NCBI GenBank assembly: GCA_029338675.1
Contig: JAQYAV010000003.1
Coordinates: 1-39,875 of the forward strand
Length of the DNA: 39,875 nt
Origin: Lachnospiraceae bacterium
GTDB taxonomy: Bacteria; Bacillota; Clostridia; Lachnospirales; Lachnospiraceae
Direction of reading: 5' to 3'
Positions 1 through 39,875 of this stretch are shown here, piece after piece. A model generated the notes under the pieces. It was given only the letters and a program-made list of their open reading frames with translations, did not search any database and was not told where the DNA came from. Position 1 is the stretch's first letter. Every line of letters starts with the position of its first letter. The translations under genes were made by a program, and so were the position numbers.

Positions 1-1
1 A

Positions 2-457
2 AAAAAATTACTTAACATTTTAAGTAATGAATTCGATACCCATTTATATACTTTGAGTGACGTTTCCATGTTACCTAATATACATAATCATGGTCCCGCT
101 GATACAGTTAATGTCATGCCCAAAGTATTCAACCTAAGTAAAATAAATTTAAATATTACTCTAAGAAGCATACAGTCTGGGGTTCCACAAAGAATTTATG
201 ACATACTTGGTTGTGGTGGCTTTTTGATTACAAACTACCAATCGGAAATCGCTGAATTATTTACACCTGATGAAGATCTTGTTATGTATGAAAGCCATCA
301 GGATTTAATTGACAAAGTGCGATATTATCTTGCTAATGAAGATGAGCGTCTTAGAATTGCAGCAAACGGATACAACAAGATTCACGAAAAACATACATAT
401 ACACAAAGATTATCTAATATGCTTTATATAATTGAGCAAATAAAAAATGCGAGCTAG
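2..457 (+). CDS. CgeB-like glycosyltransferase, C-terminal part (cut by window edge)
   Basis: The reading frame is open from base 2, so the gene begins upstream of the window; the TTG at 53 is only an internal codon. The visible ~151 residues match the C-terminal half of the complete glycosyltransferase at 3302-4504: both have FNLSKINLNITLRSI, then a G-G-F-L-(I/M)-T-N segment after a (Y/F)DI stretch, then a helical tail with NGYNK and HTY. This is the nucleotide-sugar-binding half of a GT-B enzyme of the CgeB / Glyco_trans_1_2 type. It probably transfers a sugar to a surface or flagellar acceptor, but donor and acceptor cannot be read. Its TAG stop (455-457) lies at the centre of the terminator palindrome shared with the convergent gene. 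Confidence 0.8.
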   Translation, partial: KKLLNILSNEFDTHLYTLSDVSMLPNIHNHGPADTVNVMPKVFNLSKINLNITLRSIQSGVPQRIYDILGCGGFLITNYQSEIAELFTPDEDLVMYESHQDLIDKVRYYLANEDERLRIAANGYNKIHEKHTYTQRLSNMLYIIEQIKNAS

Positions 458-469
458 CTCGCATTTTTT
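442..469. terminator. Bidirectional terminator between convergent genes
   Basis: A perfect palindrome (ATGCGAGCT followed by AGCTCGCAT, 447-464) is flanked by an A-run (442-446) and a T-run (465-470). It can act as an intrinsic terminator on both strands. The plus gene's TAG stop is at its centre and the minus gene's TAA stop (469-471) at its right edge. Confidence 0.85.
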
Positions 470-2079
470 TATATAGTACATAAATATGACTGGTTTTCAG
501 ATACAATTAATCGCGTATTTTTAAGTCCTACTACTTCTGTTGTATATGCTACTATACCCGCATCATGTAGACTCTCACATATAACCTCATTTGTTCTCTT
601 TTCTCCATTTCTTTCTGAATCATCCAGCATAATAACAAATTCATCGGCTAAACATTCAGGAAGTATTTCTGTTATGTCTACACGTGAGAACTCACTACTT
701 CCATTTGGTCCATCTATAAAAATGAAATCAAATTTTTTATCTCCAAATTTCTCTTTGAAATTCAAATAGTAATTTATTGGCGTCGAAGTATTCACTCTCC
801 TGCCACTATACAAGTCGTGCTTAACTTCTAAGCAAACCATTTTTGTCGCTGGCTTATTTCCATGCTTATTTAGAAAGAAATTAATCCATGATTGATTATG
901 TTCTACAACTGTATGATTAGCGTCAAAATGTTCCGCATATGCTCCGATTATTTTTGTTGATTGACCTAGCCCCATCTCTAATAAATTTTTTGGTCGGAAC
1001 TCATCAAGAACTCTATACAGAGCATATAGCCCCGGATAACCAATAGCTGCTCGTCCTGGTGATAACGAAGTATCCTCCAGCCATTCACTTCCAACAACTG
1101 TACTATTAAATACAGTTGCCCACATATTATCTAAAGAATAAGCTTGAATATTATGTACCCTATTCTCTATTTGCTTACAGATTTCCAATTGACTTCTATC
1201 AACTTTTCTGTCAGCAACTATATCAAAAAATTTTGATTCATCAACATAACATTCTTTTTCTATATATTCTATACCTGCTTCATCTAAAATATCTTTTAAA
1301 TACCCATTCATATTTTCATCAAGCATTATGCTGTTTAACCTGCATGAACTTAAAAAAGAAGAGCATATGTCAAAAGTTATACTGCAAAATCCGGAAAATA
1401 AAATAATTCCCGGTTTCATATTTCTCAAATTATACACCAAGTTTGATATTGCCTGTAAATCAGGCATAACATTACCATTTTGATAGTAATATAATTTTCT
1501 ATCTGAATATATGATTTCCGAAAAACCATTATTACCTTCATTATATTCAGAAAAATCCAATACATCCATATATTCAAGAGGTTTAAAATGTGTACTGTTA
1601 TCATTTATTATATATATTTTTTTATTGAAATTTTTCTGTAACTCTAATGCACAGTCCATAATACGCTTTGTAATTTTACTTTCTTTTGAATTGAACTTAC
1701 CGGTCAATATCACTATAGTATCTGAATCCACTTCATCTATAGGTTCCATCAAGCTATCAGGAATATGTTTTTTTATTTCCTCATATATGGAAGTATATGC
1801 CAAGTCAAGTATATCACTAAAATCAACTACACTATCAAGCAAGCTTTTTTTTGAAAATAACGCCCAATACATAGTCCATCTTTCACATAAATCAAGTTTA
1901 TTATTTATAGAGATATACGCCAAAATTTCAAATGCAATTGCTTTATTACTCAATGAAGTTTCGCTCTGTAAAACGTCCCAAGAAACTCCTGCCAAATCTT
2001 TTAGGTCATCAATTTCGATTTTGTCCATATTTTCTATATTATTTTGAAAATATATTAATATATCCATTTTTTTGTCCAT
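469..2079 (-). CDS. Protein with C-terminal class I SAM-methyltransferase-like domain
   Basis: 536 residues. The last ~190 look like a Rossmann methyltransferase: LLEMGLGQST (366-375, glycine-rich motif I), VVEH with acidic E393 (motif II), and FDFIFIDGP (450-458) followed by an LDD (485-487). The N-terminal ~300 residues are not recognised; TIVILTGKF near 121 and KKIYIIND near 153 have an alternating beta/alpha look that could be half of a GT-B fold, which is a guess. The ATG start has GAGGG 7 nt upstream. It lies 52 nt after the DUF616-domain gene on the same strand, so the two are probably one transcript. A likely role is methylating, or both glycosylating and methylating, a surface glycan. 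Substrate unknown. Confidence 0.6.
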   Translation of the reverse strand: MDKKMDILIYFQNNIENMDKIEIDDLKDLAGVSWDVLQSETSLSNKAIAFEILAYISINNKLDLCERWTMYWALFSKKSLLDSVVDFSDILDLAYTSIYEEIKKHIPDSLMEPIDEVDSDTIVILTGKFNSKESKITKRIMDCALELQKNFNKKIYIINDNSTHFKPLEYMDVLDFSEYNEGNNGFSEIIYSDRKLYYYQNGNVMPDLQAISNLVYNLRNMKPGIILFSGFCSITFDICSSFLSSCRLNSIMLDENMNGYLKDILDEAGIEYIEKECYVDESKFFDIVADRKVDRSQLEICKQIENRVHNIQAYSLDNMWATVFNSTVVGSEWLEDTSLSPGRAAIGYPGLYALYRVLDEFRPKNLLEMGLGQSTKIIGAYAEHFDANHTVVEHNQSWINFFLNKHGNKPATKMVCLEVKHDLYSGRRVNTSTPINYYLNFKEKFGDKKFDFIFIDGPNGSSEFSRVDITEILPECLADEFVIMLDDSERNGEKRTNEVICESLHDAGIVAYTTEVVGLKNTRLIVSENQSYLCTI

Positions 2080-2131
2080 CGTACAGCCCTCGCCCTAAAT
2101 AAATATTTATGTTTCCCAAGTAATACATATT

Positions 2132-3211
2132 CTATTTATGATTTTTATTATAAAGATAAATATTATCATATAAATTCAAATTACATAAATCATAAGAATA
2201 ATTATTCTTTTTACATATGTAATTAAAACTCAACTGATCTCTATTACTTTCATTCTTTATTTCTTCCCACCATTCTCTCATAACTATACGCAACTTTTCA
2301 TCGTGATGATTTCTTATCAAACACCCTGTATCAACCATTCCGTTATGCTCCGGATAGCCACTTTCACGTATTTTTTTTATTTGTTTCTCTATTTCAAATG
2401 GATCTCCTTTTTTCAAAGTTAAACATGCATTTGCTTCCTCATATACACAATCTCTTGCAAAGTGTGGAAATACCAACAATCCACTTCCACATGAATATGC
2501 ATCAATTAAACTTCTGGGATCAGATCTTATACAAAACTTACCGTCAAGCCAAATACTATAGTCATAGTCCTTAAGTAAGTCTAAAGCCAGACATTTACAT
2601 TTTCTGGCAAGCCTGACATTATCAAGACTCTCATCATTATCCAGGAGAACAGTGGTCCATACATCAGATTTATAATTAGGATCATCCGTAAAACATATAT
2701 AATCAAAATCATCAGACACATATTCCGGATTCCATATATCATCATATCCTCCTGTAACAGCTGTATATATTACCCCCTTACCGGTAAATTGATTTTTCCT
2801 TTTGTTTCCAAGCACATATTCTGAATACTTATTATGCACATATGCATCCATTTTCTGACATCGTAATATATAATCAGCAAATTCCTCACTAACTGCCTGC
2901 ACATTATCCGACGCCTGTTCATTTATATCTAATTCAGCAATACATTGAAGTTCGATGTTTCTTATTATAATTATTGCCATCGCCAAATTATTTCTTTCAA
3001 TTGCTAAATATAGCATAGCTATATTATTGTTTATTAACATATCAATAGAATCTTTTGATTTTTCACCCTCATTACATGCGAATGCAGCTCTCATAATTTT
3101 TAAAATATCATTAACCGGTATTTCCTGTATTGTCATAGTGCCCGTTTGCAAGCTCTCACTTGTTTTATTAAAGAATTCTGTGATTTTATTTTTTAGTACT
3201 GTATTCACCAT
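2132..3211 (-). CDS. DUF616 (TOD1/MUCI70-type) putative glycosyltransferase
   Basis: 359 residues. From about residue 147 the protein reads IYTAVTGGYDD, then YICFTDDP (171-178), YSIWLDGKF (218-226) and a tail with GMVDTGCLIRNH. This is the pattern of the DUF616 / TOD1-MUCI70 glycosyltransferase-like family, where the FTDD and WLDG segments resemble the acidic metal/nucleotide-sugar motifs of GT-A enzymes. Residues 1-140 are helical and unrecognised. Gene start: GGGAGGG a few nt before the ATG. It is divergent from the glycosyltransferase at 3302 and followed by the methyltransferase-domain gene. It probably acts in building a surface or flagellar glycan; the sugar is unknown. Confidence 0.7.
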   Translation of the reverse strand: MVNTVLKNKITEFFNKTSESLQTGTMTIQEIPVNDILKIMRAAFACNEGEKSKDSIDMLINNNIAMLYLAIERNNLAMAIIIIRNIELQCIAELDINEQASDNVQAVSEEFADYILRCQKMDAYVHNKYSEYVLGNKRKNQFTGKGVIYTAVTGGYDDIWNPEYVSDDFDYICFTDDPNYKSDVWTTVLLDNDESLDNVRLARKCKCLALDLLKDYDYSIWLDGKFCIRSDPRSLIDAYSCGSGLLVFPHFARDCVYEEANACLTLKKGDPFEIEKQIKKIRESGYPEHNGMVDTGCLIRNHHDEKLRIVMREWWEEIKNESNRDQLSFNYICKKNNYSYDLCNLNLYDNIYLYNKNHK

Positions 3212-3301
3212 ATCCCTCCCTTTAACTAAATCCGCACAATCTGTTGTGTTTGTTTTAGTAAGATGTTACACTAATTATATTATATATAAAGGACGTAAAA
3301 T

Positions 3302-4504
3302 ATGAAAGTATTATATTTAATTAATAAAGGACTAATGACACCGGATTTAGCTATATCCCTAATTTTATATGGCTTTGACGTAATAACAATCGAAAACTAC
3401 GAGTTCACCTATGATATTGAAGCTCCGGGTTGTCGGCAAAAAATCGAAGAATACATTGACAAGGATAATTATGACTTTGTTATCTCATATAATTTTATTC
3501 CTTCCGCTGCATATGTCTGTCAAAAACATAATCTTATTTATGTAAGTTGGATGTATGATGCTTTCTTTCCTATTTTATACACTAATTCTTTGTATTTTTC
3601 CTGTAACAGAATATTTGTATTTGACTCTAAAGAATATGCATACTTAAAAGGACTTGGAATTTCAAATGCATTTTATCTTCCACTTTGTGTTAACAACAAC
3701 AGACTTTCCGAGTTAATAATTTCTGATGAAGATGTTAGAAATTATAGATGCGATATTTCAATGGTTGGAAAGCTTTACTGTTCCGATGGTGTAAATGGAT
3801 ATAATCAAATCAAACCTCTTTTGGACTCAGATTTATCCTATGATATAGATGCTATTTTAAAATCTATTTCCTGTGACTGGTCTGATAACATCGATATCTT
3901 ATCTTCGTTTTCAACCATTGATTTCAATAAGATGCCTAAACTTATGTCCAACGAAGAGCCTCGTGATAAATTTATTTTACAAGACAATTTGTATTATCTA
4001 ATCACTTGTTTTTCCAGAGCACTGGCACAAATCGAGCGAACAAATATTATTAATTCTCTCGCTAACAACTTCAATACATGTATCTACACCTTTGAAAGGC
4101 CAGTTGGACTTTCTAACAAAGTTACAGTTCATGACGGTGTCGATTATATTACAACCATGCCAAAAATTTTTAACTTGAGTAAAATTAATCTAAACATTAC
4201 ATTGCGAAGTATTATTGCCGGAATTCCACTTCGAGTTTTTGATATAATGGGTGCAGGTGGTTTTTTAATGACAAACCACCAAAAGGATTTAGATAAATTT
4301 TTTCTAGATGGAATAGACTATGTTTCTTTCAATTCCATGGATGATTTAATGCAAAAAACTGATTACTACCTCTCACATGAATCAGAAAGAATACAAATTG
4401 CAATAAACGGCTATAACAAAACTTGTACATATCATACATATGAAAACAGATTGGATGAAATGTTAAACATTTTATTAAAAACGGGATTAGTTATAAAAGA
4501 CTAA
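3302..4504 (+). CDS. CgeB-like family 1 glycosyltransferase
   Basis: 400 residues, complete. The start ATG follows AAAGGA by 8 nt. The N-terminal half (MKVLYLINKGLMTPD..., VSWMYDAFFP, IFVFDSKEY) fits a DUF3880-type acceptor-side Rossmann domain. The C-terminal half (FNLSKINLNITLRSI, GAGGFLMTN, NGYNK) fits the Glyco_trans_1_2 domain of CgeB-like glycosyltransferases. It is a paralogue of the partial gene at the left edge, and the two flank an oppositely oriented pair. No signal peptide or membrane segment is evident, so it should act in the cytoplasm. Its stop overlaps the convergent neuA stop by 4 nt, inside a shared terminator hairpin. Donor and acceptor unknown; attachment of sugars to flagellin or a cell-surface polymer is plausible from the neighbourhood. 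Confidence 0.75.
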   Translation: MKVLYLINKGLMTPDLAISLILYGFDVITIENYEFTYDIEAPGCRQKIEEYIDKDNYDFVISYNFIPSAAYVCQKHNLIYVSWMYDAFFPILYTNSLYFSCNRIFVFDSKEYAYLKGLGISNAFYLPLCVNNNRLSELIISDEDVRNYRCDISMVGKLYCSDGVNGYNQIKPLLDSDLSYDIDAILKSISCDWSDNIDILSSFSTIDFNKMPKLMSNEEPRDKFILQDNLYYLITCFSRALAQIERTNIINSLANNFNTCIYTFERPVGLSNKVTVHDGVDYITTMPKIFNLSKINLNITLRSIIAGIPLRVFDIMGAGGFLMTNHQKDLDKFFLDGIDYVSFNSMDDLMQKTDYYLSHESERIQIAINGYNKTCTYHTYENRLDEMLNILLKTGLVIKD

Positions 4505-4513
4505 TCCCATTTT
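4483..4513. terminator. Bidirectional terminator overlapping two stop codons
   Basis: GGGATTAGT (4483-4491) and ACTAATCCC (4500-4508) form a perfect 9-bp stem with an 8-nt loop. A T-run follows on the plus side (4510-4513) and GTTTTT follows on the minus side. The stops of the glycosyltransferase (4502-4504) and neuA (4501-4503) both lie in the right arm. Confidence 0.85.
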
Positions 4514-5202
4514 AATATATTTGCATATACTTTTTCTGCTATCATAAAATCTAATTCAGTATCGATGTCAACTGATTTATCAGGTCTCATAATATACCCA
4601 AAGCACTTGTCTGCATAAAAATTATAATTATCATCCATTATTTTTTTTGCATCTACAATATAAATTGCCCCATTTTCTCTGTAATGTTTCTCCAAATCCT
4701 GCCTACGCACATTGTTATACGGTGATTGTGCAAATTCATCTAACATGCCATTTTCAGGCAATCTGAAACACCATTGAACCGGATGCTCTACTGATACGAT
4801 TGACACCACATTATTTACATAGCCTTCCCTAAGCTGTTCAAAGGCACGGACTATATCCACATCATCTCTAAGAGGCGATGTGGGCTGAAGCACTGTAACA
4901 TAATCAAACTCTTTGCCTAACTTCCTATATTCATTAAGAACCTCTCTTACAGTATCCCAGGTTCCAGCTCCATCACCAGCCGTTGCTTCCGAACGAAGGA
5001 ACGGAACCTTTGCTCCACATTCTTTAGCAATTTCTGCGTATCGATTTGAATCTGTAGATACCATGACTTCCTCAAAGCATTTTGAATCTAAGGCCGCTTT
5101 AATAGTATAGTACATCAACGGTTTTCCATTTAAGTTCTTTATATTTTTATCCGGCAAGCCTTTTGAACCACTTCTTGCAGGAATGATTGCAAGACACTTC
5201 AT
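4501..5202 (-). CDS. neuA: CMP-nonulosonate (sialate/legionaminate) cytidylyltransferase
   Basis: 233 residues from the ATG at 5202, which has AAAGGA 9 nt upstream; an in-frame TTG 18 nt further up lies against that Shine-Dalgarno and is rejected. The N-terminus AIIPARSGSKGLPDKNIK is the CTP-binding signature of NeuA/LegF/PseF enzymes, followed by VSTDS and TVLQPTSPLR. The enzyme activates a free nonulosonic acid with CTP to CMP-sugar, the donor for the glycosyltransferase step. It is the last gene of the operon, directly after neuC and neuB. With LegC- and PtmE-type genes in the same operon, legionaminic acid (LegF activity) is more likely than sialic acid; sequence alone does not settle this. 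Confidence 0.9.
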   Translation of the reverse strand: MKCLAIIPARSGSKGLPDKNIKNLNGKPLMYYTIKAALDSKCFEEVMVSTDSNRYAEIAKECGAKVPFLRSEATAGDGAGTWDTVREVLNEYRKLGKEFDYVTVLQPTSPLRDDVDIVRAFEQLREGYVNNVVSIVSVEHPVQWCFRLPENGMLDEFAQSPYNNVRRQDLEKHYRENGAIYIVDAKKIMDDNYNFYADKCFGYIMRPDKSVDIDTELDFMIAEKVYANILKWD

Positions 5203-5237
5203 ACTTATTTGTCCTTTCAATAACTTAACATTTCAAA

Positions 5238-6410
5238 CTAATATTCAAACTCAACATCATAAAATTTCTTTTTTAAATCAATCTTATTGTTATTCAAAAA
5301 GTCTTTGATTGTTTCCTTTATCAAATATGCAGTTTCCCCCTCACCATATGGGTTTTCTACATCATTACATATCTTTTTGAATTCATCCGTTTGAGAATAT
5401 TGAATAGCTTTTACTATATCCTCCTTTTTAGGATTACAATCAATAATACTCTTTGCCTTAAGCCTTCCACTTTGTCTATTACCAATATTAACTGTCGGTA
5501 TTTTTAATGATGGTGCTTCAATAATTCCACTAGATGAGTTCCCAACAATCCCTGAAGAATATTTCAGCAGACTCAGGTATCTCTTTATTCCTAACGATGC
5601 AAAGCAAACACAATTATCGTTTTTTTTCACGAAATCATCAATCATTTCATTAATTACTGAACCACCTATGTCAGCATTTGATTTAGTAAAAATAAACTTA
5701 TACTCCTTCAGCTCTTTTATTGCATTTAGCATTTCCATAGTCTGCTCTTCAACACTATTATGTTCAAGTGTAACCGGATGAAAAGTCACACTAAAATATG
5801 GTCTGCTCAAATCCATCCCTAAATCTTTTCCAAGCTCTTCTCTTGTTAACAAATTCATTTTCTTTATATTTTCAACACCTACATCTCCAAAATTAAACAC
5901 TCTATCCGGATGCTCTCCTAATTGAATCACGCGCTTTCTATATATTTCACATGATGTAAAATGTAAATAACTCATTTTAGTAACACAGTGTCTAATCACT
6001 TCATCTATTGCTCCTTCTGTAGCTTCCCCACCTGAAATATGGGCGATAGGAATACAAGCATTCATGGCTACTGTACATATGGGAAGTAATTCATATCTAT
6101 CGCCTAATACAACTAGCATATCCAGCTTATTACGTAAAAAAACATCTGAAAAAAGTATTGATGCCATGCCAATACTTTTACATATGCCACCAAAGTCATT
6201 TGATGCCATAAAAAAATCTACTTTCTCATCAATTTTATAGCCATCTTCAACAATCTCATTTATCGTATTACCATATGACTCAAGCAAATGTGTACCCGTT
6301 ACAATCAGAACCAATTCCAATTCGTTATCACAATTTATTTGTTCAATTGTATTTTTTAATAAACCATACTCAGCCCTTGTAGCTGTTACTACACCTACTC
6401 TCTTCATCAT
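5238..6410 (-). CDS. neuC: NeuC/LegG-type UDP/GDP-sugar 2-epimerase (hydrolysing)
   Basis: 390 residues, the usual length. VGVVTATRAEYGLLKNTI at the start, VLGDRYE with HISGGEATEGAIDE, and GNSSSGIIEAPSLKIPTVNIGNRQ near the C-terminus are family signatures. The enzyme inverts C2 and releases the nucleotide to give the ManNAc-like sugar used by NeuB; in legionaminic acid synthesis the substrate is a diacetamido-trideoxy hexose nucleotide (LegG). Two adjacent ATGs occur. GGAGG is 3 nt before the first and 6 nt before the second (6407), so the true protein may lack the first Met. It lies between neuB and neuA in the same operon. Confidence 0.88.
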   Translation of the reverse strand: MMKRVGVVTATRAEYGLLKNTIEQINCDNELELVLIVTGTHLLESYGNTINEIVEDGYKIDEKVDFFMASNDFGGICKSIGMASILFSDVFLRNKLDMLVVLGDRYELLPICTVAMNACIPIAHISGGEATEGAIDEVIRHCVTKMSYLHFTSCEIYRKRVIQLGEHPDRVFNFGDVGVENIKKMNLLTREELGKDLGMDLSRPYFSVTFHPVTLEHNSVEEQTMEMLNAIKELKEYKFIFTKSNADIGGSVINEMIDDFVKKNDNCVCFASLGIKRYLSLLKYSSGIVGNSSSGIIEAPSLKIPTVNIGNRQSGRLKAKSIIDCNPKKEDIVKAIQYSQTDEFKKICNDVENPYGEGETAYLIKETIKDFLNNNKIDLKKKFYDVEFEY

Positions 6411-6437
6411 CTTCCTCCGAATTTACTATATATAAGA

Positions 6438-7433
6438 CTATATTATTATGCCTTCTTCTACAGAAAAATCTCTAATCGCTTTACTGCCAACAACAATATC
6501 CCAATATTTTGCGCTTATACCGTCTTCACTTCTCTTTGTGCATATATCTTCTTCCGATATCACACATCCTGCCTGAATATTTCTTTTTGCAACTATCTTT
6601 TTTAATATTACTTTAGATATATTTTTTTCTGACCCCGAAGGATTCTTAACCCCGCTCCCTAATGCAGCTTCAACATTTCGTATAGCATCAACCATTCTCT
6701 TAAATTCTTCCGGTTCTGTACTTGCAAGATGATCAGGACCGTCCATATTTTTATCCAAAGTAAAATGCTTCTCTATTATCCTCGCTCCCATTGTTACTGC
6801 AGCAATGGGTATTTCTATTCCTATTGTATGATCTGAGTAACCAACTTGTAACCCAAAAGCCCTCTCCAAAGTTTGCATAGCATTCAGGTTAACTGTATCA
6901 TATGGACAAGGATAGTTAGTAGTACAATGCAAAATAGAAATGTCCTTCGCACCGCCCTCTCTTAATGCAGAAATAGACATTTCAACATCAGCAAGTGTAC
7001 TCATTCCGGTACTTAAAATAATAGGCAAACCTTTACTTCCCACATACCTCAAGTATGGTATATTTCCTATTTCTCCAGATCCAATTTTAATAAACGGAAT
7101 ACCCAATTCTACTAGAAAATCCAAACTATCCCGTTCGTCAGCGGTAGACGCAAAAATAATTCCAATCTCATCACAATACTGTTTTACCTGCTTAAATTCA
7201 TCAAACGTTAATTCAAGCTGTTTGAGCATATCAAACTGCGACTGACTCACTCCGGTATTTTCTGATTGGTATTCTGCCTGTTTTACCTCTCTTGTAATAA
7301 TTTGCTCTGTTATCCATGTCTGAAATTTTACAACATCAGCTCCGGCTTCTTTAGCTTCTAAACATAGTTTTTTTGCAATATTAACATCTCCATTGTGATT
7401 TACGCCCGCTTCTGCAATAATCAAGGTTTTCAT
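6438..7433 (-). CDS. neuB: N-acetylneuraminate/legionaminate synthase
   Basis: 331 residues. IIAEAGVNHNGD at the N-terminus, DVVKFQTW, STGMSTLADVE, HCTTNYPCP and GYSDHTIG are the barrel motifs of NeuB enzymes, which condense phosphoenolpyruvate with a ManNAc-type sugar. Residues from about 270 (IVAKRNIQAGCVISEED) form the antifreeze-like SAF domain of the family. The start ATG overlaps the TGA of the upstream methyltransferase (ATGA, 7430-7433) and has AGGGGAG upstream, so translation is probably coupled. In this operon it would make legionaminic acid or a relative (LegI). Confidence 0.92.
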   Translation of the reverse strand: MKTLIIAEAGVNHNGDVNIAKKLCLEAKEAGADVVKFQTWITEQIITREVKQAEYQSENTGVSQSQFDMLKQLELTFDEFKQVKQYCDEIGIIFASTADERDSLDFLVELGIPFIKIGSGEIGNIPYLRYVGSKGLPIILSTGMSTLADVEMSISALREGGAKDISILHCTTNYPCPYDTVNLNAMQTLERAFGLQVGYSDHTIGIEIPIAAVTMGARIIEKHFTLDKNMDGPDHLASTEPEEFKRMVDAIRNVEAALGSGVKNPSGSEKNISKVILKKIVAKRNIQAGCVISEEDICTKRSEDGISAKYWDIVVGSKAIRDFSVEEGIII

Positions 7434-8101
7434 CTTTTCTCCCCTGTAACTATGTACTTTCCTACCAAATCTCCATCATCTTCATAAACATGTTTGTTTA
7501 CTCTTATATTCTCGAAACCACATTCACTTAAAACAGTAATCAGTTCATCTTTCTCCCAAAAATGTCTAACACCTCGACCAACTAATCTTCCTTCCGTAAT
7601 ATCCTTAAATGTATTCTTTTCCAGCTCCACTCCTGTTCCAAATCCTTTGGTTTCTGTTGAAAACACGGCTGTAAACAATTTGCCTCCACTCTTCAATATT
7701 CTAAAACAATCTTTATACATCTCTTTGATATTTTCCATTATATTACATTCTATACAGAAATTATCTACTACGACATCAAAAAAAGAATCTTCATAATCAA
7801 CTTTTAATGCATCCATCACACGAAAATCTGCTCTTAATCCATCAGATAAAAGTAATTTTTCTGCATTTTTCACAGCACTTTCCGAGCCATCAAAAGCATA
7901 TGTATCAAACCCTTCCCGTGCAAAATACCATGTATTACTTCCTCCACCACAGCCAAAATCAAGAATTTTAACACTACTTCTTGGTTGTACCTTATAGTAA
8001 TTTCTAGCACAAAATCTTACTACATTTTCTGATGGATATTTTCCCCAACCATAATTGGCATGTATCTCTTCCCAAATATTATCAAAATCTTCCCTACTCA
8101 T
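7430..8101 (-). CDS. Class I SAM-dependent methyltransferase
   Basis: 223 residues from the ATG at 8101, which has GGAGG 7 nt upstream; the in-frame TTG one codon earlier lies inside that spacing and is not needed. VKILDFGCGGGSNTWYFA is motif I, DTYAFDGSE has the ribose-binding acid, and FDVVVDNFCIECN is motif IV. This is a Methyltransf_11-like small-molecule enzyme. It overlaps the ATP-grasp gene by 1 nt (TGATG) and neuB by 4 nt, so it is embedded in the nonulosonate operon and most likely methylates the sugar or an appended group. O- versus N-methylation cannot be told. Confidence 0.8.
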   Translation of the reverse strand: MSREDFDNIWEEIHANYGWGKYPSENVVRFCARNYYKVQPRSSVKILDFGCGGGSNTWYFAREGFDTYAFDGSESAVKNAEKLLLSDGLRADFRVMDALKVDYEDSFFDVVVDNFCIECNIMENIKEMYKDCFRILKSGGKLFTAVFSTETKGFGTGVELEKNTFKDITEGRLVGRGVRHFWEKDELITVLSECGFENIRVNKHVYEDDGDLVGKYIVTGEKR

Positions 8102-9069
8102 CAATTTACCTCCATAACATTTACATCAAAGTATTTCATCATATATATGTTTTCTCTATAATCACCAATATTAGGCTTGTTTTCTTTTTTGTTCATATTA
8201 TTGATTAACATAGCAGGAAAATTCACACCACACTCATAGGCATGCAAATATCCTCCTCCAAATCTTGGATTAACCTCCGAAATGTAGAACTTACCATCTT
8301 TTTCAAAAACATCTATATCATTTACCCCCTTCAAATTGAACTCACGTGCAAATTTCTTTATCATATCAAAAAGTGTTTCATTTTTATATGAAACGCTTTT
8401 ATCTGTTTCCCCAGCCCTCATTTTAAGTTTCTTTTTTGCAAAAATAGAAATTACTTCTCCCGAAATCAAATCTACAAACAAATCGACACCTATTTCCTGC
8501 CCATCAATATATTCTTGTATTATATAGTCCTGATTCATTTGACAATAATTTTTCAATTGATTTATATCGTTTATCTTGGCTACATTTGTACTACCACTAC
8601 CACATCTAGGTTTAGCAAACAAAGGAAACTGCAAATCCCCATTTTTAATTTCACTTATTACTTTATTATAATCTGTATACGATTTAATATAATCCATTCC
8701 CATGGACTTAACAAAATTAATTGTATTCATTTTGTCAAAGCAATCATGAACTACCTTATAATCTCCAATGTTTACCAATATTCCCTTTTCTTCATAATAT
8801 TGCTTTCGTTCTGCCAGTTTTTCAAGTTCCGGGTCTATCAAAGATATTATCATTCCAATATTATTTTTTTCACAGATATCATCTATCTTATCCCAATAAT
8901 CCGGGGTATCATATCTATCTGTAACATAATATTTATCCGCCTCGTAAATTGAAGGTGCTAAAAAATAACTATCTGTCGCAATAACCATAGCCTTTCCAGA
9001 TAATTCTTTTTTAAAATAACGTATTAATTTATTTCTTGTTCCTGAATTGAGGATTAATATATTTTTCAT
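8101..9069 (-). CDS. ATP-grasp ligase (CarB/PylC-like)
   Basis: 322 residues. A Rossmann-like N-terminal pre-grasp domain (ILILNSGTRNKL) is followed by the ATP-grasp fold: FPLFAKPRCGSGS with K153 for ATP phosphate binding, YIIQEYIDGQE (183-192), and the Mg-binding ISEVNPRFGGG (263-273). Such enzymes join a carboxylate to an amine or thiol through an acyl phosphate. The start has GGAGG 10 nt upstream and the gene is 3 nt from the decarboxylase gene. In this operon it could attach an amino acid or similar acyl unit to an amino group of the nonulosonic acid; that is inference. Other possibilities are carbamoyl-phosphate-like chemistry or activation of the sugar carboxylate. Confidence 0.75.
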   Translation of the reverse strand: MKNILILNSGTRNKLIRYFKKELSGKAMVIATDSYFLAPSIYEADKYYVTDRYDTPDYWDKIDDICEKNNIGMIISLIDPELEKLAERKQYYEEKGILVNIGDYKVVHDCFDKMNTINFVKSMGMDYIKSYTDYNKVISEIKNGDLQFPLFAKPRCGSGSTNVAKINDINQLKNYCQMNQDYIIQEYIDGQEIGVDLFVDLISGEVISIFAKKKLKMRAGETDKSVSYKNETLFDMIKKFAREFNLKGVNDIDVFEKDGKFYISEVNPRFGGGYLHAYECGVNFPAMLINNMNKKENKPNIGDYRENIYMMKYFDVNVMEVN

Positions 9070-9072
9070 TGC

Positions 9073-10278
9073 CTACTTCCTCCAAGTATTCAACTGCATA
9101 ATCTCATTAATAGACCATTCCCCTCGAATCTCTATATATTTCTTTCCATTGTAAACATATACCCTTGGCAAATACCTTATAAATAAATTATTATAACTCA
9201 TGGTATACGAACCAGCTAACTCAAACTTTATTACGTCTCCCTCATTTAATTTCTGAGAATTTTCAAGTGTTAGTATTCTATCATTCTCCATGCAGGTAAA
9301 TCCACATACAACCTGCTTTATACATATTTCTGTTTCAAAATTATCATTTATTTTATTCACAAAATATTTGTAATTATTTTTTTTAAAAAAAGGATCTAGA
9401 TGCAATCTGCTTCCATCAGTAACAGCAAAATATCCTTTTGTTGTTTTTTTTATGTCTAAAACAGTTAAGTAATAATCAACACAAGTTGCAATAAGGGAGG
9501 CGCCAGGTTCAACAATTAATCCAATATCTTTCATCCCCTGTTCTTGCATAGTTTCATATATTTGGGAAACGTAAGCCTCATATTGGGAACCATCATCCCC
9601 TCCTCCAAAAAAGCCTCCACCTATATCTATATACTCCAATGATAAATTATATTTTCTTGCAATTTCACAGGCTCTTTTCACCAATTCATTGTAAACTTCA
9701 ATGCTTTTGGATTTACTACTTACATGCATATGTAAAACCGAAATATCTACATTTTTAATATTCCTTATAGAATTAATAACATTCATCAATTCCCCATTAT
9801 CATCACAGAAACCAAATCTTCCTCCCAATTCCCCCATCATTGTCTGTCCTGGAAGTTTTTCCTCCAAATCAAAATTCACACGTAAGCCTATTTTATATTT
9901 TTTATTCTTATCTAAATCTCTTAGCCATTGAACCTCCCTTTGAGAATCAATGTTGACTATACTCCCTCTTTCAACTGCATACAAAAAAGAATCTTTGGTT
10001 TTGATTGGTCCATTATAAACTATCTTTTTCTCATCAAATCCAACTTTTATAGCCAAATTATATTCTTCAGCAGAGACAACCTCAGCATAGTTATTGCTTT
10101 CACGAACGCAACTAAGGATATATGGCAGAGAATTTGTCTTGAAGGAATAGCTAAGTATATTTTTCCCTTTGAAATATTTATCTAATGATTTCTTAAATAA
10201 ATCCATATTCTTTTTAAACTGCAAATAATCAAACACGTAGCAGGGAGTACTAATTTCCTTATTTTCCTTATTTTCCAT
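9073..10278 (-). CDS. PLP-dependent decarboxylase, LysA/ODC fold (type III)
   Basis: 401 residues. STPCYVFDYLQF at the start and ILSYSFKTN (K47 as PLP Schiff-base lysine) correspond to the YAVKAN region of diaminopimelate decarboxylases. IDIGGGFFGGG is the phosphate-binding loop and GFTCMEND is the active-site Cys segment from the partner subunit. It is a member of the DAP/ornithine/carboxynorspermidine decarboxylase superfamily, but its location in the nonulosonate operon argues against a lysine role. The first 11 nt overlap the end of the nucleotidyltransferase gene, and the Shine-Dalgarno is weak (AATGAGA), suggesting translational coupling. It may make an amine substrate for the adjacent ATP-grasp ligase; this is inference. 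Confidence 0.78.
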   Translation of the reverse strand: MENKENKEISTPCYVFDYLQFKKNMDLFKKSLDKYFKGKNILSYSFKTNSLPYILSCVRESNNYAEVVSAEEYNLAIKVGFDEKKIVYNGPIKTKDSFLYAVERGSIVNIDSQREVQWLRDLDKNKKYKIGLRVNFDLEEKLPGQTMMGELGGRFGFCDDNGELMNVINSIRNIKNVDISVLHMHVSSKSKSIEVYNELVKRACEIARKYNLSLEYIDIGGGFFGGGDDGSQYEAYVSQIYETMQEQGMKDIGLIVEPGASLIATCVDYYLTVLDIKKTTKGYFAVTDGSRLHLDPFFKKNNYKYFVNKINDNFETEICIKQVVCGFTCMENDRILTLENSQKLNEGDVIKFELAGSYTMSYNNLFIRYLPRVYVYNGKKYIEIRGEWSINEIMQLNTWRK

Positions 10279-11305
10279 ATAGTCTAATTCTCATTCTTTC
10301 TAATTCTGACAACTGACCCATATCAAGCCAGTCATTTTCACTTACTGGATATACCGAAACCTTCTTGCCAGCTTTCATCTGTTGTTCAATTATATCAGGA
10401 AAACCAATAAACTCTTCGTCAGGTATATCTTCTAAAACCTCAGGCTCTACAAGATATATTCCTGTGTTTGTCAAAAATGACATTTCTGGTTTTTCCTTCA
10501 TATCTTTTATTGAACCATTTACCCCCATCTCAACTACACCATACGGTATAGTAAAATTCTTGTATGCACATACCATAGTAATAACATTATTATTTTCTCT
10601 ATGGAATCTAAGCATACTCTCATAATTTGATAATAATAAATTATCACAATTGGTAAAAAAGAAGGTTTTATCTATTTTGCCCTTCAAATAGCAAAGTCCT
10701 CCTCCTGTTCCAAGAGGCTTGTTTTCGTCATACCAGGAAATATTGTGTTTTGAATTACTATCTACAAAATATGCCTTTATTAATTCTTTTTTGTAATTAA
10801 CAATAATATGATATTCATCGCATCCATACTTATCAAATTGCTCAATAATATGCTCAGTTATTGGCATATCACCTACTGGAATAAGTGGCTTAGGAAGTAT
10901 TTTAGTAAAGGGCTCAAGTCTAGTTCCTTTGCCCCCTGCATTTATTACAACAGGAAGACCCAAATTACCTAATCTACCTGTTTTTCCTTCATTTCCAAAA
11001 TATATATCAATTATTTTTCCATTGATATCAACAATGGGAACTGCGACAAAGTTTATCAAGTGATACATCCTTATCGCTTCATCCTCATCCTTTGCACAAC
11101 GTGGATTCATATTACCCGCAGCTTCTACACAATCTGTAATATTACCACCCTTTAATAAATATCTTCTTATATCACCATCCGTAAGTGATGCAATAAGCTG
11201 TCCATCATTTAATATAAAAACAATCTGAGGCGAAACCTTATCAAGCACATTCATTGCTTCTCTTATCGTTATATCTTTCGATACACAGTAATCCAAATAG
11301 CTCAT
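10268..11305 (-). CDS. ptmE: CBS-domain sugar nucleotidyltransferase (PtmE-like)
   Basis: 345 residues. Residues 1-105 are a CBS pair (ASLTDGDIRRYLLKGG, then VAVPIVDINGKIIDIYF). Residues 117-345 are a nucleotidyltransferase with NAGGKGTRLEPFTKILPKP (122-140), and TNTGIYLVEPE later on. This CBS + NTP-transferase fusion is the layout of Campylobacter PtmE, which makes GDP-glucosamine as the first step of the GDP-route to legionaminic acid. It lies between the LegC-type aminotransferase (13 nt upstream) and the decarboxylase. Nucleotide choice (GTP or other) is not readable, so the substrate is inferred from context. Confidence 0.82.
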   Translation of the reverse strand: MSYLDYCVSKDITIREAMNVLDKVSPQIVFILNDGQLIASLTDGDIRRYLLKGGNITDCVEAAGNMNPRCAKDEDEAIRMYHLINFVAVPIVDINGKIIDIYFGNEGKTGRLGNLGLPVVINAGGKGTRLEPFTKILPKPLIPVGDMPITEHIIEQFDKYGCDEYHIIVNYKKELIKAYFVDSNSKHNISWYDENKPLGTGGGLCYLKGKIDKTFFFTNCDNLLLSNYESMLRFHRENNNVITMVCAYKNFTIPYGVVEMGVNGSIKDMKEKPEMSFLTNTGIYLVEPEVLEDIPDEEFIGFPDIIEQQMKAGKKVSVYPVSENDWLDMGQLSELERMRIRLYGK

Positions 11306-11318
11306 ATATTCTCCCCGT

Positions 11319-12497
11319 TTAATTTGCTAAACCTTCTAAAACTTCCTTTACCTGACTAGCTACATATTCAACCTCATCTGTTGTAATCTGAGTACTTGAA
11401 GGAATATTCAAAATTCTCTCAGCATAGTATGCTGCCTTTTCAATTTTATAAGAAATATCATTTAAGTATGGAATCTGTTCATTAATTAGTCCCCATATTG
11501 CTCTTGTTTGAATTCCTCGTTCATCTAATAATCTTATTATATCTCTCATAGAAGCTTTAATCTTATCTCTATTAATTTCTAAAGAATAGAACCATTTATT
11601 TGATGACGTTCCGTCTCTAAAACCAACTAATTTAGCAAGATCAAATCCATCAAAAAGCTTCTTATATTGTTCATAATTATTCTGCTTTCTATTTATGTAC
11701 TCACCTAGCATTTCCATCTGTGCAACGCCTATAGCTGCTTGAACATTAGTCATTCTGTAATTGTATCCAACTTCATTATGTATATAATAATGTACATCAT
11801 CCTTAGCTTGAGTTGACAAATATCTAATATGGGAAACTAATTTGGAATGACGAGATGTCACAGCACCTCCTCCGCCAGTTGTAATGATTTTATTTCCATT
11901 AAATGAAAATGCTCCAAAATCACCAATTGTTCCCGCATACTTTCCAGCTAATGGGCCTTCGATATACTTTGTACCAAGAGCCTCCGTTGCATCTTCTATT
12001 ACTGTAATATTATACTTTTGAGCAATATCCATAATACTTACCATGTCTGCCATATTTCCAAAGACATGGACAACAATTATTGCCTTTACATGCTTTTGGT
12101 TGTAGTAAAGACCCCCATCTTTATATTCACATTGCTGTTCACAAAACTCCTTTAATTTATCAGGATCCATACAGAAGCTATCATCACAGTCAATAAATAC
12201 TGGGGCAGCAAATTGATATCTTACTGGATTTACCGCTGCAATAAATGTAAGCGGAGGCACTAATACAATATCTCCAGGCTTTACTCCCGCCTCAACCAAG
12301 GATAAATGTATTGCTGATGTGCCACTTTGACATGCTGCAACATCTTCTGCATTAATGAATTCAGCAATTTGTTTTTCTAGCTGTGTAATATATGCCCCAC
12401 CTGTAGAAACCCAACCTTGATCTACCGCATCATCCACATATTTTCTTTCATTCCCCTCAAAATTAGGAACTGACAACGGAATATACTTTTTGCCCAT
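11319..12497 (-). CDS. legC: LegC-type DegT/DnrJ/EryC1 sugar aminotransferase
   Basis: 392 residues from the ATG at 12497. An ATG three codons earlier abuts GGAGG with no spacing, whereas 12497 has 9 nt. The motifs are typical: ACQSGTSAIHLSL, VPPLTFIAAVNPV, VIEDATEALGT, and FGAFSFNGNKIITTGGGG with K203 as the PLP lysine. The family transaminates 4-keto sugar nucleotides at C4; in the legionaminic pathway LegC acts on the 4-keto-6-deoxy product of LegB. LegB itself is not in the window. The gene follows maf by 68 nt and precedes ptmE. Confidence 0.88.
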   Translation of the reverse strand: MGKKYIPLSVPNFEGNERKYVDDAVDQGWVSTGGAYITQLEKQIAEFINAEDVAACQSGTSAIHLSLVEAGVKPGDIVLVPPLTFIAAVNPVRYQFAAPVFIDCDDSFCMDPDKLKEFCEQQCEYKDGGLYYNQKHVKAIIVVHVFGNMADMVSIMDIAQKYNITVIEDATEALGTKYIEGPLAGKYAGTIGDFGAFSFNGNKIITTGGGGAVTSRHSKLVSHIRYLSTQAKDDVHYYIHNEVGYNYRMTNVQAAIGVAQMEMLGEYINRKQNNYEQYKKLFDGFDLAKLVGFRDGTSSNKWFYSLEINRDKIKASMRDIIRLLDERGIQTRAIWGLINEQIPYLNDISYKIEKAAYYAERILNIPSSTQITTDEVEYVASQVKEVLEGLAN

Positions 12498-12565
12498 ATA
12501 ATACATCCTCCATACTACTTTCTCCTTTGTCCACCAGCTATATAGGAATGTAACAATACCTTTTT

Positions 12566-14410
12566 TTATATTTCATTAGTTTCTTCAAATTCTTCTATTA
12601 TTTTAATTATATTAGGAATTCCTTCTGCCAAACCACTATAATATATACTACTTTTTTCAAAGAATCGCTCAGCTTCTTTAATATCATCTTCCTCGTCAAG
12701 GAACACATCTCTGAACATTAATATTTCTACTTCTGGTAGATATTTGGTAATATACGAGCCAACCTTAGATTTATCTAACATTTCATCTGTCTTTTTTCTA
12801 ACATTAGCCGCTTTTTTTAACAACCCTTTATCATTAATATTTCTTTCAAGACTAAGCTTAGCCTGTCTACATAATGCCGATGCATCTAATAGCTTTCTTC
12901 TAACATTACGCAGCTCCTTCTTTGTATCACGCAATGCATCTTTAATTATATTCTGGTCATCATCAATAAACAATCTTTTAGGCTTAAGTATCATACTTTC
13001 AATATTATAATCCTTCTTACAATACTTTTCAATGGCCTCGCTAAGCTTCATTACTCTCGTATTTTTCTTTAATGCACCCCCCTCTGTAGCATCAATAAAA
13101 TCAATATTCTTATATACCCCAGCAACATTCTCAATCCACTGCAGATACATATAATAATCTTTTCTTACAGCCACACTTTCTTCTTCAATTCCTTTAACAA
13201 AGGTATATCTTTCATCATATTCTATGTCCATAGGGGCTTCTCCCGCATGAACCTTATTTCCAGTCATTGCCAAATCCTGCCCAACCATAATAATACGCTT
13301 GAAGCCCCAAGCAATAAGCATAGCAATTGTAAAGGTTGCCACTGAGCCGCCTAGATCAACTGAACGGATTTCACTTCCTGCTTTCTTAAACATCTCATCC
13401 CATACAAGAGAATCCGAATCGCAAAAGAAAAGATTTGTAGGCTGCAAATACTCAAATACTTCAGTATTAAAATCCATTACAGATAACATAGGAACTTCAT
13501 TAATACCTGGCTGTTCAAATAAAGAGACTGGTTTTTCAAAATCTATAGCAGAAAACATATCAGGCACTACACCTACTGAATATAGCTTCTTTATTGCTGT
13601 ATCTACAACAATAATAAGGGCTTTCCCCTTTGCCTTTATTAACTCATGTACATTTTTTTCCAAAGATGGGCCAGCAGCAACAACAATAGCTGACATATCC
13701 TCTGGAAAAACATCCTTTAATTCTATGCCACTTCTGCAATTTTTCAAAAACTTCATGTTGTAAATATCATTTTTTACAACTCTTTTACCATAATTAATTA
13801 CTGTATTTTGTAATATGTAGAATTTCTCATGATTCTCAATCAACACTTTTTTAAAATATAGATAATCATCATAGAATAACTCTATATATCTTGGAGCTCC
13901 CATTAATCTATTTGTATCCTTGTTATACACCTGAATGGCTCCACTTACACTTCCTGTAAATAGATTTTCATTTAATCCCTTTACACGCAAAATCACCCTA
14001 TCTGATTCTAATATTGTTGTAATATCAATATTTCTAAGCACTGATAAAAATATGTCCAAACAAGGTTCATAAACAATACACTTTACAGACTCATTTGCTA
14101 CTTCTAAAAATTCTCTAATATATGCACCATTAGATAAGCCAAATATAAATAAATACGATTCCTCCTTCATATCACCATATTGTGCCATTCGTTTCTTTGC
14201 CTCATATGAAGGATTGTATCTTGAATTCATATATATAATTTTGTTTTCGCTATTACAAGCAAGTAATGCCTCTCCATTTTTTGCCCTTTCTATCTGTGCA
14301 AAATCTGACAATTCATCACTTTGTGCATCAATAACTTTATCGTATAGAAATTCACTTTTTTTCTTCAATGCTTCTAAATTTTTCTCAAAATACACTTGCT
14401 TTCTCCCCAT
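12566..14410 (-). CDS. maf: Motility accessory factor (Maf, DUF115 / MptE-like) flagellin glycosyltransferase
   Basis: 614 residues. The DUF115 core begins at about 238 (SAIVVAAGPSLEKN) and continues with VDTAIKKLYSVGVVPDMFSAID and GGSVATFTIAMLIAWGFKRIIMVGQDLA. An N-terminal domain (FIFGLSNGAYIREF, 88-101) and a helical C-terminal region after ~470 match the three-part Maf layout. Maf proteins transfer nonulosonic acids from CMP donors to flagellin serine/threonine in the cytoplasm before export, which fits its position between flagellin and the sugar synthesis genes. The start is uncertain: the ATG at 14410 lies 2 nt after the upstream stop and lacks a Shine-Dalgarno, while GTG five codons later (14395) has GGGGAG 7 nt before it. 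Re-initiation at the ATG is plausible. Confidence 0.85.
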   Translation of the reverse strand: MGRKQVYFEKNLEALKKKSEFLYDKVIDAQSDELSDFAQIERAKNGEALLACNSENKIIYMNSRYNPSYEAKKRMAQYGDMKEESYLFIFGLSNGAYIREFLEVANESVKCIVYEPCLDIFLSVLRNIDITTILESDRVILRVKGLNENLFTGSVSGAIQVYNKDTNRLMGAPRYIELFYDDYLYFKKVLIENHEKFYILQNTVINYGKRVVKNDIYNMKFLKNCRSGIELKDVFPEDMSAIVVAAGPSLEKNVHELIKAKGKALIIVVDTAIKKLYSVGVVPDMFSAIDFEKPVSLFEQPGINEVPMLSVMDFNTEVFEYLQPTNLFFCDSDSLVWDEMFKKAGSEIRSVDLGGSVATFTIAMLIAWGFKRIIMVGQDLAMTGNKVHAGEAPMDIEYDERYTFVKGIEEESVAVRKDYYMYLQWIENVAGVYKNIDFIDATEGGALKKNTRVMKLSEAIEKYCKKDYNIESMILKPKRLFIDDDQNIIKDALRDTKKELRNVRRKLLDASALCRQAKLSLERNINDKGLLKKAANVRKKTDEMLDKSKVGSYITKYLPEVEILMFRDVFLDEEDDIKEAERFFEKSSIYYSGLAEGIPNIIKIIEEFEETNEI

Positions 14411-14412
14411 AT

Positions 14413-14697
14413 CTATATTGTATTTTTTATCTCATCAAGTATACTTAACAATTCAAATGTTATTATATCCGCAATATAAATCTGATCATTTTCCTCTAAT
14501 CCGATAAGCATTGGAGATAGTGCATTATTAAGTAATTTATTATTTAAGCCATCATCTTTTATCAATTCACTTATTGCTGCAATTTGTGGGATAATTTCTT
14601 GGACAAAGGATGATATTTCCACATTATTTCCCTCGTATACTTCATCAGCAAACCGATTTAATTCCTGTATAAATTCTTCTAATTTAGTATTAGTCAT
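14413..14697 (-). CDS. Small acidic helical protein between flagellin and maf
   Basis: 94 residues from the ATG at 14697, with GGAGGG 4 nt upstream; an in-frame GTG four codons earlier lies against this Shine-Dalgarno and is rejected. No family is recognised. It is acidic, has no cysteine, signal peptide or membrane segment, and looks largely helical (EEFIQELNRFADEVYEG, ISELIKDDGLNNKLLNNALS). It is the first gene of the glycosylation operon and its stop lies 2 nt before the maf start. A cofactor or chaperone for Maf or flagellin is a reasonable guess from position alone. Confidence 0.7.
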   Translation of the reverse strand: MTNTKLEEFIQELNRFADEVYEGNNVEISSFVQEIIPQIAAISELIKDDGLNNKLLNNALSPMLIGLEENDQIYIADIITFELLSILDEIKNTI

Positions 14698-14726
14698 TGC
14701 ACCCTCCACATTATTTTGTATATATC

Positions 14727-14755
14727 ATTATATACAAAATAAGCTGACTCCACAA
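14727..14755 (-). promoter_or_regulatory. Candidate sigma-A promoter of the glycosylation operon, inside the flagellin terminator
   Basis: A perfect TATAAT (-10, plus coordinates 14727-14732) is 17 nt from TTGTGG (14750-14755). The -10 sits in a perfect palindrome (ATTTTGTATATA, 4-nt loop, TATATACAAAAT; 14713-14740), which could be an operator. The -35 falls in the flagellin terminator stem-loop. Confidence 0.5.
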
Positions 14756-14766
14756 TGGAGCCAGCT
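14742..14766 (-). terminator. Flagellin gene terminator
   Basis: On the minus strand AGCTGGCTCC pairs with GGAGTCAGCT (one G-U pair, 5-nt loop), followed by TATTTTGT. It lies about 20 nt after the flagellin stop. Confidence 0.8.
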
Positions 14767-14787
14767 ATATTTTGTCCAGTAATTTAA

Positions 14788-15600
14788 TTACTGAAGTAAT
14801 GAAAGTACACCTTGAGTTGACTGATTAGCCTGTGCAAGCATAGACTGTGCAGCCTGCTGAAGAATGTTATTCTTTGTGTAATTAGTCATTTCCTTAGCCA
14901 TATCAGTATCTCTGATCTGTGACTCAGCTGCTGTTAAGTTCTCTGCGTAATTCTCCAAGTTGTTGATTGTGTACTCAAGTCTGTTCTGTTTAGCACCAAG
15001 TCTAGAACGTGCTGCTGAAACAGATTTAATTGCAGATGTGATTGCTGACATTGCATCTGCTGCTTTAGAGTGTGCAGAAACGCTCAACGCACTTACACCA
15101 AGAGCACTTGATGCCATTGATGAGATATCAATTCGCATATTCTCTCCACCTACAGCACCAACCTGAAGCTGCTTTGCTGTGAAAGAACCTGTAAGAAGCT
15201 TAGTTCCATTGAATGCAGCCTTACCAGCGATTGAATCAATTTCTTTTGTGAGCTCATCGATCTCATCCTTAATAGCTGTACGATCTTCTGTAGCATTTAC
15301 ATCGTTGGCTGCCTTAGTAGCAAGCTCGCCCATACGCTGAAGAATGCTATGAATCTCGTTCATGTTACCTTCTGCTGTCTGGATAAGTGAAACACCATCC
15401 TCTGAGTTCTTTACAGCCTGGTTGATACCTCTAATCTGGTTTCTCATCTTCTCACTAATTGAAAGACCAGCTGCATCATCTGCTGCTCTGTTAACCTGAT
15501 ATCCTGAAGACAACTTCTCAGTTGCTTTAGAAACAGCCTTAACATTCTGTCCTAACATTCTGTTAGTGTTTTGTGCTTGCATGTTGTGTTGTACTACCAT
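14788..15600 (-). CDS. hag: Flagellin
   Basis: 270 residues from the ATG at 15600, with AGGAGG 7 nt upstream. The longer in-frame reading to 15660 runs through the leader hairpin and is rejected. The N-terminal D0/D1 block has VVQHNMQAQNTNRMLG, KLSSGYQVNRAADDAAGL and RGINQAVKNSEDGVSLIQTAEG. The C-terminal block has RSRLGAKQNRLEYTINNL, ENLTAAESQIRDTDMA and a final QSTQGVLSLLQ. The variable middle is very short, so this is a minimal flagellin without a large outer domain. Serines in the middle (residues ~170-195: SSMASSAL, SALSVSAHS) are candidate sites for Maf glycosylation. It has its own sigma-D promoter, a ~130-nt leader with CsrA-type sites and a terminator. Confidence 0.96.
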   Translation of the reverse strand: MVVQHNMQAQNTNRMLGQNVKAVSKATEKLSSGYQVNRAADDAAGLSISEKMRNQIRGINQAVKNSEDGVSLIQTAEGNMNEIHSILQRMGELATKAANDVNATEDRTAIKDEIDELTKEIDSIAGKAAFNGTKLLTGSFTAKQLQVGAVGGENMRIDISSMASSALGVSALSVSAHSKAADAMSAITSAIKSVSAARSRLGAKQNRLEYTINNLENYAENLTAAESQIRDTDMAKEMTNYTKNNILQQAAQSMLAQANQSTQGVLSLLQ

Positions 15601-15607
15601 AATAATT

Positions 15608-15641
15608 CCTCCTTGAATATAATGTTGCATCCTTGCAACAT
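15608..15641 (-). promoter_or_regulatory. Flagellin leader: two CsrA-type binding sites
   Basis: Reading the minus strand, ATGTTGCA and TGCAACAT (15634-15641 and 15622-15629) form an 8-bp hairpin with loop AGGA, giving GCAAGGATGC, close to the CsrA consensus core (CARGGAUG). Fifteen nt downstream lies a second CAAGGAGG covering the Shine-Dalgarno (15608-15613). This is the two-site layout by which CsrA blocks hag translation in B. subtilis until FliW titrates it. Both regulators are encoded at 19569-20250. Confidence 0.75.
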
Positions 15642-15735
15642 GTACTAGTGGTTTTACCACCGTTTACGTTTTCTATGTAACACTCCGAAGAGCAATTACC
15701 TTAATTGTTTTGTTGTTTTGTTTCTTACATCTTAT

Positions 15736-15761
15736 ATATCGGAATTATATAATTAAACTTA
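15736..15761 (-). promoter_or_regulatory. Sigma-D promoter of flagellin
   Basis: TAAG (15758-15761), 15-nt spacer, CCGATAT (15736-15742), matching the sigma-D/FliA pattern TAAA-N15-(G)CCGATAT with one difference in each element. It gives a flagellin leader of about 130 nt. Confidence 0.85.
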
Positions 15762-15769
15762 ACCCCTTT

Positions 15770-15958
15770 TTAAAAAAAATTTATATTTTTTTTAAAATTA
15801 TATAAATTTTTCAAACATTTTACTTCATCTTGTATTTTTCTTCTTGTTTTTTTAGTTATTCCTCTGTTTAATTCCCATACTTCATGTCCACTTTTTAATG
15901 CTTCGTTAACACACCACCAACTAATATTTCCGTTTCCACCAATAAATAATATCTTCAT
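15770..15958 (-). pseudogene. Truncated NAD-dependent epimerase/dehydratase relic
   Basis: 62 residues. MKILFIGGNGNISWW is the start of an extended short-chain dehydrogenase with its G-x-x-G-x-(I/L) NAD-binding loop, followed by GHEVWELNRG. After about 50 residues the sequence degrades into KNLYNFKKNINFF and stops, whereas the family runs to about 300 residues. No continuation is visible in other frames toward 15601, which is flagellin leader. The start still has GGGAG 7 nt before the ATG. It is probably the 5' remnant of a sugar-nucleotide gene lost when the flagellin region was rearranged, and a short product may still be made. Confidence 0.65.
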
Positions 15959-15990
15959 AATTCTTCTCCCATGTATGTCTACATATTATG

Positions 15991-16016
15991 AAAAAAGAAG
16001 CCAATTTGAATGGCTC
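15991..16016 (-). terminator. Terminator of the flaG-fliD-fliS operon
   Basis: On the minus strand GAGCCA and TGGCTT pair across a 7-nt loop, followed by CTTTTTTC. It lies about 80 nt after the FliT-like gene, upstream of the epimerase relic. Confidence 0.65.
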
Positions 16017-16093
16017 ATCACCTATCAAACTGGCTCTGTAAATATTCAACCAATAAACATACAATATTCCCACTACACTTAAATTAGCTAATG

Positions 16094-16576
16094 TTATTTC
16101 TTTCTATCATATAAAATAGAATCATTTACAGCCCCATTGGACATAGACTGATAATATCTGTTTGCAACCTGTTTAGATTGTTTTACCTGCTTGATTCCCT
16201 TAAACCCACGTGCAAACACCTGCTCAAAAAGAGCTTTATTTCTCTTTTCTGTTGCCTCAATCTCCATGCCAAAATCAACACATTCTCTAATTAACTCCTG
16301 AATAGCCAAAAGTTCTTTCTTATATACATCCTGGTTATCCAATACTTCTGTTCTGACTCTGTCATATACAGATGTAAAACCCTTGTCAATCTCGTTAATA
16401 TTATTAATTAAAATATCCTTTTCATTAATAACATCTTCAAATGCATCTTCATTAAAATCCTTTTCACCTGCAATCTCCGCCTGCTTTTTTGTAAGCTGGA
16501 GTAGCTTGTTAAGATATTCCTTTTTTCTTTCTAATGACTGATGCAATATACTTACATACAATGTAGTTTGTTCCAT
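16094..16576 (-). CDS. FliT-like flagellar protein (putative export chaperone)
   Basis: 160 residues from the ATG at 16576 (GAAAGG about 11 nt upstream); an in-frame TTG at 16600 lacks proper spacing. The protein is charged and almost entirely helical (LHQSLERKKEYLNKLLQLTKKQ, IQELIRECVDFGMEIEATEKRNKALFEQV) with a basic tail. It has no clear family signature. Its place directly after fliS, where many flagellar operons carry fliT, suggests a chaperone or regulator for the FliD cap or a late substrate. It is the last gene of the flaG-fliD-fliS operon. Confidence 0.6.
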   Translation of the reverse strand: MEQTTLYVSILHQSLERKKEYLNKLLQLTKKQAEIAGEKDFNEDAFEDVINEKDILINNINEIDKGFTSVYDRVRTEVLDNQDVYKKELLAIQELIRECVDFGMEIEATEKRNKALFEQVFARGFKGIKQVKQSKQVANRYYQSMSNGAVNDSILYDRKK

Positions 16577-16617
16577 ATTTTGCCAAACCTTTCGTAACAA
16601 CCTCTTTGATTATCATA

Positions 16618-17016
16618 TTATTTCATATCTAACGTAAGCTGTGGACCTTTTGTTTTACCCATAATCTGCTTCCAGATATCTCTCATATCCCTTATTTCAG
16701 ATACTGCCCTATCAAGCATTTCCATATCTTTTTCAAGATTCGCATGAATCAACAATGCAAATATATAATCGTACATCTTCTTAAAATCTTCTGCAACAGC
16801 ATATTTCATATTAAGTGTGCTAGTTAATTCTACAATAATGTTTCTGCACTTTTGAATATTTGTATTTGTAGTCTCATAATCCTTCTTTTCTAATGCTGTA
16901 ATTGCTATATTTCCGAATTTAACAGCACCTTCATATAACATCAAAGTAAGTTCTGCCTGGGATGCAGTATTAACTCTATTATTTCCATATACCTTCGCTG
17001 CCTGATTATATGCCAT
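16618..17016 (-). CDS. fliS: Flagellin export chaperone FliS
   Basis: 132 residues, typical length. The N-terminus has AYNQAAKVYGNNRVNTASQAELTLMLYEGAVKF, and ending motifs include ALLIHANLEKDMEMLDRA and EIRDMRDIWKQI, all FliS hallmarks. FliS binds the C-terminal D0 helix of flagellin and holds it unfolded for export; in Bacillus it also shapes the FliW-CsrA-Hag feedback. AGGAGG is 10 nt upstream of the ATG. It is 37 nt after fliD. Confidence 0.93.
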   Translation of the reverse strand: MAYNQAAKVYGNNRVNTASQAELTLMLYEGAVKFGNIAITALEKKDYETTNTNIQKCRNIIVELTSTLNMKYAVAEDFKKMYDYIFALLIHANLEKDMEMLDRAVSEIRDMRDIWKQIMGKTKGPQLTLDMK

Positions 17017-17053
17017 AACTTTGTTGCCTCCTATATATTATTTACTATCTTTG

Positions 17054-19006
17054 TTATGCAGTTCCCATTAATGATGATAAATAGCTTTGTTGCTGTTGAA
17101 GCTTTGCCATTGCCTTCTCCATTGCAGCAAACTGTTCATAATACTTGTCTTCTAGCTTACTAAGCTTTTCATTCATCTTATCTACTTCGCTGTCCTTTTC
17201 CTTAATTTCATTATCCATAGTAATGTCATTATAAAAAGTAAGTGAATGACTAGCTTCATTTCTTGCCATTGCCTTAGATAAGGACGAATAAAGACTCTGA
17301 CCAATTCCCACATTATCCTTATCGCCAACAAATATCTGAGATAGTATTTCTGGTTTTTCATTAAGTGTATTCATCAACTTATTCTCTTCTGATGCATATA
17401 ATGGGTCATCCTTATCACCTAATATATGCAGCTTACCCTTTTCAGAGTAGTCTCCTGTTACTATTCCAAGTGAAGCCAATGTATATGTTGCCTCATTACC
17501 ATCCTTGTCAGTAACTTTTATTCCTTTATTAAGAATTTCTCTCATACTAGAAAGAAGATTATTTATTGTATCATCTCTTCTAAGTAAACCAGTTTTTGCT
17601 TTCTTTTCCCACTGCTCTATTTGATTATCTGATAGTTTAGTCTTTTCCTCATCAGTAAGAGGCTCATACTCTGGTTTTTTCTCATTGTAGAGTGTGTTCA
17701 TCTCATCAATAAGCTCATTATATTTCTTTACAAAATTCTTAATTGTATTATAAACACCCTCTGTGTCAGCTCCAACCTCTACATTAACCGCTGTATTGTT
17801 AGTAAATACACCTGTTGTTTTATCATATGTACCAGTAACACCTTTTGCAGTAATAGTAAGACCATTTAATTCAAAAGTATTACTGTTTCCTGTGTATTCC
17901 ACACCATTATATTCAATTATCGCATCCTGCGCATCAATTTTTGTTGCTCCTGCTGCTCTACTTAACCCAAGGATATCCAAAGCATTTGAATCAGAAGAAG
18001 TAATATCAAAATCATATTCCGCTCCAGTTGAAGATGCATTTATATAAAATCTTCCCTGGTTTGCATCAAAATTAGCTGTCACTCCCATCTTTGACAATGC
18101 ATCTGTAAAATCTGATATTTTTGAGTCCTTATCTACGACAAAATCCTTGCCCTTAATGCTAAATGAAGTTCCCACAGCAATTCCAATATCTGCTAATTTA
18201 GTACCACTAGTAATGTCGGCACTTGAAAATGTGCTTTTTACTCTCAAATCAGTATTTGCACTTAGAGTAGGCTTATTTCCTGCATCATCCTTTGAGTAAT
18301 CTAGTTTTGCATCTAAGCCAAGATCTGCACTTTTTATATTATATGCCGAACCTGTTATAACTCCATCCTTATCCTTTTTCTCAGAGTTATTTGTAAATAC
18401 AAGCTTTCCGTCTTCAATACCTGCGCTTAATTTGGCAAAGTCTTCTGATTCGGATAATTTCTTGTTAAGTTCATCAATATTAGCAACACCATTATCTCCC
18501 GTACCACCAAGTTCAAAAGTGATACTCTTTGTATTATCTGCATTACTTACAGTAATAGTCTTTCCAACTAAATCGCTTGTATTTCCATCTGAATCAAGCA
18601 TATCGGCAAAATTAACAGAACTTCCTGCGCTAGAATATGTATCATATGTTCCGCCATTTTTCTTAATATTTGCTCCTGTAAGATATGCCGATGAAGCTAA
18701 CTGCTTTACTGACACAGAATGAGCACCATTAGGTGCGCCACTACCAGCTTTAATTGATACCTTTGATTCATCACTGGATTTCGCAACCTTTGATTTAAAG
18801 GAACTAGGCAATCTCATATTTGATACTTCTGTCTTAAAAAAATCGTACAGCTTTGTATTCAAGCCTTGCCAGGCTTCCTTTTTCCACTGCAAAAGTTGCT
18901 TTTCTTTTTTAATATTATCAACCTTGGCAGAACTAGCCTGAACTAATTCTTTTACCATACTCTCTGTATCCATACCAGATACGAGACCAGTCATTCTCAT
19001 TGACAT
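17054..19006 (-). CDS. fliD: Flagellar filament cap protein FliD
   Basis: 650 residues. The N-terminus RMTGLVSGMDTESMVKELV and LLQWKKEAWQGLNTKLYDFF are FliD N-domain motifs. The C-terminal block has IKNFVKKYNELIDEMNTLYNEKKPEYEPLT, LLRRDDTINNL and a helical end (EDKYYEQFAAMEKAMAKLQQQQSYLSSL). The protein forms the cap at the filament tip and promotes flagellin polymerisation. The middle (~150-390) is a long Ser/Thr/Asp-rich insert, making it longer than the ~500-residue Bacillus protein. AGGAGG lies 8 nt upstream of the ATG. It follows flaG by 12 nt. Confidence 0.94.
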   Translation of the reverse strand: MSMRMTGLVSGMDTESMVKELVQASSAKVDNIKKEKQLLQWKKEAWQGLNTKLYDFFKTEVSNMRLPSSFKSKVAKSSDESKVSIKAGSGAPNGAHSVSVKQLASSAYLTGANIKKNGGTYDTYSSAGSSVNFADMLDSDGNTSDLVGKTITVSNADNTKSITFELGGTGDNGVANIDELNKKLSESEDFAKLSAGIEDGKLVFTNNSEKKDKDGVITGSAYNIKSADLGLDAKLDYSKDDAGNKPTLSANTDLRVKSTFSSADITSGTKLADIGIAVGTSFSIKGKDFVVDKDSKISDFTDALSKMGVTANFDANQGRFYINASSTGAEYDFDITSSDSNALDILGLSRAAGATKIDAQDAIIEYNGVEYTGNSNTFELNGLTITAKGVTGTYDKTTGVFTNNTAVNVEVGADTEGVYNTIKNFVKKYNELIDEMNTLYNEKKPEYEPLTDEEKTKLSDNQIEQWEKKAKTGLLRRDDTINNLLSSMREILNKGIKVTDKDGNEATYTLASLGIVTGDYSEKGKLHILGDKDDPLYASEENKLMNTLNEKPEILSQIFVGDKDNVGIGQSLYSSLSKAMARNEASHSLTFYNDITMDNEIKEKDSEVDKMNEKLSKLEDKYYEQFAAMEKAMAKLQQQQSYLSSLMGTA

Positions 19007-19018
19007 ACTAGTTTCCTC

Positions 19019-19450
19019 CTATCTTTTTTCATCAACCATAAGACCTGCTAACTCCCAAGCCTTTGCAAGCATATCAAGTGCTTTTTCTGGTGGTATTTCC
19101 TTTATAACCTCATGTGTTTCACTATCAGTAACAGTTATTGATATTCTATTTGTATCATCATGATACTTAAAGCTACACTGTGTATGCTTAATCTGCTTAT
19201 TAAGATCATCCACCGCAGCTTTGATTTTTTCAGGGGATACGTCTTTATCTGTCCTAACTGTTCCTGGATCGTAAGTTTCCCTGTTATACTGACCATCCTT
19301 GCCATCTTTTGACTTCGATAGTGTAATGTCAGTTCTACCACCAGCCTCACTATTAGGAATAGTGCTTACATGTATCTCTGGTGTCTTAGACTGTACTGAG
19401 CTACTAGAATAATTTCCTGAATTTAATCCGCCAATTCTATCGATTGCCAT
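19019..19450 (-). CDS. flaG: FlaG family flagellar protein
   Basis: 143 residues from the ATG at 19450, with GGAGG upstream; a further-upstream in-frame ATG overlaps that Shine-Dalgarno. The C-terminal ~75 residues (KIKAAVDDLNKQIKHTQCSFKYHDDTNRISITVTD, then IKEIPPEKALDMLAK) are the FlaG domain. The N-terminal half is Ser/Thr-rich and low in structure. FlaG proteins affect filament length and usually precede fliD, as here. First gene of the flaG-fliD-fliS operon; a sigma-D-like promoter is at 19534-19561. Confidence 0.88.
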   Translation of the reverse strand: MAIDRIGGLNSGNYSSSSVQSKTPEIHVSTIPNSEAGGRTDITLSKSKDGKDGQYNRETYDPGTVRTDKDVSPEKIKAAVDDLNKQIKHTQCSFKYHDDTNRISITVTDSETHEVIKEIPPEKALDMLAKAWELAGLMVDEKR

Positions 19451-19483
19451 TTTATCCACCTCCATGTGAAAAAACTGTTAAAT

Positions 19484-19513
19484 AACACCTGCCTGCACCG
19501 CAGGACAGGTGTT
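19484..19513 (-). terminator. Hairpin between csrA and flaG (weak terminator or leader element)
   Basis: A 13-bp stem (AACACCTG / CAGGTGTT outside, CCTGC / GCAGG inside, one bulged base, 3-nt loop). On the minus strand the T-run (GTTTTTT) starts about 9 nt beyond the stem, so termination may be weak. Because the flaG sigma-D promoter is upstream of it, flaG transcripts would carry the hairpin in their leader. Confidence 0.55.
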
Positions 19514-19533
19514 CAACCTATTTACTATATTAT

Positions 19534-19561
19534 TTATCGGTTTCTTATCTGCTAAAGTTTA
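19534..19561 (-). promoter_or_regulatory. Candidate sigma-D promoter of flaG-fliD-fliS
   Basis: TAAA (19558-19561), 16-nt spacer, ACCGATAA (19534-19541). The -35 matches the consensus exactly and the -10 differs at one base; the spacer is one base longer than usual. It overlaps the 3' end of csrA closely. Confidence 0.65.
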
Positions 19562-19568
19562 TACTTTT

Positions 19569-19784
19569 TTAGATAAGTTTTTTAACACTTTCTATATCAA
19601 GAGTAGCAACTACTTCTTTATTTGCCTCTTGAATCTGTGCATATATTTCTTTTCTATAAACTGGAACAGATTTAGGTGCTGAAATACCAATTTTAACCTG
19701 ATCACCTTTAACCTCTAGGATAGTGAGTTCTATATCGCTACCTATCATAATTGCTTCGCCTTGTTTTCTTGATAATGCTAACAT
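19569..19784 (-). CDS. csrA: Translational regulator CsrA
   Basis: 71 residues from the ATG at 19784, one nt after the fliW stop; the GTG nine bases earlier is inside fliW and adds nothing usual. [15 protein letters not shown] opens the family, and [12 protein letters not shown] carries the RNA-binding R44 (with R6). A C-terminal tail of ~20 residues beyond the core is present, as in Bacillus CsrA, where FliW binds. The dimer binds GGA loops in mRNA; two such sites occur in the flagellin leader. It is the last gene of the flgM-flgL-fliW transcript. Confidence 0.95.
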
Positions 19785-19785
19785 A

Positions 19786-20250
19786 TTACTCACCCGCCTT
19801 CTTCTTCATTTCCTGAATTGCTTCATATGCATTAAATTTTACTTTATATTCAGGATTCTCCACTATCACCTGCATAGCCTGTCTAGTGACAGTATTAATA
19901 ATAAATGGTCCCTTCAAATTAGCTGTCATCTTCTCTAAATCAGAAGGAATTGTCATTGTTACAAAAATCAATATATCTGCGTCTGCTGGATTACCTATTA
20001 TTTTCATTAACTCATCTTCAATAATAGGATTATAATTCTCCATTAAATCTATTGGATTAATAACTGGAAGTGCCATAAGTGGCTCCTCCATAGATTGTAA
20101 CCAGCTTATTTTTGATTTCTGCTCATTGTCAATATCATAAATAAGTGCAAAATTCTTTAAATTCTCAAAACCAATAATTCCCATTGGAAAATGAATTATC
20201 TTGTCATCCTCTACATCAATTGTCCCAAAATACTTTGTTTCTGCTACCAT
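19786..20250 (-). CDS. fliW: Flagellar assembly factor FliW
   Basis: 154 residues from the ATG at 20250 with AGGAGG 8 nt upstream (a TTG two codons earlier is not needed). [30 protein letters not shown] and the later [30 protein letters not shown] are the FliW signature. FliW binds CsrA allosterically when free and flagellin otherwise, tying flagellin translation to secretion. Its stop lies one nt before the csrA start, so the two are probably made together. Confidence 0.95.
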
Positions 20251-20284
20251 TTCCAATTCCTCCTTTTGAGTTTATTTTGTAATC

Positions 20285-21814
20285 TTATATATAATCAAGT
20301 AATGTTTTATCCATTATTTTACTTGTTGCTGCCAACGCTGACTGATATACAAGCCCCGCCTCATTAAAATCAATTATGGCTTCATCTGTTTCAACATCCT
20401 CATTCTGTGATTTCAATTCCTTAAAGGATGCAAACTGTTCTTTTACACGTGTGTCAATCATTTCAAGCTTAGACATTCTACTACCAACGTCCGATTGCAT
20501 CTGTGATATGTTTGAAGAATATTCCTGGAACACTGAGATGTTCTTAGAAAATGTTTTCTGCAAGTTTTCTTTTCTAACTGCAATTTCAACATCCATATCC
20601 TGAATCATTTTATTAATCTGGCTTACTGCATCTTTATTTCCCACATACTGTGTATCAGTAAGCAATTCCTTAAGTCTTGCCTGTACCTTTTCTGCATCCT
20701 CCATAGCTTTTAATGAATAAATTAAATCATTAACATTATTAGTTGTCTCGGCAGAAATAATCTTATTTCCCTCTGTATTAACCTGAATACTCTGATTAAA
20801 GTTAACCTCATAATATATAGGCTGGCCGCTTTCAGGCTTTGTATATTCTATTGTCTTAACTCGTCCGTCGCTTTGAACTGTATACTGCTTGCAGTCAAAA
20901 TAATGCTCTGGTCTAAGATCTCCAGGCTCAAACTGTTTCTTTGCATAAGTAACCTGAACATCAGCTGCCTGCTTAAGAGCATTATATGCATTTTCTCCAA
21001 GAATGATTTCACCTGTTTCTTTTATTACATTGATATTATTCTTACCTACACTATAATATGTAGACGCATCATCTGTTCCTTTAATTGTTATTTTATATTT
21101 TGAAATATCAATATCATTACCGTTTGCATCCTTTGCCACTAACGAAAATACTCCGTCTCCAGCATTATTTATATCATCAATTCCTTCGTATGCCAAATTA
21201 AGTCGATATACAGTTTCTGGGTTAGGTTGTCTATAAACCGCTGGATTTTTTATTGATTTATCAATCTCCGAATAGTTCAAATTATTTAATATAACATTCT
21301 TTGTATCAAAGGAAGTAGCATCGAAATGCTGTGTTATATCATATGAATATACTGACGTATCCTCTGTCTCAGTAAACGCTAACGCACGGTCTGTCTTATA
21401 TCCAGAGAATATGTATCTACCTGCATATGTAGAATTTCCCTCTGCATATATCATATCCTTCAACTCATTAAGGGAATCGATTATGGCACTTCTATTAGTA
21501 CTATTAAATGAATCTGTTGAACCTTGAACACAGTATGTTGTGATATCTGTAAGTCTCTTTGTAATATTATCAAGTGATGTAGTAGTAATATCAAACCATG
21601 AGTTTGCATCAGGAATATTTTTTTCTTTGTATTGCTGAAGCTGGTTAACTGTAGTTCTAAGCTTAAGAGCTCTAATAGCAACAACAGGGTCCTCTGACGC
21701 CTGAGTAATTTTCTTTCCAGTTGTCATCTGAGTAGTCCTTCTGTTAACCTCATTCATACTTTTTTGCATATTTCTTAGGGAATTTCCCGAAATCATCTGA
21801 TTAGTTATTCTCAT
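20285..21814 (-). CDS. flgL: Hook-filament junction protein FlgL (HAP3)
   Basis: 509 residues. MRITNQMISGNSLRNMQKSMNEVNRRTTQMTTGKKITQASEDPV is the flagellin-like N-terminal helix, and the C-terminus ends FNEAGLVYQSALAATSKIMDKTLLDYI. Between ~160 and 390 is a long insert with beta-rich repeats, so it is much longer than the ~300-residue B. subtilis FlgL. It links the FlgK ring to the filament and is exported through the flagellar apparatus. AGGAGG is 7 nt upstream of the start. It follows the second flgK by 57 nt. Confidence 0.92.
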   Translation of the reverse strand: MRITNQMISGNSLRNMQKSMNEVNRRTTQMTTGKKITQASEDPVVAIRALKLRTTVNQLQQYKEKNIPDANSWFDITTTSLDNITKRLTDITTYCVQGSTDSFNSTNRSAIIDSLNELKDMIYAEGNSTYAGRYIFSGYKTDRALAFTETEDTSVYSYDITQHFDATSFDTKNVILNNLNYSEIDKSIKNPAVYRQPNPETVYRLNLAYEGIDDINNAGDGVFSLVAKDANGNDIDISKYKITIKGTDDASTYYSVGKNNINVIKETGEIILGENAYNALKQAADVQVTYAKKQFEPGDLRPEHYFDCKQYTVQSDGRVKTIEYTKPESGQPIYYEVNFNQSIQVNTEGNKIISAETTNNVNDLIYSLKAMEDAEKVQARLKELLTDTQYVGNKDAVSQINKMIQDMDVEIAVRKENLQKTFSKNISVFQEYSSNISQMQSDVGSRMSKLEMIDTRVKEQFASFKELKSQNEDVETDEAIIDFNEAGLVYQSALAATSKIMDKTLLDYI

Positions 21815-21871
21815 ATAGAATCCTCCTTAATAGAGCACTTCAGCTTTTCAAAAGGTTCTGTTTCTAAAAAG

Positions 21872-23740
21872 CTATACTCCTGTCTGATTAATCAGCTTGT
21901 CATATACTTCATTTAATACTGATATTACCTTTGAAGCTAGTCCATATAAATTTTGAAATTTAACCAGCTCCGAAGCCTCTTCATTTTCATCTACACCACA
22001 TACTGAAGTTCTCTGATTATCAATTGTGTGTCTAATATCATCCTGATTAGCTGAAAATGTTGTTACTTTTGATATATCAACTGCCATATTAGTTGTAATG
22101 GATTGCATATACTGGGATAGTGTTCCTTGTTCAAACATAGAAGAATCTGTCAAACCAAACATCATTTTATCAAGAATTGGTCTAGCCTCAATATCACCCT
22201 GTTCAATATCCTTCTTATATGATACAACAACCTTTGATGGATCACTCTTCCACTGACTATTTAACTCCCAGTTAAGAGCAGTTAATCTGTAATAGCTCTG
22301 TGAGCTTGATGTGATTGTACCATTGCCAACCATTGTGTCCTTTAACACGAAATCATTTCCATACACATCCTTTGCTGTGTACATATCAAGTCCATCTTCC
22401 CCATTAGCGTCAACCCCAGATGTTGTCAAGTCATTCATATACCTAGAAAATGTTCTAACCATCTCATTAAGTCTAGCCATATAGTAAGGTATACCCTTTA
22501 CTTGATTTTTTTCGCCAATTACCGCTGAATGTCCAACCATGTTGTTAGGAAATTCTGCTGTTACCTCCACTCTCTTTTCATTTAACATTGTCATGTTTTC
22601 GAAAACAAAGTTGGTTAAATTTCCGTCCTTATCATAGTCTGCCTTCCAACCATCATACAAATATTCTCTACCATTAAGTCTTATACTTCCTTGACTTGGA
22701 ATATTTAGCTTATCAACATGAATAGGGCTGTCCACCTGAACTCTAACACTTGGAGGATTATCGGTCTTTGCTAGAATAGTACCAGAAAAAGCTTCTCCAT
22801 TATTACCATCTCTTATATCAAACAGACCACTTATTCTTCCCTCTGTTTTTGTAGAATTAAATTTTTCACCTGGTGTCCCATCTGGACACTTCCAATATAT
22901 GTCTACCAAGCCTTCTACATCTGTTTGGTTAACACATTCATTTCTAGGAACTACCATTAACTCCTTGTATTCCATTTCGTCAACAAGAATAGCTCCATCA
23001 ATTCTAATGCATAATGCTTCTGCTTCTGATTTAACCTGTTCTGTTCCGACACCATACATTATACTTCTTTCCTGTACATCTATATCTACATACTCAGACA
23101 ACTTATCAATACATACCCCACGCTTATCACGCAAGTCATTTGCATTTGCGCCCTTTAACTCAATACTAATTATCTGCTGAGTCAATTCATATATCTGTTT
23201 CGAAAGGGAATTGATTTCGCTTACTGCAAGCTCAACCTCATCATTAATTGTCTTTTGAGTTATCTGGAAATTATTTGCCAACTCATTTATCATATCTGTA
23301 TATGAATCAGCAGTAAGAGTATATGTAATACGCGTTGTATTATTAGATGGGTTATCTGCCACATCCTGAATTGCTGAGCTCATCAAAGAAATCCATTTTG
23401 AATATCCTGAATCGTTTGAAATCTCATTCATATATGTCTGTAGCTTAGATAAATTCTCTGACTGTGTATTATATTTGCTATATCTATTATTTGAAGCCCA
23501 ATACTTGTTGTCGTAAAAACTATTTCTAAGTCTGTCTATACTATAACTACTTACACCAGTTCCCATCATGCCGTATGACTGATGCATTCTAAGAGCCTCC
23601 GATGCTGTAGCCATAATCTTTTGTCTTGAATAGCCTTCAGTATTAGCATTTGATATATTATGTGCAGTTGTATTAAGTGCTCCTTGAAAATATGTCAAGC
23701 CTGACATACCAGTATTTAATCCAAGAAAAGTTGATGGCAT
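21872..23740 (-). CDS. flgK: Hook-associated protein FlgK (HAP1), second copy
   Basis: 622 residues. The N-terminus STFLGLNTGMSGLTYFQGALNTTAHNISNANTEGYSRQ is the HAP1 helix and ANTEGYSRQ motif. The C-terminus has ELVKFQNLYGLASKVISVLNEVYDKLI. AGGAGG lies 9 nt upstream of the ATG. It directly follows another flgK paralogue (13-nt gap) and precedes flgL. The two differ through most of their length, so they are old paralogues, not a recent tandem copy. One may form the usual junction ring and the other a second ring or a specialised filament adaptor. Confidence 0.9.
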   Translation of the reverse strand: MPSTFLGLNTGMSGLTYFQGALNTTAHNISNANTEGYSRQKIMATASEALRMHQSYGMMGTGVSSYSIDRLRNSFYDNKYWASNNRYSKYNTQSENLSKLQTYMNEISNDSGYSKWISLMSSAIQDVADNPSNNTTRITYTLTADSYTDMINELANNFQITQKTINDEVELAVSEINSLSKQIYELTQQIISIELKGANANDLRDKRGVCIDKLSEYVDIDVQERSIMYGVGTEQVKSEAEALCIRIDGAILVDEMEYKELMVVPRNECVNQTDVEGLVDIYWKCPDGTPGEKFNSTKTEGRISGLFDIRDGNNGEAFSGTILAKTDNPPSVRVQVDSPIHVDKLNIPSQGSIRLNGREYLYDGWKADYDKDGNLTNFVFENMTMLNEKRVEVTAEFPNNMVGHSAVIGEKNQVKGIPYYMARLNEMVRTFSRYMNDLTTSGVDANGEDGLDMYTAKDVYGNDFVLKDTMVGNGTITSSSQSYYRLTALNWELNSQWKSDPSKVVVSYKKDIEQGDIEARPILDKMMFGLTDSSMFEQGTLSQYMQSITTNMAVDISKVTTFSANQDDIRHTIDNQRTSVCGVDENEEASELVKFQNLYGLASKVISVLNEVYDKLINQTGV

Positions 23741-23753
23741 AGCATTTCACCTC

Positions 23754-25571
23754 CTATGAACCTAATTGTAATATTAACTGTTCTATCATCTCTGAAACAG
23801 CAGTTATGTATCTTGATGAAGCATTATATGCATGTTGGAATTTAATTAGGCTTGACAATTCTTCATCTGAAGAAACACCAACTACCTGCTGCCTTAATGC
23901 ATCTATATCAGTTACTGACTGTTCCTGTGTTTTTGCCATTGAATTGTATGTGTATCCTCTATCAGACAAATCATCTAACATTCCGGCATAATAATCCATA
24001 AAGTTACACTCTACCAATGAATTAGGACTGACTGTTGCAAATTTTACATTCCATAATTCAAGCATCGCATCTACTACCTCCTGTGCTTCAGCACCTGACT
24101 CTCTAGAAAGAGGAAGTAGTGAAGGATTTTGCATTAATTTCTCATTAATATTAATGTTACCTGCTGAATAAAGAGAATAGTAATCCTCTGGATTTTCTTC
24201 GTTGTAAACCTTAACTGTCTGTGTAGTGCCGTCCTCAAGTGTTACTGTTTTTTCTGTATATCTTGGAACACTACTTCTAACAAATAATTCTGTTCCGGAA
24301 ATATCATTATTCTTTCCCATACCAATACCAGCTTTTTCTTCATCAAGAATCTTTATTGTACTTCCATCCTTAAGTCTTACCTCTTTATTTGGGCAAAGAA
24401 TATCATTCATTCCTGCAACCATTGCATGAACCAATACATCAAATTGTGACATCAAGTTTGTTACTGTATATGGCTCAACATATTTATTAAAGTAATCTAA
24501 CTTATCAACATAATCATTTAAGTCCTGTTCGAACTTAATCATAGCCTGTTGATATTCAGCATCATTTGCAAAATTTTCTGCCAAAGGCTTTTCTGGCTTC
24601 TCAGGTACATCTGAGTAGTTACTAACAAAATAACCTCTAGCCATCATAAGTCCCTTTAATGAACCTATGTCAGTATCTGTTTCTGTTGAAGGAATCTTCT
24701 CAATGTTAAATAACGCTGACTGGTCATCCTTCCATACTGGCATAAGGAAATCAGTTGAATCAGTTGTGAAATCATATTTATCAACATAATAATCATTATC
24801 ACAAACCTTCACTGTCTCAAGCTCATAAGTTTTACCTTTTGTTACAATGCATCGGCCTTCCACGTATACCTCTGCAGTTCCGTCAACATTGTATATAACC
24901 TCGGTATTAACTAAACCGCTTAGCTCGTCTAATGCGTGATTACGAGCATCTCTATAGTCATTAGCACTCTCGACACCACCTGCTTCAATGTCAAGAATAG
25001 ATGTATTCAAATCCAATATTGTTTTAGAGAGTTCATTTATACGAGAAACCTGTTCTTTTATCTCAACATTAAGATTACGCTGATATGTGATAAGATTTGT
25101 TCTTATCTCCTTAACACGATCCAAAAATGTCTGTGCAGTTGCAATAAAAGAACTTCTTGTTACTATACTATTTGATTCCTTCTGAAGCTCCTGTAACGAA
25201 AGCCACAGATTATTCATAGTCGTATTAAAGTCTTTTCCCTCTAACTCTCCATAATATGTCTCAACCTCAGACACTGTTTCATACTGCGCCTTATAGTAAT
25301 TCATTCTGCCACTTTCTGTACGATAAGCAGCATCTGCAAAGCTATCTCTAACCTGTTTAATTTCTGCAGTAATTACACCTAAGCCCGCTCTATTTACATA
25401 AACGCCATCTCTATTTAATGACTTGTATGTACGATCTGTGAGCATAACCTGCTGTCTGCTATAGCCATCAGTCTGAGTATTCATTAAGTTGTGTGCAGTT
25501 GTATTCATGGCAAACTGATTAGTCTGTAATGCAGTTACACCAATGGACAACCTTCCCATTGTTCCGCCCAT
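23754..25571 (-). CDS. flgK: Hook-associated protein FlgK (HAP1), first copy
   Basis: 605 residues from the ATG at 25571, which has GGTGAG close upstream; the TTG at 25586 is upstream of that Shine-Dalgarno and is rejected. LSIGVTALQTNQFAMNTTAHNLMNTQTDGYSRQQVML is the HAP1 N-terminal signature, and LSSLIKFQHAYNASSRYITAVSEMIEQLI the C-terminal one. The product forms the hook-filament junction. It follows flgN by 20 nt. The N-terminal ANT-like motif is TQTDGYSRQ here, versus NANTEGYSRQ in the second copy. Confidence 0.9.
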   Translation of the reverse strand: MGGTMGRLSIGVTALQTNQFAMNTTAHNLMNTQTDGYSRQQVMLTDRTYKSLNRDGVYVNRAGLGVITAEIKQVRDSFADAAYRTESGRMNYYKAQYETVSEVETYYGELEGKDFNTTMNNLWLSLQELQKESNSIVTRSSFIATAQTFLDRVKEIRTNLITYQRNLNVEIKEQVSRINELSKTILDLNTSILDIEAGGVESANDYRDARNHALDELSGLVNTEVIYNVDGTAEVYVEGRCIVTKGKTYELETVKVCDNDYYVDKYDFTTDSTDFLMPVWKDDQSALFNIEKIPSTETDTDIGSLKGLMMARGYFVSNYSDVPEKPEKPLAENFANDAEYQQAMIKFEQDLNDYVDKLDYFNKYVEPYTVTNLMSQFDVLVHAMVAGMNDILCPNKEVRLKDGSTIKILDEEKAGIGMGKNNDISGTELFVRSSVPRYTEKTVTLEDGTTQTVKVYNEENPEDYYSLYSAGNININEKLMQNPSLLPLSRESGAEAQEVVDAMLELWNVKFATVSPNSLVECNFMDYYAGMLDDLSDRGYTYNSMAKTQEQSVTDIDALRQQVVGVSSDEELSSLIKFQHAYNASSRYITAVSEMIEQLILQLGS

Positions 25572-25591
25572 ATGCTCACCTTCCAAAATAA

Positions 25592-26113
25592 TTACTGTTT
25601 TGCGTCAAATCTTTCTGTAGTTACCCTATCCTGGTAACCATTTGTCTGTCTAAACATATCCTTTGAATATTCTGCTGTTTCAGGCGCCCTATTCAGATTC
25701 TGAAGGAGATTGATATTATATTCAATCATTGATAAAGACTCATTAATCAAGTTCTGATTATGACTGTTCACTTCCTTCAGTTTCTTCGCAAGCTTCCCTA
25801 GTTTTTCGTTAATCTCTAATAGTGGATTTCTAAATTCAGGCTGTCCCTCCAAAAAATCCGCTATATCAATTACTCTTAGTTCTTCTCGTTTGTTAATTAC
25901 ACTAGCTATATCTCTCATAGTACCATGTCTTACATTTTCCATGCCGGTAACAACATCTACCAGATATTGTTCTTTGTCTGTGGTTTCTTTCAATCTATCG
26001 AGATTATTTGAGACAATAGCTGAAGTTTTTTCCATAGATACTTCAAGGAGTTTTTCATATACAGCATATTCCTCATTAAGCTCTGTTATTAAATTCTCAA
26101 TTAAACTTGCCAT
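25592..26113 (-). CDS. flgN: FlgN-family export chaperone
   Basis: 173 residues, helical throughout. ASLIENLITELNEEYAVYEKLLEVSMEKTSAIVSNNLDRL and TDKEQYLVD are typical of FlgN, the chaperone for FlgK and FlgL. The gene lies just upstream of the two flgK genes and 18 nt after flgM, the same order as in B. subtilis (yvyG). AGGAG is 6 nt upstream of the ATG. The C-terminal tail (NRAPETAEYSKDMF) is charged and likely unstructured. Confidence 0.85.
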   Translation of the reverse strand: MASLIENLITELNEEYAVYEKLLEVSMEKTSAIVSNNLDRLKETTDKEQYLVDVVTGMENVRHGTMRDIASVINKREELRVIDIADFLEGQPEFRNPLLEINEKLGKLAKKLKEVNSHNQNLINESLSMIEYNINLLQNLNRAPETAEYSKDMFRQTNGYQDRVTTERFDAKQ

Positions 26114-26131
26114 AATATACTCCTATACATA

Positions 26132-26413
26132 TTATTTGTTTGAAAATGCTTCAATAAGCTTTGTAGTAAAATCATCATTACTAACATCATAAGTTCCATT
26201 GTCAATTCTTGACTTAATGTCACTTACCAAATCTTCTCTTATATCAGAAACTGACTTTAGAGCATTCTTTGCAACCTGCATATCTTTGCCCATACTAGAG
26301 AAAGAAACTTCATCCTTGAAGCTTGCATAGTTGGTACCGTTAGCTGCAGCTGTCTTCTTAGAACTAGTGTTACTATAAAGCTGATTAATCATATTATAAG
26401 TACCAATTCGCAT
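26132..26413 (-). CDS. flgM: Anti-sigma factor FlgM
   Basis: 93 residues. The C-terminal half KDMQVAKNALKSVSDIREDLVSDIKSRIDNGTYDVSNDD is the FlgM motif that binds FliA/sigma-D; the N-terminal part (RIGTYNMINQLYSNTSSKKT) is unstructured as expected. FlgM keeps sigma-D inactive until it is exported after hook completion, releasing late genes such as flagellin. AGGAGG lies upstream. A perfect sigma-D -10 (GCCGATAT) sits at 26447-26454, so flgM would be autoregulated. Confidence 0.88.
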   Translation of the reverse strand: MRIGTYNMINQLYSNTSSKKTAAANGTNYASFKDEVSFSSMGKDMQVAKNALKSVSDIREDLVSDIKSRIDNGTYDVSNDDFTTKLIEAFSNK

Positions 26414-26446
26414 ATAAATCCCTCCTTAATTTTTTCTTTCAATAAT

Positions 26447-26454
26447 CATATCGG
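26447..26454 (-). promoter_or_regulatory. Candidate sigma-D -10 element upstream of flgM
   Basis: GCCGATAT is an exact match to the sigma-D extended -10. No TAAA occurs at 14-16 nt upstream (the sequence there is TTTT/GTTT), so the -35 is weak or absent. The element lies about 30 nt before the flgM Shine-Dalgarno. Confidence 0.5.
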
Positions 26455-26503
26455 CTGCTTTTTCCTAAAAAACAACCCCCCAAAAATACATTTTTATTTA
26501 ATC

Positions 26504-26899
26504 CTACTCAAGGAAATGCATCTTTGCGTCTGATGTTCTTCTTCTTGAAGAAAATGTCGGCTTTCTAAATGCTTCTTCCATTGCATCCGATAAACCGCCT
26601 GCACACTCCTTACAAAATCTTCCGCTATGTATTATTTTTCCGCATCGTTCACACTCTAATCCAACTAATGAATCATCTGAAAATACAAGTCTTTCTTCAC
26701 GAACCCATTTCTTAATCTGTTTAATAGATACCTCACACTCTTCAGAAACAACATTTATATGTGCTCCTGGATTCTCACGCACATAGGCTTTGACCTGATT
26801 ATATTTTTCTTCTAACTTATCTCGACAAACTGGGCATATTATCTCACCTGTAATATAGTTAAATAGTTTCTTACAATTTCTGCAATTTTGTAATTCCAT
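26504..26899 (-). CDS. yvyF: YvyF-type flagellar operon protein
   Basis: 131 residues from the ATG at 26899, with AAAGGGG 8 nt upstream. Two CxxC pairs at each end (CRNCKKLFNYITGEIICPVC; CERCGKIIHSGRFCKEC) suggest zinc binding, and the middle (ECEVSIKQIKKWVREERLVF) looks like a helix-turn-helix. This is the layout of B. subtilis YvyF, encoded between comFC and flgM. Its stop leaves a 90-nt gap before flgM, and it follows the comFC stop by 2 nt. Biochemical role unknown; DNA or RNA binding regulation is possible. Confidence 0.82.
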   Translation of the reverse strand: MELQNCRNCKKLFNYITGEIICPVCRDKLEEKYNQVKAYVRENPGAHINVVSEECEVSIKQIKKWVREERLVFSDDSLVGLECERCGKIIHSGRFCKECAGGLSDAMEEAFRKPTFSSRRRTSDAKMHFLE

Positions 26900-26901
26900 A
26901 T

Positions 26902-27615
26902 CTAATACCCCTTTCCTATGCAAACGCTAGCGTAATATATATTATGTTTTCCTTGTTGATTAAATAATTTTGTACAGGTATCGATAGTTGCACCTGTAGT
27001 ATATATATCGTCAATTATTAAAAAATTATTATAGTTTTTCTGAATATCTTTTAATTTAAATGCATTTTTTAAGTTATTATAGCGTTCTTGATTGTTCAGA
27101 TTCTTCATTGGGGCAGTATTATGCGTCCTGACTAATATCTTATCATCAACAGGCACACCCATATATTCACCTAATTTTTCACATATCAATTTCGCTTGAT
27201 TATATCCTCTTTTTCTAAGTTTTTGTTTGCTTACAGGCACAGGGACAAGAACATCAATACAAAGTCTTTCAAATTCCCTTGCCCATTTCTTGTATATTTC
27301 ACCCGCATAAAACTCCGATAACATCCGTTTGTTTTTATATTTGAATAATACAATACTCTCTTGCATATCTTCGTTATAATTAAAAACAGGAAAGCCTCTT
27401 AAATAATTTCTTTCCTGTTTTGAACAATCCTCGCAAAGAGATACTGTTTCATCGGATATTTCTTTTCCACACTTAAAGCATGTAGGCTCACTTATATACG
27501 GAAGCTTTATACGACATCTATCGCACACTCCATGCTTATTAATTTGCACCACTTCTCCACAAAGGGCACAAATAGGAGGAAACAAAATATCACGTATTAA
27601 TTTTTTATATTTCAA
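26902..27615 (-). CDS. comFC: ComF family protein (ComFC)
   Basis: 237 residues from a TTG at 27615, which has AAAGGAG 7 nt upstream; no ATG fits. The N-terminus has four CxxC pairs (CALC, CDRC, CFKC, CEDC; residues ~16-64), a zinc ribbon pair. The C-terminal half is a phosphoribosyltransferase fold with DVLVPVPVSKQKLRKRGYNQ and the PRPP loop FLIIDDIYTTGATI. In naturally competent bacteria ComFC is part of the DNA uptake machinery; here it opens the yvyF-flgM cluster as in B. subtilis. It follows recD2 across a tandem-repeat gap. Confidence 0.88.
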   Translation of the reverse strand: MKYKKLIRDILFPPICALCGEVVQINKHGVCDRCRIKLPYISEPTCFKCGKEISDETVSLCEDCSKQERNYLRGFPVFNYNEDMQESIVLFKYKNKRMLSEFYAGEIYKKWAREFERLCIDVLVPVPVSKQKLRKRGYNQAKLICEKLGEYMGVPVDDKILVRTHNTAPMKNLNNQERYNNLKNAFKLKDIQKNYNNFLIIDDIYTTGATIDTCTKLFNQQGKHNIYYASVCIGKGY

Positions 27616-27630
27616 CTAATTGCTCCTTTA

Positions 27631-27722
27631 TTTATTCTGAGTTTTCTTTATGTTAGTACTGATATTTATTTTGGCATTTATTCTGAGTTTTCTTTATATT
27701 TGCTCTGATATTTATTCTGACA
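27631..27722. repeat. Two copies of a 46-bp degenerate tandem repeat after recD2
   Basis: The 21-bp core at 27631-27651 recurs identically at 27677-27697, and the following ~25 bp are similar (GTTAGTACTGATA versus ATTTGCTCTGATA). A shorter CTCTGACAT motif repeats into the end of recD2. The last codons of recD2 (EQMSE and stop) are part of the array. Confidence 0.75.
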
Positions 27723-30066
27723 TTTGCTCTGACATCTCTTCTAATCTTAGTGCTAAAGAAGTATATCTTTTTTGCTCCTCTGTATTATCGATCATCTGAT
27801 TAATAATATTAATATTTCCAACAATTACAACCATTTTCTTTGCTCTTGTTATGGCAGTATAAAGAAGATTTCTATTAAGTAATTTCTTAGGTCCAGTAAG
27901 TAACGGTATAATCACCGCTGGATATTCACTTCCTTGAGATTTATGTATTGTAACCGCAAATGCATGCTCTAATTCATCAAGCTCAGCATAAGTATAAACT
28001 GCCTCTCTTCCATCATCAAACAATACTACAATTTCTTCGTCATAATCACTAATCTCTGTAATTACACCTACATCACCGTTAAAAACACCTACGCCTTCAT
28101 CAATAACCAGACCTTTTCCCTTGCCTGCCACAGAAACACCATATATCTTCCACTCTTTTTTGTAATTGTTCTTTATCTGCATTATTTTATCGCCAACTCT
28201 AAATATAATGCCATTTCTATCCTTCTCTGATTTTCCAAAGCTTGCTGGATTAAGAAGGGTCTGAAGCTTTACATTTAGATTCTCTACACCTACTTCATAT
28301 TTTCTCATAGGTGATAACACCTGTATGTCCTGTGGCGAAATCCCTAAATATTTAGGTAAATTGTCAGATATTAAAACATTCACCTCATTAATAATATTAT
28401 TTGAGCCATTCCTTGGAATAAAAAAGAAATCCTTACTCTTATTATTAATTGCAAGATGCTCTCCCTTATTAATTTTATGGGCATTAAAAACAATATCGCT
28501 TCCATTTTCCTGTCTAAAAATCTTAGACAAAACAGTAACTGGAAAACAAGTTGACTTAATAATATCCTTTAATACATTTCCCGCTCCTACAGAAGGAAGC
28601 TGATTAACGTCACCCACTAAAATAAGTCTCGTACCATACACAATAGCCTGAATTAACGAATAGAATATATAGCTGTCTACCATAGACATTTCATCTACAA
28701 TAATGGCATCACACTCCAATGGATTACCTGCATTTCTTCCAAACTTTAACCCTCTGCTTCTGTTATCTTCACTCTCAAGTGCTCCGTTAAATTCTAATAA
28801 TCTATGTATAGTTTGAGCAGGCCATCCTGTTGATTCGGTCATTCTTTTTGCAGCCCTTCCTGTTGGTGCACAAAGCCTTATCTCCAAGCCCTGCTTGTTG
28901 AAATACTTTATTATGGCATCAATGATTGTTGTTTTTCCTGTACCAGGTCCACCTGTAATAATTGCAACACCTGCTGTAATAGCTGATTTAACAGCCTCCT
29001 TTTGTATGTCATCTAATCTTACAGCTGTTTCCTTCTCAATATCTATAATTGCTTGTTCAAGTTCATTTTCAGGCATCTCATATCTAAGCTGAAGATCTGT
29101 TAAAATACGAGCAGTATTTAGCTCTACATAATAGTTCAAACTGTTGTAAACAACAACCTCTCCATATACTTCCTTGATTATTACCTTGCCTTCTATTGAC
29201 AATTCAGCAAGCTGCTCCTGCAAGGTTTCTGAAAGCTCTTCATATACAGACTTGGCACTATCAGCACTTTCATATTCAGCATAGCCATAATTAAACTCAT
29301 AATTAGTAGATAAATCTTCACCTGCACGATTGTTATTTTCCCTTGTAAGTTCAATAGCCTTTCTAATCAACATCTCCTTAGGCAAATACATGTGTCCCTC
29401 AAGACTAGACATGTTAAGAACATATACAATAGCCGAACGAAGTCTATAAACAGAATCTGCTCTTATTCCCATCTTTCTAGCTATGTCATCTGCTGCCTTA
29501 AAGCCAATTCCAGATATATCCTCTGCAATCTGATATGGATTTGATTTAAGTACCTCATATACCTTATCACCATACTCATTGTATATCTTCATTGCCATAT
29601 TAACGGAAATTCCATACTCACTTAAGAAGATTACAACTTCCTGAAATTCTCTTTTTTCAGCATAAGACGTAGCTATAGCCTTTGCCTTTCTCTCAGATAT
29701 TCCATTTATTTCTGCTAATCTTTCTGGCTCTTCTTCAATTATTCTAAGTGTATCATTTTTGAATTTTTTAACGATTTTTTTGGCTAGAACCTCGCCGATA
29801 CCTTTGATAATACCAGACCCTAAATACCTCTCTATCCCAAGAGTATCCTCTGGCATCTTAACTTCACATGAAGTGAATTTGAACTGTATATCATACTGAG
29901 GGTGATTTACATATTCGCCCTCAGCAATTATGTATAAGCCTTCACCTATACCATATAAATTTCCAACAAATATTTCTTCACCGTTGTCATTTGTAACAGA
30001 AAAAACAGCATAACCATTTTCTTCGTTTTTATATATTATTTTCTCAATATAGCCTTCCCTGGTCAT
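27712..30066 (-). CDS. recD2: RecD2-type ATP-dependent DNA helicase
   Basis: 784 residues from the ATG at 30066 with GGAG 6 nt upstream; an in-frame TTG (30078) lies in the Shine-Dalgarno. The N-terminus is the RecD2-specific domain with helix-hairpin-helix stretches (LGSGIIKGIGEVLAKKI, NGISERKAKAI, ISGIGFKAADDIA). Then come Walker A GGPGTGKTT (~372-380), CAPTGRAAKRM, VDEMSMVD, LVGDVNQLPSVGAG, IFRQ and C-terminal FAVTIHKSQGSEYPAVIIPL, all superfamily 1B motifs. It acts in DNA repair and replication-fork maintenance and has no direct flagellar role. It is 16 nt downstream of the rod-binding protein gene, so it is transcribed within the motility cluster. The C-terminal MSEQMSE lies in the repeat array. 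Confidence 0.95.
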   Translation of the reverse strand: MTREGYIEKIIYKNEENGYAVFSVTNDNGEEIFVGNLYGIGEGLYIIAEGEYVNHPQYDIQFKFTSCEVKMPEDTLGIERYLGSGIIKGIGEVLAKKIVKKFKNDTLRIIEEEPERLAEINGISERKAKAIATSYAEKREFQEVVIFLSEYGISVNMAMKIYNEYGDKVYEVLKSNPYQIAEDISGIGFKAADDIARKMGIRADSVYRLRSAIVYVLNMSSLEGHMYLPKEMLIRKAIELTRENNNRAGEDLSTNYEFNYGYAEYESADSAKSVYEELSETLQEQLAELSIEGKVIIKEVYGEVVVYNSLNYYVELNTARILTDLQLRYEMPENELEQAIIDIEKETAVRLDDIQKEAVKSAITAGVAIITGGPGTGKTTIIDAIIKYFNKQGLEIRLCAPTGRAAKRMTESTGWPAQTIHRLLEFNGALESEDNRSRGLKFGRNAGNPLECDAIIVDEMSMVDSYIFYSLIQAIVYGTRLILVGDVNQLPSVGAGNVLKDIIKSTCFPVTVLSKIFRQENGSDIVFNAHKINKGEHLAINNKSKDFFFIPRNGSNNIINEVNVLISDNLPKYLGISPQDIQVLSPMRKYEVGVENLNVKLQTLLNPASFGKSEKDRNGIIFRVGDKIMQIKNNYKKEWKIYGVSVAGKGKGLVIDEGVGVFNGDVGVITEISDYDEEIVVLFDDGREAVYTYAELDELEHAFAVTIHKSQGSEYPAVIIPLLTGPKKLLNRNLLYTAITRAKKMVVIVGNINIINQMIDNTEEQKRYTSLALRLEEMSEQMSE

Positions 30067-30082
30067 ACATAACTCCAAAAAA

Positions 30083-30442
30083 TTATTTTATCTGTTCAGG
30101 TTTTATACCCTGATTATTTTTCATACTTTCATAAAGTTGCTTTGCTAATCCAATGCCACCTTGATCAGATACCTTTTTAGCATATTGCTGTATTCTTAAA
30201 TCTCCGAACATCTCTTCATAATCGTTTTTCTCTTCATCCGCTCTTATAATAGTTTTCTCCATTGATTTATATACCTGCTCGATCATATATATTTCAAATT
30301 CCTTGCAAGCCTCAAGCATCTCTAAATCGCTGGCTGATTCTATATTTAAGCCATCTAACTTTTTAAGCGTGTCATTATTTTGATTAGCGGAAATTATTGC
30401 AGAATAATCTGATTGTCCTACGCTTCCAACTGAAACAGCCAT
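30083..30442 (-). CDS. FlgJ-type rod-binding protein (peptidase domain absent)
   Basis: 119 residues with GAGGAGG 7 nt upstream. The core ACKEFEIYMIEQVYKSMEKT, EMFGDLRIQQYAKKVSDQGGIGLAKQLYESM is the rod-binding domain of FlgJ (PF10135). The muramidase half of proteobacterial FlgJ is missing, as in other Firmicutes that carry only this domain. It probably helps assemble the rod through peptidoglycan. It is the fourth gene after mbl and flhOP, 16 nt upstream of recD2. Confidence 0.85.
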   Translation of the reverse strand: MAVSVGSVGQSDYSAIISANQNNDTLKKLDGLNIESASDLEMLEACKEFEIYMIEQVYKSMEKTIIRADEEKNDYEEMFGDLRIQQYAKKVSDQGGIGLAKQLYESMKNNQGIKPEQIK

Positions 30443-30540
30443 AGCAAATCCTCCTCAAATAATGCTCCTCTATGCTAAAACATAGGAGTTTGCGAGGACT
30501 TTATTATAAAAAGCCTACTCGTTTTAATAAACCACATCAA

Positions 30541-30596
30541 CATTTCGATATTTCGATATTTCGATATTTCAATATTTCAATATTTCGATATTTAAA
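30541..30596. repeat. Seven-unit 8-bp tandem repeat
   Basis: Seven units of 8 bp: first unit CATTTCGA, then TATTTCGA twice, TATTTCAA twice, TATTTCGA, and TATTTAAA. It ends just before the stop of flhP (30604) and lies in the 161-nt gap before the rod-binding gene. Unit length is not a multiple of 3 and the array is non-coding. Confidence 0.9.
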
Positions 30597-30603
30597 TATA
30601 TCA

Positions 30604-31431
30604 CTATCTCAAATTATTAGCTTGTTTCATCATATCATCTGAGGCTTGAATTGCTTTTGAGTTCATTTCATATGCTCTTTGAGCAACAATCAAATTAACC
30701 ATCTCATTAGCAACATCAACATTAGAGCCCTCTAAATAATACTGATGTACTTTACTTTGAGTCAGGTTAGCATTTCCTCTTTCAGCAATAGCCTCACCAG
30801 AAGCTTGTGTAACAGAGTAGTTATTGCCACCTTCCTTTGCCAGACCTGCTGGATTATTAAACTGATATAATCCAAATCTTACCTCGCTACCATTATTCAT
30901 CAATGGCTTAATATTGCCTGTTGCATCTGGGAATCCTAACATTCCATTCTTATCAACAGCAAGCTTGCTTGAATTAACGTTAGCAGGCAAAATAATCTCT
31001 CGACCATTGTCATCTAATACTGGATATCCATCTGCTGTACATAGAAGATTACCTCCTTGAACAGGAGAAATAATAAAGCTTCCATCTCTAGTATACTGGA
31101 GCTCTCCATCTGGCTTTCTTATCTGGAAGAAGCCATCTCCTTCAATAGCATGACTAAATGGATCTGTTTTAGTTAACAACTCTCCCTGAGTAAACATACC
31201 AGTTATGGCAGATACTCTAGAACCCAATCCAACCTCTGCTGCAACTGGCTTAGCTTCTCCTGCATTATTAGTTGATTTAGACTGAAGATTTTGATATAGA
31301 AGTGATTTAAAGCTAGCTTCCTGTGTTTTATATCCAACTGTATTAACGTTTGCAACGTTATTAGAAATTGTATCAACATTAATCTGCTGTGCTCTCATTC
31401 CTGAAGCAGCTGTCCATAATGAACGCATCAT
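30604..31431 (-). CDS. flhP: Flagellar distal rod protein FlhP (FlgG/FlgF family)
   Basis: 275 residues. MRSLWTAASGMRAQQINVDTISNNVANVNTVGYKTQEASF is the rod/hook N-terminal motif, GFFQI...TRDGSF appears in the middle, and GSNVDVANEMVNLIVAQRAYEMNSKAIQASDDMMKQANNL is the C-terminal motif. Together with the preceding gene it matches the mbl-flhO-flhP arrangement of B. subtilis, where both form the rod/hook base. AAGGTAGGTG lies upstream of two adjacent ATGs; either could serve. It follows flhO by 26 nt. Confidence 0.92.
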   Translation of the reverse strand: MMRSLWTAASGMRAQQINVDTISNNVANVNTVGYKTQEASFKSLLYQNLQSKSTNNAGEAKPVAAEVGLGSRVSAITGMFTQGELLTKTDPFSHAIEGDGFFQIRKPDGELQYTRDGSFIISPVQGGNLLCTADGYPVLDDNGREIILPANVNSSKLAVDKNGMLGFPDATGNIKPLMNNGSEVRFGLYQFNNPAGLAKEGGNNYSVTQASGEAIAERGNANLTQSKVHQYYLEGSNVDVANEMVNLIVAQRAYEMNSKAIQASDDMMKQANNLR

Positions 31432-31457
31432 AATAATACACCTACCTTATCCTTTAA

Positions 31458-32240
31458 CTAACCAAGTCTGCCTAACTGAGCAGCCTTCTCCAATGTTCCA
31501 TCTACTGTTTGCATCATCTTCTGATTAGTTTCATAAGCTCTTGTTATAGCAATCATATCAACCATTTCAGTTACCATATTAACGTTAGACATCTCAAGAT
31601 AACCTTGCTGAACTCCAGCATTTGTTACTATCTGAGTTGCTCCATCAACTGCGTCATACATATTCTCACCATAACTACTTAAATAATCATAATTCTCAAA
31701 ATCAGTAAGCCCAACCTTTGCAATATATCTGTTTCCAGAATATATTTCTCCCATTTCATTAATTGATGGCTTTATTGTATTTGCATTTGGAATCTGGATT
31801 TTATTGCCTCTATCATCAAGCACAGAATCTCCATCCTTGGTAACAAGAAAACCTTCCTTGGTAACAGTGAAATCTCCATCACGTGTATATCTGACATGTT
31901 CATTTCCACTAGTATCAGTGCTGCTGATAGTAAAAAAGCCTTTTCCACTAATTGCCAAATTATAAGAACTACCCGTCTCTTTAAAATTACCCTGGGACAT
32001 ATCGTAGTATGTCTCGCCAATCTTAACTCCAGGAGTGAGCTTGCCAATCCCTCTAATAAGATTAGCACCCTCTGTTATATCGTTAATCTTTACAGCTAAT
32101 TGCTTGTCAAAAGACTGTGCTGTAACATCAATTTTCTTATAGCCGGTAGTATCTGCATTTGCCATATTATTTGTCACAACATCCATTCGCTTTTCTTCAT
32201 TGCGAAGGCCTGTCCATGCAGTGTAGAGTGCTCTTACCAT
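31458..32240 (-). CDS. flhO: Flagellar rod protein FlhO (FlgF/FlgG family)
   Basis: 260 residues. VRALYTAWTGLRNEEKRMDVVTNNMANADTTGYKK is the flagellar rod N-terminal signature, GKGFFTI...RYTRDGDFTV in the middle, and EMSNVNMVTEMVDMIAITRAYETNQKMMQTVDGTLEKAAQLG the C-terminus. GAGGTGAG lies just before the start. It is 26 nt downstream of mbl and upstream of flhP, as in B. subtilis. Exported to build the rod. Confidence 0.92.
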   Translation of the reverse strand: MVRALYTAWTGLRNEEKRMDVVTNNMANADTTGYKKIDVTAQSFDKQLAVKINDITEGANLIRGIGKLTPGVKIGETYYDMSQGNFKETGSSYNLAISGKGFFTISSTDTSGNEHVRYTRDGDFTVTKEGFLVTKDGDSVLDDRGNKIQIPNANTIKPSINEMGEIYSGNRYIAKVGLTDFENYDYLSSYGENMYDAVDGATQIVTNAGVQQGYLEMSNVNMVTEMVDMIAITRAYETNQKMMQTVDGTLEKAAQLGRLG

Positions 32241-32266
32241 CGTCTCACCTCGTTCAACATTACAAA

Positions 32267-33247
32267 TTAATTAAGAAATTCAATTCTCTTTCCTGTTCCT
32301 ATTGCTACTGCAGTAAGTGGTTCCTCAGCAGTCATAGTTGTAATTCCTGTATTCTCCTCAATAAGGTCTTCTAAACCATGCAAAAGAGCTCCGCCACCTG
32401 TTAAAACAATACCTCTGTCTGCAATATCTGCAGCAAGCTCAGGTGGTGTCTTCTCTAATACAGAATGAACTGCATCAACTATCTGCGCTGTTACTTCTCT
32501 AAGTGCCTCTTCTGTCTCATCAGAAGCAACTGTTACAACCTTAGGTAAACCTGTAACAAGGTTACGTCCTCTTATATCCATAGTAATATTTTCAGGTCTT
32601 TTATAGCATGTACCAATATTAATCTTAATATCTTCTGCTGTACGTTCACCAATAAGTAGGTTATGTCTTTTTCTCATGAACTTGATTATTGCATCATCAA
32701 AGTCATCTCCTGCAGTTTTTATTGACGCACTAACAACTGGCTTACCAAGTGAAATAACTGCTATATCTGTTGTTCCACCACCAATGTCAACAATCATGTT
32801 TCCGCAAGGTCTTGATATGTCAATACCAGCACCAATAGCAGCTGCTACTGGTTCCTCAATAATATAAACATCTCTAGCTCCTGCCTGATAAGTTGCATCT
32901 TCAACTGCCTTTTTTTCTACCTCAGTAACACCTGAAGGTACACAAACACTTACACGTGGTCTTCTTCCAAAAAAGCTTTTACCAATTGCTTTATTAATAA
33001 AATATTTAAGCATTTTTTCGGTAGTCTTATAATCAGAGATAACACCATGTCTAAGCGGTCTTACTGGAACAATATTTCCTGGTGTTCTACCTATCATAAG
33101 TCTTGCTTCTTCGCCTATTGCCTTTATTGTATTAGCGTCTCTATCATATGCCACTACTGATGGCTCCTTTAATACCACGCCTTTCCCTTTTACATAAACC
33201 AAAATACTGGCTGTTCCTAAATCTATTCCTATATCTGAACCTGCCAT
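32267..33247 (-). CDS. mbl: MreB-family actin homologue (Mbl)
   Basis: 326 residues from the ATG at 33247, with AAAGGAG 5 nt upstream; an ATG 18 nt earlier lies upstream of that Shine-Dalgarno and is rejected. DIGIDLGTASILVYVKGKGVVL is phosphate-1, MIVDIGGGTTDIAVISLG phosphate-2, and IVLTGGGALLHGLEDLI the adenosine motif, all of MreB-type actins. These guide peptidoglycan synthesis along the sidewall and set cell shape. Placement directly upstream of flhO-flhP is as in B. subtilis mbl. A sigma-D-like element at 33310-33336 may put it partly under motility control. Confidence 0.93.
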   Translation of the reverse strand: MAGSDIGIDLGTASILVYVKGKGVVLKEPSVVAYDRDANTIKAIGEEARLMIGRTPGNIVPVRPLRHGVISDYKTTEKMLKYFINKAIGKSFFGRRPRVSVCVPSGVTEVEKKAVEDATYQAGARDVYIIEEPVAAAIGAGIDISRPCGNMIVDIGGGTTDIAVISLGKPVVSASIKTAGDDFDDAIIKFMRKRHNLLIGERTAEDIKINIGTCYKRPENITMDIRGRNLVTGLPKVVTVASDETEEALREVTAQIVDAVHSVLEKTPPELAADIADRGIVLTGGGALLHGLEDLIEENTGITTMTAEEPLTAVAIGTGKRIEFLN

Positions 33248-33309
33248 TGTTACTCCTTTCTGCATCTATAGACAATTCATAATCCATTATTTAATCATCT
33301 ACATTAAAT

Positions 33310-33336
33310 ATATCGACACAAATCTAAAATTCATTA
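33310..33336 (-). promoter_or_regulatory. Candidate sigma-D promoter upstream of mbl-flhO-flhP
   Basis: TAAT (33333-33336), 15-nt spacer, GTCGATAT (33310-33317), one mismatch in each element relative to TAAA-N15-GCCGATAT. The -35 lies in the last codons of the upstream PAS/GAF gene. Confidence 0.5.
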
Positions 33337-35111
33337 GCTTTTCTAATAATATATAATGAAGCTGCTTGTCCCTGCAGCCATTCCATTTCAATCTCAACAA
33401 TATCCATTATCTCATCTAACGCCTTAACATAGCTCTTCCACTTAGAAGGAGTTTTCTTAACATCTTGCGAAACAATTCTATTACTAGCGAAAATAGAATA
33501 AGAATCTCTTGTTTCCCCAATAACTACTCTGCTATCCAATCCAACAAAGTCATATCCAAGCAAATTATTCATAAAGTCATTAGCAAACAATACTTTACCT
33601 GTGTTTTTGTCGCTAACAAAAATACCTGCATTAAAGTTATTGTATGATTCTATCAAATGTTTATTCACTCGACGTATATTATCATCACCCTCAGCACTCT
33701 CTAACATACTTTGAACAACAATTGCAATACTTTGAGTAAACTTTTTATCCTTATCAGTCCAATGATGCTCCTTCTCATATTGAACAAAGAATAACGCACC
33801 ATAATAATGCTGATTAATATATATTGCATGTACTAGCAAGGCCTTTATTCCAAGTGTAACCATATTATATCGTTCAACATCAGTCATTTCATCACTGTTA
33901 ACTACGTAAGTACCTTCTCTTGTTTTTATACATTCCTCAATTATAAACATCTTTCTAGATAAGGCTTCAAACATCTCGTTGCCAGATTCCTTGTTACCCT
34001 TGCTCCAATAGCTTCTTAATTTGTAGTCTCTACTAGATACTGAATCCAATGTACACAAAAAAGCTCCATCTGCATGAATATGAGTTCCTACTTCATCCAA
34101 AGTATCCTCAATAACCTTCTCAACTGGTTGATCCTTCTTTGTGTTAATTGCATTCAATGCATTATTAATAATATTCTGTTTTTCTAATTCTTCTTTAAGT
34201 CGTTTTCCTACCCCTTTTGATTTGGCTGTTTCCAAATCAAAAGAAATAGCTTTATTAATATAATTCTCTATTTCTTTAGCAATAATCCATTGGGATTCGC
34301 ATATTCGGCATAATTCTTCACTCTCCTCAGGAGTATATGAGCCGAGTATCCAAAATCCAAGAACCTGTTCTCTTCTCTTAAGTGGCACAATAGATAATTT
34401 GCCAAAGCCACCCTCTTCTCTCTCATATACAGTTGGAGTCATATTGTCCAAAATATTTTTCTTTATATTTTGGAAATATTTTTTATAATTCGGCATATCA
34501 AATAAATCATAGAAATCTCCAAGATTAAGTGCAGGACCAACTGGCGAAAATACTACATTTCCATCCTTATCAACTACAACTGAATATAATTTTGATACAT
34601 CAGAAAAGGCTTTTGTGAAGCTATTAACACTATCCAAATTATACATTTTCCACACTTGATCACAGTTCTCATTTGGAACAAAATCACTACGCATATCTAT
34701 ATCATATGCCGCTCCAGTTTTGGAAAGATTACGTATATTTTCCTCATCAGGAATCATGTAAAATTCCGCGTCGTATATATCATTATCTACTTTAGTAATA
34801 AAGATTTCATTACGAATATTATAGATTACACCGTCATCGCTAACTAATCTAAAATTATGGACATACGAATCTACCTTAGCATAAATTGCCTTTTGAAGAG
34901 TCGCCAAAACACTCTTTCTATCCTCTGGATAAATATAATCAGATATTAACTTCAAGCCTTCCCTAAGCAATCTAATATTTAATCCCATAGGCTCCGCATT
35001 TGGAGAAATATATTCCATCTTACTCTGTCCAGTATTAACATCGAATCGAAGAACCATTATTATATAGCCTGATTTATTTAAGGCTTTAAGTAAATATTCC
35101 TTTTCCTTCAT
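33324..35111 (-). CDS. PAS-GAF-PAS sensor-like protein without output domain
   Basis: 595 residues if it starts at the ATG 35111 (GGAG about 11 nt upstream); a TTG at 35120 is closer to that site and possible. Residues ~15-125 look PAS-like (GYIIMVLRFDVNTG, ISDYIYPEDR, HNFRLVSDDGVIYNIRN). Residues ~165-285 resemble a PocR-type sensor. A helix leads to a GAF domain (~325-470, VEKVIEDTLDEVGTHIHADGAFL, YGALFFVQYEKEHHWTDKDKKF) and a final PAS-like segment (SDKNTGKVLFANDFMNNLLGY). No kinase, GGDEF, EAL or HTH region follows, so it is a sensor with a separate partner or a scaffold. It is upstream of mbl and downstream of the DivIVA-like gene. Confidence 0.7.
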   Translation of the reverse strand: MKEKEYLLKALNKSGYIIMVLRFDVNTGQSKMEYISPNAEPMGLNIRLLREGLKLISDYIYPEDRKSVLATLQKAIYAKVDSYVHNFRLVSDDGVIYNIRNEIFITKVDNDIYDAEFYMIPDEENIRNLSKTGAAYDIDMRSDFVPNENCDQVWKMYNLDSVNSFTKAFSDVSKLYSVVVDKDGNVVFSPVGPALNLGDFYDLFDMPNYKKYFQNIKKNILDNMTPTVYEREEGGFGKLSIVPLKRREQVLGFWILGSYTPEESEELCRICESQWIIAKEIENYINKAISFDLETAKSKGVGKRLKEELEKQNIINNALNAINTKKDQPVEKVIEDTLDEVGTHIHADGAFLCTLDSVSSRDYKLRSYWSKGNKESGNEMFEALSRKMFIIEECIKTREGTYVVNSDEMTDVERYNMVTLGIKALLVHAIYINQHYYGALFFVQYEKEHHWTDKDKKFTQSIAIVVQSMLESAEGDDNIRRVNKHLIESYNNFNAGIFVSDKNTGKVLFANDFMNNLLGYDFVGLDSRVVIGETRDSYSIFASNRIVSQDVKKTPSKWKSYVKALDEIMDIVEIEMEWLQGQAASLYIIRKANEF

Positions 35112-35163
35112 ATTATCCAATACTCCTCCAAATACTTTGTAAAAAACATAGCTGTTGCGCAAT

Positions 35164-35192
35164 ATTATAGTATACACAACAGCTTATGCTAA
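35164..35192 (-). promoter_or_regulatory. Sigma-A promoter of the PAS/GAF gene with inverted repeat
   Basis: TTAGCA (35187-35192), 17-nt spacer, TATAAT (35164-35169). An 8-bp inverted repeat (AGCTGTTG at 35150-35157 and CAACAGCT at 35177-35184) brackets the -10 and could be a repressor site. Confidence 0.7.
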
Positions 35193-35232
35193 CATAAAGC
35201 AATCTAAAATTATTAAGGCTTATCCTTATCTG

Positions 35233-36183
35233 CTAGTTGTTAACCTCTGGAAATGCCTGATTAGCAACTTCCTTTGCACTGTTGCATGCGCTAACAACGT
35301 TATCAACAGCGAGATACAACTGTGAAAGGTATTCACTTACACTCTCACATTCTCTCTTTACAGACATTCTTATAGAATATGCCTCACTTCTAGCCTGAGA
35401 ACGCATCTCTTCACATTCCTTCTCAGTAGTGTCCTTAAGAGCTGTGCATTCAGCTTCAGTAGTCAACTTAAGAGTAGTGCACTCCTCCTCAGTAGCATTC
35501 TTAAGGTTGTTACACTCCATAGTAGTTCTCTCGTTAAGTTCTCGACAATACTTGTCTGTATCCTCTCTAAGTTGTTCTGTCTCTTCCTTAGCTGTTCTTC
35601 TTAAATTATCACAAGTAGCATATGTTGCTTCCTTCTTTTCCTGACAGTCACTCTGAGTTTCTGCTGTAAGCTTATCACATGCAGCAACAGCCTCATTATG
35701 CATCTGCTCACAAGCCTCTGTTGTTTCCTCAACAAGCTTATCACATGCCTCCTGAGTCTCTGTTGCAAGTCTCTCACATTCTGCCTCAACCTGTGCTCTT
35801 CTTTCCTCACACTCTTTAGTAGTCTTCTTAGAAAGCTCGTCTGCATTTTCTCTAGCCTCTAAAAGAGTTCTTGAAATAGATTCATATCTCGTTGCAGACT
35901 CCTCTTCCTTAAGTCTGTAAATCTCTAACTTTTCTTTTAACTGACTAATCTCTAACTGTAATTCATCATTAACCTGTTTAAGCTTATCTATAGTAGAAGA
36001 AGATTCATTTAAGTTGACTTCTCTCATTGTATGAAGATTCTTAACTGTATCACTTAGCTTAAGCACATTGGCTTTTAATTCCTCAACCTCTTTCTCATGA
36101 GCCTCTTGAGTTTCATCTATATATGAATCTACTGCCTTCTTATCATATCCACCAAATGATACTGTCTTAAATGGTACATTCAT
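35233..36183 (-). CDS. DivIVA-like coiled-coil protein with 11-residue Cys repeat
   Basis: 316 residues, AAAGGAG 9 nt upstream. VSFGGYDKKAVDSYIDE (8-24) is the DivIVA-type N-terminal motif for membrane curvature binding, followed by a coiled coil. From 125 to 279 the chain repeats every 11 residues with Cys at one fixed position: 125, 136, 147, 158, 169, 180, 191, 213, 224, 235, 246, 257, 279; positions 202 (Thr) and 268 (Ala) are substituted. Each unit looks like (T/A)xxxCxxLxxx. An 11-residue period suits a long nearly straight coiled coil with the Cys on one face. No transmembrane segment is seen. A candidate sigma-D promoter (36276-36302) would link it to motility. Its function is not known; polar scaffold is an inference. 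Confidence 0.75.
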   Translation of the reverse strand: MNVPFKTVSFGGYDKKAVDSYIDETQEAHEKEVEELKANVLKLSDTVKNLHTMREVNLNESSSTIDKLKQVNDELQLEISQLKEKLEIYRLKEEESATRYESISRTLLEARENADELSKKTTKECEERRAQVEAECERLATETQEACDKLVEETTEACEQMHNEAVAACDKLTAETQSDCQEKKEATYATCDNLRRTAKEETEQLREDTDKYCRELNERTTMECNNLKNATEEECTTLKLTTEAECTALKDTTEKECEEMRSQARSEAYSIRMSVKRECESVSEYLSQLYLAVDNVVSACNSAKEVANQAFPEVNN

Positions 36184-36275
36184 TATTGTAATCTCCTTTC
36201 ATAATCAAACGCTTTTGTTTAAACCAATAATTTCTCACAGAAATCAATCTAAAAACCACGATTAGTATACCACAC

Positions 36276-36302
36276 TTATCGACATATTGCACTTGTTTTT
36301 TA
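36276..36302 (-). promoter_or_regulatory. Candidate sigma-D promoter of the DivIVA-like gene
   Basis: TAAA (36299-36302), exactly 15 nt, GTCGATAA (36276-36283); a single mismatch from TAAA-N15-GCCGATAA. The start point would lie near 36269, about 86 nt before the ATG. Confidence 0.65.
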
Positions 36303-36311
36303 TCAAATGCA

Positions 36312-36330
36312 ATGCAAGAATTTCTTGCAT
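36312..36330. repeat. Perfect 19-bp odd palindrome, possible operator
   Basis: ATGCAAGAA and TTCTTGCAT separated by a single T. It lies 9 bases beyond the -35 of the sigma-D candidate at 36276-36302, in the divergent region. The arms are perfectly complementary. Confidence 0.6.
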
Positions 36331-36450
36331 ATTATTAAAAATATAATTTCCTATTCATTTCACAATAAACAACCCATTGTCTAAAACCTGCATTATTATC
36401 ATTGCCTTATTTCAATTTATACAATAGTCTTATTTCATTTTTTTGTCGCA

Positions 36451-36503
36451 TTTATTTACATTATATGATATATTTATTCAGTATAGATTTATTTACATTA
36501 TAT
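36451..36503. repeat. Direct repeat upstream of the lipoprotein gene
   Basis: A 16-bp sequence (TTTATTTACATTATAT) occurs at 36451-36466 and again at 36488-36503, 37 bp apart. Both copies contain a TTTACA-like -35 and precede the lipoprotein Shine-Dalgarno. They may be alternative promoters or an operator pair. Confidence 0.5.
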
Positions 36504-36523
36504 TTTACAGAAAGGCAAATACG

Positions 36524-37354
36524 ATGAAAATCCTAAAAAATAAAACTTTTCCGATTATTCTTTGTGTTGTCTTGGCATTTTCATTATGTGGTTGCGAAAA
36601 AAAGGAACCAAAGAAATACCAAAACTACATAAAAAGTTTAATTGCAATTAATTATCTTGGTGCAGCAAAAGATTATATTAACGCCACAGGGGCAAATGAA
36701 GAAGATGCCAATGCATTGTACAATTCAAACATTGAGCTTCTCACAAATAATATTTTGTCATTTTATAACATTGAGCTTTCCGAAGGTTCAGAGGCAAGAC
36801 AAGGCTTTGTGGAGTTAGCAAAAAACATTTACAGCCACGTTAATTACAAGGTCTCTCCAGCACGAAAGGATGGTACAGCATATTTAGTTGACGTTACTAT
36901 TTATCCTATCAACCTTTTTGAACAAACTGCTCCTGATGTTACTGCGTATATCAACAAGTTCAATCAAGAGGTTGCTAGTGGACTATATTCTTCATATACA
37001 GTTGAAGAGTATGAGCAGGTTTTCTCTGAAGGTTTATTAGAGATTCTTAATAACGGTTGCATAACTATGACCTACAAAGATCCTGTTACAATAACAGTTG
37101 AAATCGTAATGGATGATAATATTTTTTATATTAGCGATTATGATTTTCTGCAGATTGATGCCGCTATGATTTCTTCTTCTGTTTCATACACACCAGTTGA
37201 ACCAACTGATGAGATTACCGAAGAAGGCGAAACAGACGAAACTATATCAGAAGCTACAGAAGCTGCTGATACTACAAAGGCTACTGATACTACAAAGGCT
37301 ACTGATACTACAGAAGCTGTTGATACAACTAAGTCTACTGAAAACGCAGAATAA
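36524..37354 (+). CDS. Putative lipoprotein with Thr/Asp-rich C-terminal tail
   Basis: 276 residues from the ATG at 36524, with AAAGG 8 nt upstream; the longer reading from 36443 has no Shine-Dalgarno and is rejected. MKILKNKTFPIILCVVLAFSLCGCEK is a signal peptide with lipobox L-C-G-C, giving lipidated Cys after cleavage. The mature part (~30-240) has no recognised family. The C-terminus is a low-complexity tail of repeated ATDTTK-like units encoded by an 18-bp tandem repeat, probably a flexible linker outside the membrane. It is monocistronic, divergent from the DivIVA-like gene and convergent with glmS. Confidence 0.75.
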   Translation: MKILKNKTFPIILCVVLAFSLCGCEKKEPKKYQNYIKSLIAINYLGAAKDYINATGANEEDANALYNSNIELLTNNILSFYNIELSEGSEARQGFVELAKNIYSHVNYKVSPARKDGTAYLVDVTIYPINLFEQTAPDVTAYINKFNQEVASGLYSSYTVEEYEQVFSEGLLEILNNGCITMTYKDPVTITVEIVMDDNIFYISDYDFLQIDAAMISSSVSYTPVEPTDEITEEGETDETISEATEAADTTKATDTTKATDTTEAVDTTKSTENAE

Positions 37355-37405
37355 ATGTCTTCGCAGTATTGCGCGACATATAATTAATCATTTCATTTAC
37401 ATGCT

Positions 37406-37447
37406 AAAAAAGGCAAAACCTTCTATCAAGAAGATTTTGCCTTTTTT
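37406..37447. terminator. Bidirectional terminator between the lipoprotein gene and glmS
   Basis: A long stem (left arm 37406-37424, right arm 37429-37447) with one C-A mismatch and a 4-nt loop, having six A at the left foot and six T at the right foot. It serves both convergent genes. Confidence 0.9.
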
Positions 37448-37451
37448 GTTT

Positions 37452-39266
37452 TTATTCTACTGTAACCGACTTAGCAAGGTTACGTGGTTTATCAACATCT
37501 AATCCCTTAGCTTCAGATGTATAATAAGCAATAAGCTGTAATATAACCGAAGTTGCAAATGTAGTAAACTCACTATCTAACTTAGGAATTCTTATATGCT
37601 GATCACATATAGCAACGTCATCAACCTTTTCATCCATACTTACTAAAACAACATATGCACCTCTTGCCTTTACTTCTCTAATGTTAGAAATAACTTTTCC
37701 ATAAACATCCTCTTGAGTTGCAAATGCAATAACAGGAACATTTTCAGCAATAAGAGCAATTGTTCCATGCTTAAGTTCACCTGCAGCATATGCCTCTGCA
37801 TGAACATATGATATTTCCTTTAGCTTAAGTGCTGCTTCAAGACTCATTGTATAATCAAGACCTCTTCCAATATAAAATGCATCTGGAGCAAGCTTGATAT
37901 GATTAGCAACACGTTTAATATTATTAGCACTCTTAAGTGTTTCCTCAATTATATTAGATGCGTTTATTAAGTTAATAATAAATTTCTTTGTTGATTTTTC
38001 ATCTATAAGTTTTCTAACCAAGCCCATTCTTGCAGCAATCAAATACATTGCAGCAATCTGAACTGTATAAGCCTTTGTACTTGCAACAGCAATTTCAGGA
38101 CCTGCATGAGTGTATAATACGTAATCACTTTCTCTTGCAATTGTTGAGCCCTTAACATTAACAATAGATAGTACTTTAGAGCCCATGCTCTTAGCTAACT
38201 TAAGTGCTTCCAAAGTATCAATTGTCTCACCTGACTGTGACAATACGATTGTAAGAGTTTTAGAATCCATTATTGGGTTCTTATATCTAAATTCCGATGC
38301 AATCTCAACCTGAACAGGCACACGCAATCTACTTTCAATAAGATGCTTTCCAACCATTCCAGCATGCATTGCAGTACCACATGCAACTACGCATATTCTC
38401 TCGCAATCTGTAAATATCGAATCATCAATTCCATCTTCTGTAAAATCTGGTAAGCCCTGACTTACTCTTGGAGTTACTGTATTACGAATTGCATCTGGCT
38501 GCTCATATATTTCCTTTAACATAAAGAATGGATAACCACCCTTTTGAGCACTTGCAATATCCCAGTTAACAGATAATATCTCTGGCTTAACCTCGTTACC
38601 CTTCATATCAATAATATCAATACCCTCTTTACTAAGTGTTAATATATGATATTCAGGAACAACAAAATAATCCTTAGAAAATTCAATAAGTGCTGTTAAA
38701 TCAGAAGCAATAATTGATCCCTTCTCACAGGAAGTAGCTACCATTGGACTAACGTTTCTAATAGAGAAAATCTTACCTGGAATATCCTGGAACATAATAC
38801 AAAGAGCAAATGCGCCAGATAAAACATTAACTGTTTTCTTGATTGCTTTAATTGGATCTCCATCATAAAGAGTATCAAGAAGTGCAGCTACAACCTCAGA
38901 ATCAGTCTCTGACATAAGCTTATCAGCAAGACCATATTCAGATATAATCTGCTTATAATTTTCAATTATTCCGTTATGAATAAGAACAACCTGACCACAT
39001 CTATGTGGATGCGCATTAACATCTGTTACTCCACCATGAGTTGCCCATCTTGTATGTCCGATTCCACAAGTACCTGATAACTCAGCATTTTCACAAAGCT
39101 TTCTCAAATCAGCTACCTTTCCTGTTTTCTTCATCACATTGATTCTTCCGTTGTTAAGTAATGCAAGACCTGCACTATCATATCCGCGATATTCTAATCT
39201 TTCTAATCCATCAATAATAATATTTTTAGCTTGAATATTACCTGTAAATCCTATAATTCCACACAT
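37452..39266 (-). CDS. glmS: Glutamine-fructose-6-phosphate aminotransferase (isomerising)
   Basis: 604 residues. CGIIGFTG with nucleophile Cys2 opens the glutaminase domain, which includes LERLEYRGYDSAGLAL, GHTRWATHGG and HNGIIENY. Two SIS domains follow (CGTAMHAGMVGK, LSQSGETIDTLEAL; then YIGRGLDYTMSLEAALKLKEISYVHAEAYAAGELKHG), ending in KPRNLAKSVTVE. The enzyme makes glucosamine-6-phosphate from fructose-6-phosphate and glutamine, the first committed step to UDP-GlcNAc and the wall. GAGGTAA precedes the start. The leader carries a glmS ribozyme, so the mRNA is cleaved when the product is abundant. Confidence 0.97.
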   Translation of the reverse strand: MCGIIGFTGNIQAKNIIIDGLERLEYRGYDSAGLALLNNGRINVMKKTGKVADLRKLCENAELSGTCGIGHTRWATHGGVTDVNAHPHRCGQVVLIHNGIIENYKQIISEYGLADKLMSETDSEVVAALLDTLYDGDPIKAIKKTVNVLSGAFALCIMFQDIPGKIFSIRNVSPMVATSCEKGSIIASDLTALIEFSKDYFVVPEYHILTLSKEGIDIIDMKGNEVKPEILSVNWDIASAQKGGYPFFMLKEIYEQPDAIRNTVTPRVSQGLPDFTEDGIDDSIFTDCERICVVACGTAMHAGMVGKHLIESRLRVPVQVEIASEFRYKNPIMDSKTLTIVLSQSGETIDTLEALKLAKSMGSKVLSIVNVKGSTIARESDYVLYTHAGPEIAVASTKAYTVQIAAMYLIAARMGLVRKLIDEKSTKKFIINLINASNIIEETLKSANNIKRVANHIKLAPDAFYIGRGLDYTMSLEAALKLKEISYVHAEAYAAGELKHGTIALIAENVPVIAFATQEDVYGKVISNIREVKARGAYVVLVSMDEKVDDVAICDQHIRIPKLDSEFTTFATSVILQLIAYYTSEAKGLDVDKPRNLAKSVTVE

Positions 39267-39459
39267 ATTATTTACCTCAATTCATTTTTTGTAACACAAA
39301 AAACTGCGAACATTTATATCAAAATATATACTGTGTTCCCATTAATTTGCGTTTATTAATATAAATTAGTTCACGAAAATCACTACCAATAGATATCTTC
39401 TACTTATCATTTTATTGTTAATAATAGGCAAATATAACTAACGGTACATAATCTACGGC
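39267..39459. other. AT-rich glmS leader spacer
   Basis: Between the 3' end of the ribozyme and the glmS Shine-Dalgarno. No ORF or clear structured element was seen on either strand. Confidence 0.7.
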
Positions 39460-39609
39460 TACTTATATGACTTTGTTTTGAGATTACTCTCATATTTGTT
39501 CATATATACGCATGTAGCAATACGAAAGAGCATCCGCCGAAATAAGATATGAATCTTCTCGATAACTCTTTACCTCGTTAACCACAAATTAGTCTTATGG
39601 TCTGGCGCT
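39460..39609 (-). ncRNA. glmS ribozyme: glmS self-cleaving ribozyme
   Basis: Reading the minus strand, the conserved core is present in order: AGCGCCAGA at the cleavage site, TTAACGAGG, TTATCGAGAAG, TTCGGCGGATGC, then a GAGA-GTAA-TCTC stem with GNRA loop followed by AAAACAAAG, matching P4 and the AACAAAG segment of the Bacillus ribozyme. Cleavage would fall between plus positions 39609 (A-1) and 39608 (G+1). It senses glucosamine-6-phosphate as a cofactor and cuts the glmS mRNA leader. The 3' boundary is approximate. Confidence 0.93.
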
Positions 39610-39631
39610 AAGGTTTCTAAACCTTTAGAAA
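39610..39631. repeat. Overlapping alternative hairpins just 5' of the ribozyme cleavage site
   Basis: AAGGTTT / AAACCTT (39610-39625) and TTTCTAAA / TTTAGAAA (39614-39631) share the same bases and cannot both form. They lie immediately before A-1 of the glmS ribozyme on the transcript. Confidence 0.55.
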
Positions 39632-39658
39632 TCCGTTTTCTCCTTAAACAGACAGCTA

Positions 39659-39687
39659 ATTGTATCATAATCATAATATTTTAGCAA
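39659..39687 (-). promoter_or_regulatory. Sigma-A promoter of glmS
   Basis: TTGCTA (39682-39687), 17-nt spacer, TACAAT (39659-39664). Transcription would start near 39652, about 43 nt before the ribozyme cleavage site. Confidence 0.8.
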
Positions 39688-39740
39688 CACTATTGCTATA
39701 TATTAGATACATCAATCGCTATACCTCTCCAAATAATCAG

Positions 39741-39763
39741 AACCACCGGCTTAGCCGGTGGTT
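39741..39763. terminator. 10-bp perfect hairpin, possibly terminator of an upstream gene
   Basis: AACCACCGGC and GCCGGTGGTT with loop TTA form a stable GC-rich hairpin; the T-run after it is short on both strands. It could instead be the end of a mobile element. Confidence 0.5.
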
Positions 39764-39875
39764 TGTTCAAGCCCTATAAGGGCTTATTACCGGCTCTGGA
39801 GTCTAAAGACTCATTGAAAAGGTTCGCCAGCCGCAACATCATTTACTCACTGAGCCCTAAAGGGCTCTATTTATT
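39764..39875. other. Hairpin-rich non-coding stretch at the window edge
   Basis: Contains further short palindromes: AAGCCCT-ATA-AGGGCTT (39769-39785), GAGTCT-AA-AGACTC (about 39798-39811) and GAGCCCT-AA-AGGGCTC (about 39851-39866). All three frames on each strand appear closed or very short. Together with the hairpin at 39741 the pattern suggests a structured RNA or an IS200/IS605-type element end continuing beyond the window. Confidence 0.45.

Follow-up and report, generated by a model that had tools for sequence, protein, structure and literature searches.

The DivC gene and its protein

The window, that is, the whole stretch of DNA that we analysed (39,875 nucleotides of contig JAQYAV010000003.1 from a gut-type Lachnospiraceae bacterium), carries on its minus strand a gene for a DivIVA-like rod protein with a ladder of cysteines, which we name DivC here. 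It is followed by genes for a sensory-type protein and an MreB/Mbl protein. The features of the locus, all on the minus strand, are the following:

36277..36302, minus: sigma-D-like motif TAAA-N15-GTCGATA, 119 nt upstream of the DivC ATG, not conserved
35233..36183, minus: DivC, Cys-ladder DivIVA-like rod gene, open reading frame of 316 aa (ATG at 36183, stop ending at 35233)
36112..36183, minus: DivC DivIVA-like head, residues 1-24, GGYDKKAVD (from Pfam PF05103, TIGR03544 and the RGYDxxEVD motif)
35848..36111, minus: DivC heptad neck, residues 25-112, hydrophobic period 3.54, Cys-free in 77 distinct homologues
35335..35823, minus: DivC 11-residue-repeat shaft, residues 121-283, core Cys(0), Leu/Met(+3), Thr(+7)
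35236..35334, minus: DivC C-terminal segment, residues 284-316, including the off-register Cys300
35146..35189, minus: likely terminator between DivC and the PAS gene, a hairpin and then a U run
33324..35177, minus: PAS/PocR/GAF sensory-type protein, a conserved neighbour; of its four Pfam matches, three fall just short of their cut-offs
32267..33265, minus: MreB/Mbl, conserved second neighbour, 462 bits

DivC contains 14 cysteines, and 13 of them stand at residues 125+11k through 279; that is, 13 of the 15 positions between residues 125 and 279 are Cys, the gaps being Thr202 and Ala268, and Cys300 is off register by one. Thirteen Cys in one mod-11 class were obtained in none of 100,000 shuffles of residues 111-300. 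The residue count and the shuffles thus confirm the spacing, with its Thr and Ala exceptions, that a sequence-only reading had reported. That reading had also described the units as otherwise divergent, and this holds: with the Cys position excluded, their mean pairwise identity is 20% in protein and 40% in DNA. The ladder codons include both TGT and TGC, and together with the divergence of the units this indicates that the ladder is not a fresh tandem duplication.

The proposed DivIVA-like identity is supported by the head and by the heptad coil behind it. DivIVA-like heads carry the motif RGYDxxEVD, of which a G variant is also described (PMC9858780), and GGYDKKAVD deviates from it, if the initial G is allowed, only by E to A. 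In 39 sequences G12 and Y13 of the head are invariant and D14 is nearly so. The Pfam DivIVA model PF05103 gives 22.2 bits on residues 5-55, below its cut-off of 28, and 30.2 bits when summed over the DivC frame; it reaches 44.3 bits on the syntenic orthologue L037, and TIGR03544 scores 20.4 against a cut-off of 22. We rejected DivC as the canonical DivIVA orthologue, since the main DivIVA of the same genome is a separate protein (G000:C103, 121.9 bits, one Cys); another paralogue in this genome has 53.8 bits and no Cys. Twelve of 15 DivIVA paralogue loci from eight genomes, L171, L178 and L179 being left out of the count, encode proteins with 0-2 Cys each and no ladder. DivC is a divergent extra DivIVA-like paralogue, in which a motif head and a heptad neck lead into a shaft built of 11-residue repeats.

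Averaged over 77 distinct homologues, hydrophobicity in the neck repeats every 3.54 residues, much as in a heptad, and in the shaft every 3.66 residues (11/3); the shaft value is unchanged when Cys is scored as Ser. Around the shaft helix Cys (0 degrees), Thr (-33) and Leu (-65) form one narrow face, and the hydrophobic moment at -36 degrees falls within it, which makes Cys a core position. The 3-4-4 spacing fits the a-d-h scheme of PMC9858780. The cysteines lie on the hydrophobic face, and what the earlier description called a Cys face is more aptly seen as a core position within an 11-residue coiled coil. AlphaFold2 models, which as monomers are uninformative about partners, predict for the window protein two helices, 15-219 and 232-310 (pLDDT 80.6, pTM 0.30; residues 1-10 and 212-230 below pLDDT 50) and a single unbroken helix 15-266 for a 272-aa homologue (pLDDT 86.0, pTM 0.35). 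In a rough straight-helix model with assumed bundle radii, the Cys CB atoms are 5.9 A apart for a parallel dimer and 6.8 A apart for a trimer, and at 5.9 A a disulfide would need some adjustment. The search for solved relatives gave no match at E 0.01 or better, and the phage collection gave none.

The Cys register in homologues and in other proteins

Homologues were gathered in two sets that overlap, many of the same species being present in both. DivC was matched in 35 of the 61 genomes of a neighbourhood search, 34 of these being among the 37 same-genus genomes (the window's own included), and the register is kept in all 30 full-length copies from this set, again with the window's included. 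When named genomes were scanned with two peptide patterns taken from outside the ladder, 77 loci were recovered, with record titles nearly all from Lachnospiraceae or Eubacterium, and every one of them has at least 6 Cys in one 11-residue register. The 117 loci in all carry a YESI anchor in 113 cases; L037-L040, which have no anchor, were treated as outgroups. A filter of at least 6 Cys and fewer than 400 aa dropped four further anchor matches (in L064, L073, L079 and L080), and merging of identical sequences from both pooled sets left 77 distinct homologues, a number that equals the 77 named-genome loci by chance. Subset A1 holds 20 of 30 loci, A3 38 of the 77 named-genome loci plus the window protein, and A4 26 of 77 plus the window protein.

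Among the 77 distinct homologues, which have 10 to 15 units, 744 of 790 Cys share one 11-residue register, and head and neck contain no Cys at all. Where the main group lacks Cys at a ladder position, the residue is A (61), T (59), V (24), L (6), M (6), S (5) or I (1). In an alignment of 39 sequences, over ordered pairs 40-55% identical, Cys is retained in 8064 of 9093 aligned cases (0.887), a value biased by the alignment in favour of Cys-Cys matches; the corresponding values are 0.60 for Phe, 0.57 for Leu, 0.56 for Thr, 0.49 for Glu, 0.37 for Ala and 0.29 for Ser. The alignment-free best-register fraction is 0.94 for Cys and 0.69 for Leu, the next residue. No other residue of the DivC shaft comes close to Cys in constraint. 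The earlier proposal that selection holds the Cys register is strongly supported by these measures, and the near-perfect pattern in same-family relatives indicates that the cysteines matter.

The register, kept in 77 of 77 named-genome loci, is broken in two distant syntenic orthologues, so that the expectation of a conserved register among homologues stands for the main group and fails in these outgroups. From one unit before the window's first Cys, L037/L167 reads along the register CSSSSSSRYCKVC, and L039/L168, from the same starting unit, begins ASRQCCAC and is mixed. The first of these orthologues (L037; L167 7318-8268) replaces Cys by Ser at six ladder positions in a row, a Cys-to-Ser exchange made by nature, and Arg, Tyr and Lys also occur in its register. 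By eye, Cys is kept in both orthologues at the equivalents of 279 and 300, and both sit in flagellar neighbourhoods. The six Ser positions mean that thiol chemistry is not proven and that the thiols are dispensable in some lineages.

The wider distribution of Cys hendecads was searched with a five-unit Cys profile, a first pass that may miss weak cases, in genome sets that each include the window's own genome. In that genome DivC was the only match, without a second ladder. At E 1e-6 the profile matched 16 of 397 genomes at family level and 3 of 398 at phylum level, and at E 1e-8 it matched 2 of 391 at class level; one of the phylum-level matches (G1205) was rejected as a Cys ladder, since its repeat has Ala and not Cys. 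By inspection, the 16 family-level matches comprise six of DivC architecture, eight with a second head that reads ...GIFEAAQxAAxxYLENI... or similar, G245, a relative of this second kind with only 3 Cys, and L134. Cys hendecads thus recur in two further architectures of Lachnospiraceae, and, summed over 11 proteins of these types, 93 of 111 Cys fall into a single register per protein, L129 and L131 having only 4 Cys.

Members of the second family (L127, L128, L130, L132, L139, L040 and L038) have up to 19 Cys in one register and no DivC-type head; their layout is typically LSRxELLEMLL... GIFEAAQxAAxxYLENI, then the Cys hendecads, then WxELSxRLEAFY. The proteins of L130 (320 aa), which has no Pfam match, and L140 (318 aa) have an added N-terminal stretch, KGYRPDEVYEV or KGYKPDEVYEV, that resembles RGYDxxEVD. 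L139 has two Cys registers, and the 18-residue step between them (11+7) is what a single switch by a heptad in the shaft would produce. At L162 and L163 the second-kind genes adjoin a gene that, by inspection, resembles signal peptidase I. The third architecture (L134, from 1195 onward; L165, 6533-7549) has a different DivIVA-like head, LFKTTLMGGFDKDDV, and 8 Cys, 7 of them in register, and it adjoins a gene resembling N-acetylmuramoyl-L-alanine amidase.

Gene neighbourhood and the flagellar question

The gene order DivC-PAS/PocR-MreB is conserved: of 77 loci, 75 have PAS/PocR next after DivC and 71 have MreB, and the two and six exceptions are loci that end first at contig ends. The hairpin between DivC and the PAS gene, with -20.3 kcal/mol (z -3.9; none of 200 shuffles as stable), was missed by a short-loop scan. 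A promoter scan gave 7 sites against 6.3 expected, and no Rfam element reached its gathering score in 33000-37600. The neighbouring PAS/PocR protein has no conserved Cys: across 66 sequences no column has a Cys majority, and the window's five Cys columns hold Cys in at most 6 of 66; a CxxC spotted there by eye was rejected on these grounds. A divergent lipoprotein-like gene with a Thr-rich repeat tail (36443-37354, plus strand) has no Pfam or NCBIfam match, and a similar stretch occurs in 62 of 79 loci searched, at no constant position.

In the window, MreB/Mbl is followed directly by flgF-, flgG- and flgJ-like genes (30083-33265). The sequence-only reading had offered flagellar placement as an example of a role for DivC, pointing to a sigma-D-like promoter. 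If DivC were a polar scaffold for flagellar placement, it would be in keeping with flgF and flgG behind MreB in 31 of 77 loci and flgJ in 29, and with the flagellar surroundings of both distant orthologues; in 36 of 77 loci recD2 comes after MreB and flgF/flgG are missing. The motif behind the promoter part of the proposal is present in the window, but its strict form lies upstream of none of the 76 other copies (one of the 77 loci has too little upstream DNA). A loose form is found in 4 of 30 loci with flgFG, where 1.3 were expected, and in 1 of 46 others (shuffle rates per sequence 0.04 and 0.06, respectively), so that the motif is common to a small group at most.

The distribution of FlhA also speaks against such a role. 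Of 23 ladder-bearing assemblies tested, 20 have no FlhA, among them both from E. ruminantium; this figure is not a rate, as 16 of the 23 were picked for missing flgFG at the locus and two are apparently one assembly. The 20 include all four ladder-bearing genomes of other genera that were found without this choice (G100, G130, G189 and G220), and FlhA is present in the ladder-bearing G035 and G832, apparently the same assembly, and G027. Conversely, three same-genus genomes without a DivC match (G004, G006 and G033) have FlhA; PAS/PocR gave no match in G004 or in the single-contig G006, and a partial one in G033. A flagellar link as a general role is contradicted by locus content, FlhA distribution and motif counts, and we regard a flagellar scaffold as very unlikely. 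The conservation of the neighbours together with the FlhA distribution makes PAS/PocR and MreB more likely partners of DivC than flagella, and gene order suggests a role in cell shape or wall growth.

What the Cys ladder may do

DivIVA, GpsB, FilP and Scy share with DivC a GYD..V(D/E) head motif followed by a heptad coil and a rod (PMC9858780). DivC differs from the DivIVA-like domain proteins treated there in its shaft of Cys-Leu-Thr 11-residue repeats and in its context, MreB and PAS instead of sepF/ftsZ. FilP and Scy come nearest, as they also join a DivIVA-like head to a shaft of 11-residue repeats, but they are actinobacterial with Ala-rich cores (PMC9858780), whereas DivC belongs to a Lachnospiraceae lineage and uses Cys. 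DivC was not accepted as a FilP/Scy protein: its core positions across homologues are Cys in 82%, Leu in 56% and Thr in 75%, its homologue records are nearly all titled Lachnospiraceae or Eubacterium, and the Scy model NF041483 yields only 20.6 of 1040 bits. The copper storage proteins Csp1 and Csp3 have, like DivC, many Cys on helices, but they are compact four-helix bundles (PMC7558416) and DivC is a predicted long helix; with no such Pfam match either, this identity was discarded. Apolipoprotein A1/A4/E (PF01442) likewise has amphipathic repeats of 11 residues; its model scores 27.4 bits on DivC, far short of its cut-off of 90, and DivC is set apart by its narrow hydrophobic face, Cys ladder and DivIVA-like head; no homology is claimed. 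DivIVA-like heads with 11-residue-repeat shafts and Ala-rich cores are therefore known from PMC9858780, in whose main text the word cysteine does not appear, and the Cys ladder version is apparently undescribed. The literature searched, outside which a relevant hendecad survey may lie, describes no Cys ladder in DivIVA-like or hendecad proteins.

The explanation that we prefer, tentatively and at less than even confidence, is that DivC forms a dimeric rod with a thiol-lined core that disulfides can lock. DivC would be an extra DivIVA-like scaffold whose head brings at least two chains together, parallel and in register, and the Cys rungs of adjacent chains would then lie opposite one another at intervals of roughly 16 A (11 residues of 1.5 A each). 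The thiols would serve as compact core residues in the reduced anaerobic cytosol, and upon oxidation inter-chain disulfides between neighbouring rungs would lock the rod, so that how stiff this membrane-curvature scaffold is, or how it assembles, would depend on redox state. Gene order suggests that such a rod may act together with MreB and the PAS/PocR protein to organise the cell wall or cell shape.

Nearly as likely is that the ladder serves core packing only: a small residue would be needed where side chains meet, and this clade would use Cys there, in place of the Ala of FilP and Scy, with no thiol chemistry. The syntenic orthologue with its six Ser fits this, as do the main-group replacements, which are limited to A, T, V, L, M, S or I, small or apolar and never charged; small core residues are, moreover, accounted for in PMC9858780. 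Against packing alone stand the retention of Cys far above Ala, Ser and Thr, which would serve equally, the Cys-free heptad neck and the recurrence of Cys hendecads behind other heads; the Ser orthologue also places Arg, Tyr and Lys in register. The suggestion that DivC is redox-sensitive or metal-binding is possible in both its parts, and we judge the metal part distinctly less probable than either locking or packing. In that reading, stacked thiolate sites in a three- or four-stranded bundle would bind Zn, Fe, Fe-S or Cu(I), whether to store the metal, to sense it or to make the rod stiffer. The regular layering of Cys in what is predicted to be a helical core agrees with it, and copper storage proteins are natural Cys-lined helical bundles (PMC7558416). 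Yet no metal-handling family was found among nine window proteins scanned with Pfam, and His is outside the seven commonest residues at every unit position, though Glu/Asp flank the Cys; Ser in one orthologue also weighs against a metal ladder. That the ladder is an incidental by-product of recent repeat copying is extremely improbable. The variable unit number and the identical adjacent unit cores of some homologues (L009) would agree with copying, but the window units have diverged outside the Cys and the Cys columns are among the most conserved across homologues, which rules out repeat homogenisation for the window protein.

Beyond DivC, it is conceivable, though we think it less likely than not, that Cys hendecads are a recurring Lachnospiraceae module, present in at least three architectures, whose in-register thiol rungs form a zipper that disulfides or metal can switch and that runs along a rod of the bacterial cytoskeleton. 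With Cys in the core at nearly every 11th residue, a pattern that 77 diverged homologues keep and that returns behind other heads, these proteins amount to a precise natural experiment on the cores of coiled coils. Should the thiols take part in chemistry, these anaerobes would have a redox- or metal-switchable scaffold adjoining MreB; if they are not, Cys can be a standard small core residue of anaerobe coiled coils, which bears on coiled-coil design.
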